Source: Clavelina lepadiformis
Lineage: Eukaryota; Chordata; Ascidiacea; Aplousobranchia; Clavelinidae
Length of the DNA stretch: 64,000 bases
Direction: 5' to 3'
Assembly (NCBI RefSeq): GCF_947623445.1
Contig: NC_135247.1
Coordinates: forward strand, 1,862,501 to 1,926,500
In this document: in pieces, positions 1 to 64,000 of the stretch
Layout of the letters: every line of letters starts with the position of its first letter
How positions within the stretch are numbered: the stretch's first letter is position 1
Program-made: the position numbers and the translations under genes
The notes under the pieces: generated by a model
The model's database searches: none
Told to the model about the DNA's origin: nothing
Seen by the model: the letters and a program-made list of their open reading frames with translations, nothing else

Positions 1-536
1 AGCAATAACTGTTTTCCCTTGGTTGCCAATTAAGTTTAAAATATTTAATTAATCATAAGCGGGTTTACTATGAAAGTAAATAAATGGTTTTCTTAACCAG
101 CTGAAGCGCATCATAACACCTGGCTTTATCTAAGCTTAAACAAACTTATAAAACATGTCACCTACAGAAGAGACCAAATAATATATAACTCAAAATAAGC
201 AAATAGCAACTCGATACAACAAAGCAGACGTTTGGGGTCTGACTCCGAAACACGCACAAAACAACACAACAGTTAAATTGTTAAAAGGAGTACTAAACAC
301 AGACAGATTTCATAATCAAACACAGAACAAAATAACAATTAAATTCACAACACCAGTTAGGCGCCTGGAATAAATATGCCGTGTATATCAGGGGGAATAT
401 TAGTGTCAAAGTGTACCCGGGCAATTTGCTCGAAAGTCATGGCGTTCAGGATCAGAATGAACGGGTTGCCTTCCTCACAAGTTACAGATGAAATTAGCAA
501 GCCTGCGTACAGAAAATATTATTGTTTAGTTAGTAG
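1..536. other. Intergenic, no gene recognised
   Basis: AT-rich sequence with no recognisable gene. An open frame from 376 runs into the hAT element at 537 and its translation resembles no family I know, so I treat it as chance. The last 8 bases (529-536, GTTAGTAG) are the left target-site duplication of that element. Confidence 0.6.
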
Positions 537-1041
537 CAGGGTTGCCATATTGGCTCTTTTGACGCCAAATTCTTCGAAATTGGCTCTTTTTATTACTGTT
601 TGGCTCCCAAAATTTTGCTTTGGCTCTTTGGCGTTTTTTGGCTCTTTTAATGAAAATTGAATTTAATTGCATAAATAATAATCCCTAATTTAGGAAGTGT
701 GAAATATATAATTATCTTATTACTTATAATATTCTTGTTGGTTATTTCTTTAGTAGCCAATTAATATTTTCAAACCTATCATAACAAACTTTACAACAAT
801 TTGGTTTTTTGATTTTAATATAGGTTTTACAGATGTTGAGAATATAGTGTTAAAGATGATGTACAGTTGACTCTATAGTGTTAGGTGTATATTTTGGCTT
901 CGGAATTCATTATTTCTTGCTTTTAAACCCATTATCTAGGGTTGAATTGTAATTTTGTGGTTAGTAAAATTATTTGGCTCTTTTTGGCTCTTTTTTATTG
1001 TCATCTTGGCTTTATTTGATGACTGGGATCTGGCAACCCTG
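537..1041. mobile_element. hAT-type MITE, 505 bp, with 8-bp TSD
   Basis: The element begins CAGGGTTGCCA and ends in the inverse, TGGCAACCCTG. It is flanked on both sides by the exact 8-bp duplication GTTAGTAG (529-536 and 1042-1049). A CAG-type terminus plus an 8-bp duplication is diagnostic of the hAT superfamily. The interior is AT-rich, has repeated 'TTGGCTCTTTT' motifs near both ends and no transposase frame, so it is a non-autonomous element. The perfect duplication suggests a fairly recent insertion. Confidence 0.88.
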
Positions 1042-1049
1042 GTTAGTAG

Positions 1050-2473
1050 ACAGGAGACGCAGTGTTTGAAACTAGACAATGGTTTCCTTATTCCTCATTC
1101 GTTTGTCATCAGACCACACTGTATATTTTGAGAGGACACGCGGACAATGCAGTGAATAATCCAATGCGTCTTATACAAGAGGCCCAAAATTTAAACTTTT
1201 TTTTATAATTGCAATACTTCAAGATGATGCTGAGCGTGAAACCGGCCAGAGCTCTTGAGCGCACAGGTTTGGAGGACCCACAGGGCAAGAAAATGCGTCT
1301 TGGGCAAAATAAAGAATTAAAATGTAGAATTTTACCTGTGTGCTACAATGAAAATATTATGTGTATATTGAATATGATTGTTCATACAGAAATAGCGCCA
1401 GCCAAGTTTGTGAACCATCGTCGATTCGTCGCGTTGCTTTCAACCGGTAACAAATCAGCGGTACACTAACGCCAGTTTTGGGGCAATGGAAAACACATAA
1501 GAATAATCTTTGCGGTAAATATTTTTTGAATGAAGGCCCACAGAAAATATTGTTTTCAATATGAAACGTCAGGATGCAAAATCGGTAGCACAGCTATACT
1601 CGTAAGTCAGCAGGCAGCAAACGGCTGTTCAGTAGCTGTTGGAACTTGGAACTTGCCAATTTTTTTATTTGTCGGCAACATGTCGCCCTTGAGCGTACAA
1701 GATTTTGAAAGGGGGCTGTATAATAGATTCTTTGAATATAATTTTCTTTTGCTTGGAGGCTGGAAAGGTCTCACAGCGGTCATTATACTGACATCCATTT
1801 ATTACTTAAATTAATTTTAAGACAGGATTTTGCACGCTTATACACCTTGAAGCCAAAATTATACTTTTGGTCTAATTTACCCCCATTTGTTTAAGAAACA
1901 TCTGTAAGACACATATGAAGCTTTTTTGTCAAAAACTTAAAAATCTCCACTACAAGAGAAAACACTGAATAAAGTCTACGGCTTGAGCTACAAAGAGATA
2001 TCTTGTGACTTGTGAGTGGATTTCGGCAAAAATACCACATTATTACGAATTTGCGTTTTTTAGGTTCTCGAATCTCGCTATGTCTGACACTTTGACTCCT
2101 GATGAAACCAGCATGCATTTATAATAGAAAGTCCTAAATTGATCGTTGAACGTGTTAGTTTTTTTGTGATTTTTCAACAGCTGGTCAATTTTCAAACAGT
2201 GGATAAAGATAAGTGAAGTTATGGTCCAGAAATGAATTGCTTTTTCAGCAATCCCTGCTTATTTGCGTAGTTGGTTCAACGTAATAATCAGATTTTAAAA
2301 GGAATTGTTTACGCTTGTGTCGTCATAATTGGAGTGCAATTTGAAACTTCATTGCACTTCAGCTATTACAGTACTGCATTTAGGAAATAAAGCTACGGAC
2401 ACGATATCCAATTGTTTGCAAAATAGTTCCGGCTGACGAGGCGTAGGCTGATTAGCGATTACTTATAAGCGCA
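1050..2473. other. Intergenic, upstream of the stathmin-domain gene
   Basis: No gene recognised. Open frames at 1209-1469 and 1530-1814 give low-information translations with no known motif and no splice partners. The region should hold the promoter and 5' UTR of the gene starting at 2474; no clear TATA box or initiator was identified. Confidence 0.5.
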
Positions 2474-4331
2474 ATGGAGCATCGCAGCAACCACCTAAAG
2501 CGAAGGAAAATTCCCACACATCTGGAGCCCATTGATTCTGCGATTCTTGAAAGACTGACTTCTCATAAAAATCTGAAAGGATGTAGTATAAATAGCGAAC
2601 ATACGTGCAAACGAAGAAGTTCAAAACGTCATAGCAACAGCAATGCCGAAAGTGGTTCAGGAATACCACATTGCTGTTCAAATCTGCGCTGTAAATGTGA
2701 TCCCGGTGATTTAGATGACTGCCTTACTGATGAAGAAAGACAGAAGGAGCAAGCAATAAAATACGAAGACCCTTATCAATGGAAAGATATCAAGGACATG
2801 CCAAAAGAAATGGAAAATGGTACGTCACAAGGCCAATCTGAAGACGATGAGAGCACGATAAAATCAAAAGGTAATGTGACGGTACGTTTAAAGGCCACTG
2901 CACACCAGTAGTTAGCAACTAATTACGGTGCCTTTTAGGCCTATTGGCTAACTACCAATTGAAGTTTGTTACTGGTATAGGCCTACTGTATATAACCGTA
3001 GTAGGCTATATAGTCTGAGGGCTATTAATAACTGTGGTGTTTGTTTTGAGGAAATAGGAATTGATCTCACTGTTGTTGGAGTAAAAATTGAGGACAAAGG
3101 AGTGAAAGAACTAAAGCGACTGCAAGAATCAGGAAGCGTCGCAAATATAAGGTTAGCCTACCCGTGTACGGGTATACTACGAGTATGTACACATACTGTT
3201 GAGAGACAGCCATGAAACATTAGCAACGATAGCATACGCATTAGTTAAGTACGACAATCGAAGGCAAGGAACATTTACTTAAAGGGTGGCCAAAGATGGC
3301 CTGTCCTTCGAAGTGCATAACAAGAGCGTGCATAAGCAAAAGTACGGTGAAAAGCAGCCTTGTGTGCAGAAAGATACGTCAGCAGCATCTCGGTGTCTGG
3401 CATCGCTCAGAAAGAGTAAACAACAAACAGCGGAAGCGTTGGATAAAAAATTAAAAAAGGCTGAAGAAAGGAGAAAGGTAACTTCTTTAAACTGCCACAG
3501 TTCTCGGTTTAAATGAAAACGACCTTTTGTTTTGTTTAACGATAAAGGAGAAAATAGCGGAAAAGATGGCCCATTACAAAACTGTAGTTGGGAAGTACAC
3601 GCTTCGAGCAAAACAAATGATTGATCTGGATAAGAAGAGACACGAAATAGGTATCCGGAAAATTCAGAGCCAGCTCGAGATGGCTACACAGCGAAGAGAT
3701 CAATTATACGCCATAGGGGCAGAAAAGTGCAGATTGCGGAACTCCAGAATAGCCAGACTTTTGGTTAGCGCAGGTTGACGTTATAGTTATAGCACGGAGG
3801 TTCTTTAAATATGAAATATCAAGAATACGCGATTGCCTATTGAAGTACAGTATTTCTGACTTTACATAGGAGAACCGCCGAAACGCAATCGGTTTTACTT
3901 TGCCAAACAACCACAGCTACCAAGTGCCTGCAGACTTCGACTTAAACAATGAAACCAGGTTAGTTTATTTTGACTTTGAATAGTTCACCAAGAATTGGTT
4001 GCTTATCAAGATATGAGGCTATACACGGGTTGTTAGATAAGTTGGCGTCCATTTGCCGAACTTCACAGTTTATCCTGTGTATTAAAGCAGGATAATTTTC
4101 AACCCGAAGTCGTACGTTATTTCGCCGCGGAAAAGCAAAAGATCATCAGTGGGGTCACTGCAGTGTACTGTCAGCCCTAGCAAATCGCTCTCTCAAATGT
4201 CCAGGAAAAAACCAACGGTCGAGCATTTTCACGTACATCTGCCGCCAACCGCGCCTGCATCCACGGCCAAAACAACTTCTCCGTCCGCGGCTGGCGACGG
4301 GTTGGAGCCGACGTTCTTTACTAACCTCTGA
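2474..4331 (+). CDS. Stathmin-domain protein (six exons, 394 aa)
   Basis: Exons 2474-2870, 3058-3151, 3285-3477, 3548-3763, 3870-3958 and 4136-4331 join in one frame (1185 nt). Stathmins bind tubulin dimers and regulate microtubule assembly in the cytoplasm. The match runs from about residue 143: VKELKRL then DGLSFEV (compare vertebrate VKELEKR, GQAFELI), then a charged helix with the family hallmark AEERRK near residue 225, and a long K/E/R-rich helix in exon 4. Unusual is the 140-residue N-terminal extension with the Cys cluster HCCSNLRCKC; neuronal stathmins carry a palmitoylated N-terminal Cys pair, so membrane anchoring is possible (inference). The tail is Pro/Ser/Thr-rich. The last acceptor (4134-4135) was chosen by phase and is the least certain. 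Orthology to stathmin versus STMND1 is unresolved. Confidence 0.72.
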
Positions 4332-5411
4332 ACATTACTCCATAACAGCTTACAGAGATTCAAAGAGATGCTTTGCCAAACTGTCGTAGTTCAGCGCATA
4401 TTATTAAAATTTATCACCGGTAGTTTTTATTATTTATAAGCTTTATTGTTCTATCCATATTGCTAAACATTCATGATAAGTCTGTTTTGCGATAAATGTA
4501 TCCCTGGTTTGATTCTTGATGTCCTACATAAATGAAATCTCTCAAATGTATTTAAAACTTTCTGTAATCACTAGCTAATAAAATGACATGTATCATATGG
4601 GGAAGCCCCATGTTCAGACATTAGTGCAACAGTAAACATCATATATTTAAGGCAGATTTGTCAGTTTTTTGAGCTTTGGCCTTTCTAACGGAAAACAGTA
4701 ATGCAAAAATACCAACATATTGCAAATTCGAAGTAGTTTAAAAAGTATCAATGAATGCTACATCTAAAAACAATCACAACAAAACTAAAACCGCAATAAA
4801 ATAATGTATCGAGTTCATTGCAAAATGTTGCCAAATAACCTTTTTGAATGGTGTTTGAGCGGTGAGAAATTATTCCCGTGTTTAATTTGTGCAAAGATAC
4901 TTCTTAGTTCGAGAATAAGTATTGCGATACCATAGCTCAGTCGGGCCATATTTTGCCAGCACACAGGCCGAATAAGGAGATGACGCAATGCCGCGGGCGG
5001 AAAAAAATCACTCAAGCGTGCCAGTGTGTGACGCAGCCGGCGAACGAGTCAACAAAAAGGAAAAGATAGCGCAGAGCAAGTTGGGTTTAATTTACAGTTT
5101 TTTCTCTGAGTAAATGTCAGATATGAGTTTAGTTTTAACTGTTTATCGTGTGGTGCCAGTTACCAGGGTTAACGATGTAAATCGCAAACTTATAAATATA
5201 TACTTTATGACAAGACTACAGAAAAACAAAACTTTTGTGAGATGTGCTTGCAACTGTCACGTTTCTAGTTTAATATTCGATACTTATGTTATCAGTTTAC
5301 TGAATAAGCCTGCAGGGTACCGTAACCACTAATCATAGCGTAACCTGATTCAACATATTCTACAAGTTTTCAATTTTACTGTGCTACAAGCTAAGTGGAA
5401 ATACGTCAAAG
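4332..5411. other. Intergenic between stathmin-domain gene and ABRACL
   Basis: AT-rich spacer of about 1.1 kb between two same-strand genes. It must hold the 3' UTR of the stathmin-domain gene and the ABRACL promoter. Short frames at 4815-5015 (-) and 5114-5332 (+) show no recognisable motif. Confidence 0.5.
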
Positions 5412-6080
5412 ATGAACGTAAATCATGAAGTCGAGTTGCTGGTACAGGAAATGAAGCGCTTGGGGACGCCAAGTACTGTGTTTCCGTTAAATTAACTTAA
5501 AAAGAAAGAAAATACTGTTACTTTGAAAAAGTTTTGTCAGAACCTACTTATGTCAGTAGAATACCTAAAATACTTATAGTATGTATTATAAGATGATCAG
5601 TTGATTTAACCCAAGACGATTCATCCCAAGGACTATTTAGCCCACAAATGTTGGTTGAGTTGTTCTGGGTTTGGTCAACATGAATTTTACTGTTCGTGGG
5701 TTGAATCAACCTAAGAACGTGTGAAAGATAAAGAATAGGTTTCTGGTTGGTCTTACCGTCGTCGTTTGTATGAATACAGAACAGTAGGCCAAAATGCAAA
5801 TGCCATTACAATTGACCAGCAACATGTTGCTTTACCGACAAAGTGCTTTTGATTAACCCAGGATTCCCGTTATGATATCGACTTGTATATTAAAGATGCT
5901 GAAAACCGCTACGTTGTGAAGTTCGGCGTGCTCTTCCAAGACGACAGATGCGCTAACATATTCGAGGCGCTGGTTGGTACGCTGCGTGCTGCAAAGCGAA
6001 AGAAGATTGTGGCCTTTGAGGGAGAATTACTGCTTCAAGGAGTCCACGATAACGTTGACATCATTCTTCTGAGAGACTGA
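5412..6080 (+). CDS. ABRACL: ABRACL (Costars family), two exons, 81 aa
   Basis: Exons 5412-5472 and 5896-6080 join in phase to give exactly 81 residues, the length of human ABRACL. The protein starts MNVNHEVELLVQEMKRLG and contains the Costars core KFGVLFQDDRCANIFEALVGT and the C-terminal GVHDNVDIILL. Costars/ABRACL proteins are small winged-helix-like factors linked to actin dynamics and cell migration, related to the C-terminus of ABRA/STARS. The start is the first ATG of the conserved frame. The gene faces the carotenoid oxygenase tail to tail: its stop is 940 bp from the last recognised oxygenase exon. Confidence 0.95.
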
Positions 6081-6595
6081 TGAAGCCAACACCTTTGATA
6101 CTAAACTCCGAACTTTGTATTCTCAACTTTGTAATTACAGTTAGTAGCACGAAATGGAGTCAAGTTTATCTTTCCTCGGAAAAAGCTTTTGCCGTTGTAA
6201 AACGTTTTTGTCAATTATAATCAGCTGCAAACTGCAATATTTACGCGATATATCTTTCTCCTAGTTTCCCATTCCTATGGCGTCACCATTTTTGCTTACA
6301 TTCCAGCGGACAAAAAATCTGAATTTATCGTGTGAATGTATACTTTTATTATTCTTAGGAACAAATTGTTATTTGTTTTAAATTCGTAGATGTTCAGATG
6401 CAGTTTTTAACCAGCTTCCAATCTTTTTGTTAGCACTTGATGCGTTATTGTTTATTACCACAAACTATGTAGCTTATCAGGCTGCCTATACTTGTAATGT
6501 GGTCTGTTTGCAATGCAGAGCGCAAGCAATTGCTTTAGAAGATCATGTAGAAATTAGTGCAAAGTGTAACCTCGATAGACACATTCAATTAAAGT

Positions 6596-6601
6596 AATAA
6601 A
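6596..6601 (+). terminator. Probable ABRACL polyadenylation signal AATAAA
   Basis: A canonical AATAAA lies about 515 bp after the ABRACL stop, in the gap before the opposite-strand carotenoid oxygenase. The hexamer is plain to see; its use is inferred from position only, and in AT-rich DNA such hexamers are common by chance. Confidence 0.4.
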
Positions 6602-7019
6602 AATTTACCCCAAGTCTCACTCCAGTTTGTTCTCTATAGACCAATCTGTAGAAAGTATTTCCAATTTGTGTAAACGCCTGTTTCGCTGTTATAAGGCCAA
6701 GTAACGGGTGATAAAAACTTGAGATATTTTCAAGATTTTGTGCAACAGGGCGTGCTTTCCGTCAGTTATATTTTGCGTTACTTTCCGCTTGTATGTTAAG
6801 CAAAAACAGTATAGGACATAAATCGTAGATCTGAGAGGGGTCAGGCCTCTCTCTCTTGTAATGGCTTTTTCTCAAAAGCAAAACGTGTTAAAAATTGGTA
6901 GACTTACAAAAAAACTCTGCATGTCGGCCCACTTGGCCTATCACTCACTTTGAAAAAGTTTCCGCCATCGCTGATATGAATTCGCGTTCATCGTAGCCTA
7001 CATCTGTAAAATCACTCAC

Positions 7020-10000
7020 CGTCGTCTTCAGACACGGCTCCTGGACGTTGGAGGAACAAAGCTTCCGAAGTCCAACATCCTTTTTCTTTCCATGTGTGGA
7101 TGCGACGTTTCTTCTCCACGTCGATTTTGGTCAGCTGAAAATTAAAACTATGACGTCATTAAATGATGTGCGGTACAAGAAAGTCTAATTGTATGAAAAA
7201 GCATCCGATACCATTTCTCCAGGTGGAAGACTAAGACCACCCGACGAGTAGAAGTACTTGTACTTTCTGCCCAGGTATTTGTTGTTGATTGTCGGGTTTT
7301 CGGTTCCGGACACAAGCAGTTCGCCGGAGCAAAATATCTCGCCAAACTTCACCACTTTTGCGGCGCAATTGGTGTACGAGAGCCGCACAAGGTTTTCTTT
7401 ATCACACAAGCTCTATAGACGAAACCAAGTTTGTGTTAAAAACTGGCTACTAAAGGTAGTAAAAAAGTTCAGGCAATTTCGATACGACAAGCAACTAGCC
7501 AATAACTGTTTCAATTGTTATCACGGCACAAAAAACTCTGAGTCCAAACATAAGAACTCTTTCGAAATAAAAAATAAAAAAATCACTCGCAGACTTGATG
7601 AGAAAAGCTTCTCGGCGGCTCATGCGAGAGCGTACTCACCGTGTCCTCAGTCAAAGGAAGAATGAATCTCGTCGCTCGCACAATCTTATCATCGGAGCCG
7701 AATTTGCTCCGGTAATTTTGAGGACCTTCCTCCAGATTCTCCACCAAAAACTTCTCGTAAAATCCCTGGCCCTTGTAGCAGCACATATCCAACACCACGT
7801 GACCGTCCTCTTCGAAAGCGTTGATGTAGTGATAGACGACCAACGGGTCGGTTTCGAATACAGCTGGAAACCGTTTTCCCGTCCTTTTATCGACAAGGTG
7901 GATACGGGTCTGCATGAGGTGTGATAAGAACCTTGATTATATATTCGTCTCTAGCGGTAGAGTTTTGAAATCAGGAATCAGCCCTGTTACCGTTAGCTGC
8001 AGTTTGTTGCTTCATGCTGAGGAATAAAGGACATAAATGTAACACAACGCAACAAACTCGCAGTATAGATTATCACACCTTGATCTCTGGACGCCAATCT
8101 ATGCATTCGCTGTAGCTTATATGACGAAGATGAGCAATGGCCATTTTGGGAATATTCATCTTCATCGGCATCTCAATGAAGATCGCGAAATTTTGTGACA
8201 TGGCGAAGCTGTGGTAATAAGACGGGCTCAAGAACCACTTTGAGTCGATACTTCCTACCACCACTGCTCTCTTCAAAACTTCTTCTAGCGGCACGTCAGC
8301 TGATAAAGGGATAAATGAAGCAAAAACCGCGATGTTGTTATCCGTCATCGTAACGTTTGTAAAGTCTGCTGTCAACCTTTTCTGAAAAAGTTTTCCCGGT
8401 AGACTCTAGCTTACCAGTACCAAAACTCTTTTTATAACTTAATCCCTTCTTTCAAAATTCATATCATGCAAATGCACACCGTGAAGATCATAGCAACAAA
8501 AATACCTTGACATGGAAGGATCTTGATCAAATTGTATCGGGTCCGGGTCGTTCCGGCGACGGAGGTGCTGAATGTGAAGACTGATCCGTCCGCATCCACC
8601 AGAGGATGAGAGGACATCAAACTGATAGGAAGATGCTTCGCCAAATCCACCTGAAATTAAACGGTTAACGGACATTTACTACATTTGTTTTGAAGAATGA
8701 TGAAGAAATTTTACAATATTATTTTTGCAATTCAAACGAATTGTTCAATCAATTCACTTTTTTTACAGTCTATAGTCTATACACAGCTCAGCATACAGTA
8801 GTGCGCTTCCAAGTGCACTACTTTTGCGATATATAGTAAACTAAAAAGCAGGATATAGGATGGTAGCCTATTCCAAGGTTAACGTTTATTTTTAATTTCT
8901 CTACACTAGGATTTTTCGTTTTAGGTCTATAATTTTAAACATTTGCTTGTTTTATGTAACTTAGAATTGTTGCCTGACGAAAACATTGCCTTGGTGTAAC
9001 ATAAACTATTCAAACATTTTTGAAATTTAATACCAGATCTTTAAAACAATAACAAAGTTTAAAAACTGACTTTTTCTCTCGTTTTCAAGGTGACAGGGTC
9101 AATGTTTCTGGTAAAGTTGCTCTCTGTGATGGCGCAGAGGTGGCCACCAAGCGGAAGAAAATTTATGAGACAGTTGTCGGTCAGTTCCGGCAAAGACAAA
9201 AAACTCTTTAGTCTAAGATAAAAAGATTTAAATCAAAGTTTTAAGGAAATAATTCTAAAAAAACGAAAAAATTCTAACTTGCCATGATAATCCAGATTAA
9301 CACCCATAGAAAAATGATATTAAAAATGTAATCTCACGTTACTTTAGCCGTTTTTAAAAGCAGCATTTGAGAGAATCCAAATATTGCTGAACAAAATTAG
9401 ACATCTAACTACCTTCGAAAAATTCCATTCTTGTTGGCAGAAGTGTACAGCTCGGACACAACCACGCATCCAGCTGCTGTGTTCTTCTGCATGCTGTCAC
9501 CGTGCAGCAACCGACTTGTGTAAGTGACGACGCCATTTTCAAAATGAAATCTGAAAAACAAAAGCACGCATTACGTAGGCCTACACTGCTGACAAATACT
9601 GTTACAGCTTGTGCTTTATACGATACAAATACTGGTGCAATTATTATTTATTACAGTTGTTAAACATAGGTAGACTTCATTCATTGACTTGAATTTTTTT
9701 CATTAGACGAGTAGCCCAGTTCATCACAAACTATGGTTCAAGTGCACGTACTTTCGCAAAAGTGCCATCCCGTCAAACCAATGCTTCACGCTTTCTTGCT
9801 TGAAGTGCAGAATTCCAGGCCCATTCCGGAACCAACTTCCGTTTAGCCAGTGCGGGATTTCACCTACATAGAAATAAAAATAGCTTACTGCTTTACAAAA
9901 CTAGATGCTAATTTGTCGTCAAAGCAATTTCCTATTATTGGCTCAATCTTCAAAAGCGAAGTGTGATGTGATTAATGTTAATTACCGAGAAACGCTTTAC

Positions 10001-10126
10001 AAGTTTTAGAAATCCCAATCGGTAATTTTTACCTGTTACTGTACCAGTGACTGGTTCGGGGTTTTCAACCTCCTTTGTTACTTCTAAGGTTGTTAGATGC
10101 GGGAACTTTTTAACTGAGCTTTCCAT
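7020..10126 (-). CDS. Carotenoid oxygenase (RPE65/BCO family), 3' end incomplete
   Basis: Nine exons on the minus strand: 10126-10033, 9863-9752, 9550-9413, 9212-9071, 8650-8506, 8299-8079, 7909-7640, 7412-7212, 7134-7020, giving 479 residues in frame. The family cleaves or isomerises carotenoids or retinyl esters with a non-haem iron held by four His. Family signatures: GEIPHWLNGSWFRNGPG, HWFDGMALL, SPSYYHSF, YHYINAFEEDGHVVLD and the late RPGAVSEDDG. Three iron ligands are visible near residues 177, 240 and 311. The usual last 50-60 residues with the fourth ligand (HG(L/T)F) were not found: after the donor at 7019 unspliced reading stops within two codons, and no downstream exon was identified down to ABRACL. 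The vertebrate PDPCK palmitoylation motif is absent. Substrate and choice among BCO1, BCO2 and RPE65 cannot be decided by eye. Confidence 0.85.
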
Positions 10127-12013
10127 TATTTCCTGGCAGCTACAGTCGCTCCAATTGTTAGTTAAAATAAAATATGGACGATTAAGATACTTGCCAAGAA
10201 AAAGGTATACAAGAACTCAGTAAAAATATTCAACTTTTTTGAATTTGTGGTTCTCAAGTCTGCGAAGTATGATTCCAGCTCTAATAGTTGATCAGAGTTT
10301 TAGGATACAATGACCAAGCATCTGTAAATATACTGTATACTGTGAAGGCTGCAAAGGGCGTAACATTGGAATGAAATCATGAAACTATCTCATTTGTTTT
10401 AGCAAGCCATGAAACCCTCTGTACAAAACTTTTATGCGTAATCCAACGCAACCAGATTACCAATGTACGCCGAAGAGAGACAGTTTGCGTGGACCTACAT
10501 TTACAAGCATTGTATAGCGGCCTATGCTATAAGTTATTCGCTGGACAGGTTTTAAGATGTTGCCTATACAATTCCATATGTCAGCCTGCTCTATTTTTTT
10601 CAGTTTGGTTTTCGACGTTAAAATGTTTAGAGTGCCACTATTTCACCGAAAACAAACGGGCGTCTAAAGCTATTTTTCATAGCTTCTTGTGATAACCTAA
10701 CTTAAATGTTATAACGTCATAACATAGTAACCTAAACCTAACCTTAATCTACCTTCTAATCTAAATCTAACTCCAATGAAACCTTAAACTACTAAAACGG
10801 ACTTTTTGCGTGGTCTTACTCCGAACTTAGCCGGTTATCTTTAACAACAGGCTGCGTGACCTACGTATGGTGAAATAGTCACTCTATACAATTATTAGTT
10901 GGGAAAGAAACAAACACTTTTTCCTTGCTGGTGCACATATAAACAACCTTTCGCAGTCAAAACTTGAATTCATTGCAACGCTTAAGTGATTTTATCCGTG
11001 AAGATCTTGTCAGCAGTATATTAAGAGGCTGATTTTTAATCACTGTAAAACGCACGACTCCATGTAAAGCCTGCGGTGCAATATAAATATATCAATATTT
11101 GATAGGCCCTGATGCACTAAATGTCACCTGGTTGGTAGTGGAAAACGGAACAATCGTTCATCATTCCATCGATCTAGTCTCAATTTCTTCCTTTTTAATC
11201 TTTAAAGCCTGCCATGTGCTTTGCGGATAAACCCAGATAGCCCTACATAGCTACTCCATGATTAATTACGAACCGATAAACACCAAGCATTAAAAAATAC
11301 GGTCCCTATTGAAATCCAAAAAAATAACTCGACCTACAAAGACACCATTTTAAAATTTGTTTCTGCTCTGAAGATCTGTGTTGGACTTGAAGGCGTTCAA
11401 ATCGATGTATTGGTTGTAGCCGTTGACGTCACCAGATACCAAGGAGCACACAAAGTGAATTATTTAACGAACAAAAACAAACTTTATTGGCCAACAAAGC
11501 AGTTTCAAACACAAATTTTATTTTGGATACAAAATTTCTCTTATTTTGAACATAAATTTACAGTGTTAATCCTTGCTAGAGAATTAGCCTAAAAGTTAAA
11601 CCAGACAGTAACAGCGACAGTGGAACAAATCGTATTATATGAAGCCATATCGCAAACAACATCTATAGAAAAACACTTTGTTGGTAGAATACAGACCACT
11701 TGCTACTCTCGAAAGCGTAAAATGAAAAAATTGCGCCCATAGACATCGCATTTTATCTAAGTTTACAGTGATCAATAAATTGTCTGTTGACGTTAGTATG
11801 CAATATAGGTAATTTTCTAATTAATTTAATTGGCAGAAAAATCGCGCAGGAAAAATGTTTGCGACACCAACTTATTGAATCGTGTTAGCGGGAAAAACTG
11901 TTTAACCGTCAATGCTGGCACTAAAAAAAAACAATTTTGGTTGAATGAGGTTTAAAGGAAATTGCCAACAGCAACAAACTTATGAACAAATGAAGAGACG
12001 CTGAGTCTTTAAA
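10127..12013. other. Intergenic between carotenoid oxygenase and ADAL
   Basis: A 1.9-kb spacer containing the oxygenase promoter (it starts at 10126 going left) and the ADAL 3' UTR (stop at 12014). It holds one MITE-like element (10628-10886) with a tract of degenerate AACCTAA units at about 10693-10760. No coding exon was recognised. Confidence 0.55.
10628..10886. mobile_element. MITE-like element with about 20-bp terminal inverted repeats
   Basis: The left end, TAGAGTGCCACTATTTCACC, is mirrored by the right end, whose reverse complement is TAGAGTGACTATTTCACC (a 2-base indel apart). The 259-bp interior has no open frame and includes a degenerate telomere-like AACCTAA tract. The ends start TA and finish TA, compatible with a TA-targeting (mariner/Tc1-like) element, but no longer target duplication is visible, so the superfamily is uncertain. 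Confidence 0.6.
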
Positions 12014-14743
12014 TTACGTGTCTACTTCCAAATTAGACTTCCAATAATCGTCCCAGGTCTGACGCAATCGGCTTTTGGTGTCTACGTCAGCAAACACGTG
12101 ATCGATAGCTTCTTTCGACCAATTGAAAGTCTCCCTGCGGGAAAGGCCCAATGCACCGGCAGCTATGGAGTATTCGTTTGAGAGACTTGTAGCAAATATA
12201 CCTGCGCAAATAAGACGTTAAAAGGCTGAATACGTTGAATATGAAAATACACAACATGAGCAGAGCAGTTGTATAGTTGGGTCCCAAATTTTTCCGAGAG
12301 GATTTCGCGTTGGAAGAACGTAGCGAGCGTGACAGTAGAGTTGTAGACTAACGGCGAGGGGCCACACGATTTGGGACGCTTTTTACGACAGGAAAGAATT
12401 TGTTTGTTCGTTTGAAATCGCCTGGACAAGTTTTAAATGAACTTGATTTAAATCTAAGTAGCAAGAATATTAAGTTGAACCGGGCAATGTTATAGATGAA
12501 AACCTCCCATCGTCGTGGATTTATGTGGATAGCCAACGTTATGGACAGTGCATGGACCAACGTTATGTCAAAGTTTAAGGTCTGAATGATTTCAAATTTT
12601 TTCAACGTCCCTGGCTATTCTAGATTGTTCAAGTATAATTTTTAAAATGGTAGAGAACACAGTACTTGCTGACAAATAACATATTACTCAATCAACAAGT
12701 TACACGCTGTGTATTTCGGTGATACCGATGATACCATTCTCAGGAATCATATCAAAATGTTTCATAGAATGTTTTGTAACTCATTCAAGTAATTCACCTT
12801 TGTCGTCGGTTCCAACAATGCAAGGGTGCTGGTGCTCTTGGCGCCACCAAGTGAAGTGATGCTTCGTGTGATCCTCGGGGACAGTACAAGTTTTTATATT
12901 GGACGTGACACAAACTTCTAACGGAATTCTGGAAATAATAAAAAGTTTTTCAGTAAAGCTTTCGGTTCCCAGAAATTTGGAAAGCTCTTATTACCATAAT
13001 TCTAAGGCAAAATCCTGGAGCCTTCAGTACGGTCGTATCAGAATCTTTATCCCTGGGCTGAAGAAATATCTTTGCACACAGTAAACCCGGCGATGATTTC
13101 TCACCGCTCGAACCCAGGTCACTGACCTTATTTTTGTGCGTTTTTACGTTAATGTACTTTTTTAGTTTTACTGGTATTGTTTGAATTTAGAATTGCTTAT
13201 TTCAACCTAAGAACAGGAGCCAGCGTCGTTAATGCCTTGCCGAAGGGCATTACAACAATGGCATGGCGCCGCCTAAAATCGATTGCGATTCTGTGCTTTA
13301 TCAGCAACACCAAGTCTATATCCTCGGACTGAGTAAGTTTGTGATTCTGCTGTAAGTTAAACTTTGTGCTTGGGACCAAGTAGCTGGGTTAAGTGGTGGG
13401 ACAAAACGAAGATTTTACCGTTTCTTCAACACAACATCTCTCACTCCCGGTTCATTTGATATGAAGGTGCCATGGCCAATCCGATCCGGAAGAAGTTCCA
13501 GAAGCTTCTTCGTCTCCTCTTTCTTACCTTCCACCTCAGCCATATGCACTGCAAGATGAAGATTTGCTCTTCTTGCTTGCATCATTGGAGGGATGTAATC
13601 TGCGCCGTCATTTGCATGAGGATTGCCGCTGAAATCTACACCTGTGGTGAAGCGTGGTGCGTTGATAATTATTCAACCTGAGAGCAGATTTATCGGTTGA
13701 TTGTAGATTAGCGCTTAAAACTGACTACAAAAATTAACATACAAAGGGCGGATGTCATGTCAAATTTTGCACGGTGAATTACGGAAAGCTTATGTATACC
13801 CACAACTAAGTTTCCATTGGTTGAAAGTGAAAATTCTTCGGCTAATTTCACAGTTTCGTGAGCTTCCTCCACACTTTTGCTTCGATCAATGGAAGGAAGA
13901 TAACGGACATCGATCCTGCATCGATCTTCATTCTCTTCCCGATATCTTTGAATAGCTAACAAAGGGATCATAACATAGCATAATCAAGTCCATACTAATA
14001 CACTGGATTCTGTTATTTTAAAGCCGAAGAAACCTTTCAATTACGTTGAGTGATCTCAAGTTGTTATCATTCCGGATTAAAACTCACCATAGTCGGAATA
14101 AAGATGTCAACATGATTTGAAGCCAAAGTTAATCGACTAGCTATGAATTGTTACCTGTCAGAACAGCCTCCATATAGCTCCGTTTTGTCATTCCACTGCT
14201 TAATACATTTCTTGGTGTGCTTCGTAACTCAAGATATTTGACTTGGTCCAAAGCAAAGTCTGTTATCACGTCTTTTGTGACTTCCACCACAATCTACACA
14301 GTAAAATACCAGCTGAATCAACACCACAGAAATTTATGCGAGTTTTTAAGTTGAAAGAATTTAAACATCTGAAGCCTTGAAAAATAATATTACGTATTGG
14401 CATTACCTCAGGGCTGACAACGATTTCATGAAGTATTCGGAACATTTCAAATCCCTCCTGCATTGTTCTTCGTTCACCTTTGCCGATAATCGTTGAAGCT
14501 GGAAAGCAAAAAACAATGGGACAGTGTTACAAAATATGGCAAAAATGTAAATGTAAAACGCATGTTAATGTCACAACAAAATACAATATCCCTGTAACAA
14601 CTGCACGTACCATATGAATTGTTGGTAGGCCCTCTCCTCAAGAGCTTATTCAAGGTTTCATCACTCAATGACCCATTTAGGTGAGCATGAAGTTCAATCT
14701 TTGGGAGCTCTTGACAAAATTTCAAATCAGCTAAGTCGGCCAT
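12014..14743 (-). CDS. ADAL: ADAL / MAPDA, N6-methyl-AMP deaminase, seven exons
   Basis: Exons 14743-14611, 14498-14407, 14293-14155, 13955-13800, 13641-13419, 12928-12798 and 12201-12014 splice in phase to 353 residues (human ADAL is 355). The family deaminates N6-methyl-AMP to IMP in the cytosol, clearing modified nucleotides from RNA turnover. The zinc and catalytic residues of the adenosine deaminase fold are all seen: ELHAHLNGS near residue 17, the HMAE segment in exon 5, DRIGHGTF, LEVCVTSN and GTDDKG near the end. The N-terminus MADLADLKFCQELPKIELHAH and the substrate-loop segment VKYLELRSTPRN fit ADAL rather than ADA1 or CECR1/ADA2. Intron 5 contains a tRNA-like repeat (13211-13334). 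Confidence 0.96.
13211..13334. repeat. tRNA-like/SINE-type repeat inside an ADAL intron
   Basis: The block contains 'AATGCCTTGCCGAAGGGCA' followed by 'TACAACAATGGCATGGCGCC'. A diverged relative lies at 47650-47780 (shared AACAGGAGC, CGTTAATGC, ATTA-AACA and a GCGATT/GCGAG block). The CTTGCCNAAGGGCA motif with a tRNA-like second half is common in dispersed repeats of marine deuterostomes. It lies wholly inside ADAL intron 5. The boundaries are approximate. Confidence 0.5.
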
Positions 14744-15342
14744 TTTAAAAAACTAACCATAAAAATCCCACAATACCTGACAAAAGACATCAGTCAAGCT
14801 TAGGATTTGCATTAAGGGTGATTCTCAATTGCAAGGTATTAACTGTGTTTCCTACCTCTAACATATTATTTTTACTGCGTGTATTAATGCATTTACATAC
14901 AAAATGATTCAAGTATAAATAGGGTTCTCCTGTATTGGTAAGAAAATAACTCCGCTGCATGATAATGAACAGTTTTACTAATCACGTTAGTGTAACAAAT
15001 TCTTCTTTATCTGCAGTGCTTGAAATGTCATTACTTATTTTCCGTTATGAAATGCACATCAGCACAGAAAATAACAACAAATTGCAACAAACTTGGTCAA
15101 ATTCATGCTGTTAAGCCCTACGAAGTGATATTAATAATAATGCACATCAACTTAAAGAAAAGCCACATTTATGCATCTGCTGATAAATGTATGATACTAT
15201 AGCTCTGTCCTTGAAATTAGTTTATATAACGTCATATATAAATTTACCAAGTTTACACTAATTTGAAATACTCACCGCAAGAAGCAAAGAACCTTATATT
15301 TTACGTACAAATATATCTATAGCACAGGAAAAAGTAACTGAG
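14744..15342. other. Intergenic between ADAL and the ZRSR2-like gene
   Basis: A 600-bp AT-rich spacer holding the ADAL promoter and the 3' UTR of the ZRSR2-like gene. Nothing else was recognised. Confidence 0.5.
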
Positions 15343-16854
15343 TTAATCAGAATTGCCAGCACTGTGAGATTTCTTTTTATGTTTATGATTTTTATGAGAT
15401 TTTTTTTTCTCTTTTTTGTGTTTTTTCTTCTTTGACTTTTTACTTTCTTTTTTGAACAAATCTTCATCTAAATCTGATGAAACTGATTTGCGCTTCTTAC
15501 GCTTTCGGCTTTTTCTAGCGTCTGTGGGGCTTGGGCTGCGTTTTCGTTTGCTTTTAGGGTGTCTTGTGTCCCAATTTCTGGAAACGCTCAGCTTTCCATG
15601 GAATGTGTTCCGGTATTTTGAAACTGTCCGTTCAGATGCAGTAAAATCACAGTCAGCATTATAAAATCTTCGTGCTCGGTCTTTAAACACGTGCAAGAAG
15701 TTACAGCTGTTGCCTCGAGGACAGACGCGATTATTAAAATGCATTCCACAAATTGCTCCTTTCCAACTTTTAATATTTATGAATTCACATGAAAGGCACC
15801 TGCCGCCGTAAAAACGTCCATTTAACTTTTCAAAAGCATGCACCGCGTCTTCCTCCGTCTGATATTGAACATAAACGTTGCCACGCAAATGGTTCTCTCG
15901 ATTGCAACACACTTTGAATTGAACAACTTTTCCGTACGTTTCTAATTCAGGTAAAACGTCGTCAGAAAATTCAACAAACTCATCGTACAAATCAGCTTCT
16001 GAATGCTCTAGGGCAAGGTCATTTTCATCGCCCTGAGAGCTGCGTTTGGCGCGTTGCATTATGTCAAACGCAAATGTGTTAAACATTCCACGAAGGAGAA
16101 TCGTATTGGTCCGAGATGGCTTCTCATGCAGCCTTGAACAAAAGTCACCAAAACGACATGATCCAACTTTGTCATAAAATTGACAAGGCACTCTATTATT
16201 GTTAGTTCGTAGTGTGCAAGGCCGTGCAGTAGATGTTGCGGGGGTGGTAGATAACACAGCTTTAACTGAACTGACATCAGTTTTCTTGGAAGTCACATCA
16301 CCTGACACAGATTGAGGTTCATATGGGTTACGCCACTCACTGGCCTCAGCATCTATTTGGTCAAGCAACTTGGCAATTGCAGCATTTTTTACCTCCTCAT
16401 CAACTCGAACTGTTTCTTGCTCTTTACTCTCATCTTGGGGAGTTGGAGAAACTTTGCCACTGTCATTTGACGCACAAGTTTCTTGTGAATTTACTTTGTT
16501 CGCTTGAACACCAGTTTTCAAATCATCTTCACGATTCAATGACAAGGTTACACTGTTGCTAGTTTTTTTCATTCCTTGTCCCGTAAGAAGAGGTGGCTCA
16601 GTGAAATACTGACGATAATCAATTACTTTTCTTGGAGGCGAAGTCGATTCATCAACTGAGCTTTCTTCAGAAAGCGAAGTTTCTTGTGAAACATCATGTA
16701 ATTTTCCATCACGTTTGAAAGCAAGTGCTTTACGTTTACAAGATCGTTTGATCTTTTTGATCAACTTCCTCCGTTCTTTATGTTTCAGTTTAATTGCTGA
16801 TTGTAATATCTTATTCCAGTCTAGTTCAGTTTTGAACACTTTTTGGTAATTCAT
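15343..16854 (-). CDS. ZRSR2: ZRSR2-like U2AF35-related splicing factor, single exon
   Basis: A 503-residue frame with no introns. It matches ZRSR2/U2AF35-related protein, which recognises the 3' splice site, notably of U12-type introns, in the nucleus. Domains: basic N-terminus; DQIDAEASEWRNPYEP (about 165-180, compare human DQAENELENGTTWQNP); first CCCH finger with C-x8-C-x5-C-x3-H spacing (about 224-243); RRM of the UHM type ending GRFYGGRCLSCEF (about 250-360); second CCCH finger ICGMHFNNRVCPRG (about 369-388); and a Lys-rich tail in place of the RS domain of the human protein. The start MNYQKVF at 16854 was preferred over an in-frame ATG 30 bases upstream because the extra residues are hydrophobic and unlike the family. 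Lack of introns suggests an old retrogene, or intron loss. Confidence 0.92.
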   Translation of the reverse strand: MNYQKVFKTELDWNKILQSAIKLKHKERRKLIKKIKRSCKRKALAFKRDGKLHDVSQETSLSEESSVDESTSPPRKVIDYRQYFTEPPLLTGQGMKKTSNSVTLSLNREDDLKTGVQANKVNSQETCASNDSGKVSPTPQDESKEQETVRVDEEVKNAAIAKLLDQIDAEASEWRNPYEPQSVSGDVTSKKTDVSSVKAVLSTTPATSTARPCTLRTNNNRVPCQFYDKVGSCRFGDFCSRLHEKPSRTNTILLRGMFNTFAFDIMQRAKRSSQGDENDLALEHSEADLYDEFVEFSDDVLPELETYGKVVQFKVCCNRENHLRGNVYVQYQTEEDAVHAFEKLNGRFYGGRCLSCEFINIKSWKGAICGMHFNNRVCPRGNSCNFLHVFKDRARRFYNADCDFTASERTVSKYRNTFHGKLSVSRNWDTRHPKSKRKRSPSPTDARKSRKRKKRKSVSSDLDEDLFKKESKKSKKKKHKKEKKKSHKNHKHKKKSHSAGNSD

Positions 16855-19414
16855 GTTGACAACAAGAGTTACACAGAAACACACACTACATGTGACACGC
16901 TTCTACACATCATTGCCTACTCACAAAACAGAAAATTACAGTCAGGTACACAGGGAAAAGGTGACTCATAATGTTCCAAAATTTAGCTCTGCTGGCTAAA
17001 TAACAGACATAATTGCTTAATGAAAAAATTTTTGGCAAATGAATGTCTGTACATTGTCTAAAAACGTCCATACAGAAAGCTTTCAGACAATGGTACTTTT
17101 TGTAGCCAGGTGTTCAATTGCGTTCCGCTCAAAAAATATCTCGGTACAACACATATATATATTCACAAAACATTTTGAATTACGAAAGCCTGGACCAAAG
17201 ATTGGAAATTTTTACCATTTCGAACATCTTTATCCAAACAAACAAAATATGATATGCCTTAAAATAGTCCACTTCCCTTGAAAGTTGTCATCTGATTGTG
17301 CACTTGTATCATACACTAGACCCCCTAAATGTTATTACAAATTTATCTATTTCCAAATATTTCAAAAACTATTTATTAGCCACTTGAATAATTTCCATCC
17401 AATCACATGTATGCTGGTTCAATTTTGAATCAAGGCAAAAGGAGCAAAGTGTAAAATGAAATGCTAAGTCCAAGGTGCATAGCTTTCAAATCGCTATGAA
17501 GTAAGAACCATGGAACATATTTTCAACAGTTTTTTATCGCCTAAAAGAATTCATATGGCACTCACCTGAGCAAAATATTTACAATCTAATGCCCAGAACA
17601 CTTGTAATTTAAACAAAAATCAAAGTGGGTCGAGCAGTTATGGCACGAGCATTTTCCTGTGAAATAAGGTCTAGTGCAGAATAATATCACATATATTTGT
17701 GACAAACCTGATATAGGTTACTCAACTAACCAGTGTATGAACACCCTGCTACCCAATGGTGATGACACAATTACTTTGAGTTTAACATAGCTTACTGTGA
17801 GACTGTGTGCTGACAGACAGATGTATTGTGCATTTTTCACTTCTGCACTAGCAACAAGACTAGTGTTTTGAGTTTACCTAGCTATTAATTTAACTATAGG
17901 AAAGGCACGTTAAATTATGCTTACTGTGGAATTATAGCCCGTTGTTCGTACCGGAAGGCGGCCCTCATCAATTAATCAATCGTTTTATTTTTATTTTTCG
18001 TAAACAACTTAATCGCATCACGAATAGGCCCAGCCTATGTCAAACATTTATGTAACGCGCCAGCACACTCATGTACCATCTGTGCCAGGATCTGTGCACT
18101 GTGTAGCACATTATTCCATGAATGCACGGTAACCTAGTGGATCGAAGCCTGCAGTGTACAGTACACTAGCTACATGCAAAAATCCGTAAAAAAAATTAAA
18201 AGCTGCATCACAACAAAAAGTTTCATGTATCGATAGCTGTTTTATATTTCAATCATATTATTTTTTGTCAAAAGCGCTGTGGAGACGAAAAATCAAGCCA
18301 GTTTCACCCGGTTCGTCTGCTTTCCGCCCATTAAAATGGGTGAAAATGCGGTAATATTTTCCCATTGGAGTGGCAGGAAGTATGCCTTTCTTAGCACGAG
18401 CCAATGAATACGAAAAAGTGGCAAAGCCGAAAAGGCTTAAAACGTGCTCAAAAATAATCAAGGTAATAATCGCTGATAACAACTAGCACGGCCACTAAAC
18501 CTATAATTAGTTAAATCCAAAAAACAAAAGTTGAAAAAAGTGAAATTAAGCAGATTAGCAGGTGATGTGTTGAAGTCTTTAAAATACTAATTAAAGTTCT
18601 TATTCGTTCTGCTGTAAAATAAGTCGTAGCTAGCTAAATAAGCTAAAATAGTAAGTAAAACATTCCAAACCCTGGTTAACAAAGTAAAAAATGCTGCTAT
18701 AGCTATGGTTCTTGTTGACTCTGCAATTGCAGCCCTGATTCAAACAATTTATTACAGGATATTTTTCCGTGTATTATTTTACTATTCGGCAAAAAAAAAA
18801 CATCTTTAAATCTTTTGTGAACGTTCGACTAAACCACAGATTATGGTGGACAATGGATACTTTCGGGCACCAAGTCGGACCATAAGCAGCCAGACCAGTG
18901 CACGCTGGGAACATTGCAAATCCATTACAACCTAAAGGGAGCCAGCCAGCTCACTGTAAAGAAGTTTACTAAGAGTGAGGGGTACTACGCCATTGCCCAA
19001 CGTCCAAGTGTCTGTACTAAAAATTAATTTCCCTGCAAGTTAAATAGTCAAAGCATTAAACTTGCAGTCTTCGATGACCGCAAGGTCTTTCGCCGCCCCA
19101 CACCAAGCAACTGTTAATTTTTGTTATGGTAGGATGATGGTTTTCCTCGGAATGACAAAAGTCCTTTGAGTTTTCCTTTGAATGGCGAAAAATAAATTCT
19201 CTCTCGTTAAGGCTTTAACTAGGCCTACACATATCTATGTATGCTTAGGCTAGCCTATATTGTGATAGTTCTAACAAATCGCTGGATTACCTTATCTGAT
19301 AGGCCAACTTATGAATATTGTCTGGTATTATAGACTATAGGCCAATATACTTACTAGGTTTACAACACTTCGTATATTTTGTGAAAATCACTTGGATCAA
19401 CATCTTTTGAAAAT
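16855..19414. other. Intergenic between ZRSR2-like gene and SDE2
   Basis: A 2.6-kb spacer between divergently transcribed genes, so it holds both promoters. It carries one copy of a dispersed repeat (18262-18585) and scattered CACTAGACC motifs in both orientations (about 17314 and 17666). No exon was recognised. Confidence 0.5.
18262..18585. repeat. Dispersed repeat family, copy A
   Basis: This block aligns along most of its length with 46205-46445. Shared stretches include GCACGGCCACTAAAC, ATAATTAGTTAAATCCA and CGAAAAGGCTT. Copy A has about 85 bases that copy B lacks. There is no open frame of note and no clear terminal inverted repeat, so it is an unclassified interspersed repeat. Confidence 0.7.
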
Positions 19415-20921
19415 ATGAGAGTGCAAGTTCATCTTGAAAAACTTTTTGTGCCTGCTGTTGAAGTTGAAGTGAATTCATCATGTACGATGGCCAAGTTTGC
19501 TGGACTTCTCTTTAACAACAATGTTTTGCCGTCTGCTTTAAAGTCATCGATTTATTTGACACGAAATGGTCTTTGTGCCAAAGATGATGATATATTGGTC
19601 CAAGGAGATTACATTGCTGCCCATGTAAGACTTCGTGGAGGCAAGGGAGGATTTGGATCGATGCTTCGGGCTCTCGGATCACAAATTGAAAAGACAACGA
19701 ACATGTAAAGTTTACTAATATCTAGTATCATAGCGCTTACGTTACCAGGTTGTTATTTTTAATATGGTGTTAGTTAATGTAACACAATAGTTATTTCTTT
19801 GCATGTACGGACGCAAAATTGATAATTGTGTTTGAAATTATAATTGTGGATTTGTTTTTCAGGGAGGCGTGCAGAGACCTCAGTGGAAGAAGGATGCGGG
19901 ATGTAAATAACGAGAAAAAAATGATGGAGTGGATTAAAAAGAAAGCGGACAACGATAGAAAGAAAGAACAAGAAAAGTATGAAACATTTTCTCACGAATT
20001 CTTCGTATCTTTGAATCATTTGCCAGTTTTTGAAACACTTTTTCCATCACTTACAGAATTGAAAAGTTAGAAAAGCAACTTCAACGTCCGAAACACTATT
20101 TTAATGATCCCGATTATGAGCGCAAGTTGGAAGAAGCAACAGATAATGTGGAAGATGCTTTAAAGAAAGGACTCACTGCACAGAAGCGAAAAGCAGAGAA
20201 CCTTCCATCAAGGTAATGACTGATGAATATGATCGTTGTCATGGATACAATACCTCTTCAATCTTTTTCATCTCTATCAAACTTCTAAATTTCCAGCTCC
20301 AAAATGAAATCTTCTGTGGATGTAAAAAGGAGCAAGTTATGGTTTAGTATAAACGACTCCACTGATTCCTCCTCTGATTCTGATGGTGAAGACATCAATC
20401 CAAGATTATCCATGAAGCAAGGTAATGGGTTTCCAGAATCAAGTTCATCTTTACAAGATGAATCCTTTTCCACCAGCATAAACACCGATTCTTCCAAAAC
20501 GGAAGATAATGAAGTGATCTCTGCTCCTCCACAAAAAGAACAGAGCATTCTGAAAGAGACTTCCGCCAAACTTCCTGCCCATGAAGAGGATATCAGCCAG
20601 GATGGTGATGAAGCAAAGAGAAGTCATGAAGAAAAGTCCAGTGATGATGCATCAGCAGCAGGTGATGACCCAACTAGAACTTCTACCCCTGATAAAGAAG
20701 ATGAAAAAAAGCAGGACATTTCTGATATTGATCTCTCATCCTTCAACAATGTGGAGGAATTAAAATCTTTGGGTCCGGAAGCGTTGAAATCTGCTTTGAT
20801 TGCTCGTGGTATGAAGTGTGGGGGAGATTTGACACAAAGAGCTGAGAGATTATTTTCCGTTAAAGGATTAAATAAAGATGAAATCCCAACGTCACTTCTT
20901 GCAAAGAAAAAATTGTTATGA
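19415..20921 (+). CDS. SDE2: SDE2, ubiquitin-fold splicing and genome-maintenance factor
   Basis: Exons 19415-19704, 19863-19976, 20057-20212 and 20297-20921 join in phase to 394 residues (human 451). SDE2 has an N-terminal ubiquitin-like fold cut after a GG pair; the released C-terminal part acts in pre-mRNA splicing and replication-stress control in the nucleus. Visible: the ubiquitin-like fold (1-76) ending VRLRGG, the conserved mature start [18 protein letters not shown], the [17 protein letters not shown] block, a Lys/Glu-rich helix, [10 protein letters not shown], an acidic Ser-rich middle, and a C-terminal SAP-like region ([20 protein letters not shown]). The GG|KGG cleavage site is intact. 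The gene converges on CAMSAP: the stops are 638 bp apart. Confidence 0.96.
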
Positions 20922-21558
20922 TTTTAAAGCTTTTTGACGATGACTAATATTTTCATTGCTGCCTAAAATTGTAAAATATTACGATGGTCTTACTGCACAA
21001 TATAACGATGGTTTTTAAAACAGAATGTTTGCTATTGAAGAGTTTTAATAACAGTACATTGTGTCACACAACAATCAACGGAAAGGTAACTGGTACTCAG
21101 CAACAACAGAAATTTAAACAATTAATGGCAAGCGCTGTCATCAGAGATTCTCCACTTTGATATACATTATACAGATTGCTTGAATGCAGGAACAAAACGA
21201 AAGCAGGCTTGCCAAGGAAGTATCACTACAAGTAAACGAAACACCCAAATATACACAGAATCATTATATATATTAAGCTTGAAGGTACCGAATGGACAAC
21301 AGTGTCATAAATTGCGAATGTACTAGATTTTCAAGAGCACCTTAATAGGCTGGGAATCTGTGTTAACTTTTTCACAGCTTTGTAATTAATATAAGTTACC
21401 TATGAGTTAGTACCAGAATAAATGCAAGTCAACCACAAAGTAATGTGAATATGATTCTTATCACAGTGTGCACAGTAAATGCAACCATTTCAAACAGTGA
21501 ACGAAAGGAAATAAAAAATATGATATGGAGCATAGAATGCAGATTTTCAAAAAAGATC
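20922..21558. other. 3' intergenic space between convergent SDE2 and CAMSAP
   Basis: Short AT-rich gap that must contain both 3' UTRs. An AATAAA at about 21416 on the + strand could serve SDE2. No other feature was seen. Confidence 0.45.
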
Positions 21559-24500
21559 TCATTTCTTTGCATGCTGCCAGAGAGAGTTCTTGATAGTGAT
21601 TCCATCAATGCTGACCGACAATGTTTTTGAAGGGACACTGGAAAATGACCTTCTTCCAGAGTTGTATTTGAAGAGAGATTCAATCATTGGAGGTGTAATG
21701 GTATGTGGGCCTAAACAAATTAAACTTAATACTTACAACGCATTTTTAAATGTGTTTGAGGGACTGAAACAATCGCTTAAATTTCTCCAACAGTCCTTCA
21801 AAATTTTTACTTTTGCAACTACAACAGCAAAATTAGCAGTTAGCATTTAAAAGTCGTGTTCTTTTCAAATTTTTTAGTGATCGCCAAAGTGAAACCTTAG
21901 CACTGCATGCAGTAATAACTGGCCACTATCAAATAGGCATTTGTGAGTGCAAGTTAACGATAACATTAATGTGCAACCAGGTATGAGCATAACACATACC
22001 AGTCCCACAAATCTTGTGCAATTTTTCTTCATCGGGGTGGTAGCTGTACAAGCCACGATACTGACATTTGCCGTCCCTGAACAGCACCATCAAGTGGCGT
22101 GCTTCACTTTGCTCCAGTGCCTGCAATGTGCGAGAATCTTGTTTACAAAGGTCGGCTTCGAAATCGTTTTCATGGATTTTTTGCCGATTCCAACTCTTTC
22201 ACCACTACTCTGGTTTTTTGCTCGCCAGAGTAATAACGAGTTGATTTGGTCTGACAGAACCTTGGTAATTAATCAGCCGCGAGCACCACACACCTCGGTT
22301 AATAATAAAAAGCACTCTACATTGCAATCTCTTCATATTATCCATACCTGCAGCGTTTTATTGCGAACGGGTTCATTCACTTTACCAGACAAACAGCAAT
22401 GATTGAGAGAGTTCATTATCAGAGTCCTGTTCGATTTAACACTAAGTTGCTTGTATAACTTTGGCCCTGTTAGAAGATAAGCATTTGAAAACGTTTTTGT
22501 CATCAAACCGTTAGGATAGCTGTTAGATGTAAAACTTAAAAGACGATAATTTTTATTTGTTTAACATAATATCTTTGCATGCAGTATTTACCAGTGTATT
22601 CAGATCCTGGAGTTGATCCCAACGAATCTGAATCATCTTCACGAGAACTCGACTAAAGTAGAAGAACATTTTATCAAAATTTAGCTGTATTTTAACCTTT
22701 GTATGAAAAATACATGTCGTAAAAACCACATGCTTATAAAATGCATCAAGTTCAATCCCTACCCTATGGGCAAAGATTTTCGGGGAGAAGGGAACAGTCA
22801 ACCCACGGCTTGTAGATGGCACATCTGAACAAGATAAATACATTTGTTATATGACGATATTTGTTGCCAGTTTATTCAATCATCTTACCGTGTTCCAAAT
22901 TTCTTGAAGATTCATCACGTTCTGGGTGCTGTGGAGTGAGTTTTACCTTGGGGGTCTGAATAACATGTGATGCGACTTATTAGTTTTACAAGAAATAACA
23001 ATTTGGTTGAAACCAGTCGAGGAAACATCTTTTAAGATACAATTTGCAAGTACCAGCGACAAATTATTTTTTTCATTTATTTATTACGAGCAGATTTTTA
23101 CAATATAAAAGTTTGCTAGTCTGAGTTTAGTTCAAGTTGGTTATTTACAATGGGTACAATACAGAGAAACTTTGAACCCAACAATTATTTGCCTTCTTTG
23201 CACTTCCACTGGAGCCGATGACACCAACTTGATGGAGAGACGCCTCCTCCTCTTGCTTTTTTCTTTTCTGATACTCCTTCAATCTTTTTTCTCTTTTTTC
23301 TTTTTCCTCCACCTTTTTCTGCAAAGCTCTCTCCTGTTGAAGTCTGCCGGGATATTTACAAATTACCAATTGGAAAATTAAAACTAACAACATGTAGAAT
23401 TGTAGACTGAACAAATTTAAATGAAATGGTAATGTATTGACAGGTTTAAGGATTCTATAACCCTCTTTGTCCATCGCCCTGAATTTGAAAAGGAATCTTT
23501 CATCAAAGACGAACCTGGCTTCGACTTTTCTCACTTCTGATTCCTTTTCTCGCTCCATCTGCTTCTTCCTCTGCTCTTCTTCTTTCTTTAATCGTGAGAG
23601 GAGGAATTGTTCCTTCTTCTTTGCAAGTTTGCTCGCCGGACTATTCTCATCGACGATCGTGAAACCCATCGCTGTATAAAAAGTGGACCCTCGGTAAGAA
23701 CACTATAATCCACGTCATTCAACTACTGAGAATTGGGTGAAGTATCATGATCGCAAAGTTGTATTGACCAACATATACTTGAGTGGTTGGCAGCAAAACA
23801 CATACCTCTTCTCTCCGAATCATCCAGGTTGGAGAAGGAGTCGTCTCTAGCTTGAGCTGTTTACATCAAGAAGAAAAATTAAAAATTCCTCCAAACACTG
23901 AATGTCCAATTGAACGAGGCAGCTACTTACAAGAGGTTGCACGAGGCGATTTCGAGGGTGTTGATTGACACGATGAGCTTTTTATCCGGTCGGAAAACGT
24001 GTTGTAGTTGATTGAAATGTCATGAGATTCTTGTGATGTTTCTGAAACGATCAAATCACAAAGAAATTTTGTTTAATAGTTTTCAGTGCACAGTTAATGC
24101 ACCATAGTATCTCCTATGAATACACAAAGATGTGGACTTTTGTAGCAACTTGTTACCCGGATCTTGTTTGTGGCCTTTGCTGCCAGAAGGAAATAATGAT
24201 CGTCGAGTCTGACTGTCTTCAACAGCTGTCTCCGTCATAACAACGTTGCTTGCTTTTGCGTGAGAGCGAGTCGGACTTTGCGAGGAAAGATCTTTGTGTT
24301 TGTTCCGACTTGATCCGGATGCTGACTGAGGTGAGTTCACTTTCGAAGTAATACCGGGAGTCATTTTGTTAGAGGATGACGGATTATTTAATCTCGCATC
24401 AACATCGGACCGGCTTAAAATCTGCGTTTGATTATTTTGCATGACCCGGTTATTAAAGTTTTGATTTTCATCGATAGACTGCTTCAATTTTTCAATGTTA

Positions 24501-27500
24501 CGAGGCACGAAAATAACAGTGTCCATGTCGAAAGATCCCATGATAGTGTTTCCGGACTCGTTCGACTGACTTTGAAGTACGGACAAGTCACTGCTCAGCT
24601 GCTCTGCAGGCAAAGTTTCTGAAAAAGTCATTTGTGCTAATTTCATAGTTGGAATAAATTATGAATTTTACTCAGTACAAAACAAAGAGATTTTATATTG
24701 AATAACAAACCTGACGTGTTTCCTTCCAAATTCCTCTCAGATGTTGCGGGACTGGGACTCTTGGAGGAGTAATCGGAACTAATCTCATCCTTCTTTGTCA
24801 CACCTATTAAGGATCAAAGTTATGATTAGCGAGGTAAACAGGGTAGCGTAAAAATGAAACCATAGAATTTTGACCTGATTTATCCGAAATGAATTCACCT
24901 TTTAAATTCTTTGGTTGTTTCAACTGCATCTTGATACAAAACAAATTACGTCTTAAAAATTATGTTTTTGTTTACAAAGCAAAGGTGATTAGTGGACTGA
25001 AACACTTACATTGAGCCTGAAATTTGTCTGTTTTGTTAAAGCAGTTTCTCTTTTTAATAATTCGAACTGATGAAGAAGCTCAGCGTATCTCGCATCTTTC
25101 AACCGATATTCCGCTTCACGTTTGGCTGATTTCTGCCTGCTCAGCTCGAGTTGACGAAAAAGCTCAAGAGCGTCCGGTCTTGTGACGACTTTATTGTTTG
25201 AAGAATTATCACGATAACCTCGTTGCTACAGAGCAGGAAATAAAATTTTTATTACCTTACGAGTGAAATACGCAAGCATTTAGCAGGCTTATCACATGAC
25301 ATGCCATAGTAGAAAATAGCTGCCAATGAAATTTTACCTTGCCCAAAATGAAATGAATAATTTCGGACAAGTGACTTTATGTGAGTAAAAAAAATTGTGC
25401 TTAATACCTGAGCTAAACATGACCAGCGTGTCTCCTGTATTTTTTGAGGTGAAGTATCGGCTACTTTGTTCGGTGAAATAATTGTGGCTGGGAAATAAAT
25501 ATCGAAGCAACTTACAAGATATAAATAGGAGTAACAACAAATAAATTCAGCACGAACCACAATGATACGAACATATTGAAAATATACACAAAAATGTTGA
25601 AAGCTCAGGCCAAGCAGCTTCACCACAAACCTTTCGTGAATATTTTTGTGTTTTTTGTCAGATTTCTTTGCAGACAAACGTTAATTTTATGACTTTGTCT
25701 AACTAAAACGACTCACTCACCCGATGCCCTGAGAGGAGAATCAGCGAGCCTTGCTCTGTGAGACTTTCGGGTTTCAGCTCTTTCATCCTGGAATGCACAA
25801 TTTCCTACTCGACTTTCCTGCAGAAATAATCCAAATAAATCCTGAAACTGTTACAATTTCCACAGTTACTTGCACATAAATAAAATAATATCATCATCTA
25901 TTGCATTGGTAATAATTACCTCCTCCTTCAAATGAATGGAGTGGGCTTCAGTTGGGTCTATTATGACGGGATAACCGGCCGCTCGAGCAGAGTCGGCCGT
26001 GTTGAAATTCCCATTTTCAACTATGTAGCTTGTTTTAAGTTCACTCAATGTCCAAGGAGATCTTAAACTGCTTTTTTCAGGTGAGTCAGCACTTATTCCA
26101 ACGTTGGAGGTCCTGACACACAACATACAGTACACTGTGTATTTTATATCTGGTTTTGGTGTGAGAGCTGGTAATGGTGGAACAGAGAGAATTTGTTCTG
26201 ATATAACTGACTGGTTCACTAACAACGCCAAACCATTTTGTATAAAATGCTAAGAAAAAAGATCTTGGTCCAATGCATATCAGGTAAAACTTATCATGAA
26301 ACTTGAAAACCGATAAAAACATCAAATTTTAATACTGATATACACTACAAGAATGCAATAGAAAATGCAAGCGCAGTGGCATGTTGCTCACCTGCTGGCT
26401 GAAAAAGTGGTTTCCTTAGACGTGCTTGAAATAAATGGCGAAAAATCATCCAAACCATCACCCAGCCCGTTTAAATCCGAAGTGAGATTCGTGACTGACG
26501 TAATATCGGACGACGTGTCCCCGACCCAATCACCGCTGTCAGTCAATGGTCGAGCGTTGAACTTGGTCCTTGTCGTTGACAGCGGAGATCTGTGTTCGTT
26601 TGTTCGAACGGTTTCTAACAACATATCACCAGCATTCACTGAAACATTTTCTTTATCGGTGCGGGATTTATTCATTTCTCCTTTTGTGAATCCGCTCCAC
26701 TCCAGGTCGAAGCTTTGTGTGAGGTTCAGGTCCTATGTTGAAATTGCCATAATTATGCACATGTCGTTTAAAAGTATCGGGTACATCATCAGCATGCAGC
26801 GTGAGTCTTTGAAAGCTGTGTGCCATGCCAACACTGTACTTTTGATTGTGACATGATAGTCGATTTAATCAACAACTTTGCAACATTGTGGCATGAGCCG
26901 TTTGCACACTTTTTTATTTCATATCTTATATTTTTGATTTCATGAAATATTTTGATTTCCGAAATAAACATCTTGGCATTAATAGTTTTGGAATAACATT
27001 GTCAAGAATTTACAATTGTTGCACAAGAAGTACATAACAGTCGGTGATTAACTGTGCCGCAGCAAGTCTGCCAATGCACACCAATAACATCATATTTGAT
27101 TTGAATTTGTCGCTATCTTCTCTTTAATTTACCTCACTATCTCGCACCCTCCCGCTTAAAATATCATCCACTTCGTCGTCAACTTCGACTCTCGATAGCA
27201 AGCTGGTTCCGCCAGGATAATTAAATGTCGCGCTTGAGTGAGCATCAGTTTCATACGAAGGTCGCTCTGGTGTCACCGTTTCTACAAATAAATGTTCACA
27301 ATAACTACAAGTGAGTTAGCGGAGGTTACTTGCTGTCTTACACACATAAAACACTAAGTGCACTAACTACTTAACTGCTTTGTCAATTCACAAAACATAT
27401 TGTATTTTCTATAAACTGCACATTAGTTTAGTTTAAAATATGGAGTTTCATGCATAAAACACAGTTAATTTCCTCATCAACTGCACTAACTACTTGTAAC

Positions 27501-30500
27501 TGCTACTGACAATTAGAGTTAGCAATAACACAAGGTATTTGAAGCTGCACACATTATTCTACCCTCGGACCTATTCAGGCTTATGCAAAGAATTGAAATA
27601 AAACCGACCATCTTTGTACACGGAGAACGCCTGAACTCTGGTGTTCCATTTCGAAGGTGTGTTAGCTGCCTCTGGCACACCATTTGTGACATCATCAAGC
27701 GATGTTGATTTTCGTAAAGATGAATTTTCAAGCCTTCTACTTGAGAGTCTGAGAAAACAAGAGCAAAAGCTTAAAAACAAACTTCTAAAGCACTCACACG
27801 AAGCTATTAATCGAGTAAAAAGTGATAAACTTTTTGAGTTAAATAAGACATAACTGAGACGTTTTGTTAAGAAAAAAAGTAACCGTGAACACACAAACGA
27901 CTGTTATTTTGAATTATCGCAATCATTCAACAACTTTGAAGTTAATGCATTCTTCTCAATCCTTTTCATACAACTATGTATCAAAATGGTAAAGTGACGA
28001 TGTGTATAGTTTACAGCAACACAACGCATTATACTAGCCTGGGAGTGGCACGACTAGGTGGCCGTCCTTCCTGTTGTCTCTTCGGCAGCAGTGGCACTTG
28101 GGGAACCCCCATGTGAGCAACCTTAGCAGCAAGATCGGGTGTGCTTCGAGAGAAAGTTGTCTAAAAAAGAACAGACACATATTTAACATGTTGACTGCCC
28201 ACTATAAGAGTTCCGGTGATCGCTGTTTTGGTACCATAGTTTTCTCTGTGGGTTTACTTTTATTGTGTCTAATCACTGGGGTTCCGAGTGAAGGTAGCTT
28301 CAATCTCATGACCGACAAGTATTAATACAACAATAAAAAATCAAATTTTTAAAATTATTGCAACTAATAGCACAGCATAAGCATTATTATTTATGTATAA
28401 TACAGCAGCAGGTTAACTGAAGATTGTGCTCAGGGTTATGCCATGACACATCGGTGAGGTAAACAAGCTATTAAGACGAGGATAACTCAGGATATGTCAT
28501 CTGTCAACACTCCTCACTTGCAAATTAGATGTTGATGAGTTGCTGCATGAACTGTTGCTCCGACTCGTTGGTAAGAAACTTCTTATTGTTGCCTCGCTAA
28601 GCAAAGATTTTGCTTCCGGAAGAATCTTGGCGGCGTCCGCATCACTTTTTTCATGGAGGTTGCTTAATCTGGTTTTGAAACCACATAAGATTTTCATTTA
28701 AAGAAAGTTCAAAATTCTACAGTTTATTGTTCAGCACTTGACCTTATTATCTACCTCATAGGTGTCAAACTCCCGGCCCGCGGGCCACATCCGGCCCGCT
28801 TTACAATAAAACTTGGCCCGCAATGCTATTTTATACATTGAACTATTTCCGGCCCGCGAGATCATTGTGCAGTATAACTTACTTTTTTCAAGCAAGAAAC
28901 AAGATTATAACAAATCGCACAATACAGCAGCACAACAGTTGCCTCATCATGCGATAGAATAAATCGATTTATTCCCAGCCAAAACCGCCAAAAAAACAAA
29001 AATTTGGTGCTGTTTCGTTGACTGTTCCAATTCATGTACTCGTGTCACGAAACGTTCAATCAAGTTTTATCCTTACGGCCCGCGGCGTTAAATAAGTTTT
29101 GAGTTTTGGCCCCTGGTGCGATTGAGTTTGACACCCCTGATCTACCTTAACAATGGCTGGTGAGCAGAATGAGGTCTGGTTTCATTTTGCTTGGAAGCAC
29201 ATTTCTTCATATGACCATCTGCAATGACAAATCACTTATTGCAAAGCAACTGTCGGCTTCAATGCATCATAATGAAGGAAAGTTACCTCTCGGTTTAACA
29301 AATTCTGGGTGAGGGTCAACCTCAAAGCAGTAAAAGAGAAAAGCATAAAATGTAAGGAAGTTTTGTCGCAATTCTTCGGAGCACTGAAGAAAATCTTCCG
29401 CACTTAAAAAGTCCTCCATGCTTGGGAGGTTGTAGCTGGGGAACAACGTTTCGTAACAAAACTCAAGGGAAATCTGAAGATTATGGAGAGAGTCCGCTAT
29501 TGACATCAGACTGTTTAAAATGATATCTGTTGTAGAAAATGAAAGAAAAATGAACTGTATATAGATACCATATATATTTGTCAATCTTGGATACCATACA
29601 GTGGCTATTACAATCACAAATGCTGTTAAAGGTCTCTACATTCTTACTTAACTTTAACTACATATTTTTACTGTGTCAACCCCTCATCAAAATGTATATT
29701 AGAATGATGTAAATACATGGTTTAACTTGGCTAAAAAATGGAAAAGGGAAGACTGCATGTTGCTGTATTGTAACAAACAACATGGAACCTGCTTTTAGTT
29801 TTTGCTTTTTTATTTTTTACCAAGTTTTCACCATGAAATATGTAAGTAATATAAAACTATCTTAACTGCATTTCAATGGTTCTATGTGAACAGAAAAATA
29901 TGACGGCAGAAATGCTGCCGTTACAAAATTACGAGGAAGTCTAAAAAATGTTTGTTAGCAAGCCTCTACAAATCCATTACCTTCCGAAGGTATCATGTGT
30001 GGGCAATAAAAATGTATGACAAGAGCCAGCACACAGCTATCACAGAGATCATCAACATCCTCAGTAACTGTTGGATACGTTCTGTTTGATGACGTCTGCA
30101 GAAATGCAATAACACTACAAATCAATGTTTTTCCTGAACAAATGCATAACTTAGGACTTCACAATGTACGGAAAGATAGTTTTAACTCAAAGTTATGACT
30201 ATGAGACATGTATGTTTCGATTTTCAATGAACCAATAAATAATATTTTATCACAAAAAAGATACATTAAAGCCTTGTTTGAACGATGCAACTGCAAACCA
30301 AATTCAGAATGTATTGTACGCCAGCCAGCAGTGCTTTAACAACAACAAAGAATGAGCATTTAATGACTGAGGTAAGCAAATAAATTGGACAATCTGAGGG
30401 TGTAATAGTGGGCAGGAATGCAGAGTCATAAAAAATGTCCGATGCATGGTCGCTGGACACACAAACATTCTTAATTAAAGCAAGGCCGAAAATTTTAAAT

Positions 30501-33500
30501 TTTTTATTATGAAAACAATAACATACAGATTAGCCAATAACACACCATTTAATCCACAACATGAAGGTAAAAACAGGCATTTATTCATTTTCAACAACAT
30601 ATTGACAGATGTAAGAAATGAAAGCAGGCATCTGAAGGTAAAATTGATTCATCAATGCCATACTCACTCGAAAAAGTTTTCTAAACCACTGGATGATGAA
30701 AAAAAGAAGTGAAGTTTGAGTGAAACGCAACATACTTTGCTTGACATTACTTTGGTCGAACGTTGTTTTAAAAAAAAGGAGTTATGGCTTACAAATTATA
30801 TTCAACACATACCAAATGGAGTAAAGGTAGCATACATGAAACCATATTCTATCAAAATAGCCGACCTCAGAAATACAATGAGTCACTGAGGGTGGCCATC
30901 TGAGTGGCCACAATCAGGGAAAATTCACAACAGGACGCCATTAAATTAACTCCTAACATGTCAGACAGGAATAAAAAAAAGTTTGCACTTAAGTTGTATT
31001 GAGATGCAAGCCGAGAATAAAATAAACTATACACGGCGCATGGGTGACTAAAACTCAAGGATAAAATAACTTTGAGTGTATACTTTAACTAATTAATAAT
31101 TAAATATATATGTGTACAAACTCTTTCCTAAAATTTTCACTCATCATTATGAGTGGAATTCCTGTGCACTACTACCCCAATACTTGATGGCTTTTTCAAG
31201 TCCCAAGCTTCTGCCTATATTGTCGTCTATGCAATTAAACCTTGTTAAAGCAAGCACTTCAGTTTCTGGCCATGTCCATTTGTCTTTACGATCCCAAATG
31301 TCAATTCCATGTGTGTGGTAATTTCACTGAGGTAGTAACTCAGTTTGATTAAAGCTAGATGCTGCTAAATCCTCTGGCTCATAAACATTCACTATAACGT
31401 CAGTTAGTGCGGCAATACATTATATTGCGTATATGTATAATGCAATTACAAAGTTTATTTTCAGGATCTCCCTGTGGTCAAGGGTCTCTGACATCTGGTA
31501 ATATAATACTGCAGTTTGCGGGCTTGGTATATAAGAGGGCTGGGTCAGAGCTCAAGTTGGCTAAGTCTGCTTGGGACCAAACACCAGTAAAGCAGAAACA
31601 CAGCCCCTTCCCCCAGGCCGTTTGGTTGGTTATAAAAGCGTTTGTGTGGCTGAGTTTCCAATGCATATAGATTGTTGCAAAACTAAATAGTAAAACAAAG
31701 TAGACAACAAAAATTCCTACCTTGTGAACTTCTGACACTTCTTCAAGCTGTTGAACCTTGCAGCAAACCTAACTCAGAAGAAAAAGTTAAAAACATTACT
31801 TCGGGTATATCACCTATGTATATGTACAGCTGTATTAGAGTCTATATGGAACCTATGAATAAAAATATCCAAACACACAAAATATGAATACAAGCAGCTA
31901 TAATCGTAATCTTTAATATTTTTTAAAACTGGAGAGAGTAAACATACCTTTCCTAACCACAAAATAATTGATTCTTCATTATTAGTCGGCAATTCTTTAG
32001 AGGCAAAAAAAGTAGAAAAACGTTTCACAGATGTCACAACATTTAATGTTGAAGCCCATAATTTGGAAGCCGCTGCGTTCATTAACATGTCAATCAACTG
32101 CAAATGTGCATCCTATAGAAAGCAATAACAACATATTACCAGGTTAAAAGCACCTCGAATATAGCATTATCCAAGTACGCAGAGTGTCGTACCCTGTTAT
32201 TGCAAGTACAGTATTACAGCACTAGCACAGCCTATATGGGTACCAGTAACCTGAGGATTATCAAATCATTTAGAGTAGGAGTTCTCTTCAGTTTAAGTAT
32301 AACACAACTGTTTGTGACAAGAACATATTTAACGACTTCATTAATCAAGAGAATGCAAAGTTATCACAAACCATGTATATTGGGTTTGCTTCCAGCTGAT
32401 CACAGGTTATTACGGAATCCTCACTCTTGAGGAAAAACATGCCGTATTGAGACAAAGTTTGAATGATAGATTCATATCTATCTCCAGAAGGATGTATTTT
32501 GAACACGTAATAAATTAGTCTTCTGTATGGAGTACCTGCATGTAAGATACCACATGTTATTCGTGTTTTTTTAACTGTTACAAGAAAACCTGAAAGGGTA
32601 TTTTATAACTTAGGGTGTAAAGTTACACATTTAATCTTTAGAGCAAGGAATTAACATAAGTGCATCACTTAGCAACATGTTATGCGTATAACTGAGGTAA
32701 AAACAGTGACCACATAAAGGAAAAATGTTTTTATATCTAGGAGTGTTTTTTAAGTTATTTTGGGGACATTAGGTGGGGTAAAATTTTTTTTTATTGAATT
32801 GGTTATGACAGCCAGTTCTTCTTTAAAAGTGAAACTGCTATAACGAAAAACACAACTTAATTTGCCAGTATGCGTTGTAAACCTGGTAAGAGTCTAGCAT
32901 TTTGACCTTCTTAAAGTTGCTCAATTGCACACTGTGATTTTTATTTTCCAAATTTTATTTGCGTTCAGTTTTTCAAAAGTAAAAAGTATGATGATTTTGT
33001 TGATCTAAATTTCTTAATCACAATTAAACAAACTGAAAATTTGCAAGTAAGAATGTGACGTGCTCAACAACAAACTTTAACTTTCATGGTATGCGAAAAT
33101 ATGTTGCAGACATATTTGTTTTTTTAATAAAAACTGTATATAACGGCAGTAAGTGAACGTTTAATGATCTGCTGTATCATATTTCTAACATTGCAAATGT
33201 TAAGCAGTGTTCAGTTAAAATTGTTCTTTTTTACCTCTGATGTGTTTTTATTGTTCTAAAATATTTGATAATAGATTTGTGATAATAACAATAGTTTTAA
33301 TAGACTCCTTCGTAGAAAAAGCATGTCAGACTGAAAGCTGCCAAATAGATATAAAAGTGCAGAAAAATGTATGACTTCTCAAGTTCTCCAAGAGCTGAAT
33401 GACATTTTTTACCCCACTTAACTGTATAAACAAAACACAGTAGCCTATCTATGCTTCAAATCATCAAAACTACAGAAAAAACATTCACCACTGATTAAAT

Positions 33501-33857
33501 ATTCTGCAGCAGTCGATGTAAGAGCACCAGTTCTTTCGAAACAATCTTCAGAACAAATTTTTCTTCCCTTGTTTTTGAGAGACGAAAAGCTAATTATCCA
33601 CGTAATAGAACTTCGAATCTGTATGTAAGAATAATGAAACTCTAACAAAGCGAAAACATGTTAAGATATTCAACATGTAACAATAACAATATATAACAAT
33701 GCTACCTTAGATAATTTACAGGTGTTCATACCAGAATCATACAAATAACAATTTTTATACATATGACAAAAAAAGTTATTTATTGTTTGAAACACTACAA
33801 CTAGGTTCTAGCATACGGTACCTTTGACGCTTTGGCATTGTATTGCCCAGCGCCCAT
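21559..33857 (-). CDS. CAMSAP: CAMSAP/patronin microtubule minus-end protein, 30 exons
   Basis: Exons (minus strand): 33857-33822, 33639-33489, 32535-32372, 32112-31948, 31768-31721, 30095-29981, 29526-29287, 29218-29146, 28668-28518, 28160-28039, 27748-27609, 27281-27133, 26732-26392, 26112-25920, 25817-25721, 25487-25408, 25225-25010, 24929-24899, 24803-24711, 24618-24157, 24041-23931, 23856-23806, 23671-23515, 23343-23229, 22955-22889, 22824-22763, 22652-22592, 22466-22348, 22120-22000, 21710-21559. They sum to 4083 nt, 1360 residues, in one frame. CAMSAPs bind and stabilise free microtubule minus ends. Seen: an N-terminal helical region (AHLQLIDML), a CH domain (about 190-305, LALVIHFYCP and MSIADSLHNLQ), a low-complexity middle, coiled coils at about 755-827 and 1076-1166, and the CKK domain (1235-1355: GPKLYK, LSGKVNEPVRN, LEQSEARHLMVLFRDGKCQYRGLY, LFKYNSG, TIKNSLWQ). 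Exons 11, 14 and the 31-nt exon 18 were fixed mainly by phase. Intron 10 appears to use a GC donor. A hAT MITE sits in intron 8. Confidence 0.93.
28757..29139. mobile_element. hAT-type MITE, 383 bp, in CAMSAP intron 8
   Basis: The left end is CATAGGTGTCAAACTC and the right end is the inverse of CAGGGGTGTCAAACTC, a widespread hAT terminus, followed inward by GGCCCGC-rich motifs at both ends. The flanking 8-bp duplication ATCTACCT (28749-28756 and 29140-29147) is perfect. There is no coding capacity. In the CAMSAP sense the duplication reads AG|GTAGAT, which is the 5' splice site of exon 8, so the insertion created a second copy of the donor at the far side of the element. Confidence 0.93.
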
Positions 33858-36800
33858 GGTGTAGACTTCAGTAAGTGGAGGTTTCATGTTTAAGCAAAAA
33901 CATTGACTAGACTATAATATTTCACTCATATTTCATTACTATTAATATTTCTAAGAATATTGACTTACTGTTTCTGAGAACAAAGTTAATTATATATTTT
34001 AAAATATTAAAGTTTTTCTGGATAAAAAGTAGTTACCGAAAATACTTACAACTGAGTGTAGTGCAAAAGTGCACAACCAAAAGACGTCACAAATTGAATA
34101 GCTGGGCCTAGTTATATGATACAAATTCATTCTGACGTTATGCACTTCTGCACTAGACCCCAACAACTTATACTAATGTACATCTTGTGTGAACAAGTCA
34201 CAACCTAGGTTAACTTATATTTGAAATTCTCCTGCATATCTTCATTAGTCTTTTTTATCATATAAATTAATGTATTTTCATTCCAGCAGTTGTCATCTTA
34301 TTTAATTGGCTCACGTTTTCATTTTCATTTTAACACCTTGCACTACTTAGGCTAAATCTTATGCATCATATATCATTTTTAATTTAGAAATTCAGCCCCA
34401 CCTCCAAAGTTTGGATATCATTTAGTTGTGCAGTTCAGCACTAGATCAAAAAACGTGGCACATGCTCTTGTATTGAGCACCATTTTAGCACATAAAGATT
34501 TACACCAAAACAATTAGTGTCTATGCTTTACGCTTACACCAATATTAAAACTATATTCATTTTCCGCCACAGCTAGGCCTAGCCTAATTCTTAGTTTAAT
34601 GAATGGAGCTGATTTTTCGCGATTAAGAAGCTGTTGGCTCGCACTTGCAATTTTTATATATGATACTTAGTTCTTGTGAAACGATTTTTCGACGCTACAC
34701 CAGAAAGGCTAAAGCTGATATTTACACCAGTGGCAAAATGACATTTGCTCCTTCACCACGCTGGACATCTCTGGCGTATCATACAAACTTTCTATACAGG
34801 CAAACCACAGAGTTTGGCTTAGGTCCACTCAATACTGCTTTTCATGAGCTTGAGTTGGACACACTCACAAGACTTATCAAAGAACCTCGGTGCACGTACA
34901 TGCTAAAGTGTTCACATCCACGACAATTTATTATAAACATAGCCAAATTAGTTTTAGAATGCTAATCTGTAACAAATGAACAAAGAATTGATTGTCCAGT
35001 CAACCAGTGCACACCGTCTAAAATCGAGACATTATCTGACTGTTTGCCTTGACTGGAAATTACGGCAGTTTTTGACGAGAAATCGTGCGTGCAAAGGCGC
35101 AAATTTTGGGGTGATAGCGTGCACTGACGGTTTAATTTCTTGTTCATTTCTTATAAATTGGCGTTTAAACAACCAGCTTTTATTTGTTTATAGATTATAA
35201 ATAGGCGTTAAAATAAAAAAAAGTTTGGTGTGCACGTTGATACACTTCCTGAGTGTACAAGTGCCACACTTTTCACTATGAATGTTTGCTAGCTTGATTC
35301 AAGTTGATAGGGCTAGGTCTGTATCTCCACTACAACTATTCTAGCAAATTGCTAACCTGGACATTTTTCCTAAAACCAGCATCAAATTGCGATGAAAAAC
35401 CACTTTATTACCTCTCTTCTCACATAATGATGTCCGTTAATTAGCCCTGCCCGCGCATTACGGACTCAGTAATATTTAGTTTCCCAGACATTTATACTCG
35501 TTTCTGTTTACTTTGCCATTTGTCATTCGTTTGTAATCTTGTAATATTTTGAGTTTGAATAACTTCATATAAACCTTCGTTAGGTGGTAATAAAAGAAAT
35601 GGTATTTCATAAAACAGTATTATAATGCAGTAAAGAGTAATCTTTCATAATATAAGGTTATCATAAATTTATTTTAAAATATTTTGTTGACAATTATATC
35701 AAAAATAATTAACTTAAAACGTTTATTTTAATTTTTGTAGCATACGCGTTCTGTGAATTTTTTCTCGCTCTAAAATAAGCACGGTTTGTTTATTTTTTGA
35801 TATTTCGCTGTGATCATCCAGAGCAGAGCAATTTTTAAGAGAATGTATTAAGAATTAGTCGCTGGTCTAGCCTGTCGATAATATTTTTTGCAAATTTCAA
35901 TCCAGGAAAGTATTCCGTTCCTATTTTCATATTGACTACCATACCTTCGCGCCCAGAATTCTCTCAATTTTCAAACGCGTTTATAATGCCTTCTAAAATT
36001 GTCAAGGAAATGACGTTTGCTTACGTTAAAGACAACATTTAGTCCAATTAGAAAACAGTTTGATGTATTTGCAAACCAATCGTTTTCTATTGACGTTTCC
36101 AAAGAAAGTTGTTAGCTATTGGTGGAAGGAAAATACTTCTACATAATGGATTATTTTCCATTGATTTAACCACAAGTTTTGCAGTTACTACAATTTTTAT
36201 TGTAAGTCGACTACATGCTACTACTTCAGAAAATTAACAGCATTAATGCACACTGTAGTCAAAATCTTTATGTCTACAACACTTAAAAATTCCACAAATT
36301 ATTGAGGTGACTTTCTAGCTTTAAAATGTCCACATTTTGTAGGTGTAAAACAAAGAAACAAATTGCAAATTGCTCAATTGCTGAAAAATGATGCTTACTC
36401 AAGATTAATATCAAATGAAACACCTTTCATTAATACAACCAATAAAAAAATCACTATGCACAAATGTCCCTAAATACTGCAAAATACAGGATAATTGCAG
36501 GTAAAGAATTCAAACTCACAATAGCGCCATATTGCTCAAGAATATAAGGTTTGATTGGTTGTGATAGGATCTGAAGTTTGGCGTATGTGCAAATACCCCA
36601 TCACAGCAAAACATTTCAAATAATACTACAGTATAAAGCTAGGTAAAATAATGACTAAAATATGATATAAAACTATACAAATACGAATTACATTAACAGT
36701 GAACGTATGATATACTTGACAGTGATAGTCATTGAAATAATAATTATACTGGTCATGAACTTCAAATCCCAACTCTCAAACAGTCACAGGCAGAGTTCAT

Positions 36801-37422
36801 AAAAAATATATGTGAGCAGAAACACAAGCCAAGCTGTTAAAATTTGTACGAAAAATTACTCCTTTGCATTTAACTATACAGTATGGTAACAAGCAATAGA
36901 TTAAATTGTAAAAATTGGATCAGCAAAGATTTTTAATTTTTGTACAAAGACCATACAAAAACGTAGACAACCGTTTAAAAATGTATATAAATAATAAGAA
37001 TGAGTTAGAAACAAAACAACCGATAATACTAGTTAATATTGGAATGTTGAAAATTAAAGACGAAATGAAATGATCATTTGCATGGAAAGCAAATGGAAAG
37101 AATTTATGACAGAACCCAAAACTAAAAACAAGAATGTGTTTAATTCCTGCCAAGTAACACCTATAAACTAGTAGGGCATGGAACTGTGTCAAACTGGGAT
37201 TAGACAAATTTTAATTTACCAAGAATTTGTGTCAGCGTATTTTTACCAGATCTCACTTCACTTGGAAAAACTACTTTAAAAGTCCAACAGTTTTCACGGT
37301 CAAAGTAAATGTTTGAAGTGGAATGAAATTATATTCCTCTCGTAAAGTGCAGTTTAAAAGTAGCTAAACGACTAACACTAAACTACATTAACAACGCAAT
37401 GTAAAAACATCTTTATGATGTT
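33858..37422. other. Intergenic between CAMSAP and LRRC73
   Basis: A 3.6-kb AT-rich spacer containing the CAMSAP promoter and the LRRC73 3' region. An open frame at 34645-34965 (106 codons) shows no known motif and no splice partner and is probably chance. Motifs of the kind TGCACTT-TGCACTAGACC occur near 34060-34160, similar to ones near 17300 and 17670, hinting at a dispersed repeat. Confidence 0.5.
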
Positions 37423-38971
37423 TTAATCGTCTTCATCGGAGGAGTCTTGCAAGCAGTTTGCAACATCTTCCTGCAATTTTGCACTAATTTTGTTGCCGGC
37501 TAAAACCAAGGTGCGCAGAGGTGTTGGGTAACTTTCCAACATATCAATGAATACCTACAAAAACAATACAATAAAGTGCCGAGCAACATAAATTATTCTT
37601 ATCCACCAGAAGATTACATGTAGTGAAATCATATATGGTACTGTACACAAAACAAAGAATAAATTGACAGAAGTACTTCACTGCATCTTTTTCAAGCATT
37701 ACTTGAATGCTCTTACTTGAACATTTGCAACTCTGCTCGCGCAGCTTTTCGTTTTTTATAAACAAAGACAAATAAATGCAAGTAGATAGAATATAATCTT
37801 ATCGAACCTGTGCTGCCTCATTGGTCAATCCACATCCTTCCAAGTCAACTGTTTTCAGAGTTCGATTCCCCGCTACGGCAACAGCTAGCAACTTTGCCCC
37901 GCCATCTCCGATCAAAGGATTGTAATCTAAGGTGAGAGATTTCAAGCAAGAGCTCGCAGAAATGGCACAAAATAACCTCGACCAGCCCCTACTTGTCACT
38001 GCAGGGTTCGCGCTCAAGACAAGCTCGTGCAATCCTGGTAAAAATATATGTTTGTGACTGGTGAGTGTAGGAAAGATTTCCAAGAAAAAATGGCTAATGA
38101 AAAGTGAAATGCATAATGTTCACTTTGGTAAATTGCAAGTAACATTATAGTAAATTAAGATAAGTTAACTTCCGCCAAAAATCTACAAAGTGGGGAGTAT
38201 GAATGTGTTAATTGTCCTGTCAGTTGGCACATGACAACCAACCATGTTTGGCTCCATCTGGTGGCAAGAGATTGCAAATCATCTTGATGCTTGCATCAGT
38301 AAGAAGACAATCTCCGAGATCAAGGTCAACGATTGATGGATGCATCGACAATGATTTCATCAAAGCTTTCACACCCTTCTCACCAAGTGGGCATCCGTGC
38401 ATGCTGCGTCATAGAATGTATAAATGTTTAAAAAATTCCTTTAAAAATTGTAAGTTTACATGCCAATTTGTTTTAAAAAATGCGTTCTACATCAAAACAA
38501 CATTAACTTCATAGCAAACAGTCTGAAAAAAGGCTTTCTAACAGATTAAGTATCAAGTAATTTTGACTAAATATACAGTATGATATTGCTTTGTTACAAT
38601 TTGCGTCGTCTGAGCTAAGTAACCATTCTTACTAAAGCGATCGAATAGATCTATTGGTCATCAAGGCAACAGACAACAAGCTTGCAAACTCCACGTCTGC
38701 AACGGCACCGAGATTAAGGTTCAACTGTCGAAGAGATTTCGTTTTACCAACTGCTTTCATGAGCCGTCGAAAGTTGTCATAATTGATCTATAGAAAAATT
38801 TGTGTATGTTTGACATAGCACTTCATGCCAATTACATTATCAAGCAAGTTATACCTCACAACCACGGAGAGAGAGCAGAACCAACGTATGATCCTTCAGT
38901 GACCTGCATATTTCCTTCACTTCAGACGTTGACAATTTTTCTCCGGTTATTTGAATTGTTCCTGACACCAT
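37423..38971 (-). CDS. LRRC73: LRRC73, leucine-rich repeat protein, five exons
   Basis: Exons 38971-38855, 38787-38633, 38403-38243, 38034-37808 and 37554-37423 splice in phase to 263 residues (human LRRC73 is 316). The match covers the whole protein: MVSGTIQITGEKLS start, LLSLRGCEINYDNF, LNLNLGAVA, VDLDLGDCLLTD, CNLLPPDGAKHGLHELVLSAN, GWSRLF, LDYNPLIGD, LLAVAVAGNRTL, DLEGCGLTNEAAQ and an acidic C-terminus. These are ribonuclease-inhibitor-type leucine-rich repeats forming a solenoid for protein binding. No signal peptide or membrane segment is present, so it is likely intracellular. The biological role of LRRC73 is poorly known. The short length comes from the tail and one loop rather than from a missing repeat. 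Confidence 0.94.
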
Positions 38972-39905
38972 TTTATTTTTCTTAGTCTGGTTGATGGGAC
39001 ACAAGTGCAATTAAATCAGAATTTAATCATTATCTTAGTTGACAAGAAATAAGCTGCAAAAATAACTTAAAAATAAAAAGAAATTCACGAGAAAATTAGA
39101 TGGTGTAGGAAAGTTTATAATTAACATGACATTAAAACAGGTCAAAAAGTAATATGCCGCAATGCTAAATAGCACTCAAACTTGATCTTATGAAAGCTTT
39201 AAGTAAAAGATGTCAACTGTTACTAAATTTCACAAAGTTAGCAAGGAAAAGGAACAGTTAAAAAAAATTACGGTAATATGATTGTTTGTAAATAAAACCA
39301 TTTCATCACATAATTTATCATGCAGCAGTGGTTCCCATCCTGGAGCGACAGACTCTTAGACATAACATGAATGCCATGAAACATCAAACAAAACAAATTA
39401 AAAAGATTTGATTCACATTTATTTCTTAATTATTCGAGCTTTGGCACGTATTTTGTTCTTTGTGAAAATAAAGTTGATTTACATTAACGGCCATTAAAAT
39501 GTCAAAGTACGTATCATCCACAATACTATATGTATTATTGTGTTGTTTAATGCAACATATGCATAAGCTGCAGGGTGTTGAATATCCAGAAGCTGCATTG
39601 ACTAAGGATTCAGTGTAAATCTAGCAAGATCTTGTGAAAAATTTGCTGTAGAATAACCAATGCAGTAACTATAGCATATTTATGATCTACATAAATTATA
39701 GAGCCAACTAGTTTCTGGGATTATTTTATGTAAGGGGTCACAAACCAATTTTCTAAAGGGGTCCATGACCAAAAAAAGGAACCGAAATCATATAAGGCTA
39801 TATATAAACATGAAACTACAACTATTATTTTAATTTTACATGCTGCAGATAATTTTTCCTGATAGTTATAATATAAAGATTGCTCACAATATACTTTGGC
39901 ACATC
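38972..39905. other. Intergenic between LRRC73 and the tRNase Z gene
   Basis: A 0.9-kb AT-rich spacer with the LRRC73 promoter and the tRNase Z 3' UTR. Nothing else was recognised. Confidence 0.5.
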
Positions 39906-42248
39906 CTATGACTGGTTGAGAAGATTGATGGTTGCCTCAATATCGTTGACTAAATTCTGAGCAGTCAAACGTTGGCCATGTTTTACTTCACCGCCATAGG
40001 ACTGCACCTTGGCATCATGAAAGGCTGGAAGCAAATTCAACTGATCCAAAGACGCTTCTAAGTGATCTACCGCGCAAAATACGTTTCCTTCATACAGATT
40101 ACTTGGGTTAACTTTATCAACAGGCAATACACCAAGCCTAGTCGAAAAATGTGTTAACATTAGGTTCTTGGCGTTCATCGCATCGGCAGTGTTTATTGCT
40201 CCTTGCATGGTGCTATGCATTCTGTGGTCGGCAAGTGGTCTTTCTTTTTCATTCGTTAGCAAACAATCGTGGATTAATAAGTCAGCACGTTGACCTTGTC
40301 TGATAAGATTTTTTGACATTGGTAACGTGTCGGACGAATATGCAATTCTTTTCCCGTTAAGAGTATCAATCACAACTCCAAATGTATTCACAGAGTGGTC
40401 CACTTTAACAAAGCTGATTTTACTTAAATGTGAACTTTCAGCCGTACGTTCTAGAATGTCAGGATGTTTATGAACATCTTCCAATGTGAAGATTTCTGCA
40501 TAATCTCCTCTGCAATCTCGTACAACATCCAATGACTTGCGTGGAGCAAAAATTTTCACTTTATCCTGATTTGAAAAATGAGCTTTGTTTCGAACAGCAG
40601 TAATTTTGTCCATCAACTCAATAAACCCGGCCCAATGGTCATGATGCCTGTGTGTTAGCACAATTATTTTAATGGTAAGTAAAATAGACAAAGCCTTTTC
40701 CTTTCCATAATGCTTATACAACTGTGTAAGAGAATCAACACCGCAATCCATCATGATTGATGTTCTGGCATCAACCCGAAGCAAGTAACAAGGAAAGGAC
40801 CTTGTTTTAAACGGCTGACTCCCGCCAGAACCGAGCACAACAAGAGATGGATAGGATTTAGAAGACTTGCCACAGTGAGAAACATCATATGACTTAACAT
40901 TGCTCAATCGTGTAAGAAGATCTTTAGATGTTTGACGGACACAGTTGGGATGCGTTGCTTCCAACACTTGACCGCTGGTTAACACGTATATGCCAGGTTC
41001 AACGGACGCATTCAATGCATGCAGGGATTCCTGCATATACTTCAGTAAATGCTGGTTGGCGTGGAGTGGAAATAGTTCAGGGTTCAAAATATGATTGATG
41101 CCTCTGTGAATGTCAGGAAGTGTAACAAGATTATTCAACCACTTCATGTTTTCTTCATTCACAGGGATATGACTGCATTCAGGTCCAAACTTACGAGTCC
41201 AACTTTTGTACTCTTCACTGTCGTATATGTCAGATGGGGTCATGTGAACACACAACATACAATGATTGTTTGTGCTACTTTCAGGCAGAGGGAATTTTCT
41301 TGATAAATCTTCCAAGTGGTGAAAGGTAGGACAATCAAAAATACAAATGGACACGAGTTCTTTGTCCTGTGTGGAACTACATTCAGATAGTTGGAGTTTT
41401 GAATGGCAGTTTGAAATGTAGGATACATATTGATCAATAGTATCAAAGTCTCTCCAACTTCGCAATATTTCCTCGGTATTATCGAGGTCTGAATCCATTT
41501 GCTTTGTCTTCTGAGTGTGAAAATATTCAAAAATGTACGCTGATGTGTCACAATTGTCATTATCTGAAAATTCTGGTTTTTTATCAACATGATTTAAACC
41601 AAACATTTTTATGGCAACTTGCTCATCTTGAAAATGTATAACATTCTTTACTTCTGCTGAGTGGAAAGTGTAGTTAGACATGCCAGATGTCTGTACCATT
41701 TTGGGTAAAAGCACTCCATACAATTTTCTCATATACTTGGCGATACATGGAGGGCCAAAGATATTGATGTTTCTATGTTGACCAGTATCAGAACGAGGAA
41801 GTTTAGAAAAAATTTGGAACAAACTACCTGTAAAGCTTGCCAAATCAAATCTGGTGAAAAACAAACTATCAACTTCCGGCATGCTTTTCCCAGATAATTG
41901 CTTCCGACGATGTGAAGAGTTACTTGTGTTAATAAAATATATCCTACCCTTGATGTTTAGCAAAAGGGAATCACTGGAAAGCACGTGGAGATTTTGAGTG
42001 TGATGATAATTTTTCTCCGATACTCTTATGGAAGAATACGCTTTTTTGGTTTTTAAAATTTGGCTCAAATAAAATCTTTTGTCGAAATCTTCCTGTTTAA
42101 ATCTCCTGTCAGCATTTTCAGATGGTTTTTCACTTTGAAGTCTTGCTGCTTTAGAAGCATGAGAATAATGTTGCAATACACAAACACTTCTGAAAGCATT
42201 ACACTTAAGATTTTTAACAACAAGCTTTCTACCATTCAAATAAGCCAT
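39906..42248 (-). CDS. ELAC2: tRNase Z long form (ELAC2), single coding exon
   Basis: A 780-residue uninterrupted frame. tRNase Z long forms cut the 3' trailer from precursor tRNAs in nucleus and mitochondria. The C-terminal half is the catalytic metallo-beta-lactamase domain: VLGSGGSQP (about 471), DCGVDSLTQL, the zinc motif HRHHDH (533-538), KVDHSVNTFG (His about 618), SSDT (about 638, usually SGDT), HDC (about 660), MHST (about 678) and LTHFSTR (about 699). The N-terminal half is the degenerate lactamase domain typical of the long form. The start MAYLNGRK at 42248 was chosen over an in-frame ATG 36 bases upstream because a strong acceptor (TATATTTCAG, ending at 42267) lies between them, leaving 18 nt of leader; this acceptor may serve a 5' UTR intron or spliced-leader addition. 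The basic N-terminus could be a mitochondrial signal. Confidence 0.93.
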   Translation of the reverse strand: MAYLNGRKLVVKNLKCNAFRSVCVLQHYSHASKAARLQSEKPSENADRRFKQEDFDKRFYLSQILKTKKAYSSIRVSEKNYHHTQNLHVLSSDSLLLNIKGRIYFINTSNSSHRRKQLSGKSMPEVDSLFFTRFDLASFTGSLFQIFSKLPRSDTGQHRNINIFGPPCIAKYMRKLYGVLLPKMVQTSGMSNYTFHSAEVKNVIHFQDEQVAIKMFGLNHVDKKPEFSDNDNCDTSAYIFEYFHTQKTKQMDSDLDNTEEILRSWRDFDTIDQYVSYISNCHSKLQLSECSSTQDKELVSICIFDCPTFHHLEDLSRKFPLPESSTNNHCMLCVHMTPSDIYDSEEYKSWTRKFGPECSHIPVNEENMKWLNNLVTLPDIHRGINHILNPELFPLHANQHLLKYMQESLHALNASVEPGIYVLTSGQVLEATHPNCVRQTSKDLLTRLSNVKSYDVSHCGKSSKSYPSLVVLGSGGSQPFKTRSFPCYLLRVDARTSIMMDCGVDSLTQLYKHYGKEKALSILLTIKIIVLTHRHHDHWAGFIELMDKITAVRNKAHFSNQDKVKIFAPRKSLDVVRDCRGDYAEIFTLEDVHKHPDILERTAESSHLSKISFVKVDHSVNTFGVVIDTLNGKRIAYSSDTLPMSKNLIRQGQRADLLIHDCLLTNEKERPLADHRMHSTMQGAINTADAMNAKNLMLTHFSTRLGVLPVDKVNPSNLYEGNVFCAVDHLEASLDQLNLLPAFHDAKVQSYGGEVKHGQRLTAQNLVNDIEATINLLNQS

Positions 42249-44532
42249 CACAATAGCTACAAAAATCTGAAATATAATAAACAAAATATTAACTACCTAC
42301 CATAAAGCAAATAAAATTTTACTCAGGTCATACTGCAGTACTGTCATAGCCTAGCATGTGCTTCAATGCTTGGCATAGTGATAACATAAAAACCCAAGTA
42401 TTTTTGGGGGGTCTGGGTTTATTTTCTGAGAAAATCATTTTACTTGGTCTTGTACCGATCTGCCGGTAGAACATGTTGACAGATCTTGTTTTATTCAAAT
42501 AGAAGACTGTTGATACCTACCCGCTTCGGGTGAAATATATTTCTGGTTTTAAAAACTGCAACCGGAGTCTGCTTTTAGTTTTATATTTTACTCAACACAA
42601 GGAAAAATAGGTTGCATGATCACCAAATTATAATGGCCTAAATCCAAATAAACTTGTAAATAAAGCTTCGCCGTTGTGATGAACAGGATCACATGAACCC
42701 AACACTTAGTGCAAGCTTTAAAATGCGACTAACCTACTCTTCACACGCACGATATTTTGTCAAAACTGTTATAGGCCTATATTGTAGCTACTTTCAGTTT
42801 CAAGTCGGGCCTAGGACCATAGGCTAGCTGCCCTGTATGCTACGACCTCAATAGCAATAACAATAGGCGGGCCTACTGGCAAAACCTAAAACACCCAAAT
42901 TGTTTTAAAACCCTTCTTCTTCAACAATGGCAAAAACGATATGCTGCATTTTCATTTAAGACTGATTAACAATTCTGTGCAAACTAATGAATTTATTCGC
43001 GTAGCAACGTGTTTGCTGCCGCTGGCCTGGTAGCTTGGAAGGTAAACCCTAGCAAGTAACGTATTACGCGTCCCAATTGCTGAATTGCCATCGTTGTATC
43101 ACTTGTATTCACTATCTGACTATCACAACCATAATGACGTATTCATGGTATGTTGGTATTCTGTCATTCAACCCTTATGTTTTTATTAAAAATAAAAGCG
43201 CTAGCATTTATATTTTACAACAATGGCCACGTATTCTTTTAAGTCAGACGCTTTAACCAACCGCGCCCGGTACCATATCAAGGTTGACCAACGTTGTCCA
43301 TTACTACATTGTTCTGAAGAGATATTTTGGCCTACGAAGGTATTTTTACTTAAATTACCTGTTATCTGACTCTATTGTTACGTACGGTTAGATTACTCTA
43401 ACCTTTTTTCGGTCGAAAGGTTTTAATATTACAACAGAAATAGTTTACAAGAAAATGTTTTATTATAGATGCTGTACACTTTTTCAATAATACGAATAAC
43501 CAAGAACATAAGCAATACCACCGCTTATAAGATGTCTATTGAGTTGCAATCACCATGACTCGCTTAGAGAGGGCTTCCCAAACTGTGGGACGCGAGTCGC
43601 GACCCGGTTTGGGGTCGCAAAATGTGATTTTGGGGACTTGAAACAAATTCAGTTTTAATAAATTGAATTATCTTTTGTTAATTTTTTATTCACTTTGCTC
43701 TTTCCATTACGAGGTTCTTTTATTACTGTAGGCTACAACTACTGTACTTTGTTAGATTGTGTGCTTTTGTATGATTTTGCCAGAGAAAAAATACCACTTA
43801 AGGTTTGTAATTAGACGTTTATTGTTTTAATATCTTTAACGTGTAGGCTACCCGGGGTCACATACGTTATTTGTTTCTAAATTGGGGTGCAGAACTAAAA
43901 CGTTTGAGAAGCCCTGGCTTAGACAACTTGTGATGTACGGTGCATATTATACCACACAGATGGAAAATAATATATACTTCCTGGTTTGGAAAATCTACTT
44001 TGCGAAGCATTGCGTTACGTGTCGCCTATGCATGACTTCCTGTGTATCGTTATAAATCGTGACGTGAGTTATTCTTTCATTTATAGCTATTCATTGCGTC
44101 ACAGTCTACTAAGTTAACCCTAGAAAGTGGTCGACTTTATTATGTAGCTGTCCCAATGTCTTATCTAAATGTGTGCGTTTAAAGAACCTTCAATATAATC
44201 AAAATATACAGTTGTCATTGTTGTGTAACCTTTGTAGTGAAGTGGGTAAACCTTACAGGTTAAGGTACCATATACCACTTTTCATTACAAACTCATTTGT
44301 TGATTTTAGTTATCCACTCGGCAAACTCTGCTCACTAAGTCGCTGGTAGAAGTGCGAGCTTGTATAACGTGAAGGTGATGGGAGTTAAGATGTTCGACAT
44401 GAAAAACGCTGCCAGTTGTAGCAGGAGCAGCGAGCAAAACAATTTTTAGACAATGGGAGATACCCTACATCTAGCTAAAGCTCACATATACGGACAAGGA
44501 TAATTAAACATTGTCAAGGTTAAGAAGGGGGC
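42249..44532. other. Intergenic between tRNase Z gene and the Mutator-like element
   Basis: A 2.3-kb region with the tRNase Z promoter and possible 5' UTR exon, a hAT MITE (43570-43916) and several TAGGCCTA-type palindromes (about 42770-42865). No further exon was recognised. Confidence 0.5.
43570..43916. mobile_element. hAT-type MITE, about 347 bp
   Basis: The left end is AGGGCTTCCCAAACTGTGGG and the right end is the inverse of CAGGGCTTCTCAAACG, followed inward by GTCGCGACCC-type motifs, a well-known hAT terminus. The flanks GCTTAGAG (43562-43569) and GCTTAGAC (43917-43924) match at 7 of 8 positions, fitting an aged 8-bp duplication. There is no open frame, so it is non-autonomous. The imperfect duplication and ends suggest it is older than the other hAT copies in the window. 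Confidence 0.8.
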
Positions 44533-44555
44533 ATTTCCAATGGCATCCAGGCAGG

Positions 44556-44691
44556 ATAGCGACTGTCAAAACAGCGACTGTCATAATGGCGACTTCATAA
44601 TAGCGACGTAATCAAGTGAGCGACATTCCAAACAGCGATTGTCTAAATGCCGACCGCATTAAAACAGCGACTGTTATGATAGCGACTTAAC
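44556..44691 (+). repeat. Left subterminal array of AGCGACTGT motifs in the MULE
   Basis: About nine degenerate copies of (N)AGCGACTGT occur within 140 bases, for example GATAGCGACTGTC, AACAGCGACTGTC, AATAGCGACG and AACAGCGATTGT. The same motif appears inverted at the other end (45950-46031). Clustered short motifs in both ends of a transposon are usually transposase-binding sites; that role here is inferred. Confidence 0.8.
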
Positions 44692-44764
44692 TCGTGTTCA
44701 CTGAGTTGAATTCACTGAGTCGAATGAGGCATTTATAAATGGAAGGCAACACTATGACGTGTCA

Positions 44765-44822
44765 CATTAATTTTAAGGTCGTTTGAAAAATTTCATTAAT
44801 TTTAAGGTCGTTTGAAAAATTT
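44765..44822 (+). repeat. Perfect 29-bp tandem duplication before the transposase start
   Basis: Two identical 29-base units beginning CATTAATTTTAAGGTCG lie back to back, ending 6 bases before the transposase ATG. They may be part of its leader or promoter, or a replication slip. The lack of any difference between units suggests a recent origin. Confidence 0.9.
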
Positions 44823-44828
44823 GCCCCA

Positions 44829-45887
44829 ATGGATTTTATAATTTCAAGAAAAGGAAGTGACATGATAAGTTATGAAGGCTTTTTGTACAGGAAAGACAAA
44901 ACAAAGTTAAATACAATCAATTGGAGATGTGCTAAAACAGGTTGTAAAGGTCGCCTAACGACAAGCCTTCAGTATCGTGAGCAACAACAACCCCCAGTGA
45001 GCAGTGGCGTCCACACGCATCCACCAAACCCTACGGAAGTGGCAGCCAGGAGAGTTGAAAACAGTGTAAAAACAGCTGCAGTAAGAACACGGGATCCACC
45101 ACGAAGAATCGTGCAGGATGCATTGACCGAAGTTAATGAAGAAGTTGCAGCAGCTGTTGGCTCTTCCACAAATCTGCGTCAAACCATCAGACGGAAAAGG
45201 AAAGCAACAGACAACAACCCCCCAGCTCCTGTTAATGTAGGAGAACTGTTCATACCTGATATGTTGAGACAAACAACAGACCAGCGTGGCTTCCTGCTCT
45301 ATGACAGTGGGCCTGGAGATGTTCATCGGATGCTTATTTTCAGCACAGATCAGTTTCTTCCAACCTTACACGATTCCGAACACTGGATGTGTGATGGTAC
45401 ATTCAAAGTGTCACCATCCCTTTTTTATCAAGTATACACTGTGCATGCTATGATACGAAACAATGTGCTTCCCTGCATTTTTGTTCTACTCCCAAATAAG
45501 CAACAAGTAACATACTCTCAAATGTGGACTGAAATCAAATCACTGAAACCTGGACTCGCTCCAAGAAGTGTACAGATCGACTTTGAACTAGCTTCCAAAG
45601 CTGCGCTCATTGAAGCATTTCCTCAAACGCACATCTACGGCTGTTACTTTCACTTGGGACAATCGCTCTGGAGAAAGATTCAGGAAAACGGACTGCAACG
45701 GTTATATGTGCAAGACGACAATATTCGGATGGCACTGAAAATGCTCCTTGCTCTTGCCTTTCTACCAGTGGATGAAGTGAGCGATGCCTTTGATGAATTG
45801 GTGGCAGACTACCCAGCAGAAGTAATGCCTCTCGTAAATTACTTCGAAGACAAGTATTTGTCTGTTTCTGCGTGCATACGTGTGTAG
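44829..45887 (+). CDS. FLYWCH zinc-finger plus MULE transposase, C-terminally short
   Basis: A 352-residue frame. Residues 1-65 form a FLYWCH zinc finger (SYEGFLYRKDK, INWRCAKTGCKGRL, HTHPP), a DNA-binding domain often paired with MULE transposases. Residues 185-285 carry the MULE DDE core: HWMCDGTFKVSP (first Asp about 189), YSQMWTEIKSL, QIDFELASKAA (second Asp about 251) and the family C-x2-H motif GCYFHLGQSLW. The frame continues to NYFEDKYLS and then ends within the element. The third catalytic acidic residue and the usual (N)N-x2-E-x-H segment are missing, so the protein is unlikely to be active as it stands. Splicing to a further exon is unlikely because the terminal array follows. Confidence 0.9.
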   Translation: MDFIISRKGSDMISYEGFLYRKDKTKLNTINWRCAKTGCKGRLTTSLQYREQQQPPVSSGVHTHPPNPTEVAARRVENSVKTAAVRTRDPPRRIVQDALTEVNEEVAAAVGSSTNLRQTIRRKRKATDNNPPAPVNVGELFIPDMLRQTTDQRGFLLYDSGPGDVHRMLIFSTDQFLPTLHDSEHWMCDGTFKVSPSLFYQVYTVHAMIRNNVLPCIFVLLPNKQQVTYSQMWTEIKSLKPGLAPRSVQIDFELASKAALIEAFPQTHIYGCYFHLGQSLWRKIQENGLQRLYVQDDNIRMALKMLLALAFLPVDEVSDAFDELVADYPAEVMPLVNYFEDKYLSVSACIRV

Positions 45888-45949
45888 AGAGGTGTGGGGG
45901 ATGGAAGTGCGTGTGCGCGTAAGCCTTGGATTTAATAAAAGAAGTGAGG

Positions 45950-46031
45950 TCGCTGTTGTGGCAGTCGCTGTTTTAAATGAATCGCTGTCGTGTGGTCGCT
46001 CTATTGATAGTCGCTGTTCTGACAGTCGCTA
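45950..46031 (-). repeat. Right subterminal array of inverted AGCGACTGT motifs in the MULE
   Basis: Six copies of the motif in the opposite sense to the left array (GGTCGCTGTT, AGTCGCTGTT, ATCGCTGTCG, GGTCGCTCT, AGTCGCTGTTC, AGTCGCTATT). Together with the left array they make the two ends mirror images over more than 80 bases despite poor end-to-end identity. Confidence 0.8.
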
Positions 46032-46204
46032 TTTGGAACCCGAGCCATTTCCAATAAAGGTTTCGTATCACAATAGATGTTGGAAAACAACCTGAGAACG
46101 TACTAAAATGAGTGTTCACACGAAGTTATTCAAAGCAAGTGTCCAAATGTTAATCGACAGTTCAAGTCTTTACCATTCATTCATTCCTTCATCACTTCAT
46201 CACT

Positions 46205-46445
46205 TCACTTTTCATCAAAAGACCGGTGGGGACGAAAATTCAAGCCAATTTTTACTAACACACGCCAATCAACAAGAAAAAGCAACAAAGTCGAAAAGGC
46301 TTTAAACGTAATCAAGAAAAATAACGTTAGTAATTGCCGGTAACAACTATAGCACGGCCACTAAACTCATAATTAGTTAAATCCATAAAATATAAGTTGA
46401 AAAAGCGAAAAATGAAGCAGACGAGCAAGTGGCGTGTTCAAGCAA
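46205..46445. repeat. Dispersed repeat family, copy B
   Basis: Aligns with 18262-18585 in the same orientation, sharing GCACGGCCACTAAAC, ATAATTAGTTAAATCCA and TCGAAAAGGCTT. It lacks an internal stretch of about 85 bases present in copy A. Ends are approximate and the class is unknown. Confidence 0.7.
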
Positions 46446-46864
46446 AAAGCAAATTCAAAAACAATTTCGTAAAGTTCAATCAATAACTAGAAAACATTTT
46501 GCAAGAAATGATGTAATGGCATTAGAAAATACTACCCAAACTGCCTTCCTGCCCCTTACACAAGGAAAAAGTTAACAATTTAAATGTAACATATTGGTGG
46601 CAACAAACATGAGCATGTACAAGCACATGATGAGTGATACTACCACTGACAAATGAATGATGTTTACAGATGATAATACAATTACATCGTGGAGGAAAAC
46701 GCCGAGAGCAACATGTTTTGCAAATATTGTTTGAACTGTTCGGATTGCAGATTTTCGTCAGCAACACAAAACGCGAGTAGGTTATAAAACTAAGTTATAA
46801 AACTGCTGCAAGTGAGCCAAATGGATAGCGGATGTAGGAGTTATCATGGTATAGAATTTTACGG

Positions 46865-47194
46865 GTGAAAGAAATTTTGGAACCAGCTGAACTATTTCCT
46901 CCATTCACTGAAACCAAGACAGAAGATCTGCAGCCGAAGTGGTTGGTGGCGCAAGAAATGCAAGAACTGGTACCAAAATGTTTTTCCAAACGGCTGAAAT
47001 TGTTTTTGTACGATACGAATCAACGTTCGTTGCCATTCAGCCAGATCAATGCACTGAGGCATGAAGTAACTAGAGCCTTGTTGACCTGGTCGAAAAGCGG
47101 TAGTGAAGGTGAGGGAGGCGACTGTGGAAACGGTGAATCGGGTCGTGTGAGATCAATAAAGGTCACTGTGGGCGATGTAACATCGGTAGCATAA
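46865..47194 (+). other. Unassigned open reading frame, possible gene remnant
   Basis: A 109-codon frame, open without ATG for a few codons upstream, with a balanced, protein-like composition (for example ILEPAELFPPFTETKTEDLQ) and a Gly/Glu-rich end. The opposite strand is also open at 47020-47373. No family was recognised, no ATG begins it and no splice partner is evident. It may be an exon, a decayed transposon piece or chance. Confidence 0.2.
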
Positions 47195-47649
47195 GAAGTA
47201 GCATTGTACTGTAAGTGGAGAAACCAAGGAAAGATACAGGAACCACTAACATACTGAAGTTTCGTTAGCACCAACGCTAGTGACGACAAAATCTGTGGAC
47301 AAACCATAGGGGTTAAAGGTTGTTCAAGCAAACTGCGTCTCCTAATGAGACGAGTTGAAATAGCGAAAATCATAAACGTTAATAAGGAGCAAGAAAATTA
47401 TCCGTTTTTGTTATCTAAAGTCGCTTTTCTTGTCATAAAAATCGTCATTACGTGACACAAGTCATTACAACACTGGTAATTTTTATTCTTTGTCTTTGAA
47501 CAACTTACGCTCAGGGATGATTTCTCTTCGCTCTAGTCCGGGTTGTGGAGCTAACCTTGGTGCAAGTTTCGATTGCCTCGCATTTTTTTATTTTGTGTTT
47601 TGGTTTTACATTATATTGGCCGAATTTGGAACTGTCCACTAGGTGTAAT

Positions 47650-47780
47650 GAACAGGAGCAAAGACGTTAATGCTTTGTACAAAGCCATTATAACAGCATA
47701 GGGCGGCTGGGTATTAAACTCGGAATACAAGCCGCATTATTGCGAGGCCAGTGCTCGATCTATTGTGCAGCTACTGAGCT
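47650..47780. repeat. tRNA-like/SINE-type repeat, second copy
   Basis: Relative of the block at 13211-13334: it shares AACAGGAGC, ACGTTAATGC, a degenerate AAAGCCATTATAACAGCAT and a following GC-rich part, and ends CTACTGAGCTGAC, like the 3' end of a tRNA-derived unit ('CCACTGAGCTAAC'). The boundaries are approximate. Confidence 0.5.
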
Positions 47781-48437
47781 GACGATACTGTACCGTACCA
47801 TATCACCTCAGCAGCCATCGCCGTCTGGTCATCGAATCTTTTCGTTCATCACCGAAAAGTCATCAATTTATTAGCAATAAACGCATCGTTTATTCGAAAT
47901 AAGTTACCAAATTGTTAAAAAATTCATGATTTAACCGAATAATGTCTGAGTTTTTACGAAATTAAGCTTTTCGCTTTTTTAGTTCACAAAGCAGTGATGG
48001 AAACAAGTATTAATGGTCGTTACTGCTGACAGTAAAAGCACAAGCTTAAGTCAAATCGAGTTATTTTAATTACATTTTCAAGTCAAGCAAAGTCGAGTTA
48101 GTAACCTTTGAAAGCTCGTGGAAGAGAATTAAAAATAAAAGTTAACCCTAGAGTGCCACCTTATATTCTGTTTTTATATTTTGGTAAACCTAATCGCCCC
48201 AATTCGACCACGCGTCGAGTATGTGATGCTGAATTTTTTCCATTTAAAAAAATTATCTTTCTTAAAACTCTTAGACTTGAATATTTCAATAGAAATTTAC
48301 AAAAAATACTTGTGTTTTACAACAAATTCAAACTTTTATTACACTAATTACCTCTTTGTTTTTTATTTAAGTCTTTTGGGTGCTTTGGACTGTTTACCTT
48401 TAAACCTAGCCAAATTTTAGCTAGAGCGACTTCGCCA

Positions 48438-48453
48438 TTTTCTCTCCTCTCTT
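48438..48453 (+). promoter_or_regulatory. Polypyrimidine (TOP-like) initiator of the eL41 gene
   Basis: The run TTTTCTCTCCTCTCTT lies 86-101 bases before the eL41 ATG. Ribosomal protein genes normally begin transcription within such a pyrimidine tract, giving 5' TOP mRNAs under growth-linked translational control. The tract is seen; its use as the start site is inferred. Confidence 0.6.
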
Positions 48454-48538
48454 GTTTGCGACGTGTGGAAGTCGGAGGTAGAAATTTTTATCCTTGGACA
48501 TCGTCGCTTTTGCGTGTCGTTGTAGCAAATCTTACACG

Positions 48539-50760
48539 ATGCGCGCTAAGGTATGTAAATGTTATTTTATTGTAGTATGCTTATTTATGAATTTAATTTC
48601 AGTAAGTTGAGGTCCTAGCTATTTGCAAGGTCTTAAAAAGTTTATTTCAATGCCACATTTTCAAATCAACTATTTTAAAAGAAAACTATGCGCTTTCAGT
48701 GTAAGAGATAAAGTTTACTAGCCTGCTACAACTAAATTTGAGATGTTGGTTTGGATGACATTCCAGTAATATATAATCTTCACGTGCGTATGTAATAATG
48801 TCGGCTTAGGAAGGTACATGCATTTAAAAAAGCATATGCAAAACTTCTGCTGTTTTAGCGAATAGTAAACAGGCAATGTAACAATGTTAAGCAACTTTAT
48901 TGAAGTGTTCCCTGTCGTTGTAGACATGTTACAATTGTTGTTTCACTTATTGCCAGATTGGGAAGTTTGTTGTTTTTGCTTTTTTCGTGTAAGCAAGCCT
49001 AATGCAACGACAAAGTAAACATGTTTCACGTGAATTTACAAACTTAGCAGTCAGAATTTAAGCTACAGTATTATTGCTTTGTTGGTTTAAAATTGACTTT
49101 TCATTGTGCGCAACCTCATGCAAATTATAGTTGAAAGGGTTGTACACTGGTCTGGTCTAACCAGAACGGTTTTATCCTGATAGAGATTGCAAAAAAGTAT
49201 GGTGCCATTAAGATGCCCACTTAAATTATTAAGTTTAACTTGGCTTTTCTAATTCAAGAATAGACAGATGGTTAGAAATAAATGTTTTCGTGATTGTTAA
49301 TACACTAGCGCCAATAACCCATTACAAGCAACCAGATCTCTGCCCATCTGTCATTGCTGTTGACAAAACTTGCTTAAGTTTGTTGATAACAATAGCAATA
49401 GGTAGCAGGCTGGCATCCTGTAGAAAGCATGGAAACTGCATGAGCTAGCCTAAATCAAAGTGGAGAATGTGCCTTACAACAATTTCCTGGCTTGACTCCT
49501 AAAAATAATTACAGGAACTAAACAACCAAATTGACGGCCGGTTCTTCTGATTATCACTGTATTGCCTTTGGCACTGGGATGGTGTCCTTAGGAAGTATTC
49601 TAGATACCAAACTATAACTAAAAAATAGCAGAATGTAACCATTTTGTTTGGTGTATAGAATGGTCCGTCCTTGAGTAGTGTCGATTGTTGCATTATCTTG
49701 ACATAATAGTACATATTTTTTCAACGGTGTCATACAGTTAACCCTATTTTTCACGCTGTAATATCATGTTACAAAGCTTCAGTTATTAGACTTCATTTTA
49801 AGTTTGAATGGTAGGTCCAAAATTTTTTCTTGGCTATTTTTGCAACATTGCTACCACATATATACCATGTTTAATTCTTTATAAAGTACCAAAGTTTAAC
49901 CCCAAGGTGGTTTAAGTTACTTGCCTAGGCATGAGGTGCTGAATACCACAGAATGAAATGTTGGTCCAGAAGCATCAAAGTAAAAAATTGGTTAAAATAT
50001 TTCAATTTAAACACCAGTGTTTTGTGCAGCTCTTAGTTCCAAATGCCGTGTGGTACATGGTAGTCCGCATTGATAGTTCTTGTACATCATTTTCCCTGTC
50101 TTTGAGCAGAATGGACTGATCAAAATGCTCGCTGTCAAGCTTCTAGCAAACTAACTTTAAGGTTAAATCGCTGCGCCAGGTCTGTCCTTGTCAAAAATTG
50201 AACTTCAGAGCACTACGTTTAGCTTTGACTCTTCCCTTGATTTTGGCCATCAAGCATCCTACGTTGAATAGGGCCATATCTTCCAGCCCTTCGTGTGGGG
50301 TCATGATAGAGTGCTTCTGCCATGTGCTACGCAAATGCGTTATGCCAAAAATGACTTAAAATAATAACAGCGCTATATTAAATAGTTTTCTACTTGTGAC
50401 AATTTCAAAAAAGTATTATTGGTAAAAGCATTAACACAAACAATTTTTTGGCTGTTCAGGAGTTCATGCTCACCAGTAAAAATTTTTAACGAAAATAACA
50501 TCTTGCTGCTTGGTTAATTCTGGTAGCCAGAAGTTGCCTGACAAGTACTTGGTGCTTACACTAGTTAACAATTTAATGTAAATGCCGGAAAAAAATGGGC
50601 CCACTTGCAACTTGCCGTCCATTGATCTGACATTGCTGCTATGAACGTTAATTATCTGCTGTTAAAAATATTGAACTTATAAATGTTTTTTCAGTGGAAG
50701 AAGAAGCGGATGCGAAGATTGAAGCGTAAGCGCAGAAAGATGAGAGCAAGATCCAAATAG
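48539..50760 (+). CDS. RPL41: Ribosomal protein eL41 (RPL41), two exons, 25 aa
   Basis: Exon 1 (48539-48550) encodes only MRAK; exon 2 (50695-50760) encodes the remaining 21 residues and the stop. The spliced 25-residue protein begins MRAKWKKKRMRRLKRKRRK and ends ARSK, differing from human eL41 at only a couple of positions. eL41 is the smallest ribosomal protein, a single basic helix bridging the two ribosomal subunits. The 2144-bp intron has a good GTATGT donor and a TTTTTTCAG acceptor. Such introns often house snoRNAs, but none could be identified by eye. The gene is too short for routine gene finders and easily missed. Confidence 0.97.
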
Positions 50761-51148
50761 ATCTCCTTCCTCATCACTTTCTTCATAAAACTCTGCCTCT
50801 TTTGGGTAGCTAACATTTGCTGATGGTCTTCACTTGGGACCTTTCGACTCTGATAGTCTTTTGCGGAACTGGAAACGAGTGTTAAATACACAAAACCGTC
50901 GGAATATTTGTCTTTCATTCAGGCGTTGCTGTTGAGGAGTCTTGCATTGTTTCTTGTAACACATTGACTATTTCAGCTGTTGTAGATAGCTCATTTTTCA
51001 AACTGGTGTGGACAAGTGAGCCATATTCCACGGTTGGATTTTGGCTTAAACATATTAATAATTTACCAAGTCTCACCATGTAGATTTGCTTAAGTTTGAG
51101 AAACATTTAAGCTTAAAAAATTTGGATCGTCCCGTTTCCGGTGCAAAC
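50761..51148. other. Intergenic downstream of eL41
   Basis: Contains the eL41 3' UTR and minus-strand open frames (51106-50915 and 50918-50691) that could not be tied to any family or consistent exon chain. It ends in the left target duplication (51141-51148, GTGCAAAC) of the hAT element. Confidence 0.45.
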
Positions 51149-52038
51149 TAGGGTTAGTTCGGATATCAATAATTTTTACTATCCGGATAACGGATATATC
51201 CGTATATTTGGAATTTATCTAACCGGTTAACCGGTTAGATAACTGCTAAGTGAAACAATCGATTTCACGAGGTTTGCATGAAAAATGGATTGTAAAATCA
51301 TTACACAGTTTTATTGCAGATCTACGCACACGCGCAGTACGAGCGAATACGAGAAAAATCACGCAAATTTAATGTTCACTGCTTCTGCAACGCCCTCCTT
51401 ATAAAGCACAATGCATCATTCAATCATTCATTATGCTTTCTTTGTGACGTGATACTAAATTTCACTCGTGCATTTTACGAGTACCGTAGTTGAAAGTATA
51501 AGACAGGGGTGGACAAACTGCGGCTCTCCGGCATGTTTTTTGTGGCTCTTCTAGTCGAATCGTAAAATTTCAAAGAAATTGTATAGGCTACCAAGACTAC
51601 CGTTTATGAACGTTTCTCTCTTTTTCTTTTCCTTATTTAGGCCAGCATTCATGACAAGTTGTTAATTATTCAAATTTAATGATATTTTTCGATTGAGGAA
51701 TGCAGATATGGAAAAATTAAACGATATAACTATTTATGACGTCATAAGTTCTTATGACTTGGCTCGTCAGTAAAAATTTAACAACCAAAGCGGCTCTCGG
51801 GTTCAAAAAGGTTGCCCACCCCTGGTATAAGACAATAGAAGTGTGAAAAAAGGTTTAATTGCGCTCAGCGGGAGTCAGCCTCTACGTAACAAAGAATGTT
51901 CAAACTTATTAAAAAGTGTAAAACGCATTAGCAACGATACTCTTTTAACCGGTTAACCGGCAGATTTATATCCGGATATCAGATAGAAAAAAACCCTGCG
52001 GTTAACCGGTTAACCGCTATCCGGATAATCCAACCCTA
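51149..52038. mobile_element. hAT-type element with CCGGTTAACCGG palindromes, host of a nested hAT
   Basis: Ends TAGGGTTAGTTCGGAT and the inverse TCCAACCCTA are flanked by the perfect 8-bp duplication GTGCAAAC (51141-51148 and 52039-52046). Both subterminal regions are packed with ATCCGGAT and AACCGGTTAACCGG palindromes. There is no transposase frame. A second hAT element (51504-51824) sits inside it, so without the insert and its extra 8-bp copy the outer element is about 560 bp. Confidence 0.88.
51504..51824. mobile_element. hAT-type MITE nested inside another hAT element
   Basis: Ends CAGGGGTGGACAAACTGCGG and the inverse of CAGGGGTGGGCAACC, each followed inward by a CGGCTCTC-type motif, with the perfect 8-bp duplication GTATAAGA (51496-51503 and 51825-51832). 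It is 321 bp with no coding capacity. Being inside the outer element, it is the younger insertion. Confidence 0.93.
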
Positions 52039-52046
52039 GTGCAAAC

Positions 52047-52831
52047 TTACAGGGTTTATCAGTGACTTCATAACTCGAAAACATCGCCGTTCTAACACAA
52101 TTTTAAAATAGGTAACAGGAGCCATTAATAATAAATGCCAAAATGTAGTTATGTTTTAGTACTGCACATAGAATGGTCCGTAAGCAGCAGCTCGCCGTGT
52201 ACTGGCTTTAAGGCTGCTGCTCTGCTGACAACGAAACTGAAAGTTGGTAATTGAAGTCACCTTAACTGGTTCAGAAGTAAGCGCACTAAAGCACGATGCT
52301 TGGTAACTACAGTAAAGCTGTCTGAGTCTGAAATTTTAACCTGCGGACCACATGCAGATGCTCCACAGGTTAAAATTCGTTCAAATATTATGTTTTTAAA
52401 CGTCTGCGGAAAGAATTCATTGCCGCAGTGTACAAAGCCCAGATATTGAACAATTATCTTCGTTGTAACAACACAAAGTTGATTTTAATGGTCGAAATAA
52501 AAATACGCGAATAAAGTAGAACCACAGTGAAACAAAAAAATATAAACGAAGACTATCTTAAATTGTACCGACCCCGCACGCACCATAGAACACATATAAA
52601 AGTTGCTCCGCACATTACTTGATATTGATCAGATGGGTATTTCTGCAAAAACGTGTTTTTGATCGAGCGCAAGTGGAAAAATAAATACATCCGCTAGGTA
52701 ACGCAAGAGATCGGTTCCTAGCGTTGAAAGGATATAAAAAAGGAATAGAAAACATAATCATCATCATTAGAAATTCCGTTTTTATATTTTTAAAAACAAA
52801 CAGAAAAATTGCAAACTGAGCGTATAATCTG
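52047..52831. other. Intergenic between nested hAT elements and PDE1-like gene
   Basis: AT-rich sequence with the 3' UTR of the PDE1-like gene. A consensus donor-like GTAAGT (52045-52050, minus strand) abuts the hAT target duplication after a short ATG frame (52084), but no convincing gene follows. Confidence 0.45.
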
Positions 52832-55800
52832 CTATGAAGGTCCAGACTTTTTCGGGCTATCAAGCGTTCTTTTAGTCGTCGTGTTAGACTTAGGTAAATT
52901 CTCATTTCCTTTGTTAGTTCCGTTTTGGGGGGGAGGATCGTAGATAGCGGCCGGTAGCGGTTCAGGCACAATGGCGGCTGCTTCCGTAAATGCGTCGTCG
53001 CCGAGAAACATATTCGCAATTTCTGCAAAACACGTCGAAAAGAAACGTTACTACAAGAAAGGACTGTGCTGCAAAAATACCTTCTAAGAAAAGAAACTGG
53101 GGCCAGATAGCGACAAGATTTTCTACCGATTTCGTTTTTCTTGGTCCATTGTTTAAGGTTGTGGTCCATGCAGAGGAAGCAGGTGTCCTTGTTTTCATTT
53201 AGAATGCCCATCACTTGCTCTGCGTTCTCAAACGTCGAGCTGTGAACATAGAAATATTATTACCGCGCGGAAAATGAAAGCAGAGTCTGCGAAGGCGTAA
53301 CGCAAATTCTCATACAATGATTGAAATTACAACAACTTGCGAAGGTTGCTGTACCTAACCGACGTTACGTCACAAAATCTTCGCTTTAATACGTCATTGG
53401 CGGTGGACCCAGACGAGTTTTGCGTTTCTTCTTTGTTCTGCTGGTTCATGCTGACTATGACGTCTCGCATTTCTCGACCGTTGACTTTGGTGAAAAGATC
53501 GAACAAGACATTAAACGTGGGTTTGATGACGTAATCAATAAAACCTTTGAAAACAAGTGCCCAGTCAAAACCGGTTTAATACCGTCATCAAGAATTATGC
53601 AGAAAAAAACGAAAAAGGGGATTAAAATGAAAATTAAGAGCTGGCTACAACAGCAGCGCTTATACAAGGACTTATTATGAATTCTGATCAGGTACGAACT
53701 TATTTGTGACTGCGCCACCATGGTGGAGTTTCGATCGCACAGTGGTGACAACTGGAGTTGTAATTCTCTCTCCTTGTCACCTTGCTCAAAAAACTCAACG
53801 ACCAACCGCTCTGTCCACCTGGAAATATATTTCATCTTAAATATCGTGGTTGTTCCTCTTTGCCATGTTAGTCTGTGGCTGAAGTTTTTTAGTTTTGCTT
53901 TGATAGTTACGAATAAACGCACGTACTACTGGTCGACAAGCATGACTGAAAAACATGTCGCGACATAACCGAGGGGAAATGCCACAGACTGAAAGATTTA
54001 TAAATATAATGCGTCCATTAATCTTTGGCCGCGAGATGGCGGTGTTAAGCACGAATTAAAGGCTCACTTGTAATGAAGAGGCCAGGGTTTAGTGGGGTGG
54101 TTGATGTCTGAGGTATGGATCATCAGACACATCGCTTTCGATTTCTCTAAACTAAGAAATGCAAAAAGAATTAATCTGACAAACAAAATAAGCGATACTG
54201 GCTGTTTAAGAATTACCGGCGGCAACCGTTTCTATTCTTACTCAAACGTTATTGGACATGGCACCGACGACAACTGATTTTACCACCTGTGCTCGTGAAC
54301 TTACTTCTCTGGTTTCTTTAGCGCTTGGTTCATTCTCTTGATCTGTCCAAAGTGTTGGTTCATGTCGGTCGCAAGCACCATCTCAACCATCAAGGCACGA
54401 CATTCCCTGTGAAAATAAGAATGAGATGAATAGAAAATAACAACATACGAACAACGACAAAATATTTAAAAAATTAAAGTTTCAAACATAATGAAAAACT
54501 ACGAACGACGCAAATCGCAGAACACAATGACATTTCTGAAAAATCATCTCTCCCCAAACGGAAATCGCGAAACAAGCACAATGAGATCACCTTCAAATTA
54601 TGACCTAACCTAATGATTAATAATCGAATTGCCTATGACGACATAAGACAACTTGTCAACATGTGACATAACCTTTTACACATTATGTCAATCACGCAGC
54701 CAGACGCAATGGGATTGTAATAAGCGACAAGAACCTAGTATAAGCCCAGCAATGAAAAAATCGCCTTTCGGAGCTCAACATACGTTCTGGCGAGCGATAT
54801 TGGAAGGTTTTATTCAATAAGTCTTTCTTATGCCTGGACTATCCGTGTCACAGATTACATGACCCTAGATCGTATAAACGGATTTTCAAGTTCAAATGAA
54901 AGACGACCAGTTTTCCATCACAGGGTTGAATTTGGTTACGACGTGGACGTTGAAGAAGATCATTCCAACACACTGTACAATATTACTTTCAACTTATCAG
55001 GATTTGCAAATGACGAATTTTATTAAAGCAAAACTACTTCCTTATTAAAGTGGAATCAGAACAATAAAACCCCCTCCCTAGACCTAGAATGTTAACATTG
55101 GTGTGTTATAAACTTATTACTCGCCACAGAATGAACACAGAAATAACAAATTGCTTGAAATTGTTTCCTATAATCCAATTCGGTTTCATCGTTTTAAAAT
55201 ATCCGAGTGAAGCACTTTTTCTCAAATGGCTGAAGAATAAAAAGATCGAAGAGCCGTGACCTTTCCAAAAAATTTGAACTCGAACTCCATGGGACAGGAC
55301 TCATGTGCAAATTAACAGAAATAAGATTATAATTAAAACAAGTAAAATGCGCAGTATGTATGTTGCGTGTAAGATTGTAGTGGAGATGTCTCTATTTGAC
55401 AACGACTTACTTGTAGAGATTAATTGCAGGACAACGACAGAATAATTATAAGTTTATTGCATCTACATCGTCCCGTCGTTAGTGCCTCCAAGAAAAATAT
55501 AGTTTCAATAAATAACGACATATACGTTATCTTTAAAACAGTTAATGATCAGCGTGCGATTGCGTTATGGCTTGCCACAAACCATTACAACACCGGCATG
55601 CGCTTGCTTATCTGGAACATTAAATTTTAGGAGGGCTTCGGATGAAAGATCCATTTTATGACGTTAGTGCCGTCATTTTCTCAAGTGTACGTGATATAAA
55701 ACCCGTGTTCAGGTTCTGACGTACACAAGGTCAGCATTTTATGTTAGACAGCAAACGGGAGAAAGAATAAACATAACAACGACGCCGAAGTAGAAACGTG

Positions 55801-58800
55801 CCAGCCCGAATGCTCGGCATGGCGGGTCATAATCAAGAATCGCGCCGAGATACGATCTGGTGATTGGATGATTTTTCTTCGAAGTTTCCAGTCATGTAAA
55901 CACGGTATTATAACGTCATAAGAGGATAGCATTTTTAAATGCCCTTAAAATCGTAACTATTCATAGCAAACAAATGATCGATGATAGTCGATTTGGCCGC
56001 CGTTTGTCGGGGAAATTAATCTTGGAAATAAATAAGCGCAGTGTCTCTCACAGCAATTGTAACCAATCGGGATTTTTATGCGTCCATGATGCCGAAAACA
56101 ATTTAGTTTGATGACAAATAATAAACGAATTGTTAAAATAATAATTACCGCGTCATTAATCCAATCGAAAAGGTTCAGGTTGAATTGAATTGGAGTTATT
56201 ACGTTTATGTCTGGGTATAAGCGCCATCATGCCGCCTAATTTACACAATAACGCGAATACTTGAAAATAAAATGGAGTTTTAAAGCGACCGAAATAAATC
56301 GGAAACTCGATATTACTCACTGGTAATCTTCGCTGGAAAAATTCCGCAAGATGTCGCAGCCCTCACCTTCGTTGAGCATCCTGAATGCGGTTGAGATGTG
56401 ATGGTTCTCAAGAACAGATTTGTCGTTGTATAACTGCGCCAGTGGAGACCTAAGATAACAACGTGGTTTGTATGTGTGATTGTCCATACACTGTGCTCTG
56501 ATGCTTTTGAATGCTATTGTTAGTATGTTTGAGGAGTTATTTACACCGTGATAATATATCAATAATAATCTTGCGCAATATTCACAACGTGTATTGCAAA
56601 CCGTTTAAAAACCGGTCTTGAAAGAAAACTGGTTTTTCACGAATGAAAACTTTGAAACCTGTAAATTTATCAATTTAAAAGATAGTTTCAATGCAAACTA
56701 CGCCTTGGCAAGCAGCCGAGTCTAGTTTCAACAACGCCCAGATATTTGACAAATGAACAAATGCAGCAATATTAGCAAGGTCGAATGACCGGCTTTTATT
56801 GGCTGGAGGTTGTAGGATTGATCTTATTGTAAGTGACAGTACTGGTTCGTTAGGAATGTTAAAAGGGTCTGTGTTTCGTCATTGTTTTGTTACAATTGAC
56901 GTCATTAAGATTTGTGGCTTTGCGCACAATTGAGATCTGCGAAGTTATTTTCACAACTGAACTCCAAAATGAAAGCAAGAAATATGTCAACTCACCTCGT
57001 GTTTATGTGGAAGTTATTTGTGGTGCCGGTATGCTCCACATCGTGGATAATTGCGGCCATAATCATTGAAAAAATTTCAAGATCCGAGAACCAATTCTAC
57101 AAAGAAGACAGGTTTCGTGAAAAGGGATTTTGGTCGGCAGAAAAAACAAGTTTTTGAACCGAAAAAATTCGTTTAAAAAAAACAGTGGAACGTTTTGTGA
57201 GTTATGTGCACGTGACATTACTGAAAACAGCTAAAAACAGGGTTCCAACAGATTTTTTTCTTTTTGACATAAAAAGTACACAAATTCACGATGCAATTCC
57301 TTAAGGCAGCACACAAACTTGAAAATTTATCTTGCAATTTTGCTGAAAGCCCATAAATTTAATCGTGTGAAGACGACCGAGCGTACCCTGGTGCCACGAG
57401 ACCGTATATAGCATTCGACGAGTCACGATATCTTACTTTGCTTAAGCGGTCAGCGAGATATTACACCTCGTGTAATGTAAACAAACAGGTGCTTCTAATC
57501 CTGCATAACAATTAACAAAGATCAAGAAATCTTGCCTCGTAGCTCAGCAAACATGAAAGGACCGCGATCGCGACATTCCCTGTAATTGTGCACTGATGAA
57601 GAAGCACTGATCCGTTAATCCAAAAGATAGAAACGAAAAACGCGTAACCACGTGTATTACTGACACTCAGTGACCGCACTTGGAGATTAAACAGTTAAAC
57701 ACTGTTGCGACCGTCTACAACCCAGTCCATGAACTTGATTGTATAATTGGTTGAGTTGCGGTTCCGAACCGTTGACATTATGACGTCTTTGCACGACACA
57801 ATTAGATGGATGTGGTTTGTGAGAAAAGCAGTTTGGTAAATTCGAAAGTAGGAGACTGGATAGCGATGAGAAATAATATTAATCAAAACTGCAAATTAAC
57901 GAAATTTAAGTGAGCCTGTGATACAAGGAATGGAAAAAGGATAACTGACGAAAGTTATCTTTCATCCACATATTTCCACGAACACAACGACGCAAGAAAA
58001 CACTGATGGCAACCGCACTATATCCCCAGCGCTGTCTTGTCAATTCCCGTTTTGAGTTGATCGCTGGTTATGAAAATAAAAGTTTCCATTTTGGTGACGC
58101 CTGAAGGGTCCAATATCCAACAATAGAAAAACGCGTCCCAAGGCGTTGGTTTTAGACGTGACGGTTGTTTTTTCAAAGCTTGGATTATTATTTATACAGA
58201 AACGTTGTCACAACATAAATTTCAGCGCTTTTCCGGTAACGAGTCAACATTGCTTAGTCGTTTTACAATTTACGGGCGTTTCAGAAAACTCGAACGTCTA
58301 TGAAAGCGCCAAAGAAGGACGAAAATGTTCTCGAGGGGAACCGCTTCTAAATTTATCACAAACCGCGCGAAATAATCAATCACCGAAGCGCGGGCCCACG
58401 TTATCAGCGTACATGCGGGTTATAAAGGGAAATCGATAACATTATTTCGGCAATTTTCCAGTTACCGCCGACATTCTCAACGTATATCCGCGGACTGACA
58501 TGCTGTCATACGCGCTTGCAAAATAAAACCGCGCAGAAACTATAAGGCTATGACCAAATCGAATTAACAGGCAACGTGAACAAATGAAATGCAAAATTTT
58601 ACGCAGGTGAACATTTGATTCGGGCAATTTTACAGCGAACTTGCTGCAAATGTCAAACTTGCCGACCTAAGCTTTGGAAATTAAATTCATACGACGCATA
58701 ATTTAATTCCCTTAATGTCACTGGAGCTAATGTGCGCACGAGACGCCGATAAGCAAGGCTGCTTCTTTAACAGCTAAGTTTCAAATTACGAAAGCCGACA

Positions 58801-61800
58801 TGTGATGCATTGAGCAGAGATAGAGCATTTAATGCGGAATGTTCTTTCATTGCACGGTGCAAATGCAATTACAAGCCGACCTTTCAGTTGCGTTAAGAAC
58901 GTGCATTTGTTACCGTCCCTTAACCGGCGAAAAAAATTCAAACAAGGTCGCTCATCCGAATGCGTTTGTCAAAATACGAAGTTTTTGCTCAATCATGTCT
59001 GTCTTATCATTTACATTTTCATGCAACGCCAGGAAACCAGCTTAAGGATAAGAGCAATAGAACCACTTGAAAGCCCAATAACACGAAGAAATCTGTGCAT
59101 AAAACTGTTGCTGTACCACATCTTCAAAAGTTTCAAGATATTTACAATGTCGATAACGCAAATATATTTGAGTAGCTTGTATTTTAAGGTGACTTACTTA
59201 CCACAAATCCAGACTTCATGAGAAGGATATTAAGAGTTTGTGCAACGTCGGCGGCGTGTATTGGGTTATGGTAGCGGTTATTGTGTTTGTTGTAGCCGCG
59301 TTGAAGCTTGTCGCAGTAAGCTAGCAACGTTGATACCGAAATCTGCAAACGTTGTGTACAATTTACCCTTTCTGTGAAAGACATGCGTTACTTTTAAAAA
59401 CGTTGAAAAGTAAAACGTTAAATTGAACCTTAAATTTTTTCATCAATTCAAATTTGACCAGTAATTGATAAAAAACGTATTTCAGAGAGTTTCCGTTGCT
59501 GATCTCTTCAAGCTCGAAAATATCGAACGTCCATTTATCGAGGTTCTGCAAAGAATAGTTTGGTAAATCCTGAGGGACAGTGCCGGTGTTTCCATTGCTT
59601 TTTTCAGGCAGGAATAGAACAACGAAACAGAATAGACAGATACAATAACACTGTACGAGTAGTCCCAGAGAGATTTAATAATTCTAGGACGCGAAACAAT
59701 CAATTCATGAGACAAAAATATTATTTTCAATTTTCAATACTAATATTATAAGATGAAAACCCTTGGGAAATCGATCAATCTTATTATCGGGAAGGATTGT
59801 GCGCAAAGTGCGAGATAATATATAACAACGTTCCCAGGGTATAACACTTCCTATGAGGATTATGTGGTGGAATAGAGCATTGCATTATCTACATCCAGTT
59901 ACTAACGTGGGTTTCAAGACCTTTGTATTCCACACGAAATGGCAAAAGTGGCCACGAACCCAAGGATATCGTAAATCCTTAACAGCAACAAGTTTTGGCT
60001 TCAAGTCTTGTGTATATTCAAAACCATTATACATTTCCCAAAGATCACTCTGTCGGTTTGTGCTGAAAAAAGTCAGCCTAGCAGCACCTAGCGTGCCTTT
60101 GTACCTTTAGGTGCATTTGAACTTGCGGTGGTATGTCGTTGTTGCGATCGCTAGGCGACTTCCGAATCATTCGGTCCACGAACAAGCTAGCCCGGACAAC
60201 ATGCACGACGCTACGAAGTGATCGTCTGTCCTTCCCTTTCTTGCTGTGAGTTCCTGAAAGAAATTGTCGTTTAGAAGGACTTAAGAGTCCAAAACTGTGC
60301 TTGCTTGATAAATTGCCTTTTGCAAAACGATTGCAATGACAATTTTTTAAGACGTTGTTACTTCCGTAAACGGGAACGATTATATCAAAGGCTTGCGGCA
60401 AAAGAATTGACAGAAAACATGCAATGATGTATATTTCAAGCAAAGTCTTTATTGGGATTAAGTGAATCGAAACTACTTTTTTTGGAGGAAATGTTATGTT
60501 TAATTCCCCATACCTCGTGCGCGGGCCGGTTTACACTTGACTTAAATGCTGGGTGTTCTTATAAGATTATACAGTATGTTGTATTTATCTGCTTATATTT
60601 CTCATGTGTACCTATTTTTGAATTGCTGAACGTCTGCACCAACCAACTCTTTATCTCAGGCGGAACCGGCGACAAATTTGTTGGCATTTCGTCATCAGAG
60701 GCGGTGACGTCAGATCTATTGATAGATGGAGGGTGTTTATTTGGTCACAATTATCTTATTTCGATTAAACGGGTACTATTTTTGTAACAGGCATTTACCA
60801 ATCCACAAAGCCAACGAACAAACACAATTATCTTGTATTGGAAAAGGGAGAAACCCGAGCGGCGATTGTATGCTTAACAGATGAAAAAGTTTGAATTGAA
60901 GTTCTGTTCTACCAACCCAGTATTCTTTAGAATATTCATTTCCATAACCGATATCGCGTATTCCAGATTATGTCGTAATGCATCGGTAGGTATTTCGCTT
61001 CCACGCTTCAAATTATTCAACAGTTTTCTCAGCCTGCAAAAAGAAATGGGTAAAAATTACGTGCTGCATATGTCCAAGTTTATGGATTTGAGAGCTCACC
61101 GGTATTAACAACAGCAATCGTAAGCATATAACTTTCCTCGACATACACAACAATGGTTATGAGTCAATATGAAAAGACCTGGTATTTTTTATGATAAGAT
61201 TATTATGAGGGCCAGTGAAACATAAAGCCGATTAGAGAAATCGTGAATGGACTTATAAAATCTCTATATGCTGTAAAAAGGAGTCCAATCAAAACGACAG
61301 AGGAAATTTGCGGAACGATAAATATAATAGGCTTTTCTCTCAAGTTATTTTGCACTTGTTTCGAACACAAAAATAAACGCTAGGTTACCGAAAATGTGCG
61401 CACAAACAAGCATGCTCGATTTGACCGGGCAAAAACAGGGGAAACAGGCGAGCGAATAAACAGACTTAAATCGCACAATGCAGCAAAAGAGCAAAATTGG
61501 CGCGGTGAGTAATCCAGGAATTATGTCGCTACGATGCCCTCTCTACAAACAGTCTCACAACGCTACCGTATAAATTTCGCGACGGGTGGACTTTTAATCA
61601 GCTATAGTTGCTATAAATAAAAAATCGTTTTTCAATTTACGATTCTGTTTGAAAGGCTGCTTTTCAATAATAACAAGCGATTTTTGGACTTGCTTTTTAA
61701 AAACATATTTTTTGTCTTAGTATTTTTGTCTTGGTGGCGTTCTAGCTGAGATTATAATCTAAATTATCATCTATTTTGCGTCGGCCAGGTTCTGTATGTA

Positions 61801-62971
61801 CCAAATTTCGACCTTCTGAGTAACTTCTAAATGACCCCACCAACCTACTTGGATAGTCCGTGCTCTCCGAGGTTCCAACGATATCTTATAAAATATAAAT
61901 TACCTCAAGGATGCGGAATCCAGTCCCGGAAGACTTGCCGGATCAGGAAGTACGGATTCATTTAGATCAGCCTCCTCCGCTTTCCTTATCCTAGCTTCTT
62001 GCCAAGATTTTAAATCGTGAGGGGGATACCCGTTTGGAAGATCAACTTTGGTTTCCACTGGGTTCACGTTTTGACCTCCGTTAACCAGAATTTGGTGTGA
62101 AAAAAGGGGGCCCGCATTAGGCACGCCCTTGGAGGAGGAGGTACTGCAGGGGCCATTTCGTCGATAATGTGAGCTCCCGGGGGGTTCTGGAACAAGACAA
62201 GAAATTAATTAAAAGAAGAAGAAGATCATTCTAAAATACGTGAAACGAAGAAAGTTGCATGTTCAATAAAAAGAAAGATTTCGGTCAACCACTGAAGTAG
62301 TTACTCAATTTAAGGTCTGGTGAAGTTAAGTTTAAGTAAGTTATTGTTTGTCTGTTCAATATTTGTAGTAGTCTGATCCTCTAAAAAGTACATTTAACAC
62401 ACTGACCAACTGCAGAAAAAGATTCGACACAAGTCGTTTTAGTTCTAGTATGTTTCCAAGCTGGTAGCTTTTAGATTTGATAACAAACTTCATAACTACA
62501 TAGTTGAGCAGTAGCGAGCTTCTATAAAAACATTTCGCGTTTTCGGGCACAAACCAGTCACGGAAGCAATAGCTGGAGTCATCGAATAGTGACTGTGGTC
62601 AAAATTACGAAACCAATTTCTAATTTTTGCGTCACGAACAATGGGCTTCTAATTCATGGACGTTGGAAAATGGCCACCCATATACATAAGCACGTCTCAT
62701 ACAACACGCAGTCAAGTTGGTAATAATAGCCAAGTGTATTTAAAATTGCCGGGTATTTAAAATCGGGTTTAACCGAAGAGTAAAACCGGTACATGTACAT
62801 GGCTTGTAGAAAGTAGCTGTAGCTTGAAGAAAGATTTCCGCTTGTAGGGGACGTTTACACCGGGTTGATTTCGTCACAAAACTTACCACTGAACGCCGTT
62901 AAGTTGGAACGTTTTCGTTGACGCCTGGACCGCCGGGGAAATAAACCCGCAACCGACACGTGGTCCTTCAT
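52832..62971 (-). CDS. PDE1: PDE1-like cyclic nucleotide phosphodiesterase, 15 exons
   Basis: Exons (minus strand): 62971-62887, 62186-61904, 61033-60917, 60715-60612, 60253-60105, 59545-59429, 59342-59202, 57096-56996, 56449-56321, 54406-54305, 54151-54068, 53818-53700, 53544-53355, 53239-53127, 53022-52832. They give 674 residues in one frame. PDE1 enzymes hydrolyse cAMP and cGMP under calcium/calmodulin control. The segment LRLRKLLNNLKRG (about 120-135) matches the PDE1 autoinhibitory region LRSLVKQLERG, and RSVVHVVRASLFVDRM matches the PDE1 linker. Catalytic metal ligands are intact: HNPIHAAD (about 310-317), IIHDVEHTGTTNNFH (about 350-365) and HTSDINHP (about 455, metal Asp 458), plus LYNDKSVLENHH and STMVAQSQISFIDY. 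The Tyr of the usual HDYEHTG is Val here. The first 115 residues (RRSRRQRKR) and the C-terminal 130 are not conserved. Introns up to about 2.1 kb separate exons in the catalytic domain. Confidence 0.95.
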
Positions 62972-64000
62972 TCAAGCAAATTTGAAGATTCAGAAATTTC
63001 TACGTGTGTGCTACCTACTCCTACTTCTAACATATACCGAAAACTCATTTGATCAATCCCTACCAATACAGTAAAGCAACACACAGCAGTTCAGTTTATG
63101 ACGTCATATAAGCGAATAAAAATGAACAAACATTTCCTACTTTAATCTTCCTTTATAGTTTCTAGCCTAGGCCTAATACATAAAACAAGGGATAGTTTAA
63201 TTAAATTATCAATGTCCGGGTTTTAGCTAGGGTTTAGGAAGTGTTGTCACGTGACCTAAGAAAAATGGCAACGAGCAGTTAAGTTTTGAAGCTCATTAAA
63301 AAGGTTTCAAGCACTTGGTGTATATAAGAGATGAAGGGACAGAAATGTCTTTGCTACTGAAACCTTTTCTACGCACGTCCCTCTTACCGTGTATTAATGC
63401 ATTCTACTACGAAACGACCGTGAAATGACTAATCTTAAACGAAGCTGCACGTTTTAGAAGATGTGTAGCCTAATAGCTCGTTTCGGATCAACGTAACAAT
63501 TGCTTTGTAACTTTTCTGAAGACAACACGTCAGTTCCCTGTACACAAAAGCAGTAATTTGCAACAAAAATAGCTAACCCGCTATCTTTAGTCGGTCACAT
63601 CAATAAAATTGACAAAATACCATCAGAGGAGTTGTCCGCGTTTGTCACATCGCTAATAAGCTTTCTTGCTGCTTGAAAATGGGAGTAAAAACAAAAATAC
63701 TGTGAAGGCTGAAGCTTGATTGGAGTATTGGACGCAGATGTACGCCAAGCCTGTACAATTCAAACGGACAATGTGTCAAAACCGCGGTTTTGAAAGCTAA
63801 CGTTTAAACAATCGCAGGCGAAATAAGACAACCTGATTAGATGGTCGATGCAAAATTCAATTGATCCGGCCTTACAGTTCTATCTCTGCTAGCCTCAAAT
63901 GAAAATGCAAAACGATGAAAACAAAGCAGTGATTGAAAAAAATACATCTATTCCCTCATATTCATTCTCGCTCTGTGTCAAAATATCAATCTAGCAAGCT
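62972..64000. other. 5' flank of the PDE1-like gene
   Basis: Contains the presumed promoter and 5' UTR of the PDE1-like gene. A TATATAAGAG sequence near 63321 is TATA-like but reads on the + strand. No other gene was recognised up to the window end. Confidence 0.4.

Follow-up and report, generated by a model that had tools for sequence, protein, structure and literature searches.

The sequence is best explained by a recent insertion of a Buster-type hAT MITE into the intron 8 splice donor of CAMSAP, a microtubule-binding gene, in the ascidian Clavelina lepadiformis, with splicing proceeding mostly from the donor copy next to exon 8 and leaving the mRNA unchanged, a reading that we consider probable. 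The 8-bp target-site duplication made by the element coincides with the core of the predicted donor, and this duplicated core is likely the reason that the insertion was tolerated. In what follows, the duplication copy adjoining exon 8 is termed near and the copy beyond the element far, and positions are those of the window, the whole 64,000-nucleotide stretch of DNA that was analyzed, which covers 1862501–1926500 of contig C8.

Position of the element in the CAMSAP gene

Read along the minus strand, exon 8 is followed by AGGTAGAT, the 383-bp element, a second AGGTAGAT, the remainder of intron 8, and exon 9 (Table 1). The element ends are CAGGGGTGTCAAACTC and GAGTTTGACACCTATG, inverted over 16 nt with 2 mismatches, and the 8-bp duplications AGGTAGAT (minus strand) are exact on both sides. 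Identical 8-mers spaced 391 bp apart are found at 2 of 63,600 start positions in a window-wide count, and an exact repeat at both element ends is therefore not a chance event. The preliminary description had called the insertion a hAT MITE whose target-site duplication spans the CAMSAP exon 8 donor and leaves two identical donor cores. Its placement proved exact to the base, the donor itself being predicted; the two cores AGGTAGAT lie at 29147–29140 and 28756–28749; and the assignment to hAT MITEs agrees with the 8-bp duplications, short inverted ends, and many near-identical copies. No further copies of the element end were found within the window with up to 3 mismatches allowed. An AATAAA in the CAMSAP sense lies inside the element (28968–28973, minus strand), within the palindrome GAATAAATCGATTTATTC, and is a possible candidate for an early polyadenylation signal.

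Table 1. Predicted gene parts, element features, and splice site candidates around exon 8 (window positions)
Feature	Position	Strand	Remark
CAMSAP exon 7 (CH domain end, predicted)	29287..29526	-	Pfam CAMSAP_CH; frame
CAMSAP exon 8 (73 nt, predicted)	29146..29218	-	Open frame of exons 7–10; skipping leads to a stop
CAMSAP intron 8, lengthened, 477 bp (86 bp from far donor)	28669..29145	-	
Near target-site duplication copy AGGTAGAT	29140..29147	-	Predicted exon 8 donor, -2 to +6
Left terminal inverted repeat CAGGGGTGTCAAACTC	29124..29139	-	
Non-autonomous hAT element (MITE), 383 bp	28757..29139	-	Left end at 29139
Donor-like site within element, AAA/GTAAGT (G of GT at 28882)	28877..28885	-	7/9 versus CAGGTAAGT
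Right terminal inverted repeat CATAGGTGTCAAACTC	28757..28772	+	2 mismatches versus left
Far duplication copy AGGTAGAT	28749..28756	-	Second donor core GAG/GTAGAT; possible acceptor TATGAG/
CAMSAP exon 9 (predicted)	28518..28668	-	Frame

The gene carrying the insertion is predicted to encode a CAMSAP protein, as had been proposed, from Pfam matches to CAMSAP_CH in exon 7 (E = 2.9e-6, narrowly above the cut-off) and to CAMSAP_CKK at 21929–22198 (E = 1.1e-15). Exons 7, 8, 9, and 10, the number 8 being taken over from the preliminary description, are open together in one of the three reading frames, and omission of exon 8 leads to an immediate stop; exon 8 and its donor are thus required for the frame. 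The 155-aa stretch of exons 7 to 9 scored 25.8 bits against CAMSAP_CH, below the cut-off of 27, and a comparison of this stretch with solved structures gave no convincing match, three PARP9-type chains (E = 0.66 to 0.86) being rejected as relatives. SEATIRSFL in exon 9, which we take to resemble a CAMSAP motif, was given no weight. The earlier estimate of intron length also stands, since the insertion added 391 bp to an intron that measures 86 bp from the far donor and 477 bp now. Other CAMSAP introns measured 68 and 357 bp, and 477 bp is therefore not extreme.

Several other features of the window are recorded here. A neighboring gene at 15346–16902 (minus strand) looks like a CCCH/RRM protein by Pfam, which we presume to be of the U2AF35 kind, and another at 20289–20918 (plus strand) looks like an SDE2 C-terminal protein. 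A 366-aa open frame at 44787–45887 (plus strand), with FLYWCH and MULE transposase domains, is flanked by 34-nt inverted repeats that are 79% complementary (arms at 44659–44692 and 45943–45976), the frame and repeats together being a putative Mutator-like element. A further pair of 73-nt inverted repeats (4833–4905 and 13061–13133) is 77% complementary, with its arms 8,155 nt apart. The two window repeats are unrelated to the 383-bp element.

Element family, target rule, and age

The genome searched comprised 209,060,895 bp in 95 contigs, compared with 210.1 Mb in 102 scaffolds in the part of the published description consulted (PMC10884593). Among the best 40 of 418 candidates, the element matched itself, at least 39 other near full-length copies at 97 to 100% identity, and one short fragment. 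The exact 22-nt left end occurs 215 times genome-wide and the exact 16-nt end 273 times, an element with two such ends being counted twice. From 93 loci, 61 distinct copies were retained after removal of repeats of one copy, loci with missing ends, and duplications with fewer than 6 of 8 positions matching, a procedure that biases the sample to well-kept copies. Exact 8-bp duplications flanked 53 of these 61 filtered copies, the CAMSAP copy included, and TA was central (nnnTAnnn) in all except one of the 53, with cTcTAgAg as the commonest letters.

The element is a MITE in that it is 383 bp long and non-coding, with inverted ends and many near-identical copies, and it belongs with Buster-group hAT elements in having an 8-bp duplication, the nnnTAnnn rule, and short inverted repeats starting with CAG. 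As described in the sections of two papers cited here, nnnTAnnn is the target rule of Buster elements (PMC3517528, PMC3499496). At least 150 hAT dimerization-domain matches were present in the genome, many within long open frames, and none of those listed was tied to the ends of the element. The three longest relatives found (925, 930, and 1188 bp) held open frames of at most 107 aa, and no autonomous partner was identified among the hAT-domain matches and longer relatives. Separately, hAT-domain frames of equal length (854, 845, and 361 aa) recur on different contigs, which suggests that several hAT families were recently active.

The CAMSAP copy is very young by appearance. In an alignment of 33 copies of 380 to 386 bp, with a mean pairwise divergence of 1.6%, it differed from the majority sequence in 5 columns, each difference recurring in one or more of the other copies, and its youthful look follows from this lack of private differences. 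Identity of the two copies of AGGTAGAT is to be expected of a young insertion and is uninformative on selection. An element-free second copy of the site was sought in the assembly, and the joined flanks matched this locus alone, as two pieces.

Donor choice at the duplicated splice site

The proposed mechanism depends on the register of the target rule. The transposase would take an 8-bp target with a central TA, and an AG/GTA donor has TA at +2/+3, the fourth and fifth places of the octamer running from -2 to +6. Since the nnnTAnnn rule sets TA at +2/+3 of AG/GTA, an insertion centered there would copy the donor core, and a cut centered on the donor TA would duplicate exactly the 8 bp from -2 to +6. 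Exon 8 thereby retained its own -3 base together with a full predicted donor core, and the element falls within the intron. Most transcripts probably join the near donor to the original acceptor, removing a 477-bp intron in place of an 86-bp intron and leaving mRNA and protein unchanged.

Splice site candidates were compared with scores that use textbook base frequencies and by counting matches to the 9 positions of CAGGTAAGT. On these textbook frequencies, the near donor AAG/GTAGAT at 29145 has 6/9 matches and a score of 5.8, the far donor GAG/GTAGAT at 28754 has 6/9 and 5.6, and the internal AAA/GTAAGT scores 7.9, above both duplicated donors; the next-ranked site, GCC/GTAAGG at 29076, has 5/9 and 5.5. 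The internal site is found in 32 of the 33 copies of 380 to 386 bp. Use of the near donor is our best guess from frame, ends, and scores. It is supported by the in-frame joining of exons 7 to 10 and by a score slightly above that of the far donor, whereas the higher score of the internal donor and the weakness of GTAGAT as a donor argue against it. Also in its favor, the RNA of the element with its duplications folds at -128 kcal/mol, compared with -107.3 (sd 5.4) for 100 shuffles (z = -3.8; none of the 100 as good), with the two ends paired, and in this modeled fold the paired ends might loop the element out. The far donor, which retains the 86-bp intron, could be preferred if short introns are recognized as units. 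We infer that the allele is harmless; a harmful young allele carried in the heterozygous state also fits the data.

Alternatively, the far (28754) or internal (28882) donor may be used often, exonizing all or part of the element and yielding a truncated or degraded transcript from a partial loss-of-function allele. Extended to the far donor, exon 8 would measure 464 nt, and extended to the internal donor, 336 nt; both extensions read TAG directly after ...HQPLLR. The preliminary description held that use of the far donor would exonize the whole MITE, which is right as to the 464-nt exon and incomplete in that TAG follows immediately and that the 391 nt added are not a multiple of 3. Its picture of two donors is likewise incomplete by sequence, given the higher-scoring internal donor and the possibility that the far copy also serves as an acceptor. 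Frequent use of these sites would agree with the identical core of the far donor, the greater strength of the internal donor by the scores used, and the youth of the copy, on which selection has perhaps yet to act. The near donor, however, is first in order and retains its exon context, and we consider such exonization unlikely.

Another outcome that would preserve the same mRNA is removal of the element as its own 391-nt intron, from the near GT to the far AG, rebuilding AG/GT for subsequent removal of the 86-bp intron in a recursive or stwintron-like manner. The sequence would allow such consecutive excisions, the inner one rebuilding the outer donor, since the duplicated AG/GT could act as donor in its near copy and as acceptor in its far copy. 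The 15 nt upstream of the far AG contain 8 pyrimidines, against 7 for the predicted intron 8 acceptor at 28669 and 8 for the intron 7 acceptor at 29219; two other predicted CAMSAP acceptors, however, have 11/15 and 12/15, and pyrimidine count is a crude measure that by itself neither supports nor excludes the far AG as an acceptor. The possible far acceptor also has G at -3 (GAG), a base disfavored at that position. Overall, we regard splicing of the element as a separate intron as very improbable. It is extremely unlikely that exon 8 ends elsewhere and the duplication is coincidental, or that the assembly is at fault: exon 8 is indeed short and outside the Pfam domain, within the 155-aa stretch that lacks a convincing structure match, yet this is opposed by the frame argument, by an exact duplication obeying the target rule of the family, and by the assembly QV of 67.4 given in the portion of the published report consulted (PMC10884593).

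Chance insertion, known systems, and significance

Donor targeting by the element family was considered and rejected. A target weight matrix was built from the family duplications, to which the CAMSAP copy contributed 1 of 53. Of all TA sites in the window, 2.1% are AG/GTA-type octamers on either strand, and these carry 0.9% of the target weight, corresponding to about 1.9 expected targets of this type among 215 ends or 2.4 among 273. Genome-wide, AGGT lies beside the left end in 3 places, ACCT in none, and AGGT beside the CATAGG right end in none; an AGGT start or ACCT end was seen in 1 of the 53 exact duplications sampled. Two of the three AGGT places lie in identical 3,024-bp stretches and are thus counted once, giving 2 events at most. 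With about 2 expected and at most 2 independent cases, there is no excess, and the CAMSAP insertion is therefore regarded as a chance hit that got repaired. By the family matrix, AGGTAGAT ranks at the 86th percentile of window TA sites and the consensus-like AGGTAAGT at the 57th, which indicates that GTA donors are acceptable, not preferred, targets.

In the second AGGT event, on contig C1, the two duplications differ (AGGTAAGT and ATGTAAGT); it lies in a stretch with internal repeats and is not at a recognized donor. The two 3,024-bp stretches there (C1:28235069 and C1:28253576) are 100% identical and about 18.5 kb apart, and in both an element relative is flanked by AGGTAAGT and ATGTAAGT; either the stretch was duplicated very recently or the identity stems from the assembly.

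The following comparisons draw on portions of the papers cited. Mar of Drosophila willistoni and TcBuster, an active relative, share 8-bp nnnTAnnn duplications and short CAGRGG ends with the CAMSAP element, and Buster-group hAT MITEs such as Mar are, like it, non-coding and recent (PMC3517528, PMC3499496). Introners are DNA elements whose splice sites can derive from target-site duplications, some families co-opting one or both splice sites from the insertion site (PMC9860276). They create new introns in coding sequence, whereas the CAMSAP element hit the donor of an old intron and lengthened it; the single AGGT or ACCT case among 53 exact duplications suggests that its family does not generally make introns. 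Fungal [D1,2] stwintrons, which could form where a new intron arises within a splice signal, resemble the CAMSAP case in that the insertion interrupts the donor of an older intron (PMC12403724). Their inner unit, however, is itself an intron that brings its own splice sites, and no target-site duplication was found there, whereas inner splicing in CAMSAP is a possibility. Drosophila Doc1053 is likewise young, with duplications at or near intron ends, and differs in being a retrotransposon that created an intron (PMC3296678). Derivation of splice sites from target-site duplications (PMC9860276) and of nested introns from donor insertions (PMC12403724) is already known. A narrow literature search returned no plainly identical case of a splice donor duplicated by a target-site duplication and, in the portions of the sources consulted, no statement of the register argument (nnnTAnnn versus AG/GTAnnn). 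Older maize work on Ds and dSpm reportedly bears on splice donors duplicated in this way.

In sum, with no excess over chance in the C. lepadiformis genome alone, the finding is modest as a single case. It shows cleanly, and with a young element, how a splice signal that is struck can be restored through the mode of insertion itself, the simple geometric reason being the correspondence of nnnTAnnn and AG/GTAnnn. A broader possibility, which we consider quite unlikely, is that the Buster rule matches the animal donor consensus in register, such that insertions at donors are self-healing and the MITE exits by recursive splicing in an introner-like manner. If so, any insertion at a donor TA would restore the donor and add an AG/GT junction at the far end, and intron lengthening would be a hidden route for the persistence of hAT elements in genes. 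For genomes with active Buster-type elements, the prediction is that donor-centered insertions should survive more often than other insertions at exon edges.
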